From Parasphingopyxis sp. (GTDB lineage: Bacteria > Pseudomonadota > Alphaproteobacteria > Sphingomonadales > Sphingomonadaceae): a stretch of 64,000 nt of DNA. Under the pieces are notes generated by a model that saw only the letters and a program-made list of their open reading frames with translations, did no database searches and had not been told where the DNA came from. Positions 1-64,000 of this stretch are shown here, piece by piece (position 1 is the stretch's first letter; each line of letters begins with the position of its first letter). Both the position numbers and the translations under genes were made by a program. The stretch lies in assembly GCF_028279465.1 (NCBI RefSeq), contig NZ_JANQNS010000007.1:1-64000 (forward strand), given 5' to 3'.

Positions 1-130
1 ACTCGACCTTTCGGTCGAGCGCGGCACCGGCCCACTCCCCCTCCCGACCTCCCACAGGGTACACTTAATGGGAGGTCGGGAGGGGGAGTGGGCCGGTGCC
101 GCGATTTTCCGATAGGAAAATTCTGACAAA
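1..130. repeat. Composite palindromic element, copy 1 (left end cut by window)
   Basis: A perfect 34-bp inverted repeat (21-54 against 69-102) has a 14-nt loop, CAGGGTACACTTAA. It is flanked by two small hairpins with 7-bp stems and 4-nt loops (2-8/13-19 and 104-110/115-121). The right end is TCTGACAAA (122-130). The same architecture recurs at 18053-18190, where the left end TTTGTCAGA is the inverse of the right end. By alignment, copy 1 lacks only about 8 bases before the window. It lies just past the stop of the CapA-like gene. It may act as a terminator or be a MITE-like element; no transposase is near. Confidence 0.85.
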
Positions 131-136
131 TAACCC

Positions 137-1348
137 TTAGCTACCCGGCCAGCTTACCCGTCCGCTAGCGTCGATCCTCACGCCGGTCTCGGGGAAATCG
201 CGCACCGTCAGCTCGGCCGTCCGTTGAGCGGCGGCGTTGCTGCGATCAAGATAGGGGCCGCCGGGGCGATCCTGCCGCGCCGAGACGATATCGGCCGAAA
301 CCAACGCCCCCTCCGCATCGACTTCCAGCCGCGCGATCGGGGCGAGACCGTTATGACCACGCACGTTGAACCGGCCATAGGTCCAGAAATTGCCGAGACT
401 GTAGGCTATGAATCGGCCCTGATAGACTTCGACGGCGCGCGGGATGTGCGGCCCGTGGCAAAAAACGATATCGGCGCCGGCACTAACGGCCGTACGCGCG
501 AACAGGAACGGATTGCCGCGATTTTCATCAAGATACGTCTCGGTCTCGCGGGTCACGCGATGATAGTCCGCCCCTTCCGCGCCAATATGGCAAGAGACGA
601 TAACGATATCGGCCTGCGCATCGGCCGCCTGCACCATTTCCCTCACGCGCGCATAATTGCCCACGCTTAGAAGCCCCGGATTATGACCAAAGGCGACCAG
701 CGCGACCCGCCGCCCATCGTCCAGCGTCTGGACGCCGATCCGCATGCCATCCCGATCCCCGCCGGCAACGACGATGCCTACCCGGCGCAGATTGTCGACG
801 GTCGCCGTGCGCCCACTCTCGCCGAAATCGCGCGCATGGTTGTTCGCATGCGACATCAGCGTAAAGCCGACGCGCCGGAGATAATCGGCATGGAATGGTG
901 GGCTGCGGAACACATAGCAAAAGCGCGGATTGCCGCAGGTCTTGGCATCCTCATCGCTCGAATGGATGGTGCCTTCATAATTGCCGAACACGACATCGGC
1001 CGCGCCGAACATTTCCACGAGTTCCGGGCCCATCACCGTCACCGGATCGCCGTTCGGCGTTACGCGTGGATCCATGCCAGGCTGTGGCCAGTCGCTGCCC
1101 ATCATGATGTCGCCGACACCGAGGATCGCATAAGTGCGTTCTTCAGGTTCGGTGACCGTTTCCGGCTCTGCCTGTGCCGGCGCTTGTTCATCGGCTGAAT
1201 TCTGGATCGGCTGATCTGATATCCGGTCGCCCAAAATCTCATCGACGACCATCGCAGCGGGCGCGCTATGCCCATCCGTGCAGGAACCGAGCGCCGTGCC
1301 TGCCGCTACGCCCAGGGCAATCGTCAGGATCAGCGGCAATCGATGCAT
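137..1348 (-). CDS. CapA family lipoprotein (poly-gamma-glutamate synthesis-type metallophosphatase fold)
   Basis: This 403-aa protein belongs to the CapA/PGA_cap family. GVGDIMMGSDW carries the first metal-binding Asp, NYEG and SHANNHARDFG follow, and FCHGPHIPRAVE and AYSLGNFWTYG lie near the C-terminus, all in family order. The start at 1348 gives MHRLPLILTIALG, a signal peptide ending in LGSC, so it is probably a lipoprotein. An upstream in-frame start at 1384 would add 12 charged residues before the signal and is less likely. Related proteins take part in capsule polyglutamate handling, but no other cap gene is near, so the substrate is unknown. The gene is monocistronic and divergent from the SleB-type gene at 1762. 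Confidence 0.85.
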   Translation of the reverse strand: MHRLPLILTIALGVAAGTALGSCTDGHSAPAAMVVDEILGDRISDQPIQNSADEQAPAQAEPETVTEPEERTYAILGVGDIMMGSDWPQPGMDPRVTPNGDPVTVMGPELVEMFGAADVVFGNYEGTIHSSDEDAKTCGNPRFCYVFRSPPFHADYLRRVGFTLMSHANNHARDFGESGRTATVDNLRRVGIVVAGGDRDGMRIGVQTLDDGRRVALVAFGHNPGLLSVGNYARVREMVQAADAQADIVIVSCHIGAEGADYHRVTRETETYLDENRGNPFLFARTAVSAGADIVFCHGPHIPRAVEVYQGRFIAYSLGNFWTYGRFNVRGHNGLAPIARLEVDAEGALVSADIVSARQDRPGGPYLDRSNAAAQRTAELTVRDFPETGVRIDASGRVSWPGS

Positions 1349-1761
1349 TTCTTCCTCATCAGATGGTCCGAAATCGCGGTCCAAGCTCGATTCTCTCGAA
1401 TATTTAGCAGACCGGACGGGCGATCGGCGAGTCGTTTCGACTCCCGGCCGGATTCATCGAAAATTTGCTAAGTTTCTTTTTGAAACTGGTTAACAGCCCA
1501 TGTTTTAGAATAGCTTAGGAGAAATGGAGCTGAAAAATCCTTGTAATTATGTTGCGCAAGTCGTCGCGTTGGGTTCTCCACTCATCGTAATCCGCTTGTA
1601 ATGCTGCACTGCACAATGCAGATAGGCATCAGCAAAAAAGGCACAGGTGCGTCGCATGGGCGTCCGCTGTGCAAGCCGTGAAATGCGGGTGGGTCAGCAT
1701 ATAGTGTGAGTGTGTTTTTGGCGCTGGCCCGCGCCTCTTTCGCGCACGGAATGGAGATTTT
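1349..1761. other. 413-nt divergent intergenic region
   Basis: This gap separates the divergent CapA-like and SleB-like genes and must hold both promoters. I see no convincing small ORF. Two short inverted repeats are visible: AGTTTC/GAAACT (1471-1476/1482-1487, 5-nt loop) and CTGCA/TGCAG (1604-1608/1617-1621). Base composition is more AT-rich than the flanking genes around 1455-1560. The last bases carry the GGAG ribosome site at 1753-1756 for the gene at 1762. Confidence 0.5.
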
Positions 1762-2403
1762 ATGTCCTTCGGACGTAAACATGTGATTTTTGGAGTGTCG
1801 GCGATGGTCGCGGCCACGGTAGTCGCGTTGCCGATGGCCACCGGTTTCGCATTCGGAAGCGATGAGCAGATCAGCGCGGAAGCCGATAGCGAATTGCTTG
1901 CCGCGGGCGGCGTTGAAACCGAAGTCCCGGTACAGGACGGCGAAGTCGTCGAGCCGGTTATCGCGCTTGACGCGGAAGTCGAGGCTGTTGCCGCGGACGC
2001 CGAAGCGGCGCCGGTCGAGGTTACGGCGATCAACGATACGGTCGATGCCGATCTGATCTGCCTGACCAAGATCGTTCGCCACGAGGCGGCCAATCAATCG
2101 ATGACGGGCCAGCTCGCCGTCGCGCAGCTCGTCATGAACCGCGTCAATTCGCCGCGCTTCCCGAATACAATCTGCGCAGTCGCGCATCAGAGTGGGCAGT
2201 TCTTCAATACGAACGCCTATAACCCTTCGCGCAACGACCAGCGCTGGGCCAATGCACTGGAAGCCGCGATCGACGCGCGCAACGGGATCAGCGATCCGGT
2301 TGTCGGCGATGCAGTCTTCTACCACGCGGCCTATGTCAGCCCGCGTTTTCACCGGTCGCGCCCGCGCGTGACGCAGATCGAAGATCATATCTTTTACCGG
2401 TAG
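1762..2403 (+). CDS. SleB-type cell wall hydrolase (Hydrolase_2), paralogue 1
   Basis: This 213-aa protein has a hydrophobic signal or anchor (MSFGRKHVIFGVSAMVAATV), an acidic Ala/Glu/Val-rich linker to about residue 90, and a C-terminal SleB/Hydrolase_2 domain. The domain reads LTKIVRHEAANQSMTGQLAV, then AQLVMNRVNSPRFPNTICAV, with the catalytic-type Glu in RHEA. Family members are peptidoglycan lytic enzymes or amidases used in spore germination or wall remodelling; here the role would be periplasmic wall turnover. GGAG at 1753-1756 fixes the start. A paralogue with the same first residues lies at 6817. A Rho-independent terminator follows directly. Confidence 0.85.
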   Translation: MSFGRKHVIFGVSAMVAATVVALPMATGFAFGSDEQISAEADSELLAAGGVETEVPVQDGEVVEPVIALDAEVEAVAADAEAAPVEVTAINDTVDADLICLTKIVRHEAANQSMTGQLAVAQLVMNRVNSPRFPNTICAVAHQSGQFFNTNAYNPSRNDQRWANALEAAIDARNGISDPVVGDAVFYHAAYVSPRFHRSRPRVTQIEDHIFYR

Positions 2404-2429
2404 AGTTCCCCCTCTCTACGGGTCGCAGG

Positions 2430-2462
2430 GGCCGTCTTCCCATCTCGGGAAGGCGGCCTTTT
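2430..2462 (+). terminator. Rho-independent terminator after the first SleB-type gene
   Basis: A 12-bp stem (2430-2441 with 2447-2458, one G-U pair) has a 5-nt loop and is followed by TTTT (2459-2462). It sits 27 nt after the stop at 2403. The opposite gene ends at 2464, so the hairpin may also serve the minus strand, though only the plus side has the T run. Confidence 0.85.
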
Positions 2463-2463
2463 G

Positions 2464-2904
2464 CTATTCGGGCGAGAAGCCCGGGCTGTCCGCGCCTTCA
2501 GACTCTGAAGTTTGGCCGCCGGGCTCCACAGTATCGCCGCGCTGATCGTCCGAACCGAACTCGATAGCCTTGATGCCGTCCCACCATTCGCTCATCGCCG
2601 CGACCGGCCGGTCGAGATAGAAGCGCTCGGTCTGCCGGTACCAGCCATCGGTGATCGCGACGATCCGCTCGCTTTGCGGCCCGGGCTCAAGTTCGAACGC
2701 CCAGCCGCGCAACGCATCGGCATTAAACAGCATCAATACGCCTGTGGCCACCGCGATGGCGATCGACGTCCAGAGCAGCGGATTCCGCTCCTCTTCTTCG
2801 GACTCCGGCAGGTCGACGGGCGACGTCATGTCCGCACCGCCGCTCGGATTGGTGAGCGGCGCCTTGTCGGCGGGTTCGGTCAGCAATTTGTCGGTATCGG
2901 TCAT
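2464..2904 (-). CDS. Hypothetical single-TM protein of the O-acylation cluster
   Basis: I do not recognise this 146-aa protein. The first ~40 residues are acidic and Pro/Ser-rich, a hydrophobic segment (LLWTSIAIAVATGVLMLF, about 43-60) forms one TM helix, and the rest is an acidic, Trp-containing region that would be periplasmic. It starts 15 nt after the MBOAT gene stop and is last in the four-gene minus-strand cluster. A role as an accessory or anchoring subunit of the acyl-transfer machinery is inferred from position only. Confidence 0.7.
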   Translation of the reverse strand: MTDTDKLLTEPADKAPLTNPSGGADMTSPVDLPESEEEERNPLLWTSIAIAVATGVLMLFNADALRGWAFELEPGPQSERIVAITDGWYRQTERFYLDRPVAAMSEWWDGIKAIEFGSDDQRGDTVEPGGQTSESEGADSPGFSPE

Positions 2905-2919
2905 CGCTCTGCTTTCCGC

Positions 2920-4329
2920 CTAAAACTGGTAGTAGATAAACGGTTCGACGCCCTCGGGCCGCATCGCGTCGATAATGAGAATCAGGAAACCGGTCGCGAG
3001 CCCGACCAGCGCCGCCGATTGGGTGCGGACCTTGATCGCCGCGCGCTGGATCGCATCGGGCGGCAGTGTATGAAGCGCGGTACCGAAAATGATCAGCGCG
3101 AGGCCGAGCGGCGTCAGCGTCGTCGTCGAGAAATCGAACGCGGCGAGACCGGCCAGATACTGGCTGGCGTCCGCGAAGGTTGCCGAGCGGAAGAATATCC
3201 AGGCCAAAGTCACGATATGGAAGGTGATGATGATCCCGGCCGCGGCGGGCAGTTGTGGCCAGTGATCTGGCCGATATTCGCGCCAGACGCGTTCGGCGAC
3301 CAGCACCCCGCCATGGATCGCGCCCCAGATCACGAAGTTCCAGCTCGCGCCGTGCCAGAGGCCGCCGAGCAGCATCGTTGTCATCAGAGCGAAGTAAAGC
3401 CGCCTGCGGCCGTGGCGGCTGCCGCCGAGCGAAATGTAGAGATAATCGCGCAGCCAACTCGACAGGCTGATATGCCAGCGCCGCCAGAAATCCTGCAGGC
3501 TCGCGGCCCGATAGGGCTGGTTGAAATTGTGCGGAAAGCGATAGCCGAGCAGCGCAGCCAGTCCAATCGCCATATCGCTATAGGCCGAGAAGTCGCAATA
3601 GATCTGCACGGCATAACCATAGGCCGCGAGGATCAAATCGAGCGTCGAATGCGCGCTGGGATCGAAAAAGACCGGATCGACGAACTCTGTCGCCAGATAG
3701 GAAGCGATCACCGCTTTCTTGAACAGCCCCCAGACGATCAGCAGGATACCGATCGCCGCCATGCCCTGGGTGATTTTCGGGACGCTCTGGAATTGCGGGA
3801 TCAGGTGCGAAGCACGGACAATCGGGCCCGCGACAAGATGCGGGAAGAAGCTCATCAGCAAGACCATATCGAGCAGCTTCGCCGGCTCTGTCTGCCGCCG
3901 GTAGATGTCGATCAGGTAGCTCATGCCCTGGAAGGTGAAGAAGGAGATGCCGACCGGCAGGACGACCTGCATAATGGTGAGGTCGCGTTCCCAGCCCAGC
4001 CCCGTCAGCAGCGCCGCGAACTGCTCCATGAAGAAGCCGTAATATTTGAACCAACCGAGTATGCAGAGGTTCGCAATCACGCCGAGGACGAGGAACAGCT
4101 TGCGCCGCTTCTGATCGTCCTGGAAGTGAATGATCAGCCAGGCCGCGCCCCAGTTCAGAAAACCCGACAGGATGAGCAGGGCGACGAAACGCCAGTCCCA
4201 GGCCCCATAGAAGAACCAGCTCGCGATCAGCAGGAATATCTTGCGCCATTCGTTGGACGCCTTGAGCCCCCATGCAACGATATAGACGGCCAGAAAGAAC
4301 AGCCCGAAGGTAAGGGTCGGAAACAGCAT
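2920..4329 (-). CDS. MBOAT family O-acyltransferase (AlgI/PatA-like)
   Basis: This 469-aa multi-span membrane protein carries the MBOAT motifs FWRRWHISLS (281-290) and GGLWHGASWNF (322-332), the latter with the conserved His at 326. WLRDYLYISLGGSR lies between them, as in AlgI, DltB and PatA. Such proteins pass acyl groups, usually acetyl, across the inner membrane to a periplasmic transferase that modifies polysaccharide or peptidoglycan. The two SGNH-fold proteins encoded just upstream (6 nt and one gene further) are the expected periplasmic partners. The final substrate (alginate-like polymer, peptidoglycan or other) cannot be told, because no polysaccharide synthase gene is in the window. 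Confidence 0.92.
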   Translation of the reverse strand: MLFPTLTFGLFFLAVYIVAWGLKASNEWRKIFLLIASWFFYGAWDWRFVALLILSGFLNWGAAWLIIHFQDDQKRRKLFLVLGVIANLCILGWFKYYGFFMEQFAALLTGLGWERDLTIMQVVLPVGISFFTFQGMSYLIDIYRRQTEPAKLLDMVLLMSFFPHLVAGPIVRASHLIPQFQSVPKITQGMAAIGILLIVWGLFKKAVIASYLATEFVDPVFFDPSAHSTLDLILAAYGYAVQIYCDFSAYSDMAIGLAALLGYRFPHNFNQPYRAASLQDFWRRWHISLSSWLRDYLYISLGGSRHGRRRLYFALMTTMLLGGLWHGASWNFVIWGAIHGGVLVAERVWREYRPDHWPQLPAAAGIIITFHIVTLAWIFFRSATFADASQYLAGLAAFDFSTTTLTPLGLALIIFGTALHTLPPDAIQRAAIKVRTQSAALVGLATGFLILIIDAMRPEGVEPFIYYQF

Positions 4330-4335
4330 GCAGCG

Positions 4336-5583
4336 TTAGCGTTCGCTGCTCGCCGCCGCCGCTCTTTCCAGATCGGCAAACAGCATTTGACCGATCCTTG
4401 CGCCCCCGGTCTGATTGAAATGCACTCTGTCGCCGCGCATCAGCTCACGGCTGCGCCAGCGATGCGCGCCACACCGGCCGCCCATCGCCGCGTTCCAGTC
4501 CCAAAATGCGAGACCCATATCGCGCGCGACGCGCCGCTGCCGGTCCCTGAGTTCGGCAAGCAAGGTCGGCGTATACCAGGGCCGCCCGCCGCTATTCACG
4601 CCTGGCGGGTCCGCGCAGGGTACGGGCGCGCCGAAGTTATCGGCAAGTCCGCGATTGCGCGTATTCGCGTCGGGCGCGCCGATAAGCAAAATCGGGATAT
4701 CTCGCCCGGCGAGGCGGCGCAGACGGTTCACTTGCACGCGCAGATCGCCTTCAAATTCGGATGGTGCGAGTTGTTGCGAAAAACCCTCATTGGTTCCGAA
4801 AGCGATGACCAGCAGATCGGGATCATAGGCAGCAAGCTCGGCTCGAACGACTTCGTCGCTCGACCGGCCGACATGGACGAATTGCGAACCGCTGACACCG
4901 AGATTGGAGAGCGCGACCCCACCCTCGCGCATCATCGTCGCGAAGGAGGTGACGGTCACGACCCGGTCGTCTTCGGTCGTCACCGATGCGCCAAGCTGCG
5001 GGAAATCGCTATCCATGGTCCGGCACACCGTACGCTGGCCCGGCCCGTCCAGCTCGAACCGTTCGGTCTCGAAGCCGAGCCGCATCGTCAGCGTGCCGGC
5101 GTCAGGCTGGCTGATCGCGCAGACGATGATGCGGTTGAAGCCCTGGTCCGGCGTATCGGCGGAGATGCCGAGCATCTCGCCCTCGGCGCGCGCCGTCTGG
5201 CTAAAACCGGAGAGGCCGAGCGGGCGGCCATAATTGGCATAGCCGCGCCCGAAGGTGGAATTCACCTCCCAGCCGCTCGTCTGCGACGCGGTGACGCCCC
5301 AGGTCAGATAGCCGCCATAGGGCCGGCCGGCCGCCAATACCCCGCGACCGCCATGGCCGTATCGCTCGCGCAGTTCCTCGCGCCAGCCATTGGTGATCAT
5401 GTCGCCCGCAGTGTGGCTGTCGCCGAGCTGGAGGATATGGACGGGATCGCCGTCATCCCGTTCGCTCTCCGCCAGCGCCTCGAAGAAGGGCGCGATATTG
5501 TCGGCGTAGCAAAGCCGCTCGGTGCAGACTTCGGGGGTCGACTGGCTCGCCGCCAGCGCCGCGATAACGATGCCGGCCTTCAT
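4336..5583 (-). CDS. Exported SGNH/GDSL-type O-acyltransferase or esterase
   Basis: This 415-aa protein has a short signal (MKAGIVIAALAASQS). Block I is LQLGDSHTAGDMI (nucleophile Ser), a block III-like site is AFGTNEG, and block V is GDRVHFNQTGG with the Asp-His pair. This layout suits an AlgX/PatB-like periplasmic transferase or esterase. Its ATG overlaps the stop of the preceding gene as ATGA (5580-5583), so the two are translationally coupled, and the MBOAT gene starts 6 nt downstream. It probably takes acyl groups delivered by that membrane protein. Whether it adds or removes acetyl cannot be decided from sequence. Confidence 0.8.
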   Translation of the reverse strand: MKAGIVIAALAASQSTPEVCTERLCYADNIAPFFEALAESERDDGDPVHILQLGDSHTAGDMITNGWREELRERYGHGGRGVLAAGRPYGGYLTWGVTASQTSGWEVNSTFGRGYANYGRPLGLSGFSQTARAEGEMLGISADTPDQGFNRIIVCAISQPDAGTLTMRLGFETERFELDGPGQRTVCRTMDSDFPQLGASVTTEDDRVVTVTSFATMMREGGVALSNLGVSGSQFVHVGRSSDEVVRAELAAYDPDLLVIAFGTNEGFSQQLAPSEFEGDLRVQVNRLRRLAGRDIPILLIGAPDANTRNRGLADNFGAPVPCADPPGVNSGGRPWYTPTLLAELRDRQRRVARDMGLAFWDWNAAMGGRCGAHRWRSRELMRGDRVHFNQTGGARIGQMLFADLERAAAASSER

Positions 5584-6497
5584 CCGGCCGCTTGCTCCGA
5601 ACCTTCGCCGCGCCGTTCGCGCTCGCGCATCGCTTCGGCCCGCGCATTGTCGACATAGCCGCGGATGCGCTGCTCGAGCCCGCGGGTCAGGAAGCCATAG
5701 CCCTGCCCCGTCATGTGAATACCGTCATTGGCCCGCGCCATGGTACGTTCGCCGGTCTCGGGATCGGGCAGATAGGCCGCATATTGGCCGTTCTCGTCGA
5801 CGCTCAGCGGCACCGTATCGATGAACGGCACGCCGAGTTCGCGCATGCGCGCGGCGTAAAAAGCGTTCTGCTGCTGGATCTGCGCATCGAAATTGGCGCG
5901 CCGCATCCGGGGCAGTCCGACCCAGTAAACGATCGCGCCGCGATCGCGCAGCAGCTGCACGACGGCATCGACACGGCCACCGACAATCTCCTGCCATTCC
6001 GCGCTCATGAATTCCGCGCCGGATCCGCCGGAATAAATGCCCTGCGTATCGTTGGCGCCGAAGGACAGGACGGCAATATCGATCGGCTGGATATCGAGCT
6101 TGTCCTCGATATCCTCGAGAATGTTCATGCTGCGATAGCGGGTGAAGCCTGTCGATTGCTGGGAAAATTGGTGGACGACGAAATCCTCGTCGCCACGAAA
6201 GGATCGATAGAGCGCTGCCCAAAGCCCGTCGCCGAAACTGTCCCCGAACACGCCGATCTGCACCGGTTCGCCCTCGGCCAGCGAATTGGTCAGGCTGCGG
6301 TTGAACTGCACCGCGCACTCGGTCGGCGTGGCCTCCGAAGACTCGGTCTCGGCCGGCAGAACGATCGGGGCCGGGGCACTCGCGACGGCCTCGTCCGTCT
6401 CGCCGCCGCCGAGAAAGGCCAATCCGATTACCGCTCCGACCGCGACGCCGATGAACAGCACGGCCGTGCGATCAAGCAACAGAATCAACTTGTCCAA
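5580..6497 (-). CDS. Membrane-anchored SGNH hydrolase (DUF459-like)
   Basis: This 305-aa protein has an N-terminal TM helix (TAVLFIGVAVGAVIGLAFLG) and a periplasmic SGNH fold. Block I is VFGDSFGDGLW (nucleophile Ser), block III is LSFGANDTQG with the oxyanion Asn, and block V is DGIHMTGQGYGF with the Asp/His pair. It is the first gene of the minus-strand cluster and is coupled to the second SGNH gene by a 4-nt overlap. Two different SGNH proteins beside one MBOAT suggest a division of labour such as transfer and editing. Product assignment is by fold; the substrate is unknown. Confidence 0.8.
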   Translation of the reverse strand: MDKLILLLDRTAVLFIGVAVGAVIGLAFLGGGETDEAVASAPAPIVLPAETESSEATPTECAVQFNRSLTNSLAEGEPVQIGVFGDSFGDGLWAALYRSFRGDEDFVVHQFSQQSTGFTRYRSMNILEDIEDKLDIQPIDIAVLSFGANDTQGIYSGGSGAEFMSAEWQEIVGGRVDAVVQLLRDRGAIVYWVGLPRMRRANFDAQIQQQNAFYAARMRELGVPFIDTVPLSVDENGQYAAYLPDPETGERTMARANDGIHMTGQGYGFLTRGLEQRIRGYVDNARAEAMRERERRGEGSEQAAG

Positions 6498-6816
6498 AGC
6501 GCCTCTCCGTCTCTTGCCGCGCGTTCATGTCCAATGGCGCTTGGCTTGGCAAGCGCCGCGCCACGCAACCCATCGATAGCTTGGGTTAGGTGAACGCACG
6601 CGATACGAAAAGACCGGATTTCGCCTGACCTACCGGCCCATATCGCGTGAAATTAATCACTTCGATCCTGCAACATTATTACACGGCTGATCGCATTCCC
6701 CAGTCCGTTCGTCCGAATGCGATTTGAAATCGCCATGGGCGGTCGGCAGATAGCGTGAAACCGAGAATGGGCCTGCGCGCCTGCGTAACCCGTCCGGCAT
6801 TCAATTGGAGCAGACG
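6498..6816. other. 319-nt divergent intergenic region
   Basis: This gap lies between the start of the O-acylation cluster (minus strand) and the second SleB-type gene (plus strand). Both promoters must be here. I see no ORF with coding character, no strong hairpin and no repeat. The only clear signal is GGAG at 6807-6810 for the gene starting at 6817. Confidence 0.5.
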
Positions 6817-7470
6817 ATGTCCTTTGGACGCAAAAGACTGATTTTCGGCCTGTCGGCGCTCGCGACCATATTGGGCGCAAGCATGCCGATGACCTCTGGT
6901 GTCGCCTCGGAGAACAGCGAAAGCGCGATTTCAGCGACAGATGACGCGGCCCTGTTGGCCGAAGCCGGGCTCGACGCCTCCCTGCCCGAACGCTTCATCG
7001 CACCGGTCGAGGAACAGGTGATCGACCTCGACGCGATGAGCGGAAACGCGCCCGAAGAGGATGCGCCTTCCGAAAGCGAAGCAGCCGCGGCCACGATCAA
7101 CGATGCCCATGACGAGGAACTGGAATGCCTCGTCCGCACGATCAGCAACGAAGCGCGCGGCGAACCGCGCGAGGGGCAGCTTGCCGTGGCGCAGGTCGTC
7201 ATGAACCGCGTCGCCTCTCCGCTATTCCCGAATACGATCTGCGGCGTCGTCTATCAGCGGCATCAGTTCTCGAATATCCGCCGCCACCAGCCGAACCGCT
7301 CGGGCCCGCTCTGGGACCGTATGGTCGAGATCGCGATAGATGCCCGCAACGGGGTTAGCGAACCCGTCGTTGGCAATGCGCTGTTCTTCCATGCCGGTTA
7401 TGTCCGCCCCCGCTTTTCGCGTACGCGCGAACGCGTCGCACAGATCGGCGGCCATATCTTCTACCGGTAA
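6817..7470 (+). CDS. SleB-type cell wall hydrolase (Hydrolase_2), paralogue 2
   Basis: This 217-aa protein shares its N-terminus (MSFGRK-IFG-SA pattern) and domain plan with the gene at 1762: signal or anchor, acidic linker, then a SleB domain with LVRTISNEARGEPREGQLAV and VMNRVASPLFPNTICGVVYQ. The catalytic-type Glu is in SNEARGE. The ATG at 6817, 6 nt after GGAG, is preferred over an in-frame TTG at 6805 because only the ATG lines up with the paralogue. The C-termini are also alike (RERVAQIGGHIFYR here, RPRVTQIEDHIFYR there). The pair probably arose by duplication that placed the O-acylation genes between them. Confidence 0.85.
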   Translation: MSFGRKRLIFGLSALATILGASMPMTSGVASENSESAISATDDAALLAEAGLDASLPERFIAPVEEQVIDLDAMSGNAPEEDAPSESEAAAATINDAHDEELECLVRTISNEARGEPREGQLAVAQVVMNRVASPLFPNTICGVVYQRHQFSNIRRHQPNRSGPLWDRMVEIAIDARNGVSEPVVGNALFFHAGYVRPRFSRTRERVAQIGGHIFYR

Positions 7471-7554
7471 CCCGGTCCGACCCCACGGCGAACGCTCTCT
7501 CCCAGGTCTTGCGGGCCGGAATATTGCGCAGCCGCCAGTCATCGCGCAGACTAT

Positions 7555-7588
7555 GCGCGTTCTAACTGGGGCGCGTTCTAATTTGGGG
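7555..7588 (+). repeat. Short tandem direct repeat before a small membrane-protein gene
   Basis: GCGCGTTCTAACTGGG is followed immediately by GCGCGTTCTAATTTGGGG. Two ~16-nt units differ at a few bases and end 10 nt before the ATG at 7599. It may be a regulator half-site pair or slipped duplication; nothing else supports either. Confidence 0.5.
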
Positions 7589-7598
7589 GAGAGCAATT

Positions 7599-7811
7599 AT
7601 GAGCAGCACACCGCAACCGACCGATAAACCGAAAATGACCGGCAAGGATATCGCCTTCATCATAGCGGGGGCTGTTGTCGCGGCGACTATCACCTTCGGC
7701 CTGCTCGGCATTGGCGGCGCGATCGGCGGCGGCATTATCGGCCTCGGCGCGGCGCTCGGCAGCATTCCCTATTCGCAGCGTATGGCGGCCTGGAAGAAAA
7801 GCCAAGAATAG
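7599..7811 (+). CDS. Small Gly-rich membrane protein, unknown function
   Basis: This 70-aa protein has a polar N-terminus (MSSTPQPTDKPKMTGKD), one or two hydrophobic Ala/Gly/Ile-rich stretches (about 18-58: IAFIIAGAVVAATITFGL then GIGGAIGGGIIGLGAALG), and a basic C-terminal tail (AAWKKSQE). GGGGGAGAG at 7584-7592 is a strong ribosome site. I do not recognise a family. The gene is monocistronic and converges on the SRPBCC gene with a 13-nt gap. Confidence 0.75.
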   Translation: MSSTPQPTDKPKMTGKDIAFIIAGAVVAATITFGLLGIGGAIGGGIIGLGAALGSIPYSQRMAAWKKSQE

Positions 7812-7824
7812 CCACGCCGGGGAG

Positions 7825-8379
7825 TCAGGCGGCCGATTTCAGTCTGTCGCGATAATGCTCTTCTGCCTCCGCATGTTCGGCCCAAAAGGCACGGCGGGGC
7901 TCGCCGGTGAGTTCGTCGATAAGAATGCCGAGATGCGACTGCCAGCCGGCGGCCGCGCTGATCAGATGCGCAAAATCGCTGTGCGGCGACTGAATCAGCG
8001 TCAGCTTCACGCGATCGCCGATGGCAGCCAGCTCGATGCTGACTTTGCCTTCGTCCTCCGCACTGCCGAAATCGTCGCCTCCGAAATCACGAAACACGAG
8101 GCGGCGCGGCGGATCGAACTCGACAAGCGTGACCGCGAATGAAACGCCGCCTTTCAGCTCTGCGAACCGGTCGGGAAACGCTTCGTCGGATAGCTGGCCG
8201 TGATCGAACGCCAAGGTGAAGGTCTCGCCCGGCGTTTCCGTCATCGTGCCGCCGCAGAACCAGAGGGCGCGCTTTTCGGGGTCGACAAAATGCTCCCAGA
8301 CGCGCTCGATCGGCCCGGGCAAGTCGCGAACGAAGCGTAACGCGCCACTCTCCAATTGTGTGCCGAATTCTTCCTTCAT
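7825..8379 (-). CDS. SRPBCC/AHSA1-domain protein
   Basis: This 184-aa START-like protein opens with LRFVRDLPGPIERVWEHFVDP and contains ALWFCGG, typical of AHSA1 family members that pair with ArsR-type repressors. The ATG at 8379 overlaps the upstream ArsR stop as ATGA (8376-8379), so the two are coupled. A longer reading from 8433 would run inside the ArsR gene and is rejected. The helix-grip fold usually binds a small hydrophobic ligand; the ligand is unknown, and the pair probably forms a self-contained sensor module. Confidence 0.88.
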   Translation of the reverse strand: MKEEFGTQLESGALRFVRDLPGPIERVWEHFVDPEKRALWFCGGTMTETPGETFTLAFDHGQLSDEAFPDRFAELKGGVSFAVTLVEFDPPRRLVFRDFGGDDFGSAEDEGKVSIELAAIGDRVKLTLIQSPHSDFAHLISAAAGWQSHLGILIDELTGEPRRAFWAEHAEAEEHYRDRLKSAA

Positions 8380-8684
8380 TGCCTTTCCTCCTGATCGAGA
8401 ACCGTTTTGAGCGCGTCGAGACGCCCGTTCCAAACGCGGCGTGTCTCGCCGATCCAGGCCTCCATCGCAGCCAACCCGTCTGGATCGAGGCTGTAGATGC
8501 GCTCTCGCCCCCGCCTCTCGACCCGCACCAGGGACGCATCGCGCAGCACTTTCAAATGCTGGGAAATGGCCGGCGGCGTCGCATCGAAATGCGCCGCGAT
8601 ATCGCCCGCGCGCCGGTCCGCCTGCGAGAGGAGCCCTACAATCGCGCGGCGTGTCGGATCGCCCAGAGCTGCGAATCTGTCCAT
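8376..8684 (-). CDS. ArsR family transcriptional regulator
   Basis: This 102-aa winged-helix protein opens with MDRFAALGDPTRRAIVGLL. The recognition helix region is HFDATPPAISQHLKVLRDA, and the wing RVERRGRERIYSLDP follows. No Cys metal-site motif is present, so it is of the SdpR-like class rather than arsenic sensing. It heads a two-gene operon with the SRPBCC gene. A 9-bp inverted repeat at 8692-8729 spans its promoter and suggests autoregulation, and the -10 lies so near the ATG that the mRNA may be leaderless or nearly so. Confidence 0.92.
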   Translation of the reverse strand: MDRFAALGDPTRRAIVGLLSQADRRAGDIAAHFDATPPAISQHLKVLRDASLVRVERRGRERIYSLDPDGLAAMEAWIGETRRVWNGRLDALKTVLDQEERQ

Positions 8685-8691
8685 CGGAATA

Positions 8692-8729
8692 TATTTAAGC
8701 GATAATTTAATTAAGTCAATGCTTAAATA
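8692..8729 (-). promoter_or_regulatory. Promoter with overlapping operator for the arsR pair
   Basis: TATTTAAGC (8692-8700) and GCTTAAATA (8721-8729) form a perfect 9-bp inverted repeat with a 20-nt spacer. On the minus strand a -35 TTGACT (8719-8714), a 16-nt spacer and a -10 TAAATA (8697-8692) fit within it, 7 nt before the ATG at 8684. ArsR proteins usually bind AT-rich palindromes over their own promoters. The region lies between divergent genes, so the methyltransferase gene at 8774 may also be controlled. Confidence 0.65.
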
Positions 8730-8773
8730 AATAGCGCTGGGCAGACGGCAATGCCCGTGGCACGGTTCCGACG

Positions 8774-9394
8774 ATGGCAGGGCTTTGGGATCGATATGTC
8801 GTACCGCGCCTGATCGGCTTTTGCTGTACGCAGCCGCCGATCATGAAGCGCCGCGCCAAGGTCGTGCCGCGCGCGCATGGCCGGGTGCTGGAGCTCGGCG
8901 CGGGCGGCGGCGCGAATTTCGCGCTATACGATCCGGCCAAGGTCGACAGCGTAGAAGGCGTAGACCCCTCGCCCGGCCTGCTGGATCGGGCTCGCGATGC
9001 CGCCAAAGCCGAAGGCATCGAGTTCGACATCAAGGAAGGCGTTGCCGAAAACCTGCCTTTCGCAGATGACAGCTTCGATACGGTGCTCGCGACCTTCACG
9101 CTCTGTTCGGTGCAGGATCAGGCGCAATGCCTCGCCGAGGCCCGGCGCGCTCTGAAGCCCGGTGGCACCTTTCTCTTCTGCGAACATGGTGCGGCGCCCG
9201 ACGCCAAGGTGGCGAAATGGCAGCGCCGGATCGAGCCCGTCTGGAAGCGGATCGCCGGCGGCTGTCACCTCACCCGGCCAATCGGCTCCGCCGTCGCTCA
9301 GGCGGGATTCAGCATCGTCGAGCAAGATCAGGGCTATATGGAGAAAACGCCCAGTTGGGCAGGATGGCTCGAATGGGGAGAAGCCCGGATATGA
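8774..9394 (+). CDS. Class I SAM-dependent methyltransferase (UbiE/METTL7-like)
   Basis: This 206-aa protein has motif I LELGAGGGANFALY, an acidic end of strand 2 at VEGVDPSP, and the post-I/II region FADDSFDTVLATFTLCSV. LKPGGTFLFCEHG and the Cys/His-containing segment GGCHLTRPIG are typical of METTL7/phospholipid-type methyltransferases. The substrate is unknown. The stop overlaps the ATG of the next gene as ATGA (9391-9394), so the products are probably made together. It is divergent from arsR and may share its operator. Confidence 0.85.
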   Translation: MAGLWDRYVVPRLIGFCCTQPPIMKRRAKVVPRAHGRVLELGAGGGANFALYDPAKVDSVEGVDPSPGLLDRARDAAKAEGIEFDIKEGVAENLPFADDSFDTVLATFTLCSVQDQAQCLAEARRALKPGGTFLFCEHGAAPDAKVAKWQRRIEPVWKRIAGGCHLTRPIGSAVAQAGFSIVEQDQGYMEKTPSWAGWLEWGEARI

Positions 9395-10119
9395 GGATGC
9401 CGATCGCGATCGCAGCCCTTGCCGCCGCAACGGCGATGGCATCCGCACCGCCCGCCGATGCGGCGCAACGCGGATATTCCGTCACCAGTTTCGACCGGAT
9501 TCAGGTTCAGGGGCCGTTCGTCGTGCGCGTGGAGACCGGACGCGGCTCTTCGGCACGCGCCGAGGGCGATCAGCGCGCGATAGACGAGCTTTCGGTGCAG
9601 GTCGTCGGCAATACGCTGCGCGTGCGCCGCAACGTCTCGAACAGTTGGGGTGGCTATCCGGGCGAACGCCAGAACCAGTCGGCGATCCTCTATCTGACGA
9701 CGCACCGGCTCGAACAGGCGACCGTCATCGGCACCGGCGATCTCGAGATCGACCGGATGGAGGGCGGACGGCTCGTCGTCAGCCTGGGCGGCAACGGCCG
9801 GCTTGCGATCGGCGAAATCGCGGCCGACAATCTCGCGCTGGCGCTGACCGGCGCGGGCGTCATGGAGGTCGGCGGACGGGCCGAAGTCGGACGCGTGACT
9901 GTCGAAGGCCCGGGCACGCTCGACGGCGCCGGGCTGACGATCGACAATCTGACGGTCAATCTCAACGGCCCGGGCAGCATCGAGATATCCGCCGAACGCG
10001 AGGCGGAGGTGATCGCGGTCGGCAACGGCGTCGTAAATGTCAGCGGCAACGCCTCTTGTACCGATCGCAGCATTGGATCCGGCCAGGTCAGCTGTGGCGG
10101 TTTCGTAAACCGAAGATAG
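9391..10119 (+). CDS. Exported DUF2807 (head GIN domain) protein
   Basis: This 242-aa protein has a signal peptide (MRMPIAIAALAAATAMASA, cleavage near ADAA) and then a repetitive beta-rich region beginning RGYSVTSFDRIQVQGPFVVRV. That opening is the usual start of DUF2807, an autotransporter-adhesin-like beta-helix domain. Recurrent short units (LVVSLGGNGRLAIGEI, LALALTGAGVMEVGG, LTVNLNGPGSIEIS) fit a right-handed beta-solenoid. The start at 9391 overlaps the methyltransferase stop. Family function is poorly known; it is likely periplasmic or surface located. An in-frame ATG at 9397 is also possible. Confidence 0.85.
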   Translation: MRMPIAIAALAAATAMASAPPADAAQRGYSVTSFDRIQVQGPFVVRVETGRGSSARAEGDQRAIDELSVQVVGNTLRVRRNVSNSWGGYPGERQNQSAILYLTTHRLEQATVIGTGDLEIDRMEGGRLVVSLGGNGRLAIGEIAADNLALALTGAGVMEVGGRAEVGRVTVEGPGTLDGAGLTIDNLTVNLNGPGSIEISAEREAEVIAVGNGVVNVSGNASCTDRSIGSGQVSCGGFVNRR

Positions 10120-10120
10120 T

Positions 10121-10525
10121 CTACACCAAGCCGAGCCGCGCGAGTTCGTTCAGCATCTTGGGCGGCATCTCCGCGATCCCGTCCTCGTCGCCATCGAAAT
10201 CCTCCGGCGCGTCTTCGCCCTTGAGATAGCGCCAGCCCTGATGCGCGCGCTTGGGCCGGGCGCGAACCGGTATCAGCTTCGGGTCGAGCCGAATGTTCCA
10301 GCGGCCGTCATCGCTTTCGACGAAGCCCAATATGCGCTGCCGCACGACGAGGCGGTGCTTGATAATCCAGAAGATCGAACCGCCGATCAGCTCTTTGTGG
10401 CGCGTCGGGCGGTAACGCGTTGTGATCGTAACCTCGCCATCGGCGACGCGCGGCGACTGACGCTGCTGAATCCGCTTGATCGAATCGCAGCCGACCGCCG
10501 GCTTGGTGATATGGAGCGTCGCCAT
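10121..10525 (-). CDS. DUF1489 family protein
   Basis: This 134-aa protein carries the DUF1489 opening LHITKPAVGCDSI and internal motifs ITTRYRPTRHKELIGGSIFWIIKH and RPKRAHQGWRYLK. It is a conserved alphaproteobacterial family of unknown function, possibly nucleic-acid related because of its basic, RNA-domain-like makeup; that is inference. The start at 10525 fits the family; a start at 10534 would add MAG. Its stop is 1 nt from the convergent DUF2807 stop. A decayed tRNA lies upstream. Confidence 0.82.
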   Translation of the reverse strand: MATLHITKPAVGCDSIKRIQQRQSPRVADGEVTITTRYRPTRHKELIGGSIFWIIKHRLVVRQRILGFVESDDGRWNIRLDPKLIPVRARPKRAHQGWRYLKGEDAPEDFDGDEDGIAEMPPKMLNELARLGLV

Positions 10526-10600
10526 GCCTGCCATCTGGGCGGCATGGCCGCGACGATCAAGTTCTGTAGACCTCGAGAATTATCGCAGTTTGAAATCCAG

Positions 10601-10674
10601 TGACGGCCCCGCCCAGTCGCGAACTGGGGATCTCCGGGCTTAACCGGCGCTCTACTCAGCTGAGCTACAGGACC
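10601..10674 (-). pseudogene. Degenerate tRNA gene (tRNA-like, anticodon arm shortened)
   Basis: On the minus strand the acceptor pairs GGTCCTG with CGGGGCC (10674-10668 with 10611-10605), the D stem is GCTC/GAGC, and the T arm is CCCAG-TTCGCGA-CTGGG, all intact. The anticodon arm is short: CCGG-TTAAGC-CCGG gives a 4-bp stem and a 6-nt loop, so the body is 71 nt and no standard anticodon can be placed. The T loop has C where A58 is nearly invariant, the D loop lacks the GG pair, and the 3' end is TCA rather than CCA. This pattern is a decaying tRNA. A standard scan could call it undetermined type. Confidence 0.75.
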
Positions 10675-10757
10675 GCCGATAAGCGAGTATCAGGCTGCGC
10701 GCTTATTGTATGCACCTGGTTTTGGGCGGAGCTATTTCGTTGTTGGCCACGAGATCT

Positions 10758-12164
10758 TCAACCGACCAACCCGGAAGCAACCGCAAGACCAAGAAATGCC
10801 AGAAAGCCGACCGAGTCCGTGATCATCGTCACGAACACCGATGAGGCGACGGCCGGGTCCTGTTTCAGCCGCTCGAGAATCACTGGCACGAACACGCCGG
10901 CAAGACCCGCGATCACGATATTGATCAACATGGCCGCCGCTATCACACCGCCCAGCGCCCAGTCCGAAAAGACGAGCGCCGCGCCTATCCCGATCAGTAT
11001 GGCGATGGTCGTCCCGTTGAGCAGCGCGACCGCCAGCTCTTGCCGGATCGTGCGCCATGTGTTGGATCGCGTCAGCTCGTTGATCGCGAGCGCGCGCACC
11101 GCGACCGCCATGGTCTGCGTGCCCGCATTGCCGCCGATCGAGGCAACAATTGGCATGAGGATGGCAAGCGCGACCATTTCCTCGATCGCCGCGCCGAACA
11201 GCGCGATCACGAAGCTCGCGACCAGTGCCGTGCCGAGATTGGCGATCAGCCAGCGGACGCGCCCGCTATAGGCTTCGCCGATTGGCTGGTTGATATCGCC
11301 CTCGCCCGCGCCGGAAAGCCGGAGAATATCCTCACCCGCCTCCTCGGAGATAATATCGACGATATCGTCGACCGTGATCATCCCAACGAGCCGCCCCGCA
11401 TCGTCGACCACGGCAGCCGAGATCAGCCCGTATTTCTGGAAGCGCAGCGCCACCTCTTCCTGATCCATATCGACGGGGATCAGCGTCTGTTCGCGCTTCA
11501 TCACGTCGGAAATCGAGAAATGGCGCGGGGTGCGCAGTATCCAGCTCAGCGCACAGGTGCCGACCGGGTGATGGGCGGTATCGACGACGAATATTTCCCA
11601 GAAATCCATCGTGTCTTCCTGATTCTGGCGCAGGAAATCGATGACGTCACCAACCGACATATTCTCGTAAACAGCGACCAGTTCGCGCTGCATGACACGG
11701 CCAGCGGACTCTTCGGGATAGGTGAGCGCTTCCTCGATCGCCGCCCGGTCGTCCGGCTCAAGCGCTTCGAGCACCTCGCGCTGATCGCTAGCAACCATAT
11801 CCTCGATGATCGCGACCGCATCGTCGGTTTCGAGATTGGCAGCGAGATCGGCGACCTGGATATTGTCGAGCTCGTCGACCAGCGCCTCGCGAACGAAATC
11901 GTTCATCTCGGCGAGAACTTCGCCGTCCAGCATTTCGGACAGGACGGCGGCCAGATCGGCGCGCTGATCGCGGTCCACCTGTTCGAACAGGTCGGCGATA
12001 TCGGCGGGATGGAGGCGGCCGGCCAGTTCGCGCGCAGCCTCGTCGTCACCCGATTCCAGCGAGTTGACGACCGAGGCGACGAACTCGGGTTTCAGCCGGT
12101 CGTCTTTGTCGAGATCGGTTTCGGCCTCTTCCGTTTCGGGAGCGTCGGTGGCGGTGTCACTCAT
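10758..12164 (-). CDS. mgtE: MgtE-type magnesium transporter
   Basis: This 468-aa protein has the full MgtE plan. After an acidic N-terminal helical domain (to ~135; LAGRLHPADIADLFEQ) comes a CBS pair (~145-265; MQRELVAVYENMSVGDVIDFL and MITVDDIVDII). A connecting helix and five TM helices complete it (from ~300; IEEMVALAILMPIVASIGGNAGTQTMAVAVRAL). The GNAGTQ segment is at the ion pore. It moves Mg2+ inward and is gated by Mg2+ bound in the cytosolic domains. No M-box riboswitch is seen upstream. Confidence 0.95.
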   Translation of the reverse strand: MSDTATDAPETEEAETDLDKDDRLKPEFVASVVNSLESGDDEAARELAGRLHPADIADLFEQVDRDQRADLAAVLSEMLDGEVLAEMNDFVREALVDELDNIQVADLAANLETDDAVAIIEDMVASDQREVLEALEPDDRAAIEEALTYPEESAGRVMQRELVAVYENMSVGDVIDFLRQNQEDTMDFWEIFVVDTAHHPVGTCALSWILRTPRHFSISDVMKREQTLIPVDMDQEEVALRFQKYGLISAAVVDDAGRLVGMITVDDIVDIISEEAGEDILRLSGAGEGDINQPIGEAYSGRVRWLIANLGTALVASFVIALFGAAIEEMVALAILMPIVASIGGNAGTQTMAVAVRALAINELTRSNTWRTIRQELAVALLNGTTIAILIGIGAALVFSDWALGGVIAAAMLINIVIAGLAGVFVPVILERLKQDPAVASSVFVTMITDSVGFLAFLGLAVASGLVG

Positions 12165-12283
12165 GCGGCGCCCTCCCTCATACGATCCCGTGGCCCGGCT
12201 GCGGCTTAGACCGAAAACGTGGCGCTTGTCAGCCTTTGTTCGCTGCCCTTTCCCCCTATGAACGATCCGCTACACTGTTCGCT

Positions 12284-13309
12284 ATGCCCGACTACACCCT
12301 TTCCGTGCTCGACCAGTCCCCAATCGCCGAAGGCCGGACCTCCGCCGATGCCATCGCCGACACGCTGGATCTGGCGCGCACGACCGATGCGCTTGGCTAT
12401 CATCGCTATTGGGTCGCCGAGCATCATGCGAGCCCGGCGCTGGCCGGAGCCGCGCCGGAAGCGCTGATCGGCCCGATTGCTCAGGCGACCACGCAGATCC
12501 GGGTCGGCTCGGGCGGAATCATGCTGCCGCATTATTCGCCCTTCAAGGTCGCCGAGACCTTCGCACTGCTGAGCGCTATGGCGCCGGGACGCATCGATCT
12601 CGGTCTGGGCCGCGCGCCCGGCGGCGACGGACGGATCATGATGGCGCTGCAGCGCGATCGCAGCCGGCGCATGCCGCATGACGATTTCCCGAACAATCTC
12701 GCCGAATTGATGGCCTATTTCGACGGGACGCTCCCGGAAGATCATCCCTTCGCGCCACTCGCCGATACGCTGCCCTCAGGCGGCGGCGCGCCCGAAATGT
12801 GGCTGCTCGGCTCCTCGATGGACAGCGCGCTCTGGGCAGCGGAGGCGGGCCTGCCTTACTGTTTCGCGGATTTTATTAATCCCGAAGGCCAAGCCATGAC
12901 GGCCGAATATCGCAAGCGGTTCAGGCCGTCCTCGCGTCTCGCCGAACCGCATGTGATGGTCGCGAGCTGGATCATCGCGGCCGATAGTGCGGAGGCGGCA
13001 GTCCGGCTGGGCAAGCCCGCGGCAATGCTCGGTGCGCTGCTCAGGCGCAACGTCCTCATCCCTGTGCCGTCGATCGACACGGCCGAAGACTGGCTCGCGA
13101 AAAACCCCGCAGCGCTGGAAAGCCGCAAACGCCGCGTCATTCTCGGTACGCCCAAGGAATGCCGCGTGGCGCTTGACGATGTCGCCAGCGATTATGCTGC
13201 GGACGAGATGATGCTCGTCAATATCATGGGCGATCATCCGGCGCGGCGGGACAGCTACCGGCTGATCGCGGAGGAATATGGGCTGGCGCCGCGCGCCAAG
13301 GCTGCCTAG
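12284..13309 (+). CDS. LLM class flavin-dependent oxidoreductase (luciferase-like, YhbW type)
   Basis: This 341-aa protein begins MPDYTLSVLDQSPIAEG, the hallmark of the MsnO8/YhbW group. It continues with YHRYWVAEHHASPALAGAAPE and RVGSGGIMLPHYSPFKVAETF (flavin-site region), then GRIDLGLGRAPGGD. It is a TIM-barrel flavin monooxygenase-like enzyme whose substrate is unknown. The ATG at 12284 is chosen because it gives the family N-terminus; an earlier in-frame start at 12236 adds 16 atypical residues. It is followed 37 nt later by a peptidylprolyl isomerase gene. Confidence 0.9.
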   Translation: MPDYTLSVLDQSPIAEGRTSADAIADTLDLARTTDALGYHRYWVAEHHASPALAGAAPEALIGPIAQATTQIRVGSGGIMLPHYSPFKVAETFALLSAMAPGRIDLGLGRAPGGDGRIMMALQRDRSRRMPHDDFPNNLAELMAYFDGTLPEDHPFAPLADTLPSGGGAPEMWLLGSSMDSALWAAEAGLPYCFADFINPEGQAMTAEYRKRFRPSSRLAEPHVMVASWIIAADSAEAAVRLGKPAAMLGALLRRNVLIPVPSIDTAEDWLAKNPAALESRKRRVILGTPKECRVALDDVASDYAADEMMLVNIMGDHPARRDSYRLIAEEYGLAPRAKAA

Positions 13310-13346
13310 GGACTGCGCAATACCGATTCATCAGGAGAAAATCGAA

Positions 13347-13793
<447 letters not shown>

Positions 13794-13797
13794 ACAT

Positions 13798-14559
13798 ATG
13801 GCCAATCCCGTCACTCTGATCACCGGCGCGTCGAGCGGGCTCGGCCGGCTTTTCGCCCGTGCCTGCGCCGCGCGCGGCGATCGGGTGGCGCTGGTCGCGC
13901 GCCGCAAGAAACGGTTGAAGAAGCTCGCCGACGAACTTGGACCGGACACGATCATCATCACCGAAGATCTGAGCGATTATGACGCCGCCGACGCGATCAT
14001 CGAGGCCATCGAGGATGAAAACACCTATGTCGGCACGCTGATCAACAATGCCGGTTTCGGTGCGCGCGGCGAGTTCCAGAAACTGGCGATCGGCGACCAG
14101 ACCGACATGTTGCAAGTCAACGCTATCGCCGTGACCCAACTCTGCCACCGCGTCATTCCCGCGATGATCGCAATGGGCGGGGGATCGATCCTCAACGTGG
14201 CCTCCACGGCGGCCTTCCAAGCGGGACCAGGCATGGCCGTCTATTATGCGAGCAAGGCCTATGTGCTGTCTCTGTCCGAAGCGCTGCACGAAGAATTGCT
14301 ACCGCACAATATCGCGGTGACGGCGCTTTGCCCTGGCGCCACAAAAACCGAATTCGCCTATCGCGCCGATATGGCGGAAACGACGCTGTTCGAGAAATTC
14401 GCGGGCGAACCCGAGGCGGTCGTGAAAGCGGGGCTGGAAGGATTGGCCAAGAACAAGGCCATCGTCGTGCCCGGCTTCCTCAACAAGGCGATGGTTCAGT
14501 CGAACCGCGTAACGCCGCGCAGCGTGACGCGCGAACTCGTCAAACTGCTGCAGCAATAG
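13798..14559 (+). CDS. Short-chain dehydrogenase/reductase
   Basis: This 253-aa classical SDR has the NAD(P)-binding TGASSGLG near the N-terminus with basic residues after strand 2 (ARRKKR, pointing to NADP), NNAGFG, and catalytic YYASK with Ser in NVASTAAF. It resembles the DltE/YqjQ-like ketoreductase group; the substrate is unknown. It follows the peptidylprolyl isomerase by 4 nt. Its last 20 nt overlap the 3' end of the convergent LysR gene, so the two mRNAs are complementary there. Confidence 0.9.
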   Translation: MANPVTLITGASSGLGRLFARACAARGDRVALVARRKKRLKKLADELGPDTIIITEDLSDYDAADAIIEAIEDENTYVGTLINNAGFGARGEFQKLAIGDQTDMLQVNAIAVTQLCHRVIPAMIAMGGGSILNVASTAAFQAGPGMAVYYASKAYVLSLSEALHEELLPHNIAVTALCPGATKTEFAYRADMAETTLFEKFAGEPEAVVKAGLEGLAKNKAIVVPGFLNKAMVQSNRVTPRSVTRELVKLLQQ

Positions 14560-15469
14560 CCGGGCCGGAAGCTGGCCGCCCATTGGCCTGCCGGCAGACA
14601 TGGCTGAATAGCCAGTCATGGAACAGCTTGACCGGTTTCCGGCGTAGCGCCGAGCGCCGGCAGGCGAACCAATAGCTGTACGGGCTTTCGACTTCGGTAG
14701 CGAACAGGCGGACGAGCCGCTCGTCATCCGAATCCTGCAGGTGCGAATCGAGCATGAAGGCAACGCCCAAGCCCTGCGCGGCCGCATCCAGCATCAACTG
14801 GCCCGAGTCGAAATGATCCTCGGCCGCGGGTTCGAGATTGGGATAGCCGATGGCGTTACGCCAATAATGGAAGGTCTCGGGCATATCCCGGTGCAGCAGG
14901 ATGGTGAGCCCAGCCAGCTGCTCGGGCTCGGTCACCGGCGCGCCACGTACTTCGAGCCCGCGCGCGCCGATCGGCGTGATGACATTATGGTCGATTTCGC
15001 GCGAATAGAGCCCCGGATCGACCGACTGGGCGAGCGTGATCGCCGCATCGAGCCCGTCGCCAAGACGCGCCGTGCCATGGGCGGCCGTATCGATGTCGAT
15101 ATGCAGCTCCGGATGCATCTCGCGCAATTCCGGCAGTTTACCGATCAGGCGCTGCGACGCAAAAAGCGGGAGCACACCGAGCCGTAATCGCAGGAGATCG
15201 GCCTGTCCCGTGGACACCTCGATCGCGTTTGCAAGCTCGTCCAGCGGTCCCGAAACGCGGCCCAGCAAGGCTTCGCCATCCTCGGTCAGGACCATCGCAT
15301 GATGCCGGCGCTCGAACAGTGAACGGCCAAGAAAATGCTCTAAATTCTGAACTCTACGGCTCAGCGCCGGCGAAGAGAGCGACAATTCCTCGGCTGCCGA
15401 TTTGACCGATCCGAGTCGCGCAACCTGCACAAAGGCTTCGATGGCCGTCAGAGGCGGCAATCTGCGCAT
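14540..15469 (-). CDS. LysR family transcriptional regulator (GcvA-like)
   Basis: This 309-aa protein has the N-terminal helix-turn-helix of the GcvA/AmpR-like branch (LPPLTAIEAFVQVARLGSVK, then SAAEELSLSSPALSRRVQNL) and a periplasmic-binding-fold effector domain (LLRLRLGVLPLFASQRLIGK onward). The gene is divergent from the CDC48-type ATPase gene. Two TTGCA-spacer-TGCAA palindromes lie 52-101 bp upstream of its start and are probable binding sites. The 3' end overlaps the SDR gene by 20 nt. Confidence 0.93.
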   Translation of the reverse strand: MRRLPPLTAIEAFVQVARLGSVKSAAEELSLSSPALSRRVQNLEHFLGRSLFERRHHAMVLTEDGEALLGRVSGPLDELANAIEVSTGQADLLRLRLGVLPLFASQRLIGKLPELREMHPELHIDIDTAAHGTARLGDGLDAAITLAQSVDPGLYSREIDHNVITPIGARGLEVRGAPVTEPEQLAGLTILLHRDMPETFHYWRNAIGYPNLEPAAEDHFDSGQLMLDAAAQGLGVAFMLDSHLQDSDDERLVRLFATEVESPYSYWFACRRSALRRKPVKLFHDWLFSHVCRQANGRPASGPAIAAAV

Positions 15470-15520
15470 CGCGTTGCTCCTTCCCTGTCGTTATCCTATC
15501 CCGAACCCGCGGATAGTGAG

Positions 15521-15570
15521 TTGCAATTTGTGCAATCCATAGCAAGTTTTTCGCACTTGCACAATTGCAA
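15521..15570. promoter_or_regulatory. Paired LysR-type operator palindromes
   Basis: TTGCAATTTGTGCAA (15521-15535) and TTGCACAATTGCAA (15557-15570) are both TTGCA-spacer-TGCAA palindromes fitting the T-N11-A LysR box. Their centres are about 36 bp apart, in the gap between the LysR gene and the CDC48-type gene. A LysR dimer pair on such sites usually controls its own gene and a divergent target; the target here would be the plus-strand transcript that meets the terminator at 15623. Confidence 0.6.
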
Positions 15571-15622
15571 ATTGAAACGCATTTAGGCGGGGCCTTATCA
15601 GGCATCCTCTCCTAAGACCCTT

Positions 15623-15661
15623 CGGGCTGGCCTTGCCCCTCTTGGCCGGCCCGTTTTTTTT
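15623..15661 (+). terminator. Rho-independent terminator with no gene in front (possible sRNA end or attenuator)
   Basis: CGGGCTGGCC (15623-15632) pairs with GGCCGGCCCG (15644-15653) with one G-U, and eight T follow (15654-15661). It points along the plus strand, 70 nt before the CDC48-type ATG. No plus-strand coding gene ends here: the upstream gene is the divergent LysR. It therefore ends either a short untranslated transcript or works as an attenuator in the ATPase leader. Confidence 0.8.
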
Positions 15662-15731
15662 GCGTGTCGGCAACGGTTCGCAATGCGCGTCACGGCCCCT
15701 ATGTAGGTTTCTCCACAGTCACGGAGTCCTC

Positions 15732-18044
15732 ATGGCCGACGCCGAAACCCCGACCGCCACCAAAGAACACAAGCTGCAGGTCGCCAATGCGCGCCCGGAG
15801 GATTCCGGTCGCGGCCTCGCCCGCATGTCCCGCGAGACTATGGGTGCGCTCGGCCTGACCGAGGGTGATGTTGTATCGATTACAGGCAAGCGCACGACGC
15901 CCGCACGCGCCGTGCTGCCCTATCAAGAGGATGAAGGGCTTGCGATCCTGCGCATCGACGGGTTGCAGCGCGCCAATGCCGGCGCGGGCTCGGGCGATTT
16001 CGTGACCGTGGCGAAAGCCGAATCGCAAGCCGCGAAGAAGGTCGTATTCGCGCCCGCGCAGCGCAATCTGCGTCTGCACGGCAATGCCGAGGCGCTGAAG
16101 CGCAGTTTCGGCATGAAGCCGCTGACCAAGGGCGATGTCGTCGCCACCGCGGGTCAGCGCCCGGTCGAACGCGGGGACATGCCGCAGCAGCTGCGCCAGA
16201 TGATGAATGCGCCGGCCTATGCACTGCAGGAGGTCCGCCTTGTCGTTGCCGGTACGACGCCCAAGGGCATCGTCCATATCGACGAGAATACGGTCGTCGA
16301 ACTCAAGGCCGAATATACCGAACCGACAGACGCGCGCCGCGCGGACGTCACCTATGACGATTTGGGCGGTCTGGGCGATACGATCGACCAGGTGCGCGAG
16401 ATGGTCGAGCTGCCTTTGCGCTATCCCGAACTCTTCCAGCGGCTCGGCGTCGAACCGCCCAAGGGTGTGCTCCTTCATGGCCCGCCCGGCACGGGCAAGA
16501 CCTTGCTCGCCCGCGCGGTCGCCAATGAGAGCGATGCCGAGTTTTTCCTTATCAACGGCCCGGAGATCATGGGCTCGGCCTATGGCGAGAGCGAGAAGAA
16601 ACTGCGCGAGGTATTCGAGCAGGCAACCGCAGCGCAGCCCTCCATTGTGTTTATCGACGAGATCGACTCGATTACGCCCAAGCGGGACAAGGTGGCCGGC
16701 GAAGCCGAAAAGCGGCTCGTCGCCCAGCTGCTGACGCTGATGGACGGCCTCCAGAAGCGCGCGAACCTGATCGTCGTTGCGGCCACCAACCGGCCCGACG
16801 CAATCGACGAGGCGCTGCGACGACCCGGACGCTTCGACCGCGAGATCATCATCGGCGTGCCCGACGAAGCCGGCCGCCGCGAGATTCTCGCGATCCACAC
16901 GCGCGGCATGCCGCTCGCCGAAGATGTCAGCCTGAAATCGCTGGCGCGGCAGACATATGGTTTCGTCGGCGCCGATCTTGGCGCGCTGACCCGGGAAGCG
17001 GCGATCGAGGCCGTGCGCCGGATCATGCCGAAGCTCAACCTCGAAGAGCGCACGGTTCCGACCGAAGTGCTCGACACGCTCTCGGTCGATCGATGCGATT
17101 TCGAGGAAGCGCTCAAACGCATCCAGCCCTCGGCGCTGCGCGAGGTGATGGTGCAGGCGCCCAATGTCGGCTGGGACGATATCGGGGGGCTCGACGAGGT
17201 ACAGAAGCGGCTCAAAGAAGGCGTCGAACTGCCGCTCAAGGACCCGGACGCGTTCCGCCGGCTCGGTATCCGGCCGGCAAAAGGCTTCCTGCTTTATGGC
17301 CCGCCCGGCACCGGCAAGACCTTGCTCGCCAAGGCGACGGCGCATGAATCGAACGCCAATTTCATCGCGACCAAATCGTCCGATCTGCTCTCCAAATGGT
17401 ATGGCGAGAGCGAGCAGCAGATCGCCCGGCTTTTCGCCCGCGCCCGGCAGGTCGCGCCCACGGTGATCTTTTTCGACGAGCTGGACAGTCTCGTGCCGGC
17501 CCGCGGCGGCGGCCTTGGCGAACCGCAGGTGACCGAGCGGATCGTCAACACGATCCTCGCGGAGATGGACGGGCTGGAAGAGCTGCAGTCCGTTGTCGTG
17601 ATCGGCGCGACCAACCGGCCTAACCTTATCAACCCGGCGCTGATCCGGCCCGGCCGTTTCGACGAACTCATCTATGTGCCAGTGCCCGAAGCCTCTGGCA
17701 GACGGCGCATCTTGGCGATCCATACGGCAACCATGCCGCTTGCCGAGGATGTCGATCTCGATTCGCTGGCCGAGCGGACCGATCGCTTTACGGGCGCCGA
17801 TCTCGAAGACCTGACGCGCCGCGCAGGCCTATACGCACTGCGGCGGTCGCGCGATTCGGAGACGGTCACCATGGCCGATTTCGAATTGGCCCTGGCCGAT
17901 GCGCGGGCCAGTGTCACCAGCGAAATGGAACGCGAATATGAGGTGATGGCCGCAAAACTGAAACAGGATTCGCTGGCGATCAACCCGATCGGTTTCATCG
18001 CGCCCGGGATGCTGAACCCGGCAAACCAAGACAAGCACGACTAG
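15732..18044 (+). CDS. CDC48/VCP-type AAA+ ATPase
   Basis: This 770-aa protein has the full CDC48/VAT plan: an N domain with a double-psi barrel (~11-190; LQVANARPEDSGRGLARMSR) and two AAA modules. D1 has Walker A GPPGTGKT at 250-257 and Walker B IVFIDE at 305-310. D2 has Walker A at 523-530, Walker B VIFFDE at 578-583, and arginine-finger regions RRPGRFDR and RPGRFDEL. Both modules look active. Such hexamers unfold or extract proteins; this architecture is archaeal/eukaryotic in origin but occurs in some alphaproteobacteria. GGAG at 15723-15726 sets the start. No ubiquitin-like or protease partner gene is adjacent. Confidence 0.95.
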   Translation: MADAETPTATKEHKLQVANARPEDSGRGLARMSRETMGALGLTEGDVVSITGKRTTPARAVLPYQEDEGLAILRIDGLQRANAGAGSGDFVTVAKAESQAAKKVVFAPAQRNLRLHGNAEALKRSFGMKPLTKGDVVATAGQRPVERGDMPQQLRQMMNAPAYALQEVRLVVAGTTPKGIVHIDENTVVELKAEYTEPTDARRADVTYDDLGGLGDTIDQVREMVELPLRYPELFQRLGVEPPKGVLLHGPPGTGKTLLARAVANESDAEFFLINGPEIMGSAYGESEKKLREVFEQATAAQPSIVFIDEIDSITPKRDKVAGEAEKRLVAQLLTLMDGLQKRANLIVVAATNRPDAIDEALRRPGRFDREIIIGVPDEAGRREILAIHTRGMPLAEDVSLKSLARQTYGFVGADLGALTREAAIEAVRRIMPKLNLEERTVPTEVLDTLSVDRCDFEEALKRIQPSALREVMVQAPNVGWDDIGGLDEVQKRLKEGVELPLKDPDAFRRLGIRPAKGFLLYGPPGTGKTLLAKATAHESNANFIATKSSDLLSKWYGESEQQIARLFARARQVAPTVIFFDELDSLVPARGGGLGEPQVTERIVNTILAEMDGLEELQSVVVIGATNRPNLINPALIRPGRFDELIYVPVPEASGRRRILAIHTATMPLAEDVDLDSLAERTDRFTGADLEDLTRRAGLYALRRSRDSETVTMADFELALADARASVTSEMEREYEVMAAKLKQDSLAINPIGFIAPGMLNPANQDKHD

Positions 18045-18052
18045 CGTTTCTG

Positions 18053-18190
18053 TTTGTCAGACTCTCACATACGTTCGAGCGCGGCACCGGCCCGCACCCC
18101 CTCTCGGCCTCCCACAGGGTACACTTAATGGGAGGTCGGAAGGGGGAGCGGGCCGGTGCCGCGAACTTTCGCCAGAAAGTTTCTGACAGA
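18053..18190. repeat. Composite palindromic element, copy 2 (complete)
   Basis: The ends are TTTGTCAGA (18053-18061) and TCTGACAGA (18182-18190). Inside are a left hairpin with two mismatches (18062-18068/18073-18079), a 34-bp imperfect inverted repeat (18081-18114/18129-18162) with the same 14-nt loop as copy 1, and a right hairpin AACTTTC-GCCA-GAAAGTT (18164-18181 region). It fills the gap between the convergent stops of the CDC48-type gene (18044) and the MFS gene (18198). The spacing of every part equals copy 1, and stem differences are largely paired. Confidence 0.88.
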
Positions 18191-18197
18191 TAGCTAG

Positions 18198-19517
18198 CTA
18201 GTTTTCGAGCTTGAACGCCGCCCAGAGCGTCAAGAGCCCGAACAGGGCCGCGCAGACGAGAAATGGGAGCGGCATCGATATGCCGTAGATCAGCACGCCG
18301 ATGGCCGGCGCGGCAATGAACGCCATGCCGTTTACCGATGCGACCATACCGGCCACCTGCCCCTGCTCGGCGCGGCTGACGGCGAGCGATGCGCCGCTCG
18401 TAAAGCCGGGACGGAAAAGGCCCATGCCGAGCGATGCGATCGCAAAGCCGAGCGTGATCCCGTGCAGCGTCGTGATGAATGCCATGATTACACAGCCAAC
18501 CGCGCCGAGGATGAAGCCCCAGATCACGAGCCGTTTCGGCGGCACTTTCATCTGCGGGATCAGGCCCCATTGGGCGAGCAAAGTCGCCCCCGCCCCGGCC
18601 ATCAGCACGATGCCGATCGCCTGCTGCGCCTCATTGAGCGGCACGGAGAGGCGGTCGATCACCAGAAAGCCGATGACACCCAGAAACGCGGCATGGCCAT
18701 GGCCGCCCAGCACACCGACGATCATCCACGGCAAAGTCCGCCGGTCGCGCCAGCGCAGCCGTTCGGCAAGCGCCCCGGTCTCCATATCATCATCGTCATC
18801 GTCGGTAGGCGCCGATGCGCCGGAGAGACCGCCGATCGAGGGTTCACTCGAAATGACGCCGCGCGCCTCATGACGCGGCATATCATTGGGCAGCAGCAGC
18901 GCGACCGCCAGCCAGACGAGACAGCCCAGCAGCGCGAAAACGATCAGTGGACCGGCCAGCCCGCCCGTGATCGGGAAGACGAAGGCCGGGGCCAGCGCCG
19001 GTCCGATAATCGTGCCGAGTCCGAAGGACGAGGCGATGATCGATAGCGCGGACGTGCGATTCTCGCGATCCGTACGGGCCGCGACATAGGCCTGGACGGC
19101 CGGCGGCGCGGCGGATCCGAAGCCGCCATAGAGACTGCGCGCTATCGCGAAGATCACGAAGGTTGTAGCCGGCAACAGCCATCCCGCGAGACCCATCCAC
19201 AGGATGACCCCGCAGATCGCCATCGATGCGATGAAACCCACCGTGCCGAGCAGCATCAACGGCTTGCGTCCGCGGCGGTCCGACTGGCGCGCCCAATAGG
19301 GCGCGAGCAGCACCCAGAGCAGGGCCGACCAGGTATAGGCGAGCGATACCCAGAAATCGGGAATTTCCAGCGCCCGGCCGATCGTCGGCATGACCGACTG
19401 CATGGCCGTATTCCCCGCCGCCGCCGTCAGCATGACGAGGAAGAGGACCGCGAACCGGTCGCGGCGAATCTGGACGCTCGGCGAGCCCGCCATCAGGCTG
19501 ATCTCCGGCCGGGACAA
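18198..19517 (-). CDS. MFS transporter (TetA-like drug/metabolite exporter)
   Basis: This 439-aa protein has about 12 hydrophobic helices and the MFS signature between helices 2 and 3 as SDRRGRKPLMLLG. The second-half counterpart of that loop is poorly conserved. An acidic loop (PTDDDDDDMETGALAER) sits between the two halves. It resembles the TetA/Bcr-like proton antiporters; the substrate is unknown. An in-frame ATG eight codons in (MAGSPSV) is an alternative start. Its 3' end abuts the composite palindrome. Confidence 0.88.
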   Translation of the reverse strand: MSRPEISLMAGSPSVQIRRDRFAVLFLVMLTAAAGNTAMQSVMPTIGRALEIPDFWVSLAYTWSALLWVLLAPYWARQSDRRGRKPLMLLGTVGFIASMAICGVILWMGLAGWLLPATTFVIFAIARSLYGGFGSAAPPAVQAYVAARTDRENRTSALSIIASSFGLGTIIGPALAPAFVFPITGGLAGPLIVFALLGCLVWLAVALLLPNDMPRHEARGVISSEPSIGGLSGASAPTDDDDDDMETGALAERLRWRDRRTLPWMIVGVLGGHGHAAFLGVIGFLVIDRLSVPLNEAQQAIGIVLMAGAGATLLAQWGLIPQMKVPPKRLVIWGFILGAVGCVIMAFITTLHGITLGFAIASLGMGLFRPGFTSGASLAVSRAEQGQVAGMVASVNGMAFIAAPAIGVLIYGISMPLPFLVCAALFGLLTLWAAFKLEN

Positions 19518-19659
19518 GCATAAAAATGGAGGTGATCGGCTGCGCGCATCCGGCTTCCCTTAACGGCAACCGCCACGGCGCGATAGTGACCAATGGCTTG
19601 CCATCCGGCTCCGCATTTGCGAACGCAGACGTAACAAAATTGCAAGCAATTGGAAACGA

Positions 19660-20283
19660 ATGACCCACACAGCGTCCAATGTCGTCGAACGGAGAAGGCC
19701 GTCGCGCTCTCGCGGACCCGGACCGCTTGGTCTCTTCTTCAAGGGCTTTCTCAAACACCCGGTGATGGTGGGCTCCGTCATCCCGTCGTCAAAACGGCTG
19801 ATCGAGAAGATGCTGGCGCCGGTCGATTGGGAGAATACCCGGCTGTTCGTCGAATATGGCCCGGGCGTGGGCACATTCTGCCGCCCGATCCTTGATCGGC
19901 TCGCGCCCGATGCAACGCTGATCGCGATCGATACCAATCCGGACTTCGTCGACTATCTCAAACGCGATATTCGCGATCCGCGCTTTCATGTCGTGCACGG
20001 CTCGGCCGTCGATGTGGAATCGATCATCGCCGATAAGGGTTTCGACAAAGCCGATTATGTCGTCTCCGGCCTGCCCTTTTCGACATTGCCCGACGGCGTC
20101 GGCGAGGAGATCGGTGCGGCGACAGGACGCGTTGTCCGCCCGGGCGGCGCCTTTCTCGTCTATCAGTTCTCGCCCAAATGCCGCGACTATATCGAACCCA
20201 ATTTCGACCGGATCGATAAAGGCCGGGAGATCTGGAACATCCCGCCAGCCGTATTGTTCTGGGGATGGAAGGACGAGGCCTAA
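19660..20283 (+). CDS. PmtA-like phospholipid N-methyltransferase family protein
   Basis: This 207-aa class I methyltransferase opens with GLFFKGFLKHPVMVGSVIPS, then SSKRLIEKML, the pattern of the PmtA-like/rRNA-dimethylase-like branch. SAM motif I is VEYGPGVGTFCRPIL, an acidic residue follows in IAIDTNPDFVDYL, and the motif IV-like stretch is YVVSGLPFSTLP. Relatives methylate phosphatidylethanolamine, and the convergent neighbour is a cardiolipin-synthase-like gene, which agrees with lipid work. The gene is divergent from the MFS gene. Confidence 0.82.
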   Translation: MTHTASNVVERRRPSRSRGPGPLGLFFKGFLKHPVMVGSVIPSSKRLIEKMLAPVDWENTRLFVEYGPGVGTFCRPILDRLAPDATLIAIDTNPDFVDYLKRDIRDPRFHVVHGSAVDVESIIADKGFDKADYVVSGLPFSTLPDGVGEEIGAATGRVVRPGGAFLVYQFSPKCRDYIEPNFDRIDKGREIWNIPPAVLFWGWKDEA

Positions 20284-20305
20284 GGCCCGTTCCAGCCTCA
20301 GTGCG

Positions 20306-21472
20306 CTATTGCCCGTCGATGCCGAAGTTCAACCGGCGGGACACGTTATAATCGAGCACCGACATCAGGAAATAGGATATCCGGCCCTTGATCCGCCGCC
20401 ACAGGGTCTGGCGGCGGGCATGCTTTTCCGGCGTGATACGGATGCTGTCGGCGATCTCGTTGTCGACCAACCGGCGCATCATATCGGCAAATCCGGCGTC
20501 GCGGATGCGAACCATGACCTCTAGGTTGAGATAGAGGCTGCGCACGTCGAAATTGGCCGAACCGATATAGACGATATCGTCCACGACATAGAGCTTCGTG
20601 TGGAGCATCATCGGCTGATATTCGTAGATCTCGACCTCGGGTAGCAAATGGCGATACCGGTTGCGCGCGGCGGCGATCGGAACGGCATTGTCGGACTTCG
20701 CGGCCGTGATAATGCGCGACCGTCCGTTTAGCGCGGCATGGCGGATCGGCCGCATCAGGGGCGCATAGGGCGCAAAATAGGCAGCCGCGATATCTATCCG
20801 GCTGGCCGCGCCGAAATCATTCTGAAGAGCCTGAGCCCAGGGGCTAAGCTCGCGGGTCGGCCCGCCGAGCAACAGGCGCACGGCCCCGTCCTGCTGATGA
20901 TGACGGCGTAGGATTGCCCGCAACTCTTCCATCTCGGATTGCACGTTCATGGACCAGCGCAGAATATCGTCGAAATAGGCAGCGAGACACGCCGCAACCG
21001 GTCCCTCGACAGTCAGTCCGAGATCGCGCCAGCCATCTTCCGTGCCGTTGGCAACGAAATAGGATTGCTCCACGTTGAAACCGCCGATCAGCGCGGTTGC
21101 TTCGTCGGCGATCGCCATCTTCTGGTGGTTGCGCAGTAGATAGCGGCGGCTGCGCTTTGGTTCGTACCGGCAGAATGTGCAATCGCTTTCGACCAGCGGC
21201 GCGAAGAACGCATCGCCGGTTTTCGAACTGCCAAATCCGTCGACGAGCAGCGCCACGTCCACACCGCGTCTCTGCGCGGCGATCAGCGCATCGCGCACAC
21301 GCGCGGACGCCGCATCGTCCACGAAGATATAGTAAAGCAGCCTGACGCTGCGCTGCGCGCCATCGATCAGCGCGATCAACGCCTCCAGCCGTTCCGGTCC
21401 ATCGGCAAGCAGCCGGAAGCGATGCCCGTCTACGGGCGGCAAAGGATAGTCCGGGCTCTCTCGATCTGCCAT
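20306..21472 (-). CDS. Phospholipase D-like protein (cardiolipin synthase family)
   Basis: This 388-aa protein has two intact HKD motifs, NHQKMAIADEATALIGGFN and LHTKLYVVDDIVYIGSANFD, each HxKxxxxD followed by the G-S/G-x-N element. The length and lack of long N-terminal TM helices resemble ClsB-type synthases, which join phosphatidylglycerol molecules or use phosphatidylethanolamine. The ATG at 21472 is chosen over an upstream TTG. It converges on the PmtA-like gene with a 22-nt gap; together they suggest membrane-lipid tailoring. Confidence 0.88.
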   Translation of the reverse strand: MADRESPDYPLPPVDGHRFRLLADGPERLEALIALIDGAQRSVRLLYYIFVDDAASARVRDALIAAQRRGVDVALLVDGFGSSKTGDAFFAPLVESDCTFCRYEPKRSRRYLLRNHQKMAIADEATALIGGFNVEQSYFVANGTEDGWRDLGLTVEGPVAACLAAYFDDILRWSMNVQSEMEELRAILRRHHQQDGAVRLLLGGPTRELSPWAQALQNDFGAASRIDIAAAYFAPYAPLMRPIRHAALNGRSRIITAAKSDNAVPIAAARNRYRHLLPEVEIYEYQPMMLHTKLYVVDDIVYIGSANFDVRSLYLNLEVMVRIRDAGFADMMRRLVDNEIADSIRITPEKHARRQTLWRRIKGRISYFLMSVLDYNVSRRLNFGIDGQ

Positions 21473-21590
21473 GAAACCCGCTCTACGCCGCAACCTGCGG
21501 GCGCCGCAAGCCGCCGCGATTTCTTGACAATCGGCGGCCGCGTGCCTATTTCGCCGCTCTTCCCGTTTTGCTGATTAATGGAAACAAGCC

Positions 21591-21935
21591 ATGGCGCGCG
21601 TAACCGTCGAAGATTGTGTCGACAAGGTCCCCAACCGTTTCGATCTCGTGCTGCTGTCCGCACAGCGCGCCCGTCAGATTTCGGGCGGCGCCGAGCTGAC
21701 TCTGGACCGCGACCGTGACAAGAACCCGGTCGTCGCTCTGCGCGAAATCGCCGAGCAGACGGTCAAGCCCAAGCATCTGGAAGAAGCGCTTGTGCAGAGC
21801 CTGCAACGCGTGCAGATTGACGATGAGGAAGCACCCGACGAGGTCGGTTCGCTGTCCCAGTCCGCCGAGGCGCTGCGCCTGACCGCCTCCGCGCCGCCAC
21901 GCAACACCAACGTCGCGGCCGATTATGACGGCTGA
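21591..21935 (+). CDS. rpoZ: RNA polymerase omega subunit
   Basis: This 114-aa protein opens [20 protein letters not shown] and continues [13 protein letters not shown] and [15 protein letters not shown], all diagnostic of omega, which assists assembly of the beta-prime subunit and in many bacteria forms part of the ppGpp site. The alphaproteobacterial C-terminal tail is acidic then polar. It is a single gene with its own terminator at 21958. In many proteobacteria rpoZ lies directly before the stringent gene; here the two are separated by an HxlR/CC_3452 insertion of about 1.1 kb. Confidence 0.97.
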
Positions 21936-21957
21936 TCTTCGGACATATCGATAACGA

Positions 21958-21984
21958 AAAAGGCCCGCGCGATGCGGGCCTTTT
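21958..21984 (+). terminator. Bidirectional-type terminator after rpoZ
   Basis: AAAAGGCCCGC (21958-21968), a 5-nt loop GCGAT, and GCGGGCCTTTT (21974-21984) form a perfect 11-bp stem with A and T tracts on both sides. It lies between the convergent stops of rpoZ and the HxlR gene and can serve both. Confidence 0.92.
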
Positions 21985-22007
21985 CATATCTGCGCTAGAT
22001 TTGCGCT

Positions 22008-22487
22008 CTATTCGGCGGCTTCCGCCACAACCTCGCTCTGATCGACCCAAAGCAGATCGTGCCAGTCGAGCGGCCGCCCGTCATGGGCATGGACGCGAAT
22101 CTGCTGCACCGGCTGCCGATCGCGTTGGTCACACAGCACGGGGTTGGACGGCACGCCGATACCCCATTGTTCACCCCACTGCCTGAGCGCAATCATCGCG
22201 GGGAGCAAAGCCTCACCCTTCTCGGTCAGCTTATATTCGATCTTGCGACGGTCGTCGGCGCAAGGCTGGCGTTCGAGAATTTCGCTCTCGACGAGCCGGC
22301 CAAGCCGGTTGGCGAGAATGTTGCGCGCAATCCCCAGATTGGACTGCATTTCCTCAAAATGTTTCAGACCATTGAAACAGGCCCGAAGAATCATAAATGA
22401 CCAGCGTTCGCCCATGGCCTGCAACGCGCAGGGGAGCCCGCATTCGTCATCGCCAATGTCGCCGAGTGGTTCTGTGAGTTTGCCCAT
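22008..22487 (-). CDS. HxlR family transcriptional regulator
   Basis: This 159-aa MarR-like winged-helix protein has CGLPCALQAMGERWSFMILR (HxlR opening with conserved Cys and RW), GIARNILANRLGRLVESEIL (recognition helix), and the wing DDRRKIEYKLTEKG. HxlR proteins often sense electrophiles or redox stress through a Cys near the N-terminus; two Cys are present here (about 16 and 20). It is divergent from a small ORF and a CC_3452-type gene, and palindrome/direct repeats in the gap are likely its operators. Confidence 0.92.
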   Translation of the reverse strand: MGKLTEPLGDIGDDECGLPCALQAMGERWSFMILRACFNGLKHFEEMQSNLGIARNILANRLGRLVESEILERQPCADDRRKIEYKLTEKGEALLPAMIALRQWGEQWGIGVPSNPVLCDQRDRQPVQQIRVHAHDGRPLDWHDLLWVDQSEVVAEAAE

Positions 22488-22547
22488 GTCGTGATCAGCC
22501 TACTGCAAAAGTCCGGATTCGCAAAATTACTGCCTCAAACCGTTTTT

Positions 22548-22595
22548 AGTTGCAACTTAAAACTGGATCAACTAGGTAGTGATTCGCAACTTAAA
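22548..22595. promoter_or_regulatory. Candidate HxlR operators (palindrome plus direct repeat)
   Basis: AGTTGCAACT (22548-22557) is a perfect palindrome. GCAACTTAAA occurs at 22552-22561 and again at 22586-22595, 34 bp apart (about three helical turns). The sites lie 60-110 bp upstream of the HxlR ATG and just before the plus-strand small ORF at 22613, so binding could block the plus-strand promoter. Confidence 0.6.
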
Positions 22596-22612
22596 GTGGA
22601 AGACCGAAAATC

Positions 22613-22684
22613 ATGCAACAGTTTCTGATCGCGCTTGTCTCCTTCGTGAGCACCATGGCGCTGCTCGCGGTCGCTTCCGCATAG
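22613..22684 (+). CDS. Small ORF, 23-aa hydrophobic peptide
   Basis: ATG at 22613 and TAG at 22682-22684 give MQQFLIALVSFVSTMALLA and then VASA, a signal-like or single-span hydrophobic peptide. GGAAG at 22598-22602 is a possible ribosome site 10 nt away. It lies between the putative HxlR operators and the CC_3452-type gene 44 nt downstream. Its make-up is not random (no charged residues at all), but without homologues it may be a membrane microprotein, a leader peptide or chance. Confidence 0.45.
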   Translation: MQQFLIALVSFVSTMALLAVASA

Positions 22685-22728
22685 TTCGCACCTTCTTTCT
22701 AATCCCCTCCAATAGGAAGATCATTATC

Positions 22729-23037
22729 ATGCAACGCTCCCTCTCCCTGATCCTCTCCCTGATGACCGTCGCCTTCCTGTTCACGGCGACCGGCGCGGAA
22801 GCGCGCACGCCCTATCAGGCAACGCTCGCCGAAGCGACCGACGAACGCGTGCTCGTTATCCGCAACGCTCCTTGGGTCTGCGACGGCACGGAATGCTCCA
22901 CGGATGGCGCGCGCAGCCGCCCGGCCAATGTCTGCCACGCGTTCGTGCGCGAACTCGGCGCGGTCACTTCCTTCATCGTCGACAGCGAAGCGATGACCGA
23001 AGAAGAACTGGCGCGCTGCAACGAAGCCGCCGGCTAA
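22729..23037 (+). CDS. CC_3452-like small exported protein
   Basis: This 102-aa protein has a signal peptide (MQRSLSLILSLMTVAFLFTA, cleavage near AEA), then YQATLAEATDERVLVIRNAP and WVCDGTECSTDGARSRPANV. CHAFVRELGAVTSF and a closing LARCNEAAG follow. Four Cys (WVCDGTEC, VCHAF, LARCN) could make two disulfides. The pattern matches what I recall as the CC_3452 family of alphaproteobacterial periplasmic proteins of unknown role. AGGAAG at 22714-22719 sets the ATG at 22729. It is probably regulated by the divergent HxlR protein. Confidence 0.78.
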   Translation: MQRSLSLILSLMTVAFLFTATGAEARTPYQATLAEATDERVLVIRNAPWVCDGTECSTDGARSRPANVCHAFVRELGAVTSFIVDSEAMTEEELARCNEAAG

Positions 23038-23044
23038 GCTCCCC

Positions 23045-23064
23045 GCAACCGTTAAATCGGTTGC
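23045..23064 (+). terminator. Weak terminator-like hairpin after the CC_3452-type gene
   Basis: GCAACCG (23045-23051), loop TTAAAT, and CGGTTGC (23058-23064) form a perfect 7-bp stem followed by ATTATTT. It is 8 nt after the stop at 23037 and 31 nt before the rsh start. Confidence 0.55.
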
Positions 23065-23071
23065 ATTATTT

Positions 23072-23100
23072 CAGCACCCGGCCATTTTGGCCGGGTGCTG
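23072..23100 (+). promoter_or_regulatory. Perfect 12-bp hairpin containing the rsh start codon
   Basis: CAGCACCCGGCC (23072-23083), loop ATTTT, and GGCCGGGTGCTG (23089-23100) pair perfectly. The GTG start of rsh (23095-23097) lies in the right arm, and the bases where a ribosome site should lie are also in the stem. If the mRNA starts upstream, the start would be sequestered unless the hairpin is opened. No T run follows, so it is not a standard terminator. Confidence 0.7.
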
Positions 23101-25185
23101 AGACAATATGAACTGATCGAGCGGGTCAAAAGTTACGACCCTGACGCGGACGAGGCGCTGATCAACCGCGCCTATGTCTTCTCGGTCAACGCCCATGGCA
23201 CGCAGAAGCGCGCCTCGGGCGATCCCTATTTCAGCCATCCGATCGAAGTCGCCGGCATCCTGACCGATCTGCGGCTCGACGACGAAACCATCGCCACGGC
23301 GATCCTCCACGACACCATCGAAGACACGGTCGCGACCCAAGGCGAGATCGAAGATCTGTTCGGGGAAAATGTCGCGCGGCTCGTCGACGGTGTCACCAAG
23401 CTCTCAACCATCGAAGCCCAGTCCGATACCGAGCGGGCGGCCGAAAACTTGCGCAAATTCCTGCTCGCCATGTCGGGTGATATCCGGGTTCTGCTCGTCA
23501 AACTCGCCGACCGGCTCCACAATATGCGCACGCTCCACTTCATCAAGAAGGAGGAGAAGCGCCGCCGCATCGCCCGCGAGACGATGGATATCTACGCGCC
23601 GCTCGCCGAGCGGATCGGCATGTACGAGTTCATGAAGGAGATGCAGACGCTCGCCTTCCAGCATCTCGAGCCCGATGCCTATGAATCCATCTCGACCCGG
23701 CTGGAGCGGCTGCGCGAGGGCGAGGGCGCGGCGACGATCGAACGCATCGCCGAGGAATTGAAGCTCGTGCTCGGCAGCCATGGCGTCGATGCCGAAGTCA
23801 CGGGTCGGGAGAAACATCCCTATTCGATATGGCGGAAAATGGCCGAGCGCCACGTCTCGTTCGAGACGCTGACCGATGTGATGGCGTTCCGCGCGATCGT
23901 ACCCGATGTCGCGGCCTGCTACCAGGCGCTCGGCATTCTCCACGAAAAATGGCACATGGTGCCGGGCCGCTTCAAAGACTATATCTCGACGCCCAAGCGC
24001 AACGGCTATCGCTCGATCCATACGGCGGTCCAATATGGCGAGGACCGGCGCATCGAAATCCAGATCCGCAGCAAGGCGATGCACGAACAGGCGGAAAACG
24101 GCCTGGCCGCGCATTGGAGCTACAAACAGGGCGATCGCCCGGATGGGCAGGCGGCCTGGCTGCGCGATCTGATCGAGATTCTCGAGACGACCGAGAGCCC
24201 CGAAGAGCTACTCGAACATACGCGCATGGCGATGTATCAGGACCGCATCTTCGCCTTCACCCCGGCCGGCGAGCTGATCCAGCTCCCCAAGGGCGCAACC
24301 GTTGTCGATTTCGCCTTCGAAGTGCATACCGATCTCGGTAAACAGACGGTCGGCGCCAAGGTCAACGGCCGGGTCGTGCCGCTACGCACGCAGCTCGAAA
24401 ATGGCGATCAGGTGCGCATCCTGCGCTCCGACAATCAGCATCCCGATCCCGGCTGGCTGAGCTTCGTCGTCACCGGCAAGGCGCGCGCGGCGATCCGCCG
24501 CTTCGTCCGGCAGAAGGAGAAAGAAGAGACGATCTCGCTCGGCCGCAAGCTGTTCGACCAGGTCGTCGCCCGTCTCCCCGCCCCGCTCGGCCGCGGTGCG
24601 ACCAAGGCCGCGCTGAAGCGCTTGAAGCTCGCCAAAGAAGACGCGCTGATGGAGAAGATCGCGCGCAAGGAGATCGACGATCGCGCGCTGATGGAAGCGC
24701 TGATGCCGGGTATGGGCTCAGGCGATCTGCACAGCGCCGTGCCGCCCAAGGGTCAGGCGATCTCGATCAAAGGGCTGACCCCGGGCGTCGCTTTCCAGCT
24801 CGCCCAATGCTGCCACCCGATCCCGGGCGATCGGATCGTCGGCATAAGGCGCACGGGCGAGGATATCGAAATTCACACCATCGATTGCGAAACGCTCGCA
24901 GACGGTAACGACGCGGACTGGCTGGCCGTCAATTGGGGCGACGGGTCTGACGGCGGCACCGTGCCGATGCGAGTGGTCCTCAAGAACGAACCCGGCGCGC
25001 TCGCCGTGATGGCCGGCATATACGGCACGCACGGCGCCAACATTCTCAACGTAAAGCTCGAAAATCGCGACGGCAGCTTCCACAGCTTCTACGTCGATAT
25101 CGAGGTCCACAACCGCGCCCACCTGATGCGCATCCTCGCGGCGCTACGTGCTGCGGATGTGGTGAGCCAGGCGGAGCGGGTTTAG
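23095..25185 (+). CDS. rsh: Bifunctional (p)ppGpp synthetase/hydrolase (RelA/SpoT homologue)
   Basis: This 696-aa Rsh has an HD hydrolase domain with intact metal residues (YFSHPIEVAG with His48 and ILHDTIEDT with His72-Asp73) and a synthetase domain (KHPYSIWRKM, RFKDYISTPKRNGYRSIHTAV). A TGS domain (ELIQLPKGATVVDFAFEVHT), a zinc-finger-like region (LAQCCHPIPGD) and a C-terminal ACT domain follow. Both activities look functional, as expected for the single Rsh of alphaproteobacteria. The GTG start is chosen because MLRQYELIERV is the conserved N-terminus; no good ribosome site precedes it, and the start sits in a hairpin. Confidence 0.96.
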   Translation: MLRQYELIERVKSYDPDADEALINRAYVFSVNAHGTQKRASGDPYFSHPIEVAGILTDLRLDDETIATAILHDTIEDTVATQGEIEDLFGENVARLVDGVTKLSTIEAQSDTERAAENLRKFLLAMSGDIRVLLVKLADRLHNMRTLHFIKKEEKRRRIARETMDIYAPLAERIGMYEFMKEMQTLAFQHLEPDAYESISTRLERLREGEGAATIERIAEELKLVLGSHGVDAEVTGREKHPYSIWRKMAERHVSFETLTDVMAFRAIVPDVAACYQALGILHEKWHMVPGRFKDYISTPKRNGYRSIHTAVQYGEDRRIEIQIRSKAMHEQAENGLAAHWSYKQGDRPDGQAAWLRDLIEILETTESPEELLEHTRMAMYQDRIFAFTPAGELIQLPKGATVVDFAFEVHTDLGKQTVGAKVNGRVVPLRTQLENGDQVRILRSDNQHPDPGWLSFVVTGKARAAIRRFVRQKEKEETISLGRKLFDQVVARLPAPLGRGATKAALKRLKLAKEDALMEKIARKEIDDRALMEALMPGMGSGDLHSAVPPKGQAISIKGLTPGVAFQLAQCCHPIPGDRIVGIRRTGEDIEIHTIDCETLADGNDADWLAVNWGDGSDGGTVPMRVVLKNEPGALAVMAGIYGTHGANILNVKLENRDGSFHSFYVDIEVHNRAHLMRILAALRAADVVSQAERV

Positions 25186-25245
25186 TCCAACTGCCTCGAC
25201 GTGAGGAGGCTTGGGTACCCGCCTGCAATCGGCTAGTCCGGCTCC

Positions 25246-26046
25246 ATGACCCAATCATCCGATGATATGACCTATGGGCGCTACCTCGCGCTCGATCCGC
25301 TGCTCTCCGCCCAGCATCCGATTTCCGGGCGGCATGACGAGATGCTGTTTATCATCATCCACCAGACCAAGGAGCTCTGGCTCAAGCAGATTATTTTCGA
25401 GATGGAGCAGGCGCTGGCGCTGGTTCGCGAGGATGCGCTGGTGCCTGCGTACAAGGGACTGGCGCGGATCAGCCGGATCCAGGCGGTGATGACGTTGAGC
25501 TGGGACGTGCTCGCGACGATGACGCCGGCAGATTATACGCGCTTTCGCAATGTGCTCGGCACGAGTTCGGGCTTCCAGTCCGCCCAGTTCCGACAGGTCG
25601 AGTTCATGCTCGGCCTCAAGGATACCAGCCATCTCAAACATCAGGACGAAGACAGCCCGGAACAGCAGGCGATGCGCGCCGCGCTGAACGCGCCGAGCCT
25701 GTGGGACGAGGCCAACCGCGCGGCGGCGCGGGCGGGCCTGCCCATTCCGGACGATGTACTCGAACGCGACTGGACCACCGCCTATACGCCGAACGCGGCG
25801 GTCGAAGATGCCTGGGCGGCCGTGTATCGGGACACGGAGCGCTGGTGGGAACTCTACCAACTCGCCGAAAAACTCGTCGATATGGACGATGCCATGGCAA
25901 GCTGGCGACACAAACATGTGGTGACGGTCGAGCGCGTCATCGGCGGCAAACGGGGGACGGGCGGCACGGCTGGCGTGCCCTATCTGCAATCGACACTGTC
26001 GAAGCGCGCCTTTCCGGAGTTATGGAGCCTGAGGACGCAGCTTTGA
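25246..26046 (+). CDS. kynA: Tryptophan 2,3-dioxygenase
   Basis: This 266-aa protein contains MTYGRYLALDPLLSAQHPIS, FIIIHQTKELWLKQIIFEME (distal-pocket His) and YTRFRNVLGTSSGFQSAQFR (substrate-binding Arg and Ser/Gly loop). The C-terminal HKHVVTVERVIGGKRGTGGT carries the heme-ligand His. It is full length for the bacterial enzyme. It opens the indole ring of L-tryptophan to N-formylkynurenine. No kynB or kynU is adjacent; the only later step of this route visible in the window is glutaryl-CoA dehydrogenase, if the pathway runs through glutaryl-CoA. Confidence 0.96.
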   Translation: MTQSSDDMTYGRYLALDPLLSAQHPISGRHDEMLFIIIHQTKELWLKQIIFEMEQALALVREDALVPAYKGLARISRIQAVMTLSWDVLATMTPADYTRFRNVLGTSSGFQSAQFRQVEFMLGLKDTSHLKHQDEDSPEQQAMRAALNAPSLWDEANRAAARAGLPIPDDVLERDWTTAYTPNAAVEDAWAAVYRDTERWWELYQLAEKLVDMDDAMASWRHKHVVTVERVIGGKRGTGGTAGVPYLQSTLSKRAFPELWSLRTQL

Positions 26047-26110
26047 CCCGCGCCGTCATCGCGCTGCAACGCTGACAAGGGATAAGAAGCAAAAAAGAAA
26101 GGGATTCGCG

Positions 26111-27730
26111 ATGACGATCATGATGGACAGACGGCTCTTGCTGCAGACCGGCCTTTTCGGGCTTGGCGCGCTCGCCACACCGGCAGGCGCGAGACTGATT
26201 TCGGCGCGCGGTTTCACCCATCAGGTTGCATCGGGCGAGCCATCGGCGGACTCGGTGCTGCTCTGGACGCGCTATGTCTCGGAAGGCGAACCCACATTGC
26301 GCGCGGAAGTCGCCGAAGACGCCGAGTTCGGCCGTATCGTCGGAAGCGGTGAGACTCCGGCACGTAATGCGCATGATTTCACGGCCAAGGTGACGGTAGA
26401 CGGGCTCGCGCCCAATCGCTGGTATTTCTACCGCTTCGTTGCACCGGACGGCACAGCCTCGCCGATCGGCCGCACCCGCACCTTGCCCGACGGCCCGACC
26501 AGCCGGTTCCGGCTCGGTGTCTTTTCCTGCTCCAATTTCCGCTTCGGCCATTTCAACGCTTACGGCCATGCAGTCGCGCGCAACGATGTCGATCTGATGA
26601 TCCATACCGGCGACTATTTCTACGAATATGAAATGGGGCGCTACCCGTCCGAGGAGCAGGCGCTCGCCGGGCGCGATCTGATGCCGTCCTACGAGACGCT
26701 GGTGCTGGCCGATTATTGGCTGCGCTATGCGACCTACCGCGCCGATCCCAATCTCGCGGCGCTGCATCGCCTCTATCCGATGGTCGCGCGCTGGGACGAT
26801 CACGAGATCACCAACGACCCTTGGGTCGGCGGGGCGGAAAACCACCAGCCCGACGAGGGTGACTGGGAGGCGCGCAAGCGGATGGCCCTGCAAGCCTATC
26901 GGGACTGGATGCCCGTCTCCGACGCACCTTGGGACAGCTATCAGATCGGCGATCTGGCGACGATCATATTGCCCGAAACGCGGATCACGGCGCGCAGTCA
27001 ACAGCTCGATTATGTCGCCGCAATCGGCGATGGCGGCGGCATGGCCAGCAACCTCGTGGCCTTTCGCGACGGGCCCTGGTCAGACGAAGCGCGGACGATC
27101 ATGGGTGCGGAGCAGGAAGCCTGGGTCGGCGCGCAGATGGCCGCCTCGACCGCATCGGGCACACGCTGGCAGGTGCTCGCGCAGCAGGTCGTCATGGGCC
27201 GGACGCATTTCCCGCTGCCGCTGGCCGAAGAAATCGCGAACAGCGAGAACGAACTGGTACGGCAACGCGCAAACCTCTTCGCCGCCGCAACGCGCGCCGG
27301 CCTGCCGCTCAACCTCGATGCCTGGGACGGCTATCCGGCCGCCCGCGCGCGCCTCTTCCGCGCGGCGCAAGAGGCCGACGCCAATCTTTTGGTTCTCACC
27401 GGGGATACGCACAATGCCTGGGCCTATGACCTGCAACAGGATGGCGCGCCTGTCGGCGTCGAATTTGCGGGCCAGAGCGTCACGTCACCGGGTTTCGACG
27501 GTCTGCTACCCCAGATACCGCCTTCCGCATTGGCGCAGGCGATGGTGGAGGCGAGCCCGGACATGCGCTGGGCCGACACATCGCAGCGCGGTTATCTGAC
27601 CGTCACGCTGACGCCGGAAGCCGCGCATGGAGAGTGGACGTTCATGGAAACGATCCGCGAGCGCTCCACGGCGGTCGCCGGGCGGCACATGATGCGCGCC
27701 GCCCATGGCGCGCGGATGCTGGATGCCTAG
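26111..27730 (+). CDS. PhoD-like alkaline phosphatase/phosphodiesterase, Tat-type signal
   Basis: This 539-aa protein has a twin-Arg style signal (MMDRRLLLQTGLFGLGALAT), a PhoD N-terminal Ig-like domain (FTHQVASGEPSADSVLLWTR) and the metallophosphatase core. The core has HTGDYFYEY, RWDDHEITNDPW (metal Asp/His) and LTGDTHNAW near the C-terminus. PhoD enzymes use Ca/Fe, fit export folded through Tat, and cleave phosphodiesters or monoesters outside the membrane. It follows the dioxygenase by 64 nt and converges on the serine hydrolase gene. No clear Pho box is seen. Confidence 0.92.
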   Translation: MTIMMDRRLLLQTGLFGLGALATPAGARLISARGFTHQVASGEPSADSVLLWTRYVSEGEPTLRAEVAEDAEFGRIVGSGETPARNAHDFTAKVTVDGLAPNRWYFYRFVAPDGTASPIGRTRTLPDGPTSRFRLGVFSCSNFRFGHFNAYGHAVARNDVDLMIHTGDYFYEYEMGRYPSEEQALAGRDLMPSYETLVLADYWLRYATYRADPNLAALHRLYPMVARWDDHEITNDPWVGGAENHQPDEGDWEARKRMALQAYRDWMPVSDAPWDSYQIGDLATIILPETRITARSQQLDYVAAIGDGGGMASNLVAFRDGPWSDEARTIMGAEQEAWVGAQMAASTASGTRWQVLAQQVVMGRTHFPLPLAEEIANSENELVRQRANLFAAATRAGLPLNLDAWDGYPAARARLFRAAQEADANLLVLTGDTHNAWAYDLQQDGAPVGVEFAGQSVTSPGFDGLLPQIPPSALAQAMVEASPDMRWADTSQRGYLTVTLTPEAAHGEWTFMETIRERSTAVAGRHMMRAAHGARMLDA

Positions 27731-27739
27731 CGAATAACG

Positions 27740-28903
27740 CTAGTCCGAGGTCTGGATACCGCCCGTAAACAGTTCGTATCGCCGGCGCAGATGGTGGCTG
27801 ACGACTTGCCCCATCACACGCTGCATCAATTGCTGCCGCGTCGGGATGCCGACCCGCGTATTGCCGATCAGCACGGCCACCGCATAGTTGCGCCCGTCTG
27901 GCGTCGTCAGAATGCCGACATCGTTGTAGCCCGCAACCATACCATTCAGATTCTGGCCGGTTCCCGTTTTGTGGCCGAACTGCCAGCCGCGCGGTACGCC
28001 GCCGCTCAGCCGTTGCGGCCCGGTGCGCGAGGCGCGCATCGTATCGATCATCAGACGCGTGGACTGTTCGGATAGCAGTTCGCCCTGCGCCAGCCGCGCC
28101 AGCGCCTCGACCATACCGTTGGCGGTCGCACCATCGACGGGATCGGCAAGATAGCGGTCCATCGCCGCCCGCCGGACGCTCTGCGCGAGATTGGAGCGGG
28201 CTGTATAGAAGGCGCGGCCGCGGGCCATGGCCTGCCGCCAGGTCAGCCCCGCGATCCCGGCCTGCAATTCGCGTTCGCCGGGTCCGAAGCGCAGGCCTTC
28301 GAGATTGTTCCGCGCGAAGAAAGCGCGCACCGCTTCCGGCCCGCCAGCGAGCCAGAGCAGACGGTCATTGGCGAGATTGTCGCTGCGCGTCATCGCCTGG
28401 ACGAACAGTTCGCGGATCGGCGCGCGAAAGCCTGCATTGCCCATGCGCGAGAGCATCGGCTGGTGGAAGACGACCGCGTCCTCGGGTCGCACGCGCACCA
28501 TGCGATCGAGCGACATTTCGCCGCGATCGACCTGGTCGAGCACGGTCATCGCGACCCAGGTCTTGCTGACGCTTTGCTGGGGCAACCAGCGCTCGCCGTT
28601 CCAGGATACGGTCCAGCCCTCTTCGATATCGCGTACCGCTATCCCGACTTCGCCGCTGAAATCCCGGCCCAATGCTTCGATGGAATCCGTGAGCTGGCGG
28701 GACGGCCCGCGCGGTACTTCAGCCCGGGTCGGCTGCCGCGTTTCGGCAGGGGGCGGGGCGACATAGGGCGTGTTCGACTGGGTGCTCTGGGCGGCAGCTT
28801 GAGGGATGATCCCGCCGCAACCCGCAACGGGCAGCGCAATCAGCCCTGCGACCAGGACACGCCGGCAAATGAATGATATTCGGGCGGAAAATTTCTGACG
28901 CAT
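27740..28903 (-). CDS. Class A beta-lactamase-like serine hydrolase, lipoprotein
   Basis: This 387-aa protein has a lipoprotein signal ending VAGC (Cys29), a Pro/Gln-rich linker, then a penicillin-interacting fold. SVSK at 111-114 is the SxxK nucleophile, SDN lies at 174-176, ERELQ at 210-214 matches the class A ExxLN omega-loop motif except Asn to Gln, and KTG lies at 312-314. All catalytic groups of a class A enzyme are therefore in place, so it could be a lactamase or a peptidase of peptidoglycan. GAGGG near 28914-28918 supports the ATG at 28903; the longer frame to 29023 has no signal plan. No ampR-like gene is adjacent. Confidence 0.88.
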   Translation of the reverse strand: MRQKFSARISFICRRVLVAGLIALPVAGCGGIIPQAAAQSTQSNTPYVAPPPAETRQPTRAEVPRGPSRQLTDSIEALGRDFSGEVGIAVRDIEEGWTVSWNGERWLPQQSVSKTWVAMTVLDQVDRGEMSLDRMVRVRPEDAVVFHQPMLSRMGNAGFRAPIRELFVQAMTRSDNLANDRLLWLAGGPEAVRAFFARNNLEGLRFGPGERELQAGIAGLTWRQAMARGRAFYTARSNLAQSVRRAAMDRYLADPVDGATANGMVEALARLAQGELLSEQSTRLMIDTMRASRTGPQRLSGGVPRGWQFGHKTGTGQNLNGMVAGYNDVGILTTPDGRNYAVAVLIGNTRVGIPTRQQLMQRVMGQVVSHHLRRRYELFTGGIQTSD

Positions 28904-29224
28904 GGCGAACATTCCCTCGCAAATATTCGGCAAGCCCCCGCCCGCCGCTTGGCACCAGACTATAGGCCGCGCTTGCTTGCGCGCGAATGAGCGAAGCCCG
29001 CGCCCACCAACAACATGCCGCAAAGATGAGTCGGTTCGTCGTAATCACGCCGAAATTGACGGTGCGAGCGATCAGGACGGGTTGAGGGAACGCTGTCTCA
29101 GCAGTCCGAGAATATAGCGAGTATTGGCCATCGCATAATAAAGGTTGAGTATCGGCTCTGGAAAGCCGTTGGCCGAAGGTTTAACTGAAGGACATCACTT
29201 TCCTTCAGAGCCAGAGAGTCGCCT
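28904..29224. other. 321-nt divergent intergenic region with an 8-bp palindrome
   Basis: This gap separates the serine hydrolase and thiolase genes. No convincing ORF is seen. CTGAAGGA (29185-29192), 8 nt, and TCCTTCAG (29201-29208) form a perfect inverted repeat ending 16 nt before the thiolase ATG. It may be a regulator site or a small mRNA hairpin near the ribosome site. Confidence 0.5.
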
Positions 29225-30409
29225 ATGTCCGCCGATCCTATCGTCATTTCCGCCTATGCCCGCACGCCGATGGGTGGTTTCCAAGGCAGCCTGTCCGCCG
29301 TCGAAGCACCCGCGCTGGGTGCTACCGCCGTAAAAGCGGCAATCGAACGGGCCGGCGTCGATGGCGACGATGTCGAGCAGATTTTCATGGGCTGCGTACT
29401 GCCCGCCGGCCTCGGTCAAGCGCCGGCGCGCCAGGCCGGCATGGGTGCCGGGCTCCCGATCTCCACCGAAGCGACGACGGTCAACAAGATGTGCGGCAGC
29501 GGCATGCAGGCTGCTATCATGGCGCATGACGCCCTCAAGGCCGGCACCGCCGACATCATCGTCGCCGGCGGCATGGAGAGCATGACCAACGCGCCCTATC
29601 TCCTCAAAAAGCATCGCGGCGGCGCGCGGATCGGCCATGACGCGATCAAGGATTCCATGTTCCTCGACGGGCTCGAAGATGCCTATGAAGAGGGGCGTCT
29701 GATGGGCAGCTTCGCCGAGGAAGCCGCGCAGGAATATCAGTTCACCCGCGAACGGCAGGATGATTATGCGATCGAGAGCCTGTCGCGGGCCAATGCCGCG
29801 ATCGAGAGCGGCGCTTTCGACGGGGAGGTAGTCGCGGTCGAGGTAAAAACGCGCAAGGGCAGCGAAACCGTCGACACCGACGAACAGCCCGGCAATGCCC
29901 GGCCCGACAAGATCCCGACGCTACGCCCCGCCTTCGCCAAGGATGGCACGGTGACGGCGGCCAACGCCTCCTCGATCTCCGATGGTGCGGCGGCGCTGGT
30001 ACTCACGCGCGAGAGCGTCGCGAACGAGAAAGGCATGCCGATCAAGGCGCGGATTATCGCCCATGCCGCCCATGCGCACGAGCCCGGCAAGTTCACCTCG
30101 GCCCCGGTTCCGGCGATCCGCAAGGTGCTCGACAAGGCCGGCTGGAGCGTCGACGATGTCGATCTGTTCGAGGTCAACGAGGCCTTTGCCGTGGTCGCGA
30201 TGATTGCGATGCAGGAACTCGGCATCCCGCACGACAAGATCAACGTGAATGGCGGCGCCTGCGCGCTCGGCCACCCGATCGGCGCGTCGGGCGCGCGGAT
30301 CATGGCGACGCTGCTGAATGCGCTCGAGAAACGCGGCCTCAAGCGCGGCGTCGCAAGCCTGTGCATCGGCGGCGGCGAGGCGACTGCCGTGGCGGTGGAA
30401 CTGGTCTAG
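29225..30409 (+). CDS. Thiolase (acetyl-CoA C-acetyltransferase type)
   Basis: This 394-aa thiolase has the acyl-binding Cys in NKMCGSGMQAA, VAGGMESMTNAPY, NVNGGACALGHPIGASGAR (His) and the C-terminal proton-transfer Cys in ASLCIGGGEATA. It condenses two acetyl-CoA or cleaves acetoacetyl-CoA; homology is to the biosynthetic/AtoB-type branch. In this setting it could close glutaryl-CoA, acetoacetate (from homogentisate) and fatty acid breakdown. Its stop shares the tetranucleotide CTAG (30406-30409) with the convergent gene. Confidence 0.93.
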   Translation: MSADPIVISAYARTPMGGFQGSLSAVEAPALGATAVKAAIERAGVDGDDVEQIFMGCVLPAGLGQAPARQAGMGAGLPISTEATTVNKMCGSGMQAAIMAHDALKAGTADIIVAGGMESMTNAPYLLKKHRGGARIGHDAIKDSMFLDGLEDAYEEGRLMGSFAEEAAQEYQFTRERQDDYAIESLSRANAAIESGAFDGEVVAVEVKTRKGSETVDTDEQPGNARPDKIPTLRPAFAKDGTVTAANASSISDGAAALVLTRESVANEKGMPIKARIIAHAAHAHEPGKFTSAPVPAIRKVLDKAGWSVDDVDLFEVNEAFAVVAMIAMQELGIPHDKINVNGGACALGHPIGASGARIMATLLNALEKRGLKRGVASLCIGGGEATAVAVELV

Positions 30410-30885
30410 TCCTCCACGCGAACGACACAACGCGTTCCCGAGACATGGCTGGCAAGCGCCTGCCAGCCTAAGGCCGTATCCGGCGCGCGGCGAACCATAT
30501 TGGTGGAGGCATAGCTGTGATCGCACGGGCGGCCCTGCTCGTCCGTCCGTTCGCTCAGGCCTCGCCCCGTTACCATCACGAGGTCGGGCCCGAACCAGTC
30601 GATCCGGTCGACGATGTAACGGAAGTTGGTCGGGTTCCACTGGTTCTCGGCCACCCAGCCGATTTCCGCCGCGCGCTCGCTCGCCGATCCATCCGGCGCG
30701 ATGTTGACGAAACCGGGCGCGAGATAGGCGGACAGGCCTTCGACATCCTGATTGCGGTAGAAGCCGGGCCAAGTCTCCGTCTTGATATGCCGCAGCTGCG
30801 CCTCGTCCGCAGCGCGGTCATTAGCAGCCGCCGGCGAAGCGACGATCAATGCCGACAACAGAGCGGCCCCGGTGATGATTTTCAT
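30406..30885 (-). CDS. Exported NTF2-like/SnoaL-fold protein
   Basis: This 159-aa protein has a signal peptide (MKIITGAALLSALIVASPAAA), then an NTF2-like domain with WPGFYRNQDVEGLSAYLAPG, FVNIAPDG and VDRIDWFGPDLVMVTGRG. Such cone-shaped folds bind small ligands or act as weak enzymes; no catalytic residue set can be named. It may carry a disulfide (Cys in RPCDHSY and TRCVVRVED). The gene is monocistronic, and its stop overlaps the thiolase stop. Confidence 0.78.
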   Translation of the reverse strand: MKIITGAALLSALIVASPAAANDRAADEAQLRHIKTETWPGFYRNQDVEGLSAYLAPGFVNIAPDGSASERAAEIGWVAENQWNPTNFRYIVDRIDWFGPDLVMVTGRGLSERTDEQGRPCDHSYASTNMVRRAPDTALGWQALASHVSGTRCVVRVED

Positions 30886-31235
30886 ATGCGCCTCCGCTTA
30901 TCGTCGCATCACATCGGCTCGATGCGCGCTGCGACAACGCTATTCGACAAACACATCGCGATGGTCGACGAGGAGGCTGAGCGGAACCCCAAAAATGGTC
31001 AAGCCACCATGGAAAGCCCGGCCGGGTCGCATAAAACCGGGTCATCCCATGATGGCTTGTGCCGAACAAATTCGCGTGTTGCGCCCCTGTCCGGATGCCC
31101 CCTTATTGCCGAAAACCGATGAACCGCATGTGACGCACATCACGCATTTGCGCGACAATGGCGCCCCCGCAGAATGGTCGCGCTGGCCCGCGCACTATGC
31201 TAATGCCGCCCCAGGATCAGCTCGAGGAACCCGAA
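30886..31235. other. 350-nt divergent intergenic region with a long hairpin
   Basis: This gap lies between the NTF2-like gene and the glutaryl-CoA dehydrogenase gene. CAAGCCACCATGG (31000-31012) pairs with CCATGATGGCTTG (31047-31059) with one mismatch, around an inner GC-rich stem. The hairpin is ~180 nt upstream of the dehydrogenase start and could lie in its leader or be a bidirectional site. No ORF with coding signs is seen. Confidence 0.5.
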
Positions 31236-32447
31236 GTGAATATCGAAACCCCTGTAAAGTCAGCGGAAAAGCCAAGCTTCACCTATCGCTGGGACGACCC
31301 CTTTCTGCTCGAAAGCCAGCTCAGCGACGAAGAAAAGATGGTGTATGACACGGCGCGCAATTATGCGCAGGAAAAGCTGCTGCCGCGCGTTTTGACCGCG
31401 ACTCGGGAAGAACGGTTCGACCGCGAAATCATGAACGAGCTCGGCGAACTCGGCCTTTTGGGCTGTACGATCGAGGGTTATGGCTGCGCCGGCGTATCCC
31501 ATGTCGCCTATGGCCTTGTCGCCCGGGCGGTCGAAGCCGTGGATTCCGGCTATCGCTCGGCGATGAGCGTCCAGTCCTCGCTCGTCATGCACCCGATCCA
31601 CGCATATGGCACCGAGGAACAGCGCGAGAAATATCTGCCTAAGCTGGCGACCGGCGAAATGGTCGGCTGTTTCGGACTGACCGAGCCCGATGCGGGTTCC
31701 GATCCCGGCAGCATGAAGACCCGCGCCAAATCGGTCGATGGCGGATACAGCCTGACCGGCGCGAAGATGTGGATCACCAACTCGCCGATCGCCGATATCG
31801 GCGTCGTCTGGGCCAAGGACGATGACGGCGTGATTCGCGGTTTCATCGTCGAGCGCGGCATGGACGGCCTGTCTTTCCCGAAGATCGAAGGGAAGATGAG
31901 CCTGCGCGCCTCGATCACCGGCGAGATCGTGATGGACGAAGTCTTCGTGCCGGAAGAGAATAAGCTGCCAAATGCCCGAGGACTGGGCGGCCCGTTCGGT
32001 TGCCTCAACAAGGCACGCTACGGCATCGCCTGGGGCTCGATGGGGGCGGCCGAGGATTGCTGGCACCGCGCGCGCGACTACACGCTCGAACGCCAGCAGT
32101 TCGGCCGCCCGCTCGCCGCGACCCAGCTTGTGCAGAAGAAGCTCGCCGACATGCAGACGGAAATTGCGCTCGGGCTCAACGCCGCGCTCGCGGTCGGGCG
32201 TAACATCGATGCAGGCACATGGGCGCCGGAAATGATCAGCCTGATCAAGCGCAACAATTGCGGCAAAGCGCTCGATATCACGCGCAACGCCCGCGACATG
32301 CATGGCGGTAACGGCATTGCCGACGAATATCACGTGATCCGCCATCTGGTGAATCTCGAAACGGTGAACACCTATGAGGGCACGCATGACGTCCATGCGC
32401 TGATCCTCGGCCGCGCGATCACCGGCATTCAGGCCTTCACCGGCTAA
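31236..32447 (+). CDS. gcdH: Glutaryl-CoA dehydrogenase
   Basis: This 403-aa acyl-CoA dehydrogenase contains [56 protein letters not shown] and the catalytic Glu in [20 protein letters not shown]; this ending and the [20 protein letters not shown] segment are typical of GcdH. It oxidises and decarboxylates glutaryl-CoA to crotonyl-CoA with FAD. GTG at 31236, 7 nt after GAGGA (31224-31228), is the best start; in-frame ATGs at 31197 and 31203 are possible. The CoA-transferase gene overlaps its stop by 1 nt. Confidence 0.93.
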
Positions 32448-33628
32448 TGACGAAAGCGCTGTCGGGCGTTCGCGTCCTCGACCTTTCCCGCGTGCTCGCC
32501 GGGCCCTGGGCGACGCAGATGCTCGGCGATCTGGGCGCGGAGATCATCAAGATCGAAAAACCCGGTGTCGGCGACGATACGCGCGGCTGGGGACCGCCCT
32601 GGCACGGCGAGGACCGCACGGCCGGCTATTATCTGGCCGCCAACCGCAACAAGAAATCGGTCGCGATCGATATCGCGAAACCCGAGGGACAGAAGCTGAT
32701 CCGCGATCTCGCCGCGCGGAGCGATATCGTCGTCGAAAATTTCAAGCGCGGCGGTCTCAGGAAATATGGCCTCGATCACGAAAGCCTGCGTGCGGAAAAT
32801 CCGAAACTCATCTGCTGTTCGATCACCGGCTTCGGACAGGACGGCCCCGATGCGGACAAACCCGGCTACGACCTTATGGTTCAGGCGATGAGCGGTTTCA
32901 TGTCGATCACCGGCAATGCGGACGGCCCGCCGCGCCGGATGGGCGTCGCAATGGTCGATCTCACCACCGGCATGAACGCCGCCGCCGCGATCCTAGCCGC
33001 GCTATACCAGCGCGAACGGACGGGCGAAGGTCAGCATATCGATATCGCGCTGTTCGACGTCGCGCTGTCGAGTCTCGGCAATCAGGCGCTCAATTACCTC
33101 GTTTCTGGCGAAGCGCCCGGCCGCACGGGGAATGCCCACCCCAATGTCGTGCCGTACCAGCCTTTCGAGACCGCAGACGGCTGGATCATCGTCGCGGTCG
33201 GCAATGATAACCAGTTTGCGCGTTTTGCCGCGCTGCTCGGCCATGGCGAAATGGCGAGCGATGCGCGCTATCGCACCAACGGCGCGCGCGTCGAAAATCG
33301 CGACACGCTGATCCCGCCGCTCACCGAAGCGATGAAAACCCGCACCACGGCCGAATGGACCGAAGCGCTGATCGAGGCGAACGTCCCCAATGGACCGATC
33401 AACACGATTCAAGAGGCTTTCGCCGAGCCCCAAGCCATCCATCGCAGGCTCAGTCACGAGATTGAGGGCGTGCCGCAGGTCGCGAGTCCCTTGCGGCTGG
33501 GCGCATCGCCGATGGACGGAGCGATACCGCCGCCCGCCTTGGGGCAGGACACGGATGCGGTTCTTGAGGCGTTGCTCGGCATATCGGCCGACGCACGCGA
33601 AGCGCTGCGGGCAAGCGGCATAATCTGA
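32447..33628 (+). CDS. Class III CoA-transferase (CaiB/BaiF family), probably glutarate-linked
   Basis: This 393-aa protein has the CaiB/BaiF opening LSGVRVLDLSRVLAGPWATQ, the Asp-containing KPGYDLMVQAMSGFMSITG (catalytic Asp position) and HPNVVPYQPFETADG. It moves CoA between carboxylic acids. The TAATG overlap with gcdH (32445-32449) makes the two one translation unit, as with human SUGCT and bacterial glutarate loci, so the likely role is making glutaryl-CoA from glutarate with succinyl-CoA. That role is inferred from context. Confidence 0.88.
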   Translation: MTKALSGVRVLDLSRVLAGPWATQMLGDLGAEIIKIEKPGVGDDTRGWGPPWHGEDRTAGYYLAANRNKKSVAIDIAKPEGQKLIRDLAARSDIVVENFKRGGLRKYGLDHESLRAENPKLICCSITGFGQDGPDADKPGYDLMVQAMSGFMSITGNADGPPRRMGVAMVDLTTGMNAAAAILAALYQRERTGEGQHIDIALFDVALSSLGNQALNYLVSGEAPGRTGNAHPNVVPYQPFETADGWIIVAVGNDNQFARFAALLGHGEMASDARYRTNGARVENRDTLIPPLTEAMKTRTTAEWTEALIEANVPNGPINTIQEAFAEPQAIHRRLSHEIEGVPQVASPLRLGASPMDGAIPPPALGQDTDAVLEALLGISADAREALRASGII

Positions 33629-33636
33629 CCCAAAAG

Positions 33637-33665
33637 CTGACAAATCGCGATTTCTGCGCTATATC
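33637..33665 (+). promoter_or_regulatory. Sigma-70-like promoter before the hppD leader ORF
   Basis: CTGACA (33637-33642), a 17-nt spacer and TATATC (33660-33665) make a well-spaced promoter. The expected start point falls at about 33670-33673, at the ATG of a mini-ORF. CTGACA and a following TGTCAG (33665-33670) also form an inverted repeat around the core promoter, which could be an operator. Confidence 0.6.
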
Positions 33666-33672
33666 TGTCAGT

Positions 33673-33741
33673 ATGAACCGACATTGCTATTCCAACGCTT
33701 ACTGGACGGTCCATCGGCTGAGCCGCTCGCTCGCGCGCTAG
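33673..33741 (+). CDS. Mini-ORF, 22 aa with aromatic codons, candidate leader peptide of hppD
   Basis: ATG at 33673 and TAG at 33739-33741 encode MNRHCYSNAYW followed by TVHRLSRSLAR. Two Tyr and one Trp codon lie in the first half. The ATG sits within a few bases of the predicted transcription start, so it could be read from a leaderless mRNA. Downstream are a GC stem (33748-33764 region) and GCCGCC/GGCGGC flanking a 19-nt loop with TTT after (33777-33811 region), before hppD at 33843. A leader-peptide attenuator is an inference; chance is possible. Confidence 0.45.
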   Translation: MNRHCYSNAYWTVHRLSRSLAR

Positions 33742-33842
33742 CCCTTTGCGCGCCCCGTGCGCGCGCTTCACGCTCGCCGCCGAAAATCCCGTGAAAACTT
33801 GGCGGCTTTGAGCCTAACCCACGCTTTTACAGGAATAGTCAC

Positions 33843-34916
33843 ATGACCGATACGCAAGAAAATCTGATGGGCCTGAACGGCTTCGAATTCGTCGAATATA
33901 CAAGCCCCGATCCCGAAGCGCTGGCCGATCTGTTCGTGAAGCTCGGCTTCACCCATGTCGGCAACCATCGCTCGAAAAATGTCCGCCACTATGCACAGGG
34001 CGACATCAACTTCATTCTCAACATGGAGCCTGATGGCCAGGCCGCGAAATTCCGCGAAAGCCACGGACCTTCGGCGAATGCGATGGCGTTCCGCGTTGCC
34101 GATGCCGCCAAGGCGCTCGATCTCGCTGTGGAGCGCGGCGCGGTGCCCGTCGAAGGCAAAGTCGGCCCGGCGGAGCTCAACATCCCGGCGATCGAGGGGA
34201 TCGGCGGCGCCAATCTCTATCTCGTCGACAAGCGCGGCGCGGCGACGATCTACGATATCGATTTCGAGCCCGTGCAAGGCGCATCGGCGGACGACAACAG
34301 CGTCGGCCTGCACACGCTCGATCATCTGACGCACAATCTCCGCCGCGGCCAGATGGACGTCTGGTCCGAATATTATGAGCGCATCTTCAATTTCCGCGAG
34401 ATTCGCTATTTCGATATCGAGGGCCAGGCGACGGGCCTGTTCAGCCGCGCCATGACGGCGCCGGACGATAAGATCCGAATCCCGCTGAACGAAAGCCAAG
34501 ACGAACATTCGCAGATCGAGGAGTTCATCCGCGACTATAAAGGCGAAGGCATCCAGCATATCGCGCTCTCGACCGACGATATTTTCGGCACGGTCGATGC
34601 GCTGCGCGAACGCGGCGTACGCTTCCAGGATACGCCCGACACATATTACGACCTGCTCGACAAGCGTCTGCCGGGCCATGGCCATGACGTGGACGCGATG
34701 CGCGAACGCAAGATCCTGATCGACGGCGCGCCGGAAACCGGCGGCGGCCTCCTCCTGCAGATTTTCACCGAGAATATGGTCGGCCCTATTTTCTTTGAGA
34801 TCATCCAGCGCAAGGGCAATGACGGCTTTGGCGAGGGCAATTTCAAGGCGCTGTTCGAGAGCATCGAACTCGACCAGATCAACCGCGGCGTGATCCCCGC
34901 GAAAGAAGAAGCCTAG
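33843..34916 (+). CDS. hppD: 4-hydroxyphenylpyruvate dioxygenase
   Basis: This 357-aa protein has two vicinal-oxygen-chelate domains. The C-terminal half holds the Fe(II) ligands: His in HTLDHLTHNL, His in GIQHIALSTDD and Glu in PIFFEIIQRKG. Flanking motifs FQDTPDTYYDLL and GLLLQIFTENM complete the site. It turns 4-hydroxyphenylpyruvate from tyrosine into homogentisate. The ribosome site is AGGAA, ahead of ATG 33843. hmgA follows after 18 nt, so both steps are on one transcript. Confidence 0.96.
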   Translation: MTDTQENLMGLNGFEFVEYTSPDPEALADLFVKLGFTHVGNHRSKNVRHYAQGDINFILNMEPDGQAAKFRESHGPSANAMAFRVADAAKALDLAVERGAVPVEGKVGPAELNIPAIEGIGGANLYLVDKRGAATIYDIDFEPVQGASADDNSVGLHTLDHLTHNLRRGQMDVWSEYYERIFNFREIRYFDIEGQATGLFSRAMTAPDDKIRIPLNESQDEHSQIEEFIRDYKGEGIQHIALSTDDIFGTVDALRERGVRFQDTPDTYYDLLDKRLPGHGHDVDAMRERKILIDGAPETGGGLLLQIFTENMVGPIFFEIIQRKGNDGFGEGNFKALFESIELDQINRGVIPAKEEA

Positions 34917-34934
34917 CCTTCGGAGACGAGATCG

Positions 34935-36221
34935 ATGACTGACTATATGTCCGGCTTCGGCAACGAGTTCGCGACCGAAGCGGTTGCGGGCGCGTTGCCC
35001 GAGGGCCGTAACAGCCCGCAGCGACCGGCGTTCGGTCTCTACGCCGAACAGCTTTCGGGCACTGCCTTCACCGTGCCGCGCGATCACAACCGCCGGAGCT
35101 GGCTCTACCGGATGCGGCCGAGCGCCATGCATGGCCGATTCGAGCCGTATCGCGGCGGCGAGCGGATCGAAACCGCGCCGATCACGGGGACGGATTTCGA
35201 ACCCAACCGGCTGCGCTGGGACCCGCTGCCCCTGCCCGAAGCGGAACTCGATTGGGTAGACGGCCTCGTCACCTGGGCGGGCAATGGCGCTGCGGACGGC
35301 CAGGCCGGTATCGGCATCCATCTCTATGCCGCCAACCGATCGATGGACGGCCGCGCATTCTTCAACGCCGATGGCGAGCTGCTGATCGTGCCGCAACAGG
35401 GCACGCTCCGCATCGTGACCGAGATGGGCGTGCTCGATGTCGCGCCGAACGAAATCTGCGTCGTTCCACGCGGCGTGAAGTTCCGCGTGAACCTGACCGA
35501 CGGCGCGGCGCGTGGCTATGTCTGCGAAAATTACGGCGCACCGTTCCGGCTGCCGGACCTTGGCCCGATCGGCGCCAACGGACTCGCCAATCCGCGCGAT
35601 TTTCTGACCCCCGTCGCGGCGTTCGAGGATAGCGACGAACAGGTCAAACTGATCCAGAAATTCTCCGGCAAGCTCTGGTCGACGACGCTCGATCATTCGC
35701 CCTTCGACGTCGTCGCCTGGCACGGCAATCTCGCGCCGGTGAAGTACGATCTCGCGCATTTCAATACGATCGGCTCGATCAGTTTCGACCATCCCGATCC
35801 GTCGATCTTCACGGTGCTGACCTCGCCATCGAACAGCCCGGGCACGGCCAATTGCGATTTCGTGATCTTCCCGCCGCGCTGGCTGGTCGGCGAGGATACG
35901 TTCCGCCCGCCCTGGTTCCATCGCAACATCATGAGCGAGTTTATGGGGCTGATTCATGGCGAGTATGATGCCAAGGTCGGCGGCTTCGCACCCGGCGGCG
36001 CGAGCCTGCACAATTGCATGAACGCGCACGGACCGGACAAGGCCTCGACCGAAGCCGCGATGGCAGCCGATCTCGAACCGCAGAAGATCGACGATACGAT
36101 GGCCTTTATGTTCGAAAGCTGCCTACCGATCCGCCCGAGCCGCTTCGCCATGGATACGCCGCTGCTGCAGCTCGATTATGACGGCTGCTGGGACGGGTTC
36201 GAAAAGGCGGAGTTGCCCTAG
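34935..36221 (+). CDS. hmgA: Homogentisate 1,2-dioxygenase
   Basis: This 428-aa protein opens [20 protein letters not shown] and contains [34 protein letters not shown] (His/Glu region), and [23 protein letters not shown] with the Fe ligands. [15 protein letters not shown] is near the end. It opens the ring of homogentisate to maleylacetoacetate. No maleylacetoacetate isomerase or fumarylacetoacetase gene is in the window. Its stop shares CTAG (36218-36221) with the convergent MFS gene. Confidence 0.97.
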
Positions 36222-37495
36222 CGCCGGTTGCGCGGTTCGCGGACGGCGAACAGGAGCACTGCCAGCGCGACTGCCAGCAGGCCAATCGAGAGCCAGAATA
36301 GCGGGACATAGCCGAAAGCGCTCGCGATAACGCCGCCCAGCAGCGGCCCGATTGCTGCCATCGTCGTCTCGGCCGATGTCGAAAGCGCAAGGCGCATCGG
36401 CAGGTCTTCCCGACTGCCGAATTCCAGCACGATGGTCGTCGCGCTCATCATATAGCCGGACATCGACGCGCCGATCCCGAAAAAGGCCATGAAGATGGGT
36501 ATCGGGCCGTTCGCGACGAGCAGCAAGCCGAGTGCGACGAGCCAGATAAGCAAGGCGAGGATCATCGTCAGCCGGTAGCCGAAGCGATCGCCGAGATGGC
36601 CCCAGAGAATGTTGGAGATCGTATCCGCGCCGAGAAAGGCGACCGTCAGCAGGCCGATCGCCGCACCGCTCATATCCATCACATCGGCGGCGTAGAGAAT
36701 GTAGAAGGGCAGCGACACGCGCGCCGCGACCGCAAAGAGCTGCGCGATCAGGAACCAGCGATAGTCCCGGTCCGACAGCAGCTCCGGAAAATCCCGCAGC
36801 CGCTCGCGCATCGACATTTGCGGACGCACGGTCGGCGGCTCGGGCTCGCGCACGAAACGGTAGAGCACGACGAGGCCGAAGCTGGTGAGGACGAAAGACA
36901 GAAGGAACGTGGTCGCATAGCCATTGCCGAGCACGTCCTGCTCGATGAACCAGGCGCCCGCGAAATAGGACAGCAGGGCCGCGATCCCCGCGCCCGCGAC
37001 ATTGCGATACGCTTGCAGGCGGCCGCGTTTGGCGATCGGAATGACTTTCGACAGCAGCATTTGAAAGACGACCCGCTGCTGCCCCTGAAAGAAGCCGAGC
37101 AGGAAGAGAAACAGGAACGTCGCCAGCAGCAGCGGCGAGCCGGTGAGGAAATAGCCGGCGAGCGCAAGGCCCAATATCTGGACGCGCATCGCGATGCCGA
37201 TCCATAGCGCCGCCGGCATCACGCGCGTACGATGCTCGATATTCGACGCGCTCATGACCGGGGAGACGGCCGCGCCCGCCTGCATCAGCGACTGGCCGAC
37301 GCCGACGAGGAAATTCGATCCGGTCAGCGCGTACAGATAGGCGGGCAGGAATGTCGGCGCCATCAGGATGCGGAACCCCGTCATCCCGAGCATGCCATGC
37401 GCGAAATGCGCTATGTAATTGCGGCGCAGATTCTTCTCGACGAACCGCTCATATTCGGCTTCGCGCCGCTCGAGATCGGCGGCGCTATCCGTCAC
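36218..37495 (-). CDS. MFS transporter, unknown substrate
   Basis: This 425-aa protein has about 12 hydrophobic helices. The cytosolic N-terminus ([20 protein letters not shown]) is charged. A loop signature equivalent is [11 protein letters not shown] in the second half. It resembles a group of uncharacterised permeases rather than a known drug class. It lies 27 nt downstream of the acyl-CoA dehydrogenase gene on the same strand and may be co-transcribed, which would suggest uptake of a carboxylic acid or aromatic substrate; this is inference. Confidence 0.82.
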
Positions 37496-37522
37496 GCGCG
37501 GCGAGCGATGGCAGGCAGCGGA

Positions 37523-38608
37523 TCAATAGCCGTTGAACTGCGCAAAGCGTTCGCGATGGAAGCCGGAATTGCCCCATTGGGTTTCCAGCACACGCGCGCG
37601 CTTGAAATAGAATCCGGCATCATGCTCGTCGGTCATGCCGATGCCGCCATGCATCTGGATCATCTCGCGGGTGATGCGATGGACGACATCGTTGGCCGTC
37701 GCCTTGGCGATCGCCACGGCTTGCCCCGCACTGCCGATATCGTGATCGAGCGCCGTCAGCGCCGCCTCCACCGACGAACGCATCATCTCGATATCGCCGA
37801 ACATCTCGGCCATGCGATGCTGGAGCGCCTGAAAGCTCGACAGCACCTGCCCGAACTGGACCCGGGTCTTGAGATAATCGTTGGTCGTGTGAAACGCCTG
37901 CACCGCGAGGCCCAGCATTTCCGCGCAGCCGATGACGCGCGCGCAATCCAGAACCTTGGCGAGCAGATCGTCGCCGCCTTCGGCCAGCCGGGAATCGTTC
38001 CCCATGGCGACGTCCTTGAGCGTGATCTCCGCATGGCTGCGTGAATCGACGATCTTGCGCGTCGAACGCGACACGCCGTCCGCAGTGCCATCGACCAGAT
38101 AGAGCCCGTCCTTCGCCGCCACGACGAACAGGCCGGCGCTATCGCCCTCCGCGACGAACGCCTTTTTGCCGTTAAGCTTGCCGCCTTCGACTGCGGTTTC
38201 GATTTTTTCCGGATCGTGATGCGCGCCCTCGTCGATCGCGAGCGCCGCGACCAGTTCGCCGCTGGCGATCTTGGGCAGATATTTGGCCTTCTGTTCGTCC
38301 GACCCGCCGAGCATGATCGCCACAGCCGCCGCCGAAGAAGCGGCAAGCGGCGCGGCCGCGACATTGCGTCCCAGTTCCTCGAGCACGAGCCCGAGCCCGG
38401 TAAAGCCAAACCCGCTGCCGCCATGTTCTTCGGGAATGATGATCCCCGTCCAGCCCATCTCGGCCATCTGGCTATAGATGGCCGGATCATAGCCCTCCAC
38501 ATGCTCCGCATCGCGCATCTGGCGGAACGCACCGACCGGATTTTCCTTGTCCGACCATTCGCGCGCCATATCGCGCAGCATCACCTGTTCGTCGCTGTAC
38601 CCTGCCAT
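37523..38608 (-). CDS. Acyl-CoA dehydrogenase family protein, catalytic Glu position changed
   Basis: This 361-aa protein has the ACAD fold: MGWTGIIIPEEHGGSGFGFT, a central beta region, and RVQFGQVLSSFQALQHRMAE then MIQMHGGIGMTDEHDAGFYF (FAD and dimer contacts). At the usual catalytic YEG-T position it reads QWGNSG, so the canonical Glu is replaced. Related subunits work in heteromers or use a base elsewhere. The ATG at 38608 follows GAGGA by 5 nt; an upstream frame to 38665 has no ribosome site. It neighbours amidase and MFS genes on the same strand. Confidence 0.85.
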   Translation of the reverse strand: MAGYSDEQVMLRDMAREWSDKENPVGAFRQMRDAEHVEGYDPAIYSQMAEMGWTGIIIPEEHGGSGFGFTGLGLVLEELGRNVAAAPLAASSAAAVAIMLGGSDEQKAKYLPKIASGELVAALAIDEGAHHDPEKIETAVEGGKLNGKKAFVAEGDSAGLFVVAAKDGLYLVDGTADGVSRSTRKIVDSRSHAEITLKDVAMGNDSRLAEGGDDLLAKVLDCARVIGCAEMLGLAVQAFHTTNDYLKTRVQFGQVLSSFQALQHRMAEMFGDIEMMRSSVEAALTALDHDIGSAGQAVAIAKATANDVVHRITREMIQMHGGIGMTDEHDAGFYFKRARVLETQWGNSGFHRERFAQFNGY

Positions 38609-38701
38609 TGGAATCCTCTTTTCGCTCGCCGCTCCCCGCAGCTGGTTTCCGTTAACGTCAAGCATAGCTGCCCGGCGATGGCAAGGGATAGCGGGTTAGC
38701 A

Positions 38702-39115
38702 CTATCGGTCGGGCACACCGCGCGCCTGACGCCAGGTCAGCCAAAGCGACCAGAGCAAGCCGATCACGACAAAGGCAAGCGACGCCATCACGATCGGCAG
38801 GACGAAATCGGCTTCGCCCTGCACATTGTCCGCGCCGCTGTTGCGCAACTCAAGCCGCCCGAACCCGCTGCGCCAGCCGAAGCCCAGCGCAAAAGCCCAT
38901 CCGGTCGCGAGCAACCCCGCCGCGCTGCGCGGACGCAGCCGCAGGGAAGCGACGGCGCCGAAGACCATCAACGCAACGCAGATATAGTCTACGATCAGCG
39001 CCTGTAGCGGTTGGCCCCAGGTCAGATGATACCAGGTCTCGAGGATGAAATGGAGGCTGGTCGAGAGCAGCGTCAGCCATGCGAGCGGCGTTTCCGACGC
39101 GTGCCGCTCAACCAT
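38702..39115 (-). CDS. Hypothetical four-helix membrane protein
   Basis: This 137-aa protein has about four hydrophobic helices (LAWLTLLSTSLHFILETWYH, LIVDYICVALMVFGAVASL, AGLLATGWAFALGFGW and FVLPIVMASLAFVVIGLLWS). I do not recognise a family with certainty. The ATG at 39115 overlaps the amidase stop by 8 nt (39108-39115), so it is coupled to the amidase gene. A further start at 39127 is possible. Confidence 0.72.
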   Translation of the reverse strand: MVERHASETPLAWLTLLSTSLHFILETWYHLTWGQPLQALIVDYICVALMVFGAVASLRLRPRSAAGLLATGWAFALGFGWRSGFGRLELRNSGADNVQGEADFVLPIVMASLAFVVIGLLWSLWLTWRQARGVPDR

Positions 39116-40433
39116 CGGCGACAGCACCGATCAGCCGCGCCAACTCCACCACCGTATGATCGGCATGGATATCGCCGATAATCTGGAGCCCGATCGGCAG
39201 GCCGTCCGCATCCTGCCCGATCGGCGCGCTGGTCGCCGGGAGGCCCGGATAGGTGGCGATGCTGACCCAGCCGAACTGTTCGCCGAAATCGCGTTCCTCG
39301 CCGTTGATGACCAGCTTGCGGTCGCGCATCGGCACGGGCGTATGTTCGAACGCCGTAACGCCCGCATTGGGGCACAGGATCGCGTCGAACTCCTCAAATA
39401 GCGCGCGATATTGCCGGCGAGCCCGCGCCTGCTTGTCGAGCATCTCGCACCAGCCTGGCAGACCAGGCAGCGGATAATCGGATGCCGGATCGCGCACGGC
39501 CAGCACGGTCAGCAACATATGCAGATATTCTCCGTGCAAAGCGGCCAGATTGGGAAGCAGATCGCTGGATCGCGCCACCGTCGCACCGGCCTGTGCACAC
39601 TGCTCGGCGACGCGTTCGACCGCTGCGGAAATTTGATCATCGACGATCGCCAGATCGGTATCGGTCACGACAAGCAGGCGATAATCTTTGAGGTCCCGCG
39701 ACGGTGCACCGGGCAGCGCGATATCCGACGTCAGATTGATCGCCAGCGCCAGATCTTCGGCCGTGCGCGCCATAGGCCCGGTCACCGAGAGCGGGATATC
39801 CGCGCCGTCCGTCCCCGGGAAATAATGCCCTTCGAGCGGGACGATCCCGTAGGTCGGTTTGAGGCCGTACACGCCGCAGAAATTGGCCGGGATGCGGATG
39901 GAGCCGCCGATATCCGACCCATATTCGAGCGGTACCATGCCGGCCGCGAGCGCAGCCGCCGACCCACCCGAAGAGCCACCAACGACGCGCGACAGATCAT
40001 GCGGATTGCTGGTGCGGCCATAGATCGGATTGTCCGACTGCCAGTCGGCAAGCATCGGCGGCACATTGGTCTTGCCGAGAAACACGGCGCCAGCCGCCTT
40101 CAACCGCCGGACAACGAGCGAATCCTGTTGCGCAATAAAATCCCTGGCCGATTCTACGCCCCAGGTGGTCGGCAAGCCGGCCATGTCATGCGATTCCTTG
40201 ATCGTCATCGGCACGCCGAGCAGCGGCTTCGCTTCGCCTGTCGCAACTGCTGCGTCCGCTGCCTTCGCCGCCTCGCGCGCACGGTCGAAATCGCGGACGA
40301 CGACCGCGTTGATATCCGCGTCCCGCGCTTCGATCCGCGCGATCGCTGCCTCGCATTCGGCAACAGCGCTGGTTTCGCCCTTGGCGATGGCGCGGGCTGT
40401 TTCGATGGCGCTCGCTTCGGTACAGTCAATCAT
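39108..40433 (-). CDS. Amidase signature family enzyme
   Basis: This 441-aa protein carries the Ser-cisSer-Lys triad: Lys in MTIKESHDMAGLPTTWG, and the Gly/Ser-rich GGSSGGSAAALAAGM followed by YGSDIGGSIRIPANFCGVYG with the nucleophile Ser. It hydrolyses an amide of unknown type. GatA is less likely because no gatB/gatC is adjacent. It overlaps the methyltransferase gene upstream as ATGA (40430-40433) and the membrane gene downstream by 8 nt. Confidence 0.92.
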   Translation of the reverse strand: MIDCTEASAIETARAIAKGETSAVAECEAAIARIEARDADINAVVVRDFDRAREAAKAADAAVATGEAKPLLGVPMTIKESHDMAGLPTTWGVESARDFIAQQDSLVVRRLKAAGAVFLGKTNVPPMLADWQSDNPIYGRTSNPHDLSRVVGGSSGGSAAALAAGMVPLEYGSDIGGSIRIPANFCGVYGLKPTYGIVPLEGHYFPGTDGADIPLSVTGPMARTAEDLALAINLTSDIALPGAPSRDLKDYRLLVVTDTDLAIVDDQISAAVERVAEQCAQAGATVARSSDLLPNLAALHGEYLHMLLTVLAVRDPASDYPLPGLPGWCEMLDKQARARRQYRALFEEFDAILCPNAGVTAFEHTPVPMRDRKLVINGEERDFGEQFGWVSIATYPGLPATSAPIGQDADGLPIGLQIIGDIHADHTVVELARLIGAVADG

Positions 40434-41092
40434 TCCATGGTCCCCTTGTCGCTTTGCTCACCCCTTCGCTCGAGCGCTTCTCGGATCTGCGCGCGCGACC
40501 AGAGCCCGATATAGCGCTGCCAGCGACCGGGCACATAATCGTCGATCGTACGCGCGGGTTCGGGCAGCGAAAAGGGCGCTACCTGAAGATTGAGCGGGCG
40601 GGAGCGCCCATTGAGCTTTTGCTCGTTATTCTCATCGTTCGGGTATGAGGATAGCAGCGCCCATTCGATATCGGACGTGGCGAAATTCCTGAAGAACGCC
40701 CAAATACTGTCGAAGGGCATGTGAATGAAGAAGTCTCGCACAAGGATCAGATCGGCCGACGGCAGCGGATCGCGCGTAATGTCCGCGACCGCGAAGGATC
40801 GAGACTCGTCGCCGAAACGCGCCTGGTTCTGCGCGATCAGTTCCGGCACGATATCCATACCGATATAGCGTATCTCCCCGAGATCGATCTCGCTCAGCCA
40901 GTTAAGATCGCCGCACGGCGCATCGAGCAGCGTATCGACGTGCAAATCCCGCAGGACGCCCGGCAGCTTCGCGCGCAGATTTTCGGTGAACGCCAGCGTC
41001 GAACCGGGGCCCGAAGCGGATTCATTATTCTCCGATTTCCAACCGCCGCGCGCGAAGATATCGGCGAAAACGGTTTCCATCTTGCCTGTCAT
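40430..41092 (-). CDS. Class I SAM-dependent methyltransferase
   Basis: This 220-aa protein has motif I LLDAPCGDLNWLSE and the acidic residue in YIGMDIVPELIAQN. ADLILVRDFFIHMPFDSIW sits at the motif IV/V region, and NLQVAPFSLPEPARTIDDYV is near the end. Members of this DAPCGD group often sit in polysaccharide or catabolic loci with unknown substrates. The ATG at 41092 is chosen over a longer frame to 41344 that runs into the FadJ-like gene and lacks protein character. It is 31 nt after the FadJ-like stop and overlaps the amidase. Confidence 0.82.
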   Translation of the reverse strand: MTGKMETVFADIFARGGWKSENNESASGPGSTLAFTENLRAKLPGVLRDLHVDTLLDAPCGDLNWLSEIDLGEIRYIGMDIVPELIAQNQARFGDESRSFAVADITRDPLPSADLILVRDFFIHMPFDSIWAFFRNFATSDIEWALLSSYPNDENNEQKLNGRSRPLNLQVAPFSLPEPARTIDDYVPGRWQRYIGLWSRAQIREALERRGEQSDKGTME

Positions 41093-41123
41093 CGAAACGT
41101 GGCCCTTATCGCCTTCGCAGGGA

Positions 41124-43175
41124 TCAATTGAACCGTTCGTCCTTTTCCGCCTTATCGGCCAGCAGTTGCGATAGCTTGAAATTCTCGCCGAGCCGGTTGC
41201 GATGCTTCTCAAGGCCCGCGACCACGGTATCGAGGCCGACCGTATCGGCCCAGAACATCGGGCCGCCGGTGTAGAGCGGCCAGCCATAGCCGTTGATCCA
41301 GACGACATCGATATCGCTCGCACGCTGCGCCATGCCTTCTTCAAGGATCAGCGCGCCTTCATTGACCATCGGATAGAGCAGCCGTTCCTGAATCTCTTCC
41401 TTGGAGATTTCGCGCTGCTCGACGCCCTGTTTCTCTGCGAATTCGGCGATGACCTTCTTCACATCATCGGACGGCGTCCGCTGGCGGGCCTCGTTATAAT
41501 CATAGAAGCCCGCGCCCGTCTTTTGACCGCGGCGGTCCATCGCGCACAATGCGTCACGCACGCTTTCGATCCGGCTCGGATCGCGGTGCCAGCCGATATC
41601 GAGCCCGGCGAGGTCGGACATCTGAAACGGTCCCATCGGGAAACCGAAATCGAGCAACACTTCGTCCACTTCCCAGTAATTGGCACCTTCCATGATCAGC
41701 GCATTGGCCTGTTGCTGGCGCGGGCTGAGCATCCGGTTGCCGATAAACCCGTCGCACACTCCGGCGACGACGGCGATCTTGCCGATCTTCTTGGCGAGTT
41801 TCATGCAGGTCGCGAGCACCTGGTCCGACGTCTTGTCGCCACGCACGACCTCGAGCAACTTCATGATATTTGCTGGCGAGAAGAAGTGCAGACCGAGAAC
41901 ATGGTCCGGCCGGTCGGTCGCCATCGCGATTTCGTCCACATTCAGATAGCTGGTGTTGGACGCGAGTATCGCGCCGTCTTTCACCGTCTCGTCGAGCTTA
42001 GCGAAGACCTCCTTCTTCACATCCATATTTTCGAACACCGCCTCGATAACGAGATCGCATTCGGCGAGATCGGCATAGTCGAGCGTCGGCGTCAGCAGAC
42101 CCATCGCCTGCTCGACCTGCTCTTCCGTCATCCGGCCGCGCGATGCCGTGCGCTCGTAATTCTTGCGCATCACGCCCGTGCCGCGGTCTAGCGCGTCCTG
42201 CTCCATTTCGAGGATCGTCACCGGGATTCCGGCGGAGAGGAAGTTCATCGAAATTCCGCCACCCATCGTGCCGGCGCCGATCACGCCGACCTTCTTGATC
42301 GGGATAAGCTCGATATCCTTGGCGATCCCCTCAATCTTGTTGGCCGCGCGCTCTGCGAAGAAATAGTGGCGCATGGCCGCGGACTGGGTGCCCGCCATCA
42401 GCCCCATGAAGAGCTCGCGCTCTTTCTTGACGCCGTCCTCGTACGACATCTCACCAGCCGCCTTGACCGCCTGAATACCGGCCTCGGGCGCATCGAAACC
42501 GCGCAACTTGCGGCCATGCTTGGCGCGAAATTCGTCGAAGATCGCCGGATTTTCGACGCCGTCACGATTGGCCGTGCCCTCGCTGGCGCGCGGCACGGGT
42601 TTGCCGATCTGTTCGCGCGCGAAGGCGATCGCATCGTCCGCCAGACTTTCTTCGCCGACGATCCTATCGACGAGACCGATGCTTTCGGCCTTTTTCGCCG
42701 CAATCGGATTGCCGACCACTACCATAGGCAGCGCCGCCTCCGCGCCGACGACACGCGGCAGACGCTGTGTGCCGGCTGCACCCGGTATCAGGCCTAGCTT
42801 CACTTCTGGCAGGCCGAGCTTCGCGGAGGGCACGGCGACGCGATAGTGGCAGGCGAGCGCGACTTCGCATCCGCCGCCCAGTGCCGTGCCATGGATCGCT
42901 GCGACGACCGGCTTGTCGCTCGCTTCGATCTGGTCGAGCACATCGCCAAGCCCAGGACCTTGTGGCGGCTTGCCGAATTCGGTGATGTCGGCGCCGGCAA
43001 AGAATGTGCGCCCGTCGCAGCTAATGACGACGGCCTTCACGCTGTCGTCGCCCAGCGCTTCCGCGATGCCATCGGCCAGTCCCTGCCGGACGGCCTGGCC
43101 GAGTGCATTGACCGGCGGATTGTCGGAAATGATGACGAGCACATCGTCATGACGTTCGGTGGTGATTACGGACAT
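41124..43175 (-). CDS. FadJ/FadB-like enoyl-CoA hydratase/3-hydroxyacyl-CoA dehydrogenase fusion
   Basis: This 683-aa protein has an N-terminal crotonase domain ([20 protein letters not shown], oxyanion Gly; [20 protein letters not shown], catalytic Glu) and a NAD-binding domain ([20 protein letters not shown]). The dehydrogenase C-domain follows ([18 protein letters not shown]). It hydrates enoyl-CoA and oxidises the L-3-hydroxyacyl-CoA. Crotonyl-CoA from glutaryl-CoA is one possible substrate. GGAG upstream of ATG 43175 supports the start over 43235. It is divergent from the acyl-CoA synthetase gene and heads the minus-strand cluster. Confidence 0.93.
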
Positions 43176-43358
43176 GGGGGAATCTCCTGCAGCGCTTTTC
43201 TTTCGCTTCTCGCGCATCGCAGACGCCGCTGGCAAGGCTGTCGTTACGGAAAGCGACCGGTTTCCCTTGAGATTACGCCGCGTGCACCATAGCTAGAACG
43301 AAACGCAGAAGCCGGGGATTCGCGAATCCACCGGCCGATTTTTATGGAGAGACTGTAC

Positions 43359-45122
43359 GTGACGGAAATCAACCTCAATCCCGACCATCCCGATTGGCCG
43401 GTCATGTCGCTCGACGACGCGACGGCCATGCTCACCTCCGAAGGCAGTCCGTTCGAGACCGACGTGGTCGAGATCGAAGGCCGTCCGACGACCGTCTGGA
43501 AGAGCATCCCGCCGACTTTCGCCGATTTCGCGCGGATGGCGCGGATGGCCTATGCGGACCGCGAATTCATCGTCTTCGAAGATGAGCGCGTAACCTACAA
43601 CTCCTGGTTCAAGGCATCGGCCACGCTCGCGCACAAGCTGCAGGAGCTGGGCGTCGAAAAAGGCGACCGGGTCGCGCTGGCCGCCCGCAATCTTCCCGAA
43701 TGGCCGGTCATCTATTTTGCCACGCTCTCGCTGGGCGCGATCGTGGTTCCGCTTAACGGCTGGTGGACAGGCGGAGAGCTCGAATATGGTCTTCAAGACT
43801 CGGGTGCCAAGTTCCTGATCGCCGATGGCGAGCGCTACGAACGGATCAAGCCGCATCTCGACAATCTGCCCGCGATCGAAAAGATCATCGTCACCCGCCC
43901 CGGAGGCGAGCTGGACGAGGGCCTGGTTGCCCTGACCGATCTGATCGGATCAAGCCATGACTGGCCGGAGCTGGAAGAAACGGATTTTCCGGCAGCCGAT
44001 GTGCACCCGGAAACCGAGGCGTCGATCCTCTACACCAGCGGCACGACGGGCCGGCCCAAGGGTGCGGTCGCCACACATCGCAACTCGCTGACCAACCTGC
44101 TGTCATCGGCTTTTGCGACGACGCGCGGCGCGTTGCGGCGCGGCGAGACACCGCCCCCGCCCGGCACGCTGCCGGACCCGATATGCATCCTGCTCGTCAT
44201 TCCGCTGTTCCATGTGACCGGCTGCACAGCGCTGATGGGGCCGGTGATCGCCGGTGGTTCGAAACTGGTGCTCATGCACAAATGGGACACGGTGCGCGCG
44301 ATGGAGCTGATCGAGCGGGAAAAGGTGACGATGACCGGCGGCGTGCCGACCATCGCCTGGCAGATCCTCGAACATCCGGACCGCGACCAATATGACCTGT
44401 CGAGCCTCGACAGCATCACCTATGGCGGCGCGCCGGCCTCGCCCGATCTTGTCCGCAAGATCAAGAGCGAGTTCAAATCCTCGCCGGCCATGGGTTGGGG
44501 CATGACGGAAACGTCGGGCACCGTCACCGGCCATAGCGCCGAAGACTATCTGAACCGGCCCGACAGCTGCGGCCCGCCCGTGCCCGTCGCCAAGCTCAAG
44601 ATCATGTCGGAAGATGGCACGCGCGAAATGCCGACCGGCGAGATCGGCGAGCTCTGGGCGTTCGGCGCGATGGTCGTCAAAGGCTATTGGAACAAGCCCG
44701 AAGCGAACGCGGAAACCTTCGTCGACGGCTGGATCCGCACAGGCGATCTCGCCCGGCTTGACGAGGAAGGCTTCTGCTATATCTGCGACCGCGCCAAGGA
44801 CATGATCATCCGCGGCGGCGAAAATATCTATTCGTCCGAAGTCGAGAACTGCCTGTACGACCACCCGGCCGTCACCGACGCAGCGCTGGTCGGCATTCCG
44901 CACAAACAGCTCGGCGAAGAGCCGGCGGCGGTCGTCCATTGTTCGCCGGGACACGATGTTTCGGAAGCCGAACTACAGGGCTGGGTCGCCGAACGGCTGG
45001 CCAAGTTCAAGGTGCCGGTGAAGATCGTCTTCGTGGAGGAAACCCTGCCGCGCAACGCAAACGGCAAGATCCTGAAAAAGGACCTGCCGAAGCTGTATTT
45101 CGGGGTCGAAGAAGCGGCCTAA
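43359..45122 (+). CDS. AMP-forming acyl-CoA synthetase
   Basis: This 587-aa ANL enzyme has the P-loop-like YTSGTTGRPKGAVATH, MGWGMTETSGTVT, the hinge region WIRTGDLARLDEEGFCYICD, and the catalytic Lys in LPRNANGKILKKDLPK. It activates a carboxylic acid to its CoA thioester with ATP. The GTG at 43359, preceded by GGAGAG at about 43346-43351, is preferred over an ATG at 43344 that lacks a ribosome site. The substrate is unknown; the phosphotransferase/SDR operon nearby makes a short or hydroxylated acid possible. Confidence 0.93.
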   Translation: MTEINLNPDHPDWPVMSLDDATAMLTSEGSPFETDVVEIEGRPTTVWKSIPPTFADFARMARMAYADREFIVFEDERVTYNSWFKASATLAHKLQELGVEKGDRVALAARNLPEWPVIYFATLSLGAIVVPLNGWWTGGELEYGLQDSGAKFLIADGERYERIKPHLDNLPAIEKIIVTRPGGELDEGLVALTDLIGSSHDWPELEETDFPAADVHPETEASILYTSGTTGRPKGAVATHRNSLTNLLSSAFATTRGALRRGETPPPPGTLPDPICILLVIPLFHVTGCTALMGPVIAGGSKLVLMHKWDTVRAMELIEREKVTMTGGVPTIAWQILEHPDRDQYDLSSLDSITYGGAPASPDLVRKIKSEFKSSPAMGWGMTETSGTVTGHSAEDYLNRPDSCGPPVPVAKLKIMSEDGTREMPTGEIGELWAFGAMVVKGYWNKPEANAETFVDGWIRTGDLARLDEEGFCYICDRAKDMIIRGGENIYSSEVENCLYDHPAVTDAALVGIPHKQLGEEPAAVVHCSPGHDVSEAELQGWVAERLAKFKVPVKIVFVEETLPRNANGKILKKDLPKLYFGVEEAA

Positions 45123-45295
45123 AATCCTCTCCTGAGAATCAGGGGAGGGGGACCGCGACGCGCAGCGGCGTGGTGGAGGGGCGCGAGCGCAGCGAGCGTG
45201 CTTCCGCTAGCTTTATTCTAAACCACCTGCCGGTCGCATTGCCCCTCCACCGCCTTCGGCGATCCCCCTCCCCCCGCTTCGCGCAGGGAGGATTT
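45122..45295. repeat. Large inverted-repeat element between convergent genes
   Basis: The outer arms are AAATCCTC (45122-45129) and GAGGATTT (45288-45295). Middle arms are GGGGAGGGGGA (45142-45152) with TCCCCCTCCCC (45263-45273), and inner arms GGTGGAGGGGC (45172-45182) with GCCCCTCCACC (45241-45251). The pairs are nested with bulges between, so the whole folds into one long hairpin of about 174 bp. It fills the gap between the convergent synthetase and thioesterase stops. It could be a MITE or a terminator; it differs in sequence from the element at 1 and 18053. Confidence 0.85.
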
Positions 45296-45297
45296 AC

Positions 45298-46071
45298 TCA
45301 ACTGAACAGGGCGACGCTCTGCATGCCCGCCAGCACGGGTGTGCCGTCGCTCGCCCATAACCCATTATACTGGCTGCTATTGCCGTGGCGCGCCATGTCG
45401 CTGTCCGTCTGCACGATCCACCAGCCATTCTCGGTCACCGGCTTGGGCTCGAGCACGTTGGCGAACCAGGTGATCGAGCTGACCGGCGCGCCGCGCGATT
45501 GCAGGGCCACGGCGGCGGGCGGCAGGGCATCGCCCATCGCCATCAGTTCGATCATCGGATCGAGCCCGTCGCGTTCCCGCAAGCGCATCCAGCGGGTGAA
45601 GCGGGGTTTACCTTCCACATCTGGATGGCGGCTTTCGCGATATTCGAAATTATAGGTGAAGAATTCGGGCGGGCCGGACCGCAGTTCGTCGTCGGGTGGC
45701 GGCGCGCCGATATCGGGTGCGTCGTGATGCGCATAATCGACCTCGGACTCGAGCGCCTGCATGAAGACGTAAATCGCGCGCAGGCCCAGCCCTTTTTCTG
45801 AGTGGATATCGGACTGGATAAAGGCCGCTGTACGTCCGCGCCGCAACAGCTTGGTCGTGATCGTCACCTCGCCGGCGAGCGGGCCGATGAAAGAGACCTG
45901 CGCCGAGCGGAGCGGCGGCAAATCCTCTTCCGATTGCTGCGCCGCATGGAGGCCGAGCGCAGCGCTCAGCCCGCCATAGGCCGTCCGCCCCTGCATCCAT
46001 GTCGAAGGGATTGCGACGGTGTGGCCGTCCGCGGCAGGCGCAAAGCTCGCCAGAATCTGCTGCAAATTCAT
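45298..46071 (-). CDS. Acyl-CoA thioesterase-like protein (hotdog fold, TesB-related)
   Basis: This 257-aa protein contains WMQGRTAYGGLSAALGLHAA (hotdog helix), LRSAQVSFIGPLAGEVTITT and a second repeat ending TWFANVLEP with SVALFS at the C-terminus. This is the double-hotdog plan of TesB-like thioesterases (4HBT_3 type). It would cleave an acyl-CoA, freeing CoA. The ATG at 46071 follows AGGA by 7-8 nt. It is the last gene of the six-gene minus-strand operon, 14 nt after the aldo/keto reductase. Confidence 0.82.
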   Translation of the reverse strand: MNLQQILASFAPAADGHTVAIPSTWMQGRTAYGGLSAALGLHAAQQSEEDLPPLRSAQVSFIGPLAGEVTITTKLLRRGRTAAFIQSDIHSEKGLGLRAIYVFMQALESEVDYAHHDAPDIGAPPPDDELRSGPPEFFTYNFEYRESRHPDVEGKPRFTRWMRLRERDGLDPMIELMAMGDALPPAAVALQSRGAPVSSITWFANVLEPKPVTENGWWIVQTDSDMARHGNSSQYNGLWASDGTPVLAGMQSVALFS

Positions 46072-46085
46072 TTCAATTCCTGTAG

Positions 46086-47036
46086 TCAATCGCGCGGGAT
46101 GGCAGTGACGATGGCTTCGGCTTTCTCGAACAGCGCGGAATCGATCTCCAGCCCGCTTGCCGCCGCATTATCATCGAGCTGGTCCGGGCGGCTCGCGCCG
46201 ACGATCGCCGATGCGACATTGGGTTCGCGCAACACCCAGGCGAGCGCGAACTGCGCCATCGTGCAACCGGCTTCCGCGGCCAGCGGTTTGATCGCATCGA
46301 CGCCCCGAATGACTTCGGGCCTCATCAACCGCTCCATAAAGCCGCCCATATCGTCGCTCGCCGCGCGGCTGTCTTCGGGCGGCGGGCTGTCGGCGTCGTA
46401 CTTGCCCGTCAGCACGCCCTGCCCCAAGGGCGACCAGACGATCTGCGATACACCATTGTCCGCGCACAGCGGGATCACGGCCTTTTCAGGCCGCCGCCAG
46501 AGCAGCGAATATTGTGGCTGGCTCGAGACGAACTTTTCGACCTCGGGCACCATGTCGAGGGCCGCGCGGATCTGCTCGGGTTCCCATTCGGAAAAGCCGA
46601 TATAGCGAACCTTGCCGGCCTGCACGATATCGGTCAGCGCCGTCATCGTCTCTTCGAGCGGTATATCTTCATCGTACCGGTGACACTGGTAGAGATCGAC
46701 ATAATCGGTCTGCAACCGCTCCAGCGAGGCGTCGATTTGCTTCAATATCTGCGGCCGCGACAGGCCGCGATCCTCGCGCGACATCGGGAAATAGACCTTC
46801 GTTGCAAGCACATAGCTGTCGCGCGCCCGATCCTTCAGCGCCTCGCCGATCACCGTTTCCGAAGCCCCCCGGCCATAGGCATTGGCGGTATCGATGAAGT
46901 TGATCCCGAGATCGAAGGCGCGGTCGATACAGGCGATCGCCGTCTCCTTCTCGATCCCGACCCCGGTCGTCAGCCATGTGCCGAGGGAGATTTCCGAGAC
47001 TTCGAGATCGCTCGATCCGAGCTTGCGATATTGCAT
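46086..47036 (-). CDS. Aldo/keto reductase
   Basis: This 316-aa TIM-barrel enzyme opens MQYRKLGSSDLEVSEISLGT, then INFIDTANAYGRGASETVIG (catalytic Asp and Tyr), VLATKVYFP (Lys) and YVDLYQCHRYDEDIPLEETM (His). The NADP-contacting AIVGASRPDQLDDN is near the end. It resembles the AKR11/Kvbeta-like group. The start at 47036 lies 4 nt after the upstream SDR stop with AGGAG in front. It probably reduces an aldehyde or ketone made by neighbouring SDR enzymes; the substrate is unknown. Confidence 0.92.
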   Translation of the reverse strand: MQYRKLGSSDLEVSEISLGTWLTTGVGIEKETAIACIDRAFDLGINFIDTANAYGRGASETVIGEALKDRARDSYVLATKVYFPMSREDRGLSRPQILKQIDASLERLQTDYVDLYQCHRYDEDIPLEETMTALTDIVQAGKVRYIGFSEWEPEQIRAALDMVPEVEKFVSSQPQYSLLWRRPEKAVIPLCADNGVSQIVWSPLGQGVLTGKYDADSPPPEDSRAASDDMGGFMERLMRPEVIRGVDAIKPLAAEAGCTMAQFALAWVLREPNVASAIVGASRPDQLDDNAAASGLEIDSALFEKAEAIVTAIPRD

Positions 47037-47040
47037 TCGA

Positions 47041-47838
47041 TCAAATCTCCTTGCCCGGCCGCCGCGACAGGCCGACATCCAGATGCGCGCCCGCGTCGAG
47101 CAGGAGCGTTTCGCCGGTCGCCAGCCGGGTCGCTCCATCGAGCAGGCTGACGATGCCATCGGCGACATCCTCCGCCTGCCCTGCAATACCGAGCGGCACT
47201 TTCTGCGCGATGGATTCGTTGAGCGCCTTCAATCCCTCTTCGCCGAACCGGTCCGCGAACCAGCCGGTTCCGACATAGCCGGGGCATACGGCGTTGATCC
47301 GTATCTCCGGCGCGAGAACGCGCGCCAGCGAGCGGGTCATCGTCACCATCGCGCCTTTCGACGCCGCATAGGCGACAGACGAGCCATTGCCGAAGATGCC
47401 CGCGACCGAAGCGACGTTGACGACCGTGCCGCCGCCCGCCTCGCGCATGGCCGGAGCGCAGGCGCGGATCATCTCGAACGCGGCGACGGTGTTGAGGCGG
47501 TAGATGTCGAGAAAATCCTCGGCCGACAGCGCGTCCATATCCTCATGATTGGCGAATTTGGTCGTGCCGGCATTGTTGACCAGCAGATCGATCCGGCCCC
47601 ATTCGTCCTGGACCGCTTTGGCCAATGCATCGGCTTCGCCCGCCGCGAGATCGGCCAGGAAGGCTTTGGCGGTGCCGCCGCATTCGGCCGCCAGTGCTTC
47701 GGCGTCATCCTTGCTCTTGGAATAGTTGATCGCGACCTTTGCGCCGCGCGCCGCAAGGACCTTCACTGTCGCCGCGCCAATCCCGCGCCCGCCGCCGGTG
47801 ACGATCACGACTTTCCCGTCGAAAAAATCCTCCGCCAT
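47041..47838 (-). CDS. SDR family oxidoreductase (first of three, 3' most)
   Basis: This 265-aa classical SDR has TGGGRGIGAATV, NNAGTTKFANH, the catalytic Ser in NVASVAGIFG and YAASKGAMVTMTRS, and a PGYVGTGWF segment where most members have a Thr after PG. After strand 2 it reads NYSKSK, suggesting NADP. It resembles FabG-like ketoreductases. Its ATG overlaps the upstream SDR stop by 1 nt (TAATG, 47836-47840). Confidence 0.92.
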   Translation of the reverse strand: MAEDFFDGKVVIVTGGGRGIGAATVKVLAARGAKVAINYSKSKDDAEALAAECGGTAKAFLADLAAGEADALAKAVQDEWGRIDLLVNNAGTTKFANHEDMDALSAEDFLDIYRLNTVAAFEMIRACAPAMREAGGGTVVNVASVAGIFGNGSSVAYAASKGAMVTMTRSLARVLAPEIRINAVCPGYVGTGWFADRFGEEGLKALNESIAQKVPLGIAGQAEDVADGIVSLLDGATRLATGETLLLDAGAHLDVGLSRRPGKEI

Positions 47839-48641
47839 TAGACCGCCGCCTGCTTCGGCATCTGCCGCGTAACCGGATGCGAAGAGGACAGCCCGCCATC
47901 GACCGCGAGCGCCTGACCGTTGATATAGCTGGCATCGTCCGAGGCGAGGAAGGTCACGGCGCCTGCCAGTTCCTCCGGCTGCCCGCCACGCTTCAACGGG
48001 TTGAGCTGGCCGATCTTGCCTTCGACGCCCTTTTCGCGCGCATAGTCATAGACGGGCTTGGTCATGCCCGTCTCGATGATGCCCGGACAGACCGCGTTGA
48101 TGCGGACATTGCTGCCCGTCATCTGCTGCGCGGCCGTCTTCACCAGATTGATGACGCCCGCCTTGGATGCCGAATAGCTGCTCGGCCCGGCGCCGGAGCG
48201 GATGCCAGCGACCGAGGCCGTGCAGATGATCGCTCCGCCGCCGCGCTTTTCGATCTCCGGCGCGCCATATTTAATCGCGAGGAAGGGGCCGATCAGATTG
48301 ACGCGCAACACCTCCGCCCAGCTCTCGGCATCGCTGTCGAACAGCCCGCCCTGCAGGCCGCCGGTAATCCCGGCATTGGCAAAGAGCACGTCCAACCCGC
48401 CATATTCGCTGACCGCGCGTTCAACCAGCGCCTGCACATCGCTTTCGCTGCCCGCATCCATTTCGACGCCGATCGCTGTGCCGCCATCGGCCGTGATCTC
48501 CTCGACCGTTTCGTGCACGGTCGGCATCTTGTCGGCGCAGACGAGCTTGCCGCCCTCGGCCGCGAAGCGCTTGGCGGTCGCCCGGCCAATGCCGGACCCG
48601 GCGCCCGTTACGATGATCGATTTTCCTTCGAAGCGGCTCAT
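47838..48641 (-). CDS. SDR family oxidoreductase (second of three)
   Basis: This 267-aa classical SDR has [16 protein letters not shown], an acidic residue after strand 2 (CADK, suggesting NAD), [11 protein letters not shown] in place of [15 protein letters not shown] and [15 protein letters not shown], and a C-terminal [18 protein letters not shown] typical of FabG-like folds. The ATG at 48641 with AAGGA upstream is preferred over 48680. It starts 19 nt after the third SDR stop. Confidence 0.92.
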
Positions 48642-48660
48642 AACATAGTCCTTTTTTGCG

Positions 48661-49425
48661 TTAGATCGTACGCCCGCCATCCACGACCAGCACCTGTCCG
48701 GTCATGTATGTGGAGGCGGGAGACGCGAGATAGACAGCGGCGCCGGCGATTTCATGCGGTTCGCCGATCCGGTGGAGCGGGGTCGTCGCGGTCACGGCCT
48801 TTTCGATCTCGGGATTTTCCCAGAGCGCGCGCGCCATATCGGTGCGGATGAGGCCGGGTGCGATGCAGTTCACGCGCACATTGTCGTCGCCGAACTCATG
48901 CGCGAGGTTGCGCGCCATCTGCATATCGGCGGCCTTGGAGATGCAATAGGTGCCGATATCGACCGAACCCCTTAGCCCGCCGATTGACGAAACGATGATG
49001 ATCGAGCCTTCCTTCCGCTCGCGCATCTCGGGCGCGACCATCTGGATCAGCCAGTGGTTCGAGAGGATATTGTTGTCGAGAATCTTGCGGAACTGTTCGT
49101 CGGCAATCTCGGCCATCGGGCCGAAATGCGGGTTGCTCGCCGCGTTGCAGACGACAACATCGATCCGGCCGAACGCCTTGCGCGTCTCGTCCACGAGGTT
49201 CCGCAAATCCTCTTTCGACGAGATATTGGCGGGCACGGAGATTGCCGTACCCTCGCCATGCTCGGCATTGATCGCAGCGGCGACTTCGTCGCACGGCTCC
49301 TTCTTGCGGCTTGAAATGACGACCTTGCCGCCATTGGCGGCTATTTCCTCGGCTGTGGCCTTGCCGATCCCGCGCGAGGAGCCGGTGATGATCACGACTT
49401 TGCCGTCGAGATTGAAGAGTGACAT
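48661..49425 (-). CDS. SDR family oxidoreductase (third of three)
   Basis: This 254-aa classical SDR has [16 protein letters not shown], a basic pocket (SSRKKEP, suggesting NADP), [22 protein letters not shown] and [14 protein letters not shown], and ends [16 protein letters not shown]. The SNPHFGP loop is like that of the group found with acyl-CoA dehydrogenases and phosphotransferases (DHRS4-like), acting on CoA esters. AGGAGG overlaps the phosphotransferase stop and fixes the start at 49425; a longer open frame to 50133 reads antiframe through that gene and is not real. Confidence 0.92.
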
Positions 49426-49436
49426 GAGCCTTCCTC

Positions 49437-50501
49437 CTATTCCGGTGCGCCGGCGGCGCGGGCGAAACCCCAAGCGGCTTGCGCCAGTTCCGGTACGCGC
49501 TTCGATCGTTCCTCGGCCTCGGCGGAGGATGCCGTGCCGTCGAGCCAGCGTTTCTTGATCCCCTGCAAGATGCCCGTCAGTCGGAACAGATTGTATGAAA
49601 AGTACCAGTTGAGATCGGGCACCGTGTCCCGCTCGGTCAACTCGCAATAGAGCGCCGTCGCTTCCTCGAGGGTCGGAATGCCCGTGCCCTCCAGATCGTG
49701 ATCGGCCAGCGCCGACCCGCCCTCGCCATGCATTACCCAATTCTGTGCAAGATAGGTGAAATCGGCCAGCGGGTCGCCGATCGTCGAGAGTTCCCAGTCG
49801 AGCACGGCGGCGACCTCGGGCCGGTCGGGCGCGAAGATCATATTGTCGAGCCGGTAATCGCCATGAATCACGCTGGTCCGCATCTGTTCGGGCACGGTCG
49901 TCGGCAGCCATTCGATCAGCTTCTCGACCTCGGGGATCGTCTCGGTCTCGGCCATCCGATAGAGCTTGGTCCAGGTGTGAACCTGGCGCTCGAAATAGTT
50001 GCCGGGCTTGCCGTGATTTTCGAGGCCGATTTCCTTGTAATCGAGATTGTGCAGCCGGGCGAGCGTACCGATCATCGCGCGATAGATGGATGTGCGCTCT
50101 TTGGGCTCTATGCCGGGCAGCATCCCGTCCCACAACACACGTCCGTCGACGAGGTCCATGATGTAGAATGCCGCGCCGATAACGCTATCGTCTTCGCATA
50201 GCGCAAAGGGCTTGGCGACCGGATAGCCGACCGGGTGGAGCGCAGCGATAGCCCGGTATTCCCGTTCGACCTGATGCGCCGAAGGCAGCAATTTGCCGAA
50301 CGGCTTGCGGCGCAGCACGAATGTCTGCCCGGCTTCGTCTTCCAGCCGATATGTCGGGTTGGATTGTCCGTCGGCAAATTTGGTGTAGGCGGCGAGGCCG
50401 TGAAACCCCTCGACATTCTCGCGCAGCCAGGCATCGAGACTGTCCTCGTCCATCCGATGTTCTTCGGCTACCCCTTCCGCCTTGATTGCTTTCTCGCCCA
50501 T
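49437..50501 (-). CDS. APH-type phosphotransferase, ACAD10/11-kinase-like
   Basis: This 354-aa protein has the APH kinase fold: GQSNPTYRLEDEAGQTFVLR, RREYRAI-like helix, the Brenner motif VIHGDYRLDNMIF (catalytic Asp, Asn) and metal-binding VLDWELSTIGDPLADFTYLA. This subgroup is the stand-alone form of the kinase domain of ACAD10/ACAD11 and LvaA, which phosphorylate 4-hydroxyacyl-CoA. It heads the minus-strand operon of three SDR genes, an aldo/keto reductase and a thioesterase. The substrate is inferred, not shown. Confidence 0.9.
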   Translation of the reverse strand: MGEKAIKAEGVAEEHRMDEDSLDAWLRENVEGFHGLAAYTKFADGQSNPTYRLEDEAGQTFVLRRKPFGKLLPSAHQVEREYRAIAALHPVGYPVAKPFALCEDDSVIGAAFYIMDLVDGRVLWDGMLPGIEPKERTSIYRAMIGTLARLHNLDYKEIGLENHGKPGNYFERQVHTWTKLYRMAETETIPEVEKLIEWLPTTVPEQMRTSVIHGDYRLDNMIFAPDRPEVAAVLDWELSTIGDPLADFTYLAQNWVMHGEGGSALADHDLEGTGIPTLEEATALYCELTERDTVPDLNWYFSYNLFRLTGILQGIKKRWLDGTASSAEAEERSKRVPELAQAAWGFARAAGAPE

Positions 50502-50660
50502 CGCTGCATCCCGTTTTCATGTTTTGAGGTTTACGGAGGCGTAACGTGCGCTCACGAATGAGTCGAGTGCGCTGGAAAGCCGCATCGCGAAAACTTGACG
50601 GGCGGCGCTGGGTGCCCATTCATGGCGGTCGACCGTTGCAGCCAGAGGGTACCGCAAGCC

Positions 50661-52421
50661 ATGAAAATTTGTCCGTCCCTGATCGCCCTCGCCTGCACGG
50701 CGCTGCCGCTTCCCGCGCTGACAGTACCCGCCCTTGCCCAAGCCGAAGCCCAAGTGAGCGCCGACGAACAGTTGCGCGCGCTCTATGAGGCGGACTGGGA
50801 ATGGCAGATGCAGGAGTTCGCCGTAACGCGGAACGCGGATGGCGAGCTGACACCGGGCAGCGGCCTGCCCGTCGTCACGCCCGAAGCCCAGATGCGCCGC
50901 CTCGCCCATCGCGAGGACACATTACGGCAGCTCGATGCAATTCCTGTCGAAGTGCTGTCGGATAACGAACGTATCAACGCCGCGGTCTTTCGTACCAATC
51001 TCGAAATCGCGATCGCCGATGCGCGCTTTCGCGAATGGGAGATGCCGCTTAACAGCGACACGGCCTTTTGGACCGGACTCAATCCGCGACCCGGCCAGCT
51101 CACCACGGCCGAGGATTATCGCCGCTTTCTCGGTCGTCTTGCTGATATCCCGCGCTTCTTCGCCGAGAATATCGCCAATATGCGCGCCGGGCTCGCGCGC
51201 GGCTTTACCGTGCCGCAGGTCACGCTGGCCGGGCGCGATGCAGCAATCGTGCCCTTTGCCGAGACCGATCCCGAGGCCAATCCCTTCTTCGCCAGCTTCG
51301 CGCGCATGCCGATGACGATCCCTGCGGCCGAACAGGAGGCGTTGCGTGCCGAGGCCCGCACCGTGATCCGCGATGCCGTGGCTCCCGCCTTCGCCGATCT
51401 GCTGCGCTTTTATCGCGAGGACTATTACCCGGGCGCGCGGCCCGACACGGCCGCTAGCGCTCTCCCTAATGGCGCGGACTATTACGCCGCCCAGGTCCGC
51501 GAATATACGACGCTCGACATGACGGCCGAGGAAATCCACCAGATCGGCCTCGCCGAGGTCGCGCGTATCCGCGCCGATATGGAAGCGACGATCGCCGAAA
51601 CCGGCTTCGAGGGATCGTTCGACGAGTTTCTCGAATTCCTGCGGACCGATCCGCAATTCTACGCCGAAACACCCGAAGAACTGATGATGTTCGTCGCCTG
51701 GGTCGCAGTGCGCGTAAATGCGACGCTTGGCGATGTGATCGGGTTGCTACCGCGCCGCCGCTTTACGATCCTGCCCGTACCGGACGAGATCGCGCCTTTC
51801 TATACAGCCGGGCGTGGCGGTCTCGAAAGCTGCCTTATGAACACCTATAATTTGCCGAGCCGCCCGCTCTACAATCTCCCCGCACTGACGCTGCACGAAT
51901 GCGCGCCCGGCCATTCGATGCAGTTCGCGCTGGCCGAGGAACAGGAAGCGGGTCCCGAATTCCGACGCTACACCTATTTTTCCGGCTATGGCGAAGGCTG
52001 GGGCCTCTATGTCGAATATCTGGGCACCGAGATGGGTATCTATCGCACGCCCTATGAGCATTTCGGCCGGATGACCTATGAGATGTGGCGCGCCGCGCGG
52101 CTCGTGATCGACACGGGTCTGCATCATTATGGCTGGTCGCGCCAGCAGGCGATCGATTATCTGGCGTCGAACACCGCGCTTTCGGACCATGAGGTGGCGA
52201 CCGAGATCGACCGCTATATCAGCTGGCCCGGACAGGCGCTGGCCTACAAGCTCGGCGAGCTCAAGATCCGGGAATTGCGCGCCGACGCCGAAGCGGCATT
52301 GGGTGAGGATTTCGACCGACGGCCTTTCCACGACGCGATCCTCGCGCTCGGATCGGTGCCATTGAGCACGCTGGAAAGCGAAATGCGCCGCTGGATCGCA
52401 GATCAGCAATCCGGGGACTGA
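50661..52421 (+). CDS. Exported DUF885 protein, metallopeptidase-like
   Basis: This 586-aa protein has a signal peptide (MKICPSLIALACTALPLPAL, cleavage near ALA) and the DUF885 domain. Near residue ~410 the zinc-site-like HECAPGHSMQ is followed by YGEGWGLYVEYLG, equal to HExxxGH plus a downstream Glu. It closes with WPGQALAYKLGELKIREL, a family signature. These are exported peptidase-like enzymes of mostly unknown substrate. The ATG at 50661 is chosen for the signal; an earlier frame to 50595 is unlikely. It is divergent from the phosphotransferase gene. Confidence 0.88.
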   Translation: MKICPSLIALACTALPLPALTVPALAQAEAQVSADEQLRALYEADWEWQMQEFAVTRNADGELTPGSGLPVVTPEAQMRRLAHREDTLRQLDAIPVEVLSDNERINAAVFRTNLEIAIADARFREWEMPLNSDTAFWTGLNPRPGQLTTAEDYRRFLGRLADIPRFFAENIANMRAGLARGFTVPQVTLAGRDAAIVPFAETDPEANPFFASFARMPMTIPAAEQEALRAEARTVIRDAVAPAFADLLRFYREDYYPGARPDTAASALPNGADYYAAQVREYTTLDMTAEEIHQIGLAEVARIRADMEATIAETGFEGSFDEFLEFLRTDPQFYAETPEELMMFVAWVAVRVNATLGDVIGLLPRRRFTILPVPDEIAPFYTAGRGGLESCLMNTYNLPSRPLYNLPALTLHECAPGHSMQFALAEEQEAGPEFRRYTYFSGYGEGWGLYVEYLGTEMGIYRTPYEHFGRMTYEMWRAARLVIDTGLHHYGWSRQQAIDYLASNTALSDHEVATEIDRYISWPGQALAYKLGELKIRELRADAEAALGEDFDRRPFHDAILALGSVPLSTLESEMRRWIADQQSGD

Positions 52422-52530
52422 AGTCATCGACACCTATGGATTGGTGAAATTTCCCATATGTTCGGATTCATATGATCGCATCGACGTCTCGAATATCTCT
52501 AAGTCGTTGATAATGCTGGTTTCCTGAAAA

Positions 52531-52548
52531 TTGGCACACCCCCTGCAT
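52531..52548 (+). promoter_or_regulatory. Sigma-54 (-24/-12) promoter of the psp operon
   Basis: TTGGCACACCCCCTGCAT has GG and GC separated by exactly 10 nt, the required sigma-54 spacing, with the TGGCAC and TGCA cores. The expected start point is near 52557, 55 nt before the 53-aa ORF. PspA operons in gammaproteobacteria use sigma-54 with PspF; no pspF gene is in the window, and no certain enhancer site is recognised upstream. Confidence 0.8.
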
Positions 52549-52611
52549 AATGTGGGGCGTTACCGGCACAAGCCGGAACGGAGACACAGGCCAAGGTTCA
52601 GGAGACCCAAG

Positions 52612-52773
52612 ATGAATACCGAACAGAACTTCCAAAGCCGGTTTTTCGCCGCCGTCGCTGCGGCCGCGGTTTCGGCAATGTGCGTGCTCGGCACGATCGG
52701 CCCGGTTCAGGCCGGCGAACTGATCGCCCCGACGCAGGTTGCCCAGGCTGACACGCAGCGGGTTGCAGCCTAA
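52612..52773 (+). CDS. 53-aa exported peptide, first gene of the psp operon
   Basis: This 53-aa protein begins MNTEQNFQSRFFAAVAAAAV. A hydrophobic core (about 12-33) ends VQAGE, a likely signal-peptidase site, leaving an ~18-residue tail rich in Ala, Gln and Val. AGGAG at 52600-52604 sets the ATG. Its stop overlaps the pspA start (TAATG, 52771-52775), so it is translationally coupled to pspA. I do not recognise a family. A mature periplasmic peptide or an anchored sensor is possible. Confidence 0.7.
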   Translation: MNTEQNFQSRFFAAVAAAAVSAMCVLGTIGPVQAGELIAPTQVAQADTQRVAA

Positions 52774-53534
52774 TGGCAACCCGGCTCGACCTTGATACGG
52801 CGTCCACCGCGGACCGGTTCCACTCGCTGCCCGTCGTTTCGGGCAGTTACGAGCGGCCCCAGATCCGCAGCCGGAGCGCCCGTCTCTTCTCCCGGATGCG
52901 CGATATTCTCGCGGCCAATCTGGGCGAGATGCTGGATCACAGCCCCGAGCCGGAACAGATGATCCGCATGATTATCTGCGAGATGGAAGAGACGCTGGTC
53001 CATGTCCGCGCCTCGACTGCCCGCGCGATCGCGGATCAGAAGGAATTGAAGGCTGCGCAACAGCGCCTGCGCGAGATCGCCGCGGGTTGGCGCGAAAAGG
53101 CCGAGTTCGCCCTTGCTGCCGACCGCGAAGACCTGGCCCGCCAGGCGCTCGCCGAAAAGACCAAGGCCGAGGACCGCGCAACGGAACTCGACGAAGAGAT
53201 TACCGCGCTCGAACAGACGCTCACCGCGAACCATACCGATATCGCCCGGCTGCAGGCGAAGCTCAGCGAGGCCTGTGCCCGGCGCGGCAATATCCGCGCG
53301 CGGCTGGAATCGGCGGAAAACAGCATCAAGATGCGCGAGCTATTGAATGGCGGCGCGCTCAAGGACGCCTTTTCGCGGTTCGACACGCTCGAGCGCAAGG
53401 TGGACGAGGCCGAAGGCCACGCCGAAGCGGCGATGATCGGATATGACGACAGCGAAGAAATCGCCCGCAATCGTAAACTCAACGCCAAGGTCGATGCCGA
53501 ACTGGCAGCGATGAAGGCCGGCAAATCGCATTAG
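52773..53534 (+). CDS. pspA: PspA/IM30 family protein
   Basis: This 253-aa coiled-coil protein has the PspA plan: an N-terminal helix then MRDILAANLGEMLDHSPEPE, MIRMIICEMEETLVHVRAST, and two long charged helices with RLRE, AEFALAADREDLARQAL and ALEQTLTANHTDIARLQAKL. It is longer at the N-terminus than E. coli PspA (about 35 residues before the first amphipathic helix). PspA binds stressed inner membrane and in some species inhibits its activator PspF. It lies second in the sigma-54 operon. Confidence 0.92.
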   Translation: MATRLDLDTASTADRFHSLPVVSGSYERPQIRSRSARLFSRMRDILAANLGEMLDHSPEPEQMIRMIICEMEETLVHVRASTARAIADQKELKAAQQRLREIAAGWREKAEFALAADREDLARQALAEKTKAEDRATELDEEITALEQTLTANHTDIARLQAKLSEACARRGNIRARLESAENSIKMRELLNGGALKDAFSRFDTLERKVDEAEGHAEAAMIGYDDSEEIARNRKLNAKVDAELAAMKAGKSH

Positions 53535-53550
53535 GAAAGGGAGACGGACA

Positions 53551-53880
53551 ATGGGTTATCGTATGGGAAAAAACGTGATCGTGAGCCAGGAGCGCAAGCT
53601 GCTCGGCGTGTGCGCCGCCATCGGCAATACGCTCGGCGTTAACGGGCTCTGGGTCCGCATCGCAGCCATCGCGCTGACTCTGTTCGTCACCTTCTGGACG
53701 ATCCCCGTCTATCTGCTCTGCGGCTGGGCGCTGACCCGGGCGGAGAAGAACAAGCGGGCGGACCGCTCGACGCGCTCCAGCTATATCGGCTCGTCCCGCA
53801 GCCGCTATCTGTCGGACACCGACCGGATGCTCGCCCATCGCGACAGCGAACTGGCCCGCGAGATCGACTCGCTGCGCTAA
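53551..53880 (+). CDS. pspC: PspC-domain membrane protein
   Basis: This 109-aa protein has the PspC domain: LLGVCAAIGNTLGVNGLWVR, a TM helix (AIALTLFVTFWTIPVYLLCG), then a charged C-terminal tail with repeated Arg/Ser (SSRSRYLSDTDRML). PspC carries membrane-stress signals to PspA. It follows pspA by 16 nt and closes the operon; PspB is absent. The Arg-rich tail is longer than in the shortest relatives. Confidence 0.88.
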   Translation: MGYRMGKNVIVSQERKLLGVCAAIGNTLGVNGLWVRIAAIALTLFVTFWTIPVYLLCGWALTRAEKNKRADRSTRSSYIGSSRSRYLSDTDRMLAHRDSELAREIDSLR

Positions 53881-53927
53881 GCCGAGCCAAAATCGGCCGA
53901 AACGCAGTCACTGTAGAAGAGCGCGGA

Positions 53928-54218
53928 CTAACCGCCCAACAGGTAGTGGATCGCCAGATAAAAACCGCCGATGGCGCTGGCGATCCAGACGATCTTGTGC
54001 AGCCACGGCGAATCCTTGAACCACCGCCCGTAAGCCGTCGTCGATACGCGTGTCGAACCCGGCAGGATGATCAGCGATAGCCCCAGGGTCAGAAAGACGG
54101 GGCCGGCGACGAGAATGCGCGGTGCCGAGCCATTGCTGTTGAGCAGCCACCAGGCAATGCCGGTCGCCAGAATACCGATAACGACAAATAGTATACCGAG
54201 CGCACGCCCCTCAGGCAT
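53928..54218 (-). CDS. Small three-TM membrane protein, unknown function
   Basis: This 96-aa protein has three hydrophobic helices (ILFVVIGILATGIAWWLL, ILVAGPVFLTLGLSLIIL and IVWIASAIGGFYLAIHYLLG) with a loop containing STRVSTTAYGRWFKDSPWLH. GGGAGG upstream of ATG 54218 supports the start. It lies 47 nt from the convergent pspC stop and 37 nt from the amidohydrolase stop upstream on its own strand. I do not recognise a family. Confidence 0.75.
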   Translation of the reverse strand: MPEGRALGILFVVIGILATGIAWWLLNSNGSAPRILVAGPVFLTLGLSLIILPGSTRVSTTAYGRWFKDSPWLHKIVWIASAIGGFYLAIHYLLGG

Positions 54219-54255
54219 CGGTAGCCTCCCCCACTGCAAACTGCGAGATGCAAAC

Positions 54256-56259
54256 TTACTCTACCGCTGGCGCACCGGCAAATGGCCGGATTCCGAAGTG
54301 CGGATAGATGTCGCTCGGGAAATAGACGGTGCCATTGGCAACGACCATCGCGATGGATTTGATCGCGCCGAGGTCTGTTGTGGGATCGCCGGGCACGAGG
54401 AAGAAGTCCGCATATTTGCCGCCTTCGATCGAGCCCAGATCCTCGTCCTGCCCCAGATATTCGGCCATGCCGAGCGTCGCGAGGCGCAGCACTTCGGGGG
54501 TCGAATAGCCAGCCCTTTCGAACAGTTCGAGCTCGCGGTGATAGGAGAAGGAGCCGCCCATATCGGTGCCTGGTACGAGGAAGATACCGCGTTCGCGCAT
54601 CATCGATAGCGTCCGCATGATCTGATCGAAAGCGCCGCGATAGCGTTCGTCCGCGCCTTCCGCCGACACATCGGACCAGGCCTGGCGCAAGCTGCGCTGC
54701 TGACCGATCGGCATATGGTCAAAGACATCGACGAAACCCGGTGAAATCTCGCCATCGCGGCTGAGCAGCAGGGCTTCATGAATGGCAACCGTCGGATCGA
54801 GAACGATGCTGTTCTCGACCATCAGGTCGATCGTTTGCTGGACGGGCGCGCTGGCTAGATCGAGCGCCGGCAGCCGGTCGAGCGCGGTCAGACGGAGCAA
54901 CGTACGCGTATCCTCATGCGGTTCGAGCACCCAGCCGAGCATGACCTGATTGATATGGGTGAGCTCGTCGAACCCGGCCGCGATCATGGCATTGGCGTTC
55001 GAGAAAGCCGGAACATGGCCGGTCACCCGCATCCCCAGCCGGTGCGCTTCCTCGGCGAGCCGCGGCGCCCATTCAGGTGTCATCGAGTTATAGAGCTTGA
55101 TCTGGTGGAAGCCGCGCGCCGCATACCAGCGGACCTGATCGAGCGCCTCTTCCTCGGTTTCGACCAGCTCGCCCGTCTGCGAGCTGAATTGGCTCAGCCC
55201 CTCGATAAAGCCGCTGCGCGTGATGCGCGGCCCGGCGATCGTTCCGTCCGCGATCCGCGCGATCAGGCCAGCGAGCACGTCATTCTCATTGCCCATATCG
55301 CGCACGGACGTGACACCCGCGGCGATATTCAGGAGCGCCACATTCTGCGAGATATGGCCGTGCATCTCGTACATGCCAGGCACCAACGTGCCGCCGGCTC
55401 CGTCGATCACGGTTTCGCCCTCGGTGACCGGCGAACCGCTGGGCTGGACGCTCGCGATCCGCTCGCCATGCCAGACGACATCGAACGGCCCTTCGCGCGT
55501 CATCGTTTCGGGATTGAAGACATAAGCGTTGCGCACGCGCACCGGGCCATCGAAGTTGCGTGCCGATTCCGCCTGGATGCGCACGAAGCGCTCGGTGGAA
55601 AGCGATTGGGTGTAATCGCGCAGCTGTGCGTCCGCCGTTTCGTATCCCGCGCGGATGATCGCGAATCGCGGATTCGCCACGGCAAACATAATGTTATCGC
55701 CGTCGAGCATCACATAGCTCGGATTGAGATCGAGCCCGGCTATCTCATAGGTCGTCGCCTCAACCGGCCCGTCCGGCCCGTCGAAGCTAACCGTCGCATG
55801 CGCGGTCAAAGTCGCCGTGCCCCCAGGGAGCACATCGAGGCTCTGATCCTCGTCCGCGAGCAGCGCGCGGGCGAGCAATGCCAGCATCCAGGGGCTGCCG
55901 CTCTGCGGGATATAGAATTGCGCTTCCGACGCTCCCGCCGTGCCCTCGCCCGTCGCATCGCGCCAGTTCGGATCGCCTTCATTCCAGGCGAACATCTCAT
56001 CGACCAGATTGCCGAACGTCGTCGATCCCTCGACCGTCCATGCGGTCGGCAGGCCGTTCTCATCGAGCGAAACGGTTTCCGCGATCGTCGGGCCGCGGCC
56101 ATTATTCTTGAAATCATAGTCGATCACGACCTGCCCCGGCTCGGCATCCACATTGAGATGGCCGACATCGTTGCCGCCCGACAGCACCCGATACTCGCGC
56201 ATCTCCGCCGATGCGGGCGCGGCGACCAAGACGGTGGCGAGAAACAGATGTTTGAGCAT
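54256..56259 (-). CDS. Exported amidohydrolase
   Basis: This 667-aa protein has a signal peptide (MLKHLFLATVLVAAPASA), an N-terminal ~230-residue beta-rich extra domain not usual for the family, then an amidohydrolase domain. The metal ligands look complete: MYEMHGHISQ (HxH), FHQIKLYNSM (Lys), MRVTGHVPAF (His), FDELTHINQV (His) and LVPGTDMGGS (Asp). The Lys of QIKLY would be carbamylated, giving a binuclear site. It cleaves an amide, peptide or lactam of unknown kind, probably in the periplasm. It is divergent from the L,D-transpeptidase gene. Confidence 0.87.
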   Translation of the reverse strand: MLKHLFLATVLVAAPASAEMREYRVLSGGNDVGHLNVDAEPGQVVIDYDFKNNGRGPTIAETVSLDENGLPTAWTVEGSTTFGNLVDEMFAWNEGDPNWRDATGEGTAGASEAQFYIPQSGSPWMLALLARALLADEDQSLDVLPGGTATLTAHATVSFDGPDGPVEATTYEIAGLDLNPSYVMLDGDNIMFAVANPRFAIIRAGYETADAQLRDYTQSLSTERFVRIQAESARNFDGPVRVRNAYVFNPETMTREGPFDVVWHGERIASVQPSGSPVTEGETVIDGAGGTLVPGMYEMHGHISQNVALLNIAAGVTSVRDMGNENDVLAGLIARIADGTIAGPRITRSGFIEGLSQFSSQTGELVETEEEALDQVRWYAARGFHQIKLYNSMTPEWAPRLAEEAHRLGMRVTGHVPAFSNANAMIAAGFDELTHINQVMLGWVLEPHEDTRTLLRLTALDRLPALDLASAPVQQTIDLMVENSIVLDPTVAIHEALLLSRDGEISPGFVDVFDHMPIGQQRSLRQAWSDVSAEGADERYRGAFDQIMRTLSMMRERGIFLVPGTDMGGSFSYHRELELFERAGYSTPEVLRLATLGMAEYLGQDEDLGSIEGGKYADFFLVPGDPTTDLGAIKSIAMVVANGTVYFPSDIYPHFGIRPFAGAPAVE

Positions 56260-56404
56260 GAAGAAACCCTCGAACGACCGGAAAAATCGCGCGCACCCTT
56301 CCAGCCGCCTTGGCGGGCGTCAACTGCGCGAGCGGCGGCCAGAATTCACGCACGCTTAACCATATATATTTACGCGGCATTTGCCGCTATCGTACGGATT
56401 CGTG

Positions 56405-57241
56405 ATGTCGTTACCGGTTAAAATTCTTGCGTTTCTGCTTCTGCTTGCAATGGCCTGGATGCCAGCAGAGGCCCGCTGGCTGGGTCCGGAAGACGTCGTC
56501 GTCACGGCGACATCCAATGGCCCGATCCATCCGCACCGCGCCGCGCTCGAAGCCGCCTATGGCGCCGAAACAAACATGGCGCGCCGCGCGATCATCGCGA
56601 CCAATCTCGATCGCTGGCGCGACCTGCCCGCGCGGCTCGGCCGCCGTTACCTGCTGGTCAATGTCCCCGCGCAAGAGGTTGTGTTGTGGGAGAATGGCAT
56701 GCCCGTGCAGCGCTGGCGCGCAATCGTCGGACGGGCGCGCACGCCGACCGTGTCGTTCAGCACCGAGGTGACGGGCGTCAATCTCAACCCCTGGTGGTAT
56801 ATCCCGCAGAGCATCGTGCGCGAGAGCGTCGGCCGGCTCGTCCGCACCAATCCCGCCGAGGCGCGGCGGCGCGGCTATGTCGTTTCCGGCGGCAGTTATC
56901 GCCAGCGCCCGGGCCCCAGCAATGCGCTGGGCCGGATGAAGCTCGTCATGCCGAACCGGCACGCCATCTACCTGCACGATACGCCGCAGCGCCATCTGTT
57001 CGCTGAGACCGAGCGCACGTTCAGCCATGGCTGCATCCGCGTGCAGGATGCGATGGATTTTGCCGCAACGCTCGCCGGCATGACACGGACCGAACTGGAG
57101 GCGATGGCGGCCAATGGCGAAACCCGCACTCTGCAGCTCGCGGAGCCTGTGCCCGTTCACATCACCTATTTCACCGCCGTACCGGGCGAAGCGGGCGAGC
57201 TCAGCTATCTGGACGATATTTACGGGCGTGATCGAAGCTAG
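56405..57241 (+). CDS. L,D-transpeptidase (YkuD family), exported
   Basis: This 278-aa protein has a signal (MSLPVKILAFLLLLAMAWMP) and a YkuD domain with LLVNVPAQEVVLWENG at the start. The catalytic His-Cys region is HDTPQRHLFAETERTFSHGC followed by IRV, so the Cys is in SHGCIRV. It makes 3-3 cross-links in peptidoglycan or attaches proteins to it. A decayed copy of its last ~30 codons follows the next gene (59011-59101). The start at 56405 is chosen because it gives the signal peptide. Confidence 0.93.
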   Translation: MSLPVKILAFLLLLAMAWMPAEARWLGPEDVVVTATSNGPIHPHRAALEAAYGAETNMARRAIIATNLDRWRDLPARLGRRYLLVNVPAQEVVLWENGMPVQRWRAIVGRARTPTVSFSTEVTGVNLNPWWYIPQSIVRESVGRLVRTNPAEARRRGYVVSGGSYRQRPGPSNALGRMKLVMPNRHAIYLHDTPQRHLFAETERTFSHGCIRVQDAMDFAATLAGMTRTELEAMAANGETRTLQLAEPVPVHITYFTAVPGEAGELSYLDDIYGRDRS

Positions 57242-57362
57242 GCTGATCGGGCAATATTGCTAAAGCCATGGCCATTGCTACTGTGCATTATCAATCTACG
57301 TGTTTGAGAAAGACCGACGCTCCGGCGAGAGGTTCGACCCAATACAATTCCAGGAGAGATTC

Positions 57363-59009
57363 ATGATCCGCTTGCTTGCCGCCACCAGTGCCATTGCGCT
57401 TGTCGCCTCCGTTCCCGCCGCTGCGCAGGAGTTCTCTATCGAGCGCATCGACCAGCATATCCGCACTATCTCGGACGATTGGTTCGAAGGGCGCGCGCCG
57501 GGCACGCCGGGCGAGGACAAGACCGTCGCCTATCTGTCCGGTGCCTTTGCCAGCATCGGGCTCCAGCCGGGCGGTGATCTGCGCGAGGACGGATCGCGCG
57601 CCTGGACGCAAGACGTTATCCTCAATCGATCGACCATGACCCAGCCGCCGCAGCTTTCCATCACGATTGATGGCGAAGAGGTCGCCATGGTCCAGGATCA
57701 GGATCTCGCGGTGCGCGCGCCGGTTAACGGCATGGCGCGGGTCGAACTTGACGATGTGCCGCTGGTCTTCGCCGGATATGGCACGCACGCGCCCGAGCGC
57801 GACTGGTCTGACTTCGGGGATGTCGATGTCACGGGCAAGGTCATCGTGGTCCTCGTCAACGATCCCGATTTCGAAGGCGGGGAAGGTGATTTCGGCGGCG
57901 AGGCGATGACCTATTACGGGCGCTGGACGTACAAATATGAGGAAGCCGCGCGGCGCGGTGCGGCGGGCGTGCTGGTCATCCACGAAACCGAACCGGCCAG
58001 CTATCCCTGGGGCGTCATCTCGAACGGCAATGATGTGACGCTGGATATCGTCCGCGAAGATCCTGGCGCCGCGCATACGGCGTTGCAGGGATGGATGCAT
58101 GTCGATGTGGCAAGCCGGCTCTTCGAGGCCGCAGGCATAAGCTATGAAGAGGCCAAGGCGATGGCCCAGCGCCGCGATTTCCGGCCGATGGAACTGGGCG
58201 CGACCATCGATGCGACGTTGGTGTCCGAAAGCGAACATATTGCCGCCATGAATGTCGTCGGCATCCTGCCCGGAACCACGCGCCCCGACGAACATATCCT
58301 GTTCACCGGCCATCATGACCATCTCGGAACGGGCGAGCCCGACGAGACGGGCGATACCATCTATAATGGCGCAATCGACAATGCGGCGGGCCTCGCTTTC
58401 ATGATCGAGATGGCCCGCGCTTTCGCCGAGAATGGCGGGACTGAGCGTAGCCTCGTCTTCCTCGCCGTCGGGGCGGAGGAGAGCGGGCTGCTGGGCGCCA
58501 GATATTATGCCGCCAATCCGCTCTATCCACTGGAGACGACGGTGGGCGTACTCAATGTCGACGGGCCGGGCGTCCATGGCCCCACGCGCGATTTCTCGAT
58601 TTCGGGCAGCGCGCGGCTCGGCCTGCTCGACATACTGACCGAAGAAGCGGCGGCGCGCGGGCGCAGCTACAGCGCCGACCCCAATCCGGCCGCGGGTAGC
58701 TTTTTCCGCTCCGACCATTTCCCCTTCGCGCAGGCCGGCGTACCAGCCGTCAGCTTCCGCTCGGGGAGCGATATGGTCGAAGGCGGGACCGAGCGCGCGG
58801 CAGAGATCGCTGCGACCTATGCCGCCGAATATTATCACCAGCAGAGCGACGAATGGTCGCCCGATTGGGACCTGACCGGCATCGTGAACGACGCCCAATT
58901 GATCTACGGGGTGGCCGAGCGGCTCGGCAACAGCACGGAGTGGCCCAACTGGTCGGAAGACAGCGAATTCAGGGCGCGGCGCGATGCTAGCGCGGACGCG
59001 CGGGATTGA
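57363..59009 (+). CDS. M28 family metallopeptidase with PA insert, exported
   Basis: This 548-aa protein has a signal peptide (MIRLLAATSAIALVASVPAA), an inserted protease-associated domain (~70-280) and the M28 core. The Zn ligands lie in LFTGHHDHLG (His, Asp), GAIDNAAGLA (Asp), FLAVGAEESGLLGA (Glu-Glu, one catalytic), NVDGPG (Asp) and SDHFPFAQAG (His), all present. It acts as an aminopeptidase or dipeptidase outside the membrane. AGGAGAG at about 57350 sets the ATG at 57363. It follows the L,D-transpeptidase on the same strand. Confidence 0.93.
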   Translation: MIRLLAATSAIALVASVPAAAQEFSIERIDQHIRTISDDWFEGRAPGTPGEDKTVAYLSGAFASIGLQPGGDLREDGSRAWTQDVILNRSTMTQPPQLSITIDGEEVAMVQDQDLAVRAPVNGMARVELDDVPLVFAGYGTHAPERDWSDFGDVDVTGKVIVVLVNDPDFEGGEGDFGGEAMTYYGRWTYKYEEAARRGAAGVLVIHETEPASYPWGVISNGNDVTLDIVREDPGAAHTALQGWMHVDVASRLFEAAGISYEEAKAMAQRRDFRPMELGATIDATLVSESEHIAAMNVVGILPGTTRPDEHILFTGHHDHLGTGEPDETGDTIYNGAIDNAAGLAFMIEMARAFAENGGTERSLVFLAVGAEESGLLGARYYAANPLYPLETTVGVLNVDGPGVHGPTRDFSISGSARLGLLDILTEEAAARGRSYSADPNPAAGSFFRSDHFPFAQAGVPAVSFRSGSDMVEGGTERAAEIAATYAAEYYHQQSDEWSPDWDLTGIVNDAQLIYGVAERLGNSTEWPNWSEDSEFRARRDASADARD

Positions 59010-59010
59010 C

Positions 59011-59101
59011 GTCCGGTCCACATCACCTGTTTCACGGCGGCACCCAACGTTATGGGTGAGTTCGCTATCTCGACGAGATTAACGGATTGGATCGAAGATA
59101 G
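59011..59101 (+). pseudogene. Decayed 3' fragment of an L,D-transpeptidase gene
   Basis: After the M28 stop, the DNA reads like the last ~29 codons of the gene at 56405. VHITCFTAA matches VHITYFTAV, and GEF then, after a 1-nt deletion, AYLDEINGLDRR-stop matches SYLDDIYGRDRS-stop. The following GGCAATA also matches the sequence after the true gene. No start and no catalytic part remain. It is best explained by tandem duplication of the L,D-transpeptidase/M28 region followed by loss of most of one copy. Confidence 0.72.
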
Positions 59102-59139
59102 CGCGGCAATAGCCGCGCTGTCCGCGTAAGCGAAGCGGT

Positions 59140-59841
59140 TCAGCGGCTGCGAACGCCCAATATCCCGAGATAGAAGCCGGTAGACACCAGCGCGATCAGG
59201 TTTGAAATCATGAATGCCGCCGTGACTATTTCATGGCCAAGTACCGGCACGAAATCGCGCGCCACAATCGCGAATGCGACAAACAGACTGGCAAACAGCC
59301 CCCACCCGGCAATGAGCGCGGGGATCAGTCTCGATTTCACGAACAGGTAGAAGAAACCGGCTTTCGCCAGCGATCCGAGGATCAGCCCGAGATGGAAGGA
59401 CGTATAGTCCGAGGTCGCCTGGAGGCTTGCCAGCGTCAGGCGCATATCGCCGGCCATCGTGTCATAGGCCCGATCGCCAGCAAACTCGGCCGCGTTGAGC
59501 GCGAATACCGCGCCGAGCAGCACGAGTATCGATGCCGACAGGCCAACGAACAGGCTCCAGACTGCGAGCAAAGGCCCGGCGCTGCGGAGGATCAGAAACA
59601 GGCCAACGGCGATCAGCACGTCCAGCCCGAAGGTGAGGAGCGCGATGTAAGCTTTGGCCCGCAACCGTTGCTCGGCTTCGAGCATGTTTTCGGCGACGGC
59701 CGCGATATCGGCCGACAGGTTGATGTCGATGTCGGAGACCAGGAACACAGCAGCAAGAACGCCGACGACGATTGTCGCGAGCAGTGAACAGCCGACCCAT
59801 CTCGCTACCGTATCGGCATTGGACTGTTCGACGATTTCCAT
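59140..59841 (-). CDS. DUF4386 family membrane protein
   Basis: This 233-aa protein has about six TM helices (ATIVVGVLAAVFLVSD, ALLTFGLDVLIAVGLFLIL, LFVGLSASILVLLGAVFAL and three more), with the family-like SLQATSDYTSFHLGLILGSL and LVSTGFYLGILG near the end. Function unknown. GGGAG 8 nt before ATG 59841 supports the start; a TTG at 59859 is possible. Two palindromes lie just upstream, so it may be tightly controlled. It is divergent from the exbB operon. Confidence 0.82.
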   Translation of the reverse strand: MEIVEQSNADTVARWVGCSLLATIVVGVLAAVFLVSDIDINLSADIAAVAENMLEAEQRLRAKAYIALLTFGLDVLIAVGLFLILRSAGPLLAVWSLFVGLSASILVLLGAVFALNAAEFAGDRAYDTMAGDMRLTLASLQATSDYTSFHLGLILGSLAKAGFFYLFVKSRLIPALIAGWGLFASLFVAFAIVARDFVPVLGHEIVTAAFMISNLIALVSTGFYLGILGVRSR

Positions 59842-59868
59842 TGGTTTCGCTCCCGTCAAATAGGCTTG

Positions 59869-59922
59869 CTGTATTATTGCAGCAATACAGTGTAGTCAAT
59901 CTGCGAGATACACTGGGTGTAT
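59869..59922. promoter_or_regulatory. Two candidate operators before the DUF4386 gene
   Basis: CTGTATT (59869-59875) and AATACAG (59884-59890) form a 7-bp inverted repeat with an 8-nt spacer. ATACAC (59908-59913) and GTGTAT (59917-59922) form a 6-bp inverted repeat with a 3-nt spacer. Both lie 28-81 bp upstream of the DUF4386 ATG. No regulator gene is adjacent. The 269-nt gap to exbB holds no recognisable riboswitch. Confidence 0.5.
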
Positions 59923-60110
59923 TTCGATCCAGCGAGAAAAGGGCGGCGCGCAGACGTTTCGCCAAACCTGGCAGCATAGCTGCTCGAAGTCTTTGGCCGC
60001 CCGTCGTCCGGACGAGCTCCGGTTGTCACATAAGCCTCTCGAAATCGTAACAAAACCATCGTGTCCGGCGGCTACCCAAAACCAAGACAAAAAATCTGGG
60101 AGGGTCGGAC

Positions 60111-60872
60111 ATGCCGCGTTTAACCATGGCTGCGTTGCCTGCCGTTGTCCTTGTCATTGTCTCCGGACTGACGCTGTCGGCAGCCGCGCATGCCGCCGTG
60201 GAAGCGCCGGCCGCAGAGGTATCGCCGCTCCAGCGCCTGTTTGAGGCCGGCGGGCCGATCATCGTCATTCTCGCGATATTGGCATTGGTCGCGCTCGGTG
60301 TGGCGCTTGTTAAATTCGTCCAATTCACCCGCCTGGGTGTGGGCCGCTCCGGGTTCGTATCCGGCATCGTCGGTTCGATACAGGACAACCGCTACGACGA
60401 TGCAGTCCGCGATCTCGAACCTCGGCGCAATCCGGTGGCCCGCGTCATGGTCGCGGCAATTCGGGGCAAGACCAATGAAAGAATGAACGACACGGTCGTG
60501 CGCGAGGAAGTTGCACGTGTCGCAGAGGCGCAGCTCGACGGGCTGGAACGAGGCCTCGCCTTGCTGAGCCTGATCGCCACCATCGCGCCCCTGCTCGGTC
60601 TGCTCGGCACGGTGCTCGGCATGATCGAAGCGTTCCAGCAGATGGAAACGGTCGGCGACCGGATCGAGCCGGCGGTGCTGGCCGGCGGCATCTGGGAGGC
60701 TCTGCTGACCACAGCCGCCGGGCTCAGCGTTGCTATCCCGGCGGCGGTGTTCTTCACTTGGCTCCAGCGATCGGTCGATGTCGAGGCACAGCGCATGGAA
60801 GACGCGGCGACGCAGGTCTTCACCGCGTCGCTTTATGAAGCAGCGCCCACTGCAGAGCCGGTAATGGCCTGA
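60111..60872 (+). CDS. exbB: ExbB/TolQ-type proton channel protein
   Basis: This 253-aa protein has an N-terminal signal-like segment (MAALPAVVLVIVSGLTLSA), then the ExbB core of three helices: GGPIIVILAILALVALGVAL, LERGLALLSLIATIAPLLGL then GTVLGMIEAF, and LTTAAGLSVAIPAAVFFTWL with the conserved Thr/Ser-rich pore. It uses the proton gradient with ExbD to energise TonB. GGGAGGG sits before the ATG. Its TGA overlaps the next ATG by 1 nt. It heads a five-gene unit. Confidence 0.93.
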   Translation: MPRLTMAALPAVVLVIVSGLTLSAAAHAAVEAPAAEVSPLQRLFEAGGPIIVILAILALVALGVALVKFVQFTRLGVGRSGFVSGIVGSIQDNRYDDAVRDLEPRRNPVARVMVAAIRGKTNERMNDTVVREEVARVAEAQLDGLERGLALLSLIATIAPLLGLLGTVLGMIEAFQQMETVGDRIEPAVLAGGIWEALLTTAAGLSVAIPAAVFFTWLQRSVDVEAQRMEDAATQVFTASLYEAAPTAEPVMA

Positions 60873-61279
60873 TGCATTTCGGTCGACACCGGCGCAACAT
60901 CACGTTGCTCAATGTCACGCCGCTGATCGATGTGGTCTTCATCCTGCTCGTCTTCTTCATGCTGACAACCAATTTCGCCCGGTTCCGGTTGATCGGCGTT
61001 GAAACGCCACAGGATCGAGAGGTGGTCGAAGATCCGACCGCCGCCATCGTCATCCTGGTCAAGGCAAATGGCGATCTCGAATATGACGGCGACCCGATGA
61101 GCCGCGCGGCGATACGCGACAATGTCGAGGCCATGGTGTCGGTCGATCCGGGCCGTACCTTTCTGGTGCGGCCCGAGCTCGGCGTCACTGTTCAGGAAGC
61201 TGTCGATATCTTCCAGCTGACGCGCGATTCCGGCGCCTATTCCGTCTCCTTCGCGGGCTCCGGGGAGGACGGGGCGTGA
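60872..61279 (+). CDS. exbD: ExbD/TolR family protein, first copy
   Basis: This 135-aa protein has one TM helix with the key Asp in NVTPLIDVVFILLVFFMLTT, then a periplasmic domain (RTFLVRPELGVTVQEAVDIF). In ExbD the membrane Asp carries protons for TonB. Its ATG overlaps the exbB stop by 1 nt, and its stop overlaps the second exbD start (GTGA, 61276-61279). Two ExbD copies beside one ExbB suggest a mixed ExbD dimer. Confidence 0.92.
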   Translation: MHFGRHRRNITLLNVTPLIDVVFILLVFFMLTTNFARFRLIGVETPQDREVVEDPTAAIVILVKANGDLEYDGDPMSRAAIRDNVEAMVSVDPGRTFLVRPELGVTVQEAVDIFQLTRDSGAYSVSFAGSGEDGA

Positions 61280-61692
61280 AACTGGACCGGGAAAGGCCGA
61301 AGCGCGAGCTCATCAACATCACCCCGCTGATCGATGTGGTCTTTATTCTGCTCGTCTTCTTCATGCTGGCTGGGTCGATCGAACCCGAAGACGCCTTCCC
61401 TGTCTCGCCGGCCGCATCGGTCAGCGATATTCGCGGGGATATTCAGGACGTTGTCATCCTTGTCGACGAGGACGGCCGTGTCGCTTTGGGGGACCGCGCC
61501 ATACCGACCGGCGGCCTGGAAGCGGCTGTACGCAAGATACTGACGAACCAGCCCGACGCGCTCATTCAGGTCAAACCCGATGCCGACGCCGATGCCGTGG
61601 CGTTGATCGACATCATGGAGGATGTCCGCAGTGCAGGCGCCGAATATATCGTATTGCTGACCGTCGGTCAGCCGGAGGTAAGCGGCGTATGA
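61276..61692 (+). CDS. exbD: ExbD/TolR family protein, second copy
   Basis: This 138-aa protein also has the proton-carrying Asp, in NITPLIDVVFILLVFFMLAG, then a periplasmic domain with GDIQDVVILVDEDGRVALGD and QVKPDADADAVALIDIMEDV. It starts with GTG at 61276, 4 nt before the first ExbD stop ends. The two TM helices are nearly the same but the periplasmic parts differ, so the copies are not redundant at the TonB-contact side. The stop overlaps tonB by ATGA (61689-61692). Confidence 0.92.
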   Translation: MKLDRERPKRELINITPLIDVVFILLVFFMLAGSIEPEDAFPVSPAASVSDIRGDIQDVVILVDEDGRVALGDRAIPTGGLEAAVRKILTNQPDALIQVKPDADADAVALIDIMEDVRSAGAEYIVLLTVGQPEVSGV

Positions 61693-62417
61693 ACCGGGAG
61701 ACCAGTTGGACGAGCGCGATCGCCCCCGAACACCCGCCGATACCGAAGGACTGGCACTGGATGGCAGGCCTTGGCGTCGCCGCGCTGATACTGGTTGCGA
61801 CCGCCCTCGGTTTCGCCGAGCGCGCCATTCCCGACGCCGGCGAGGATGTCGAAGCCATGGTCGTTTCGCTGGGCGGCGGCGCGCGTACGCTGGAACCGCC
61901 GCCGCCCGGCGTCGAAACGACCGATCAGCCGAGCGTGCCCGCCGAGCGCGCCGAGGACGCGCCGCCACCCACCGCGCCGCCGCAACCACGCGCGCTGCCC
62001 AGTTTCTCGGCAAGCGACGGCCGGCCGAGTTCAGGCACAGGTGCGGGCCGTATCCCGTCACCGCCGCCTGCGGCCCGCCCGCCGCCGCCTCCGCCGCCTG
62101 CCCGGACGACACAGCTCAGTCGCAGATTCATCGACATATCGCAGCGCGCTTATATGGGTCGGATCGTCTATCCCCGCGATGCGCTCTCCCGGCAGCAGCA
62201 GGGAACCGGCATATTGCGCGTCGTCATCGATCGCAGCGGCCGGGTAGTGGAATGGCAGCTGGTCCAGTCGACCGGTCATCGCCGTCTCGACGCCGAGATC
62301 GAACGCGTCGCCCGGGAGGTTCGCCAGCTCGACCCGCTGCCGAGCGACTATGCGGGCAATCGCGCCGAAGCACGCATTCCGATTATCTTCTTCATCGAGT
62401 ATCCGGACGATGGCTGA
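61689..62417 (+). CDS. tonB: TonB energy transducer
   Basis: This 242-aa protein has a cytosolic stretch, a TM helix (MAGLGVAALILVATALGFA, about 26-44), a long Pro-rich linker with a poly-Pro block (PPPPPPPA, about 133-140), and a C-terminal TonB domain. That domain reads RIVYPRDALSRQQQGTGILR, then VVIDRSGRVVEWQLVQSTGH. It carries energy to outer-membrane receptors. Its ATG overlaps the second exbD stop, and its stop lies 8 nt inside the ABC fusion gene, so all five genes are coupled. Confidence 0.93.
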   Translation: MNRETSWTSAIAPEHPPIPKDWHWMAGLGVAALILVATALGFAERAIPDAGEDVEAMVVSLGGGARTLEPPPPGVETTDQPSVPAERAEDAPPPTAPPQPRALPSFSASDGRPSSGTGAGRIPSPPPAARPPPPPPPARTTQLSRRFIDISQRAYMGRIVYPRDALSRQQQGTGILRVVIDRSGRVVEWQLVQSTGHRRLDAEIERVAREVRQLDPLPSDYAGNRAEARIPIIFFIEYPDDG

Positions 62418-64000
62418 GCAAATGACCGACCGCGCCGTGCCGCAATCTTCGTCCGGTAGTTTGAGTTCCTCGCGCTTTGTAATGCTGGTCGGCGTAACGG
62501 CGGTGCTCTTCTTTCTGTGCCTCTTGCCGCTCGAGGCCATTCCCGAAATCCCGGTTGATATCGATAGCAAGCCCTTCTTCATTCCGCTTGTCCTCACCGC
62601 ATTGCTGCCCGCCGGGAAGCCCGGGATCGCGATCGGACTGGGCGTGGCGCTCGGTGAAGGTCTGCGCGATCTCATGGAAGGCTATGAACTCGACGATCCG
62701 ATCGGCTTCATCGGCTATGCAATCGCTTTCCCGCTGACCAGCTATGTCATTGCCGGTCGGCCGCTCAATCCTCTTCTCCTGTCATTCGGCGCCATATTTT
62801 GTGCGTTCATACAAGCGGCGTTCGAAGCGTCTTCCTTCCTGCTGTTCGGCGAGGAGAGCATCGCCATCGCGGTCCAGAGCGCGATCGGCAACACGATTAC
62901 ACACGGCATCATCTGGGGCGCGTTGCCGCTCGTCTTTCTCGTGCCTGCCTTGCACGGGCGGTTCGAGCGGTTCCTCGGCTTCGCGCCCAAAGGCCGCCAC
63001 ACAGACGCCGATCCCCTGCCGCAACCCGAAACCGGCTTCTCCGCCAGCCCTGATGCCATCGCCTGGGCAGACGGCCTGTCCTTCCGCTATCCCGGGCGCA
63101 GATCGGCTGCGCTCGACCGGCTTTCGTTCGACGTCCGGCGCGGAGAGGTTCTGGGCGTCATCGGCCGCTCGGAATCGGGCAAATCGACATTGTGCCGGGT
63201 AATGGCCGGGCTCGCGCCGAAGGCAACCGGCGGCGAAATCGCGGGGTGGCTCGAGACCCGGGGCGAGGCGGTGAAGATCGGCTTCGTGTCCGACAATCCC
63301 TCCGCCCTGATGACGCAAACCCGACCGATCCGCGAAGTCGAAGCGGCTCTTGCTCATGAAGCGACGACCGCGGAAGACGCCGAGACGAAAGCGTTGGCCG
63401 CGCTCGCCGAATTGGGGATCGGCGAGGCCGATGCCCGACGCTATGTGTGGGAATTGCCGGCGCGGGCGCAGCTGATGATCGCGCTTGCTGCGGCTACCGT
63501 CATCGAGCCGGATATACTGATCCTCGACGAGGTGGCCGCCGAACTTGATGCCGCCGGCCTCGCGCTGCTTCATTCCGTCGTCGATGCGATCCGGGACAGG
63601 GACGGCGCGGTGATCCTCGTCGACAATGATGTCGATCGCCAGTTCGCCTGGTCCGACCGCATCGCGATACTCGACGGCGGCCGCCTCGAGCGTATCGACG
63701 CGACTCACGAACTTCTGAACGACGATGAGCCACTTGCGGCCATCGGTTTTCCGCAACCGCTCGCGCTCGCTGGTAGCGCCACTCTGGACGCCGAGGACAT
63801 CCCACCATCGGCCCCGCCCGGCATTGAATGTCTGGCGATGGACGCAATCTGCTTTGCCTATGAGGACAACACGCCGATCCTTGATGGCGCGAGCCTGACC
63901 GTCCGCGCCGGCGAAATCGTGGCAGTGGCTGGCGCCAATGGCAGCGGCAAGACCAGTCTCGCCCGGCTCGCAGTGGGACTCGCCGAACCGTCGGCGGGGC
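62410..64000 (+). CDS. ECF-type importer fusion: S-component-like membrane domain with two ABC ATPase domains (cut by window end)
   Basis: The frame from ATG 62410 is open to the window end (530 codons read). Residues ~22-185 form 5-6 hydrophobic helices with short loops, S-component-like. ATPase 1 has Walker A GRSESGKST (252-260) and Walker B ILILDE (369-374), but the LSGGQ signature is replaced by ELPARAQLM and the H-loop His by Asn (LVDND). ATPase 2 begins about residue 480 with Walker A GANGSGKTS (508-516) intact; the rest is outside the window. EcfA1/A2-type domain pairs in one chain with a membrane domain are rare. Overlap with tonB is 8 nt. An EcfT-like gene would be expected just downstream. 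Confidence 0.85.
   Translation, partial: MAEQMTDRAVPQSSSGSLSSSRFVMLVGVTAVLFFLCLLPLEAIPEIPVDIDSKPFFIPLVLTALLPAGKPGIAIGLGVALGEGLRDLMEGYELDDPIGFIGYAIAFPLTSYVIAGRPLNPLLLSFGAIFCAFIQAAFEASSFLLFGEESIAIAVQSAIGNTITHGIIWGALPLVFLVPALHGRFERFLGFAPKGRHTDADPLPQPETGFSASPDAIAWADGLSFRYPGRRSAALDRLSFDVRRGEVLGVIGRSESGKSTLCRVMAGLAPKATGGEIAGWLETRGEAVKIGFVSDNPSALMTQTRPIREVEAALAHEATTAEDAETKALAALAELGIGEADARRYVWELPARAQLMIALAAATVIEPDILILDEVAAELDAAGLALLHSVVDAIRDRDGAVILVDNDVDRQFAWSDRIAILDGGRLERIDATHELLNDDEPLAAIGFPQPLALAGSATLDAEDIPPSAPPGIECLAMDAICFAYEDNTPILDGASLTVRAGEIVAVAGANGSGKTSLARLAVGLAEPSAG

Follow-up and report, generated by a model that had tools for sequence, protein, structure and literature searches.

ECF importers run on ATP and Ton motors on the proton gradient; they belong to different membranes, and accounts of one seldom include the other. 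Why, then, are genes for both joined at the end of a 64,000-nucleotide stretch of DNA from Parasphingopyxis sp. (hereafter the window)? A conserved unit of this kind would offer a natural test of whether an importer in the inner membrane can be powered or controlled by an ExbB/ExbD motor.

Layout of the cluster and its recurrence among relatives

The original prediction described five frames overlapping by 1, 4, 4 and 8 nt, and its coordinates were confirmed in the sequence (Table 1). The junctions read TGATG (exbB/exbD1, 1 nt), GTGA (exbD1/exbD2, 4 nt), ATGA (exbD2/tonB, 4 nt) and ATGGCTGA (tonB/fusion, 8 nt). It had also pointed past position 64000 as the place to look for EcfT, and the contig beyond the window indeed carries ecfT, whose start overlaps the end of the fusion gene by 4 nt (ATGA). 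With the fusion ending at 64599 and ecfT overlapping it, the cluster consists of six genes with five overlapping junctions. The six genes likely share one transcript in the genome that holds the window (G000), whereas in the two further carriers (G276 and G481) importer and Ton half are transcribed divergently.

Table 1. Positions and family matches of the cluster genes and of the domains of the fusion protein
Feature	Positions	Strand	Evidence
exbB, 253 aa, MotA/TolQ/ExbB proton channel	60111..60872	+	PF01618 (MotA_ExbB) 6.9e-32
exbD1, 135 aa	60872..61279	+	PF02472 (ExbD) 7e-22; membrane Asp in TPLIDVVF
exbD2, 138 aa, GTG start	61276..61692	+	PF02472 (ExbD) 2.4e-22; membrane Asp present
tonB, 242 aa	61689..62417	+	PF03544 (TonB_C) 3e-11
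S-A-A' fusion, 729 aa	62410..64000 in window, to contig position 64599	+	ABC_tran 7.7e-37, two ABC domains
S-component-like membrane domain, fusion residues 1-216	62410..63057	+	without family match
NBD1, fusion residues 217-455	63058..63774	+	Walker A and Walker B retained, including Glu
NBD2, fusion residues 474-700	63829..64000 in window, to contig position 64509	+	Walker A kept
ecfT, 247 aa	contig position 64596-65339, wholly beyond window	+	CbiQ, PF02361, 2.4e-14

Read by eye, TonB begins with a hydrophobic stretch, followed by a proline-rich middle and the TonB C-terminal domain. The motif TPLIDVVF, with its membrane Asp, is present in both ExbD proteins of all three carriers, as is WEALLTTAAGL in their ExbB, the membrane Glu of which we take to be a functionally important residue. 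Glu-176 of ExbB is discussed in PMC8599685.

The six-gene set was found in 3 of the 397 sampled family genomes and is thus rare. Because all six genes occur together in two genomes besides G000, the arrangement appears to go beyond chance. In both of these, unlike in G000, the Ton genes point away from those of the importer, suggesting that the linkage survived a rearrangement. The expectation that a Ton set is joined to an ECF-type importer was therefore borne out, with EcfT present and the linkage recurring, whereas gene order was not conserved. The carriers are three genomes from two genera and probably represent few independent events. A profile of the TonB protein matched 8 of 149 family genomes at 1e-10; below 1e-90 only the importer carriers G000 and G276 remained, the third-best genome of this draw scoring 7.1e-21. 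Among nine further genomes, this type of TonB was found only in G481, which bears the importer.

A scan of the genome collection by short exact peptides, which distant relatives may escape, returned 22 loci, all of them matching the ATPase part only (query residues of at least 205, 25-32% identity). Several other candidates were set aside. A second match to the S domain within the class (G923, E 0.003) was judged to be chance, as it lies on the opposite strand within an rpoB frame. Two CbiQ matches in the order (G057 and G063) adjoin molybdate-transport-like and molybdenum-storage-like genes, read by eye with no family search, and a third (G147) was under the cut-off and overlaps a frame that by eye is LysE-like.

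The S domain, the ATPase halves and EcfT

Neither Pfam nor NCBIfam had an S-component model that matched the S domain of the fusion (residues 1-216). PF06177 (QueT) did not come up for any of the three fusion S domains (matches considered to E 10) or for any of the four S proteins encoded by separate genes (to E 1); a control S protein from Natronosalvus matched it at 1.8e-15. When profiles of the S family and of two QueT-type S-components were aligned (hhalign), the probability was only 29%. As to the six-helix fold of S-components, an AF2 model made from three sequences was unusable (pLDDT 40.4), and six helical stretches were all that was seen. The S domain of G000 shared 51% identity with the S protein that Rubrobacter encodes as a separate gene and 36-37% with haloarchaeal S proteins. 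When G000 was compared with G276 and G481, S was the most conserved part of the importer, with 77-79% identity compared with 44-47% for the NBDs and 63-65% for EcfT. Across seven S sequences, 10 of the 48 invariant positions are acidic; residues 18-195 of the G000 S domain contain 14 acidic residues in all, so that 10 of these 14 are invariant (hypergeometric P 4e-4).

The best NCBIfam matches of the fusion were ECF ATPases (ECF_ATPase_1, 2e-61), at 207.8 bits against an equivalog cut-off of 315. In G000, NBD1 has the signature LPARA, D in the Q-loop and N in the H-switch, and NBD2 has LANGI and H in the Q-loop, with Walker A, Glu and His retained. The LSGGQ signature is lost in all three fusions, which read LPARA, LPAQK or LPLQK in NBD1 and LANGI, LPFGT or LPPGI in NBD2, and the Q-loop residue has changed from Q to D and from Q to H in all of them. 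Two QueT-type controls had LSGGQ, LSKGQ and the Q of the Q-loop. The Glu of NBD1 is present in the fusions and absent from the unlinked relatives. One complete ATP site was retained in all four unlinked relatives compared; the loss of key residues from the ATP engine is thus seen in the Ton-linked versions but is not shared by these relatives. Such eroded ATPases could make a weak or dead pump. Gene decay was rejected as the sole explanation, since purifying selection still seems to act on the NBDs (for G276 against G481, dN/dS is about 0.2 in the NBDs and 0.04 in S), although these values are rough because synonymous sites are near saturation.

EcfT and the surface by which S would dock to it were also compared. 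The EcfT profile matched the EcfT chains of PDB 4huq (6.8e-5) and 4hzu (9.1e-5). Ala-Arg-Gly motifs are typical of EcfT according to PMC11109136; all three carriers have one ARG (residue 203), and the place of the second motif reads RLKG in all three. In helix 1 of S, the AXXXA columns, which were placed from haloarchaeal sequences and not from a solved structure, read V/L, A and F in all the fusions, whereas three haloarchaeal relatives have A, A and A and Rubrobacter has A, G and F, so that the Rubrobacter protein also has no strict AXXXA though it is unlinked to Ton. Large hydrophobic or aromatic residues at these alanines are connected, in section 10 of PMC11109136, with inability to join the motor and with non-transport roles. 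Because it is precisely the Ton-linked proteins in which both ATP sites and the motif for docking S to EcfT have changed, docking and release driven by ATP in the style of ordinary ECF importers are probably slow or changed here. These eroded motifs of the ATPases and of docking, which set the cluster apart, were not visible to the original prediction.

Receptor, cargo and the roles open to the unit

No receptor-like frame was found among 336 frames of at least 150 aa in nine loci, and thus a TonB-dependent receptor, which the original prediction had proposed to look for past position 64000, did not appear in the neighbourhood. G000 as a whole has 35 receptor matches. We compared 32 of these with 25 of 28 in G276, 18 of 20 in G481 and 21 of 22 in the non-carrier G122, and none of the 32 was specific to carriers. 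One candidate (C16:195652-198048) was shared with both other carriers at 57-58% and at best 29% similar to a receptor of G122, and was rejected because it occurs in 93 of 394 family genomes (E 1e-100 or better); G524, of the same genus, has a receptor of this type, with no S domain or TonB of the present type found there. The idea of a dedicated two-membrane route hence held for the inner-membrane importer and its linkage to a Ton motor, and fell short for the outer-membrane part, no receptor having been found nearby and the best candidate being so widespread.

The carboxylate-rich site suggests a cation as cargo, and the haloarchaeal neighbour genes suggest phosphorus. That the S-A-A'-T unit imports phosphate or a phosphorus compound is in our view improbable. 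In Haladaptatus, and likewise on the H. limi plasmid unnamed3, ecfT is followed by a gene for 148 aa and then by PhoU; pstS, pstC, pstA and pstB lie near the homologue in H. aquaticus, and pstS on the H. limi plasmid unnamed4. The Haladaptatus homologue is near alkaline phosphatase D and a second PhoU, and arsenic operons near the homologues of H. limi and H. aquaticus fit the same cargo. However, many of the invariant S residues are acidic, which is odd for an anion site, the Rubrobacter neighbours include genes for a V-type ATPase and a Na+/H+ antiporter, and no phosphate genes were seen beside the G000 operon in frames read by eye. Matches to a Pho-box pattern came to 12/14 before the fusion gene in G481 and 11/14 in G276, but at best 10/14 in G000, which is about chance. 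Import of vitamin B12 is very improbable: in G276 a B12 riboswitch and a btuB-like receptor occur with no FecCD-type permease, but in G000 and G481 riboswitch, receptor gene and FecCD permease occur together, with btuF- and btuD-like frames by eye. The surroundings of the operon yielded no B12 riboswitch in any of the three carriers, and no riboswitch of any kind reached Rfam thresholds at the operon.

On balance we consider it somewhat probable that the cluster encodes a rare six-gene uptake system in which a divergent ECF importer has a dedicated second Ton motor. The Ton motor (ExbB, two ExbD and TonB) would be extra and distinct from another tonB-exbB locus of G000 on contig C13, whose ExbB is 26-28% identical to the importer-linked ExbB group. 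It would open a TonB-dependent receptor encoded elsewhere and let a scarce solute into the periplasm. At the inner membrane the substrate binder S, in one chain with two ATPase domains, would take the solute up in a carboxylate-rich pocket on the periplasmic side, and S and EcfT would hand it on to the cytoplasm. The data themselves show which genes are present, their linkage in three genomes, the homology with S + A-A' + T operons, the lost motifs and how conservation is distributed; transport and its direction, the joint action of the two halves, the cationic cargo and the receptor elsewhere are what we infer.

It is unlikely, though it carries some weight, that the two halves are chance neighbours, the Ton set serving generally as a second Ton system and the ECF unit importing independently of it. 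A second complete exbB-exbD-exbD-tonB set stands in G000 beside rpoB (contig C3) with no importer adjoining, an incomplete exbB-tonB copy lies about 18 kb from the cluster in G276, gene order differs between genera, and no carrier-specific receptor was found; but importer and Ton set adjoin in all three carriers across a rearrangement, and no high-scoring TonB of this type turned up in the remaining 147 genomes of the 149 or in 8 of the 9 further ones. We give little probability to a Ton motor that replaced ATP as the power source, with proton flow through ExbB/ExbD resetting or driving the importer. S would then have been fused and the Ton genes joined while the last catalytic ATP site and the docking motif decayed and S stayed almost unchanged, and TonB may or may not also act on an outer-membrane receptor. 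A similarly small probability goes to a sensor or gate, in which S binds a ligand, the ATPase pair binds ATP yet barely splits it, and the complex reports the ligand or controls the Ton motor. The loss of signature and Q-loop from both ATPase halves favours this, and V/L, A and F in the fusions against A, A and A in the haloarchaea fit the non-docking residues described in PMC11109136. Against it, EcfT is retained and conserved and would not obviously be needed by a sensor, Pfam assigned the fusion protein to no families other than those of ATPase type, and fusion of S to the ATPases may make the docking motif dispensable.

Comparison with known systems

Our preferred reading, an importer with its own Ton motor, has partial parallels. 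Occhino in 1998 (cited in PMC4496571) reportedly found the haem transport genes of Vibrio cholerae linked to tonB-exbB-exbD, so that motor genes are linked to import genes there as here. In V. cholerae haem crosses the inner membrane through a classical binding-protein-dependent ABC importer, not an ECF importer, and the receptor is known. The tonB1-exbB1-exbD1-exbD2 operon of Sphingobium SYK-6, as given in PMC8599685, likewise has two ExbD, with tonB coming first; the C13 tonB-exbB locus of G000 has an ExbB that is 27% identical to the ExbB of the present cluster. QueT-type ECF operons of Natronosalvus and Natrononativus share the order S, double ATPase, T, and their ATPases and EcfT are homologous to those described here; in the present cluster, by contrast, S is fused to the ATPases and matches no Pfam or NCBIfam S-component model, a Ton set is linked, and signature, Q-loop and AXXXA are non-canonical. 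Further counterparts are operons of Rubrobacter radiotolerans and three haloarchaea, annotated as 'hypothetical protein', 'ATP-binding cassette domain-containing protein' and EcfT. There S is a separate gene, AXXXA is kept in the three haloarchaea, and no Ton genes are annotated alongside in a gene table that is incomplete. Unfused S, A-A' and T stand in these operons in the identical order and with the same S family, a small and unnamed S-component-like family common to bacteria and haloarchaea, with a carboxylate-rich putative site.

Extent of the unit and its surroundings

Re-reading of the frames and inspection of their junctions confirmed the five overlapping frames of the original prediction. 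We read past the end of the window (C9:1-64000) on L005, a stretch of the same contig (C9:59001-79000) of the window's genome, G000 (3.3 Mb in 21 contigs). The ABC frame, which encodes a fusion (S-A-A') of an S-component-like membrane domain (S) with a double ATPase (A-A', comprising NBD1 and NBD2), ended beyond the window, and its end was overlapped by 4 nt by ecfT, a gene that had been proposed for a search downstream. Therefore, the unit consists of exbB, exbD, exbD, tonB, S-A-A' and ecfT. The TonB-dependent receptor sought in the same place was not found near the unit: in a BLASTP search against 96 receptors (E 1e-10), none of 336 frames of at least 150 aa was receptor-like (window, loci L005 and L006, and six loci around the system in G276 and G481, the two further carriers of all six genes).

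Coordinates of the features described
Feature	Genome	Locus	Contig position
Two palindromes	G000		C9:59860-59930
exbB	G000		C9:60111-60872
exbD1	G000		C9:60872-61279
exbD2	G000		C9:61276-61692
tonB	G000		C9:61689-62417
S-A-A' (729 aa)	G000		C9:62410-64599
ecfT	G000		C9:64596-65339
Tyrosine recombinase-like pieces, - strand	G000	L005:6340-6900	C9 about 65340-65900
imuA-imuB-dnaE2-like genes	G000	L005:6862-12432	
Second Ton set	G000	L072:5894-8258	C3
Partial exbB/tonB copy	G276	L070:9515-11106	C1 about 1611500-1613100
B12 riboswitch, btuB-like receptor	G276	L051	C1:2565001-2573500
CbiQ-like locus	G057	L171:7902-10748	
CbiQ-like locus	G063	L172:7727-10726	
QueT-type ECF operon	Natronosalvus	L179:2858-7946	
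QueT-type ECF operon	Natrononativus	L180:2843-7949	

Directly behind ecfT, tyrosine recombinase-like pieces (LGHSKIENTVCYLGVDIEDAL), interrupted by stops and frame changes, were noticed by eye and look like a decayed mobile-element remnant. They are followed by genes that, in our own reading, resemble the SOS mutagenesis cassette imuA-imuB-dnaE2; its first frame had no Pfam match. Two palindromes recognized by eye 5' of exbB, around TGTATTATTGCAGCAATACA and TACACTGGGTGTA, sit between exbB and an opposite-strand DUF4386 gene and are possible operators. In G276, a B12 riboswitch and btuB-like receptor occur without btuFCD frames and with a transposase-like frame close by, and no FecCD match was obtained in this genome.

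Distribution of the system and linkage of the Ton genes

The S domain had matches in two genomes out of 396 sampled from the order and in three out of 397 from the family (G000, G276 and G481), both sets being drawn from larger groups. The family sample contained nine further members of the window's genus, all lacking the domain, and the system was present in two of three genomes in the genus of G276. The class-level sample gave matches in 2 of 385 genomes, the window's own and G923, the latter rejected as a chance match. EcfT-type proteins were also scarce, occurring in 4 of 242 sampled genomes of the order including G000, three of them above the cut-off. By our own reading, a CbiQ-like membrane protein in G057 and G063 adjoins molybdate transport-like and molybdenum storage-like genes.

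Conserved gene order had been expected in relatives, but G276 and G481 carry all four Ton genes on the opposite strand, diverging from S-A-A' and ecfT; the linkage of Ton genes with the importer is conserved and the order is different. A TonB profile matched 8 of 149 family genomes at 1e-10, with scores below 1e-90 only in G000 and G276 (two copies each) and the next genome at 7.1e-21; among nine more genomes this TonB type was found only in G481, in one copy. Within these samples, the TonB type accompanies the importer carriers. The second copy in G000 is a full exbB-exbD-exbD-tonB set upstream of rpoB, without importer genes, and that in G276 is partial, with 65 bases between exbB and tonB, no exbD, and about 18 kb separating it from the full system. 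ExbB proteins of this group share 64-78% identity and are 26-28% identical to the ExbB of a tonB-exbB locus on contig C13 of G000, which resembles the SYK-6 tonB1 operon (PMC8599685) in gene order. All three Ton-linked cases may be traceable to one event.

The S family and its candidate ligand

When the fusion protein was searched against 72,556 plasmid records, seven of the matches listed covered at least 80% of it in one place. Four were operons of S, A-A' and EcfT from Rubrobacter radiotolerans, Haladaptatus halobius, Halorussus limi and H. aquaticus; the other three were weak matches (24%) with no annotated gene there. Rubrobacter S alone retrieved five records at 0.01, the fifth being a second H. 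limi plasmid with the same protein accessions for S, A-A' and EcfT as H. aquaticus. Identity to the window's proteins was 51% (Rubrobacter) and 36-37% (haloarchaea) for S, 44% and 36-38% for EcfT, and 30-32% for the ATPases. No S-component model was matched by any of the seven S sequences in Pfam (the only two hits, at 0.43 for an unrelated model and at 0.068 for another, did not reach the cut-off) or by the five scanned in NCBIfam (G000 and the four stand-alone ones), and a QueT-type control matched PF06177. In the Natronosalvus and Natrononativus records alike, adenosylhomocysteinase comes after the QueT-type ECF operon.

According to PMC11109136, an AXXXA motif attaches S to EcfT, mutation of either alanine stops ThiT, and large hydrophobic or aromatic residues at the motif accompany lost partnership with the motor. 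At the helix-1 positions all three haloarchaeal sequences carry A,A,A and the fusions V/L,A,F; Rubrobacter has A,G,F and therefore already deviates from the strict motif.

Among the seven S sequences 48 positions are invariant and 10 of these are acidic, which is 10 of the 14 acidic residues in the G000 S region (P 4e-4). With the usual topology assumed by eye, without a confident prediction (N-terminus inside, six helices), the outer half holds E42, E46, D50, D52, E83, D87, E90, E93, D95, Q135, E139, N161 and H165. We infer from the sequences that the ligand may be cationic or a metal. The haloarchaeal operons have PhoU, pst, alkaline phosphatase D and arsenic genes as neighbors, and this phosphorus neighborhood points away from such a ligand; the Rubrobacter operon adjoins V-type ATPase and Na+/H+ antiporter genes.

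ATPase sites, proposed working and comparison with known systems

A composite ATP site is built from the Walker motifs of one half and the signature of the other. NBD1 of all four unlinked relatives has degenerate motifs (E for Q, S/T for Glu, N for His), and their second composite site is kept whole (Walker A, Q, Glu and His of NBD2 with the NBD1 signature LSGGQ). That site is broken in all three Ton-linked fusions, in which the NBD1 signature reads LPARA, LPAQK or LPLQK and the NBD2 Q is H, with the NBD2 Glu replaced by K or R in G276 and G481. Against such a loss, a Walker-B Glu is present in the NBD1 domains of the fusions and absent from those of the unlinked relatives, and NBD2 of G000 retains Glu and His. 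The ATP step is probably weakened in the Ton-linked importer. The Ton motor would open a receptor encoded away from the unit, S would pick up the solute and, tethered to its own ATPases and EcfT, would pass it inward. The boldest reading left by the data, that ExbB and ExbD have taken over the drive of the importer, we regard as quite improbable.

Between G000 and G276 or G481, identity was 77-79% for S, 63-65% for EcfT and 44-47% for the NBDs. The controls btuC and btuD were 43% and 36% identical between G000 and G481, so NBD divergence by itself is not unusual in this pair; the unusual feature is the high conservation of S. Between G276 and G481, with synonymous sites near saturation, dN/dS was 0.04 for S, 0.17-0.20 for the NBDs, 0.13 for EcfT, 0.08-0.13 for the Ton genes and 0.04-0.15 for five control genes.

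Among the papers listed by searches of open-licence literature, judged by titles and the starts of abstracts, we found no description of a Ton and ECF unit of this kind, and the S family is unnamed. Ton genes linked to import genes are already known. In typical ECF transporters the module is conserved and S is variable, as stated in PMC11109136, whereas here the pattern is reversed, with S the most conserved.
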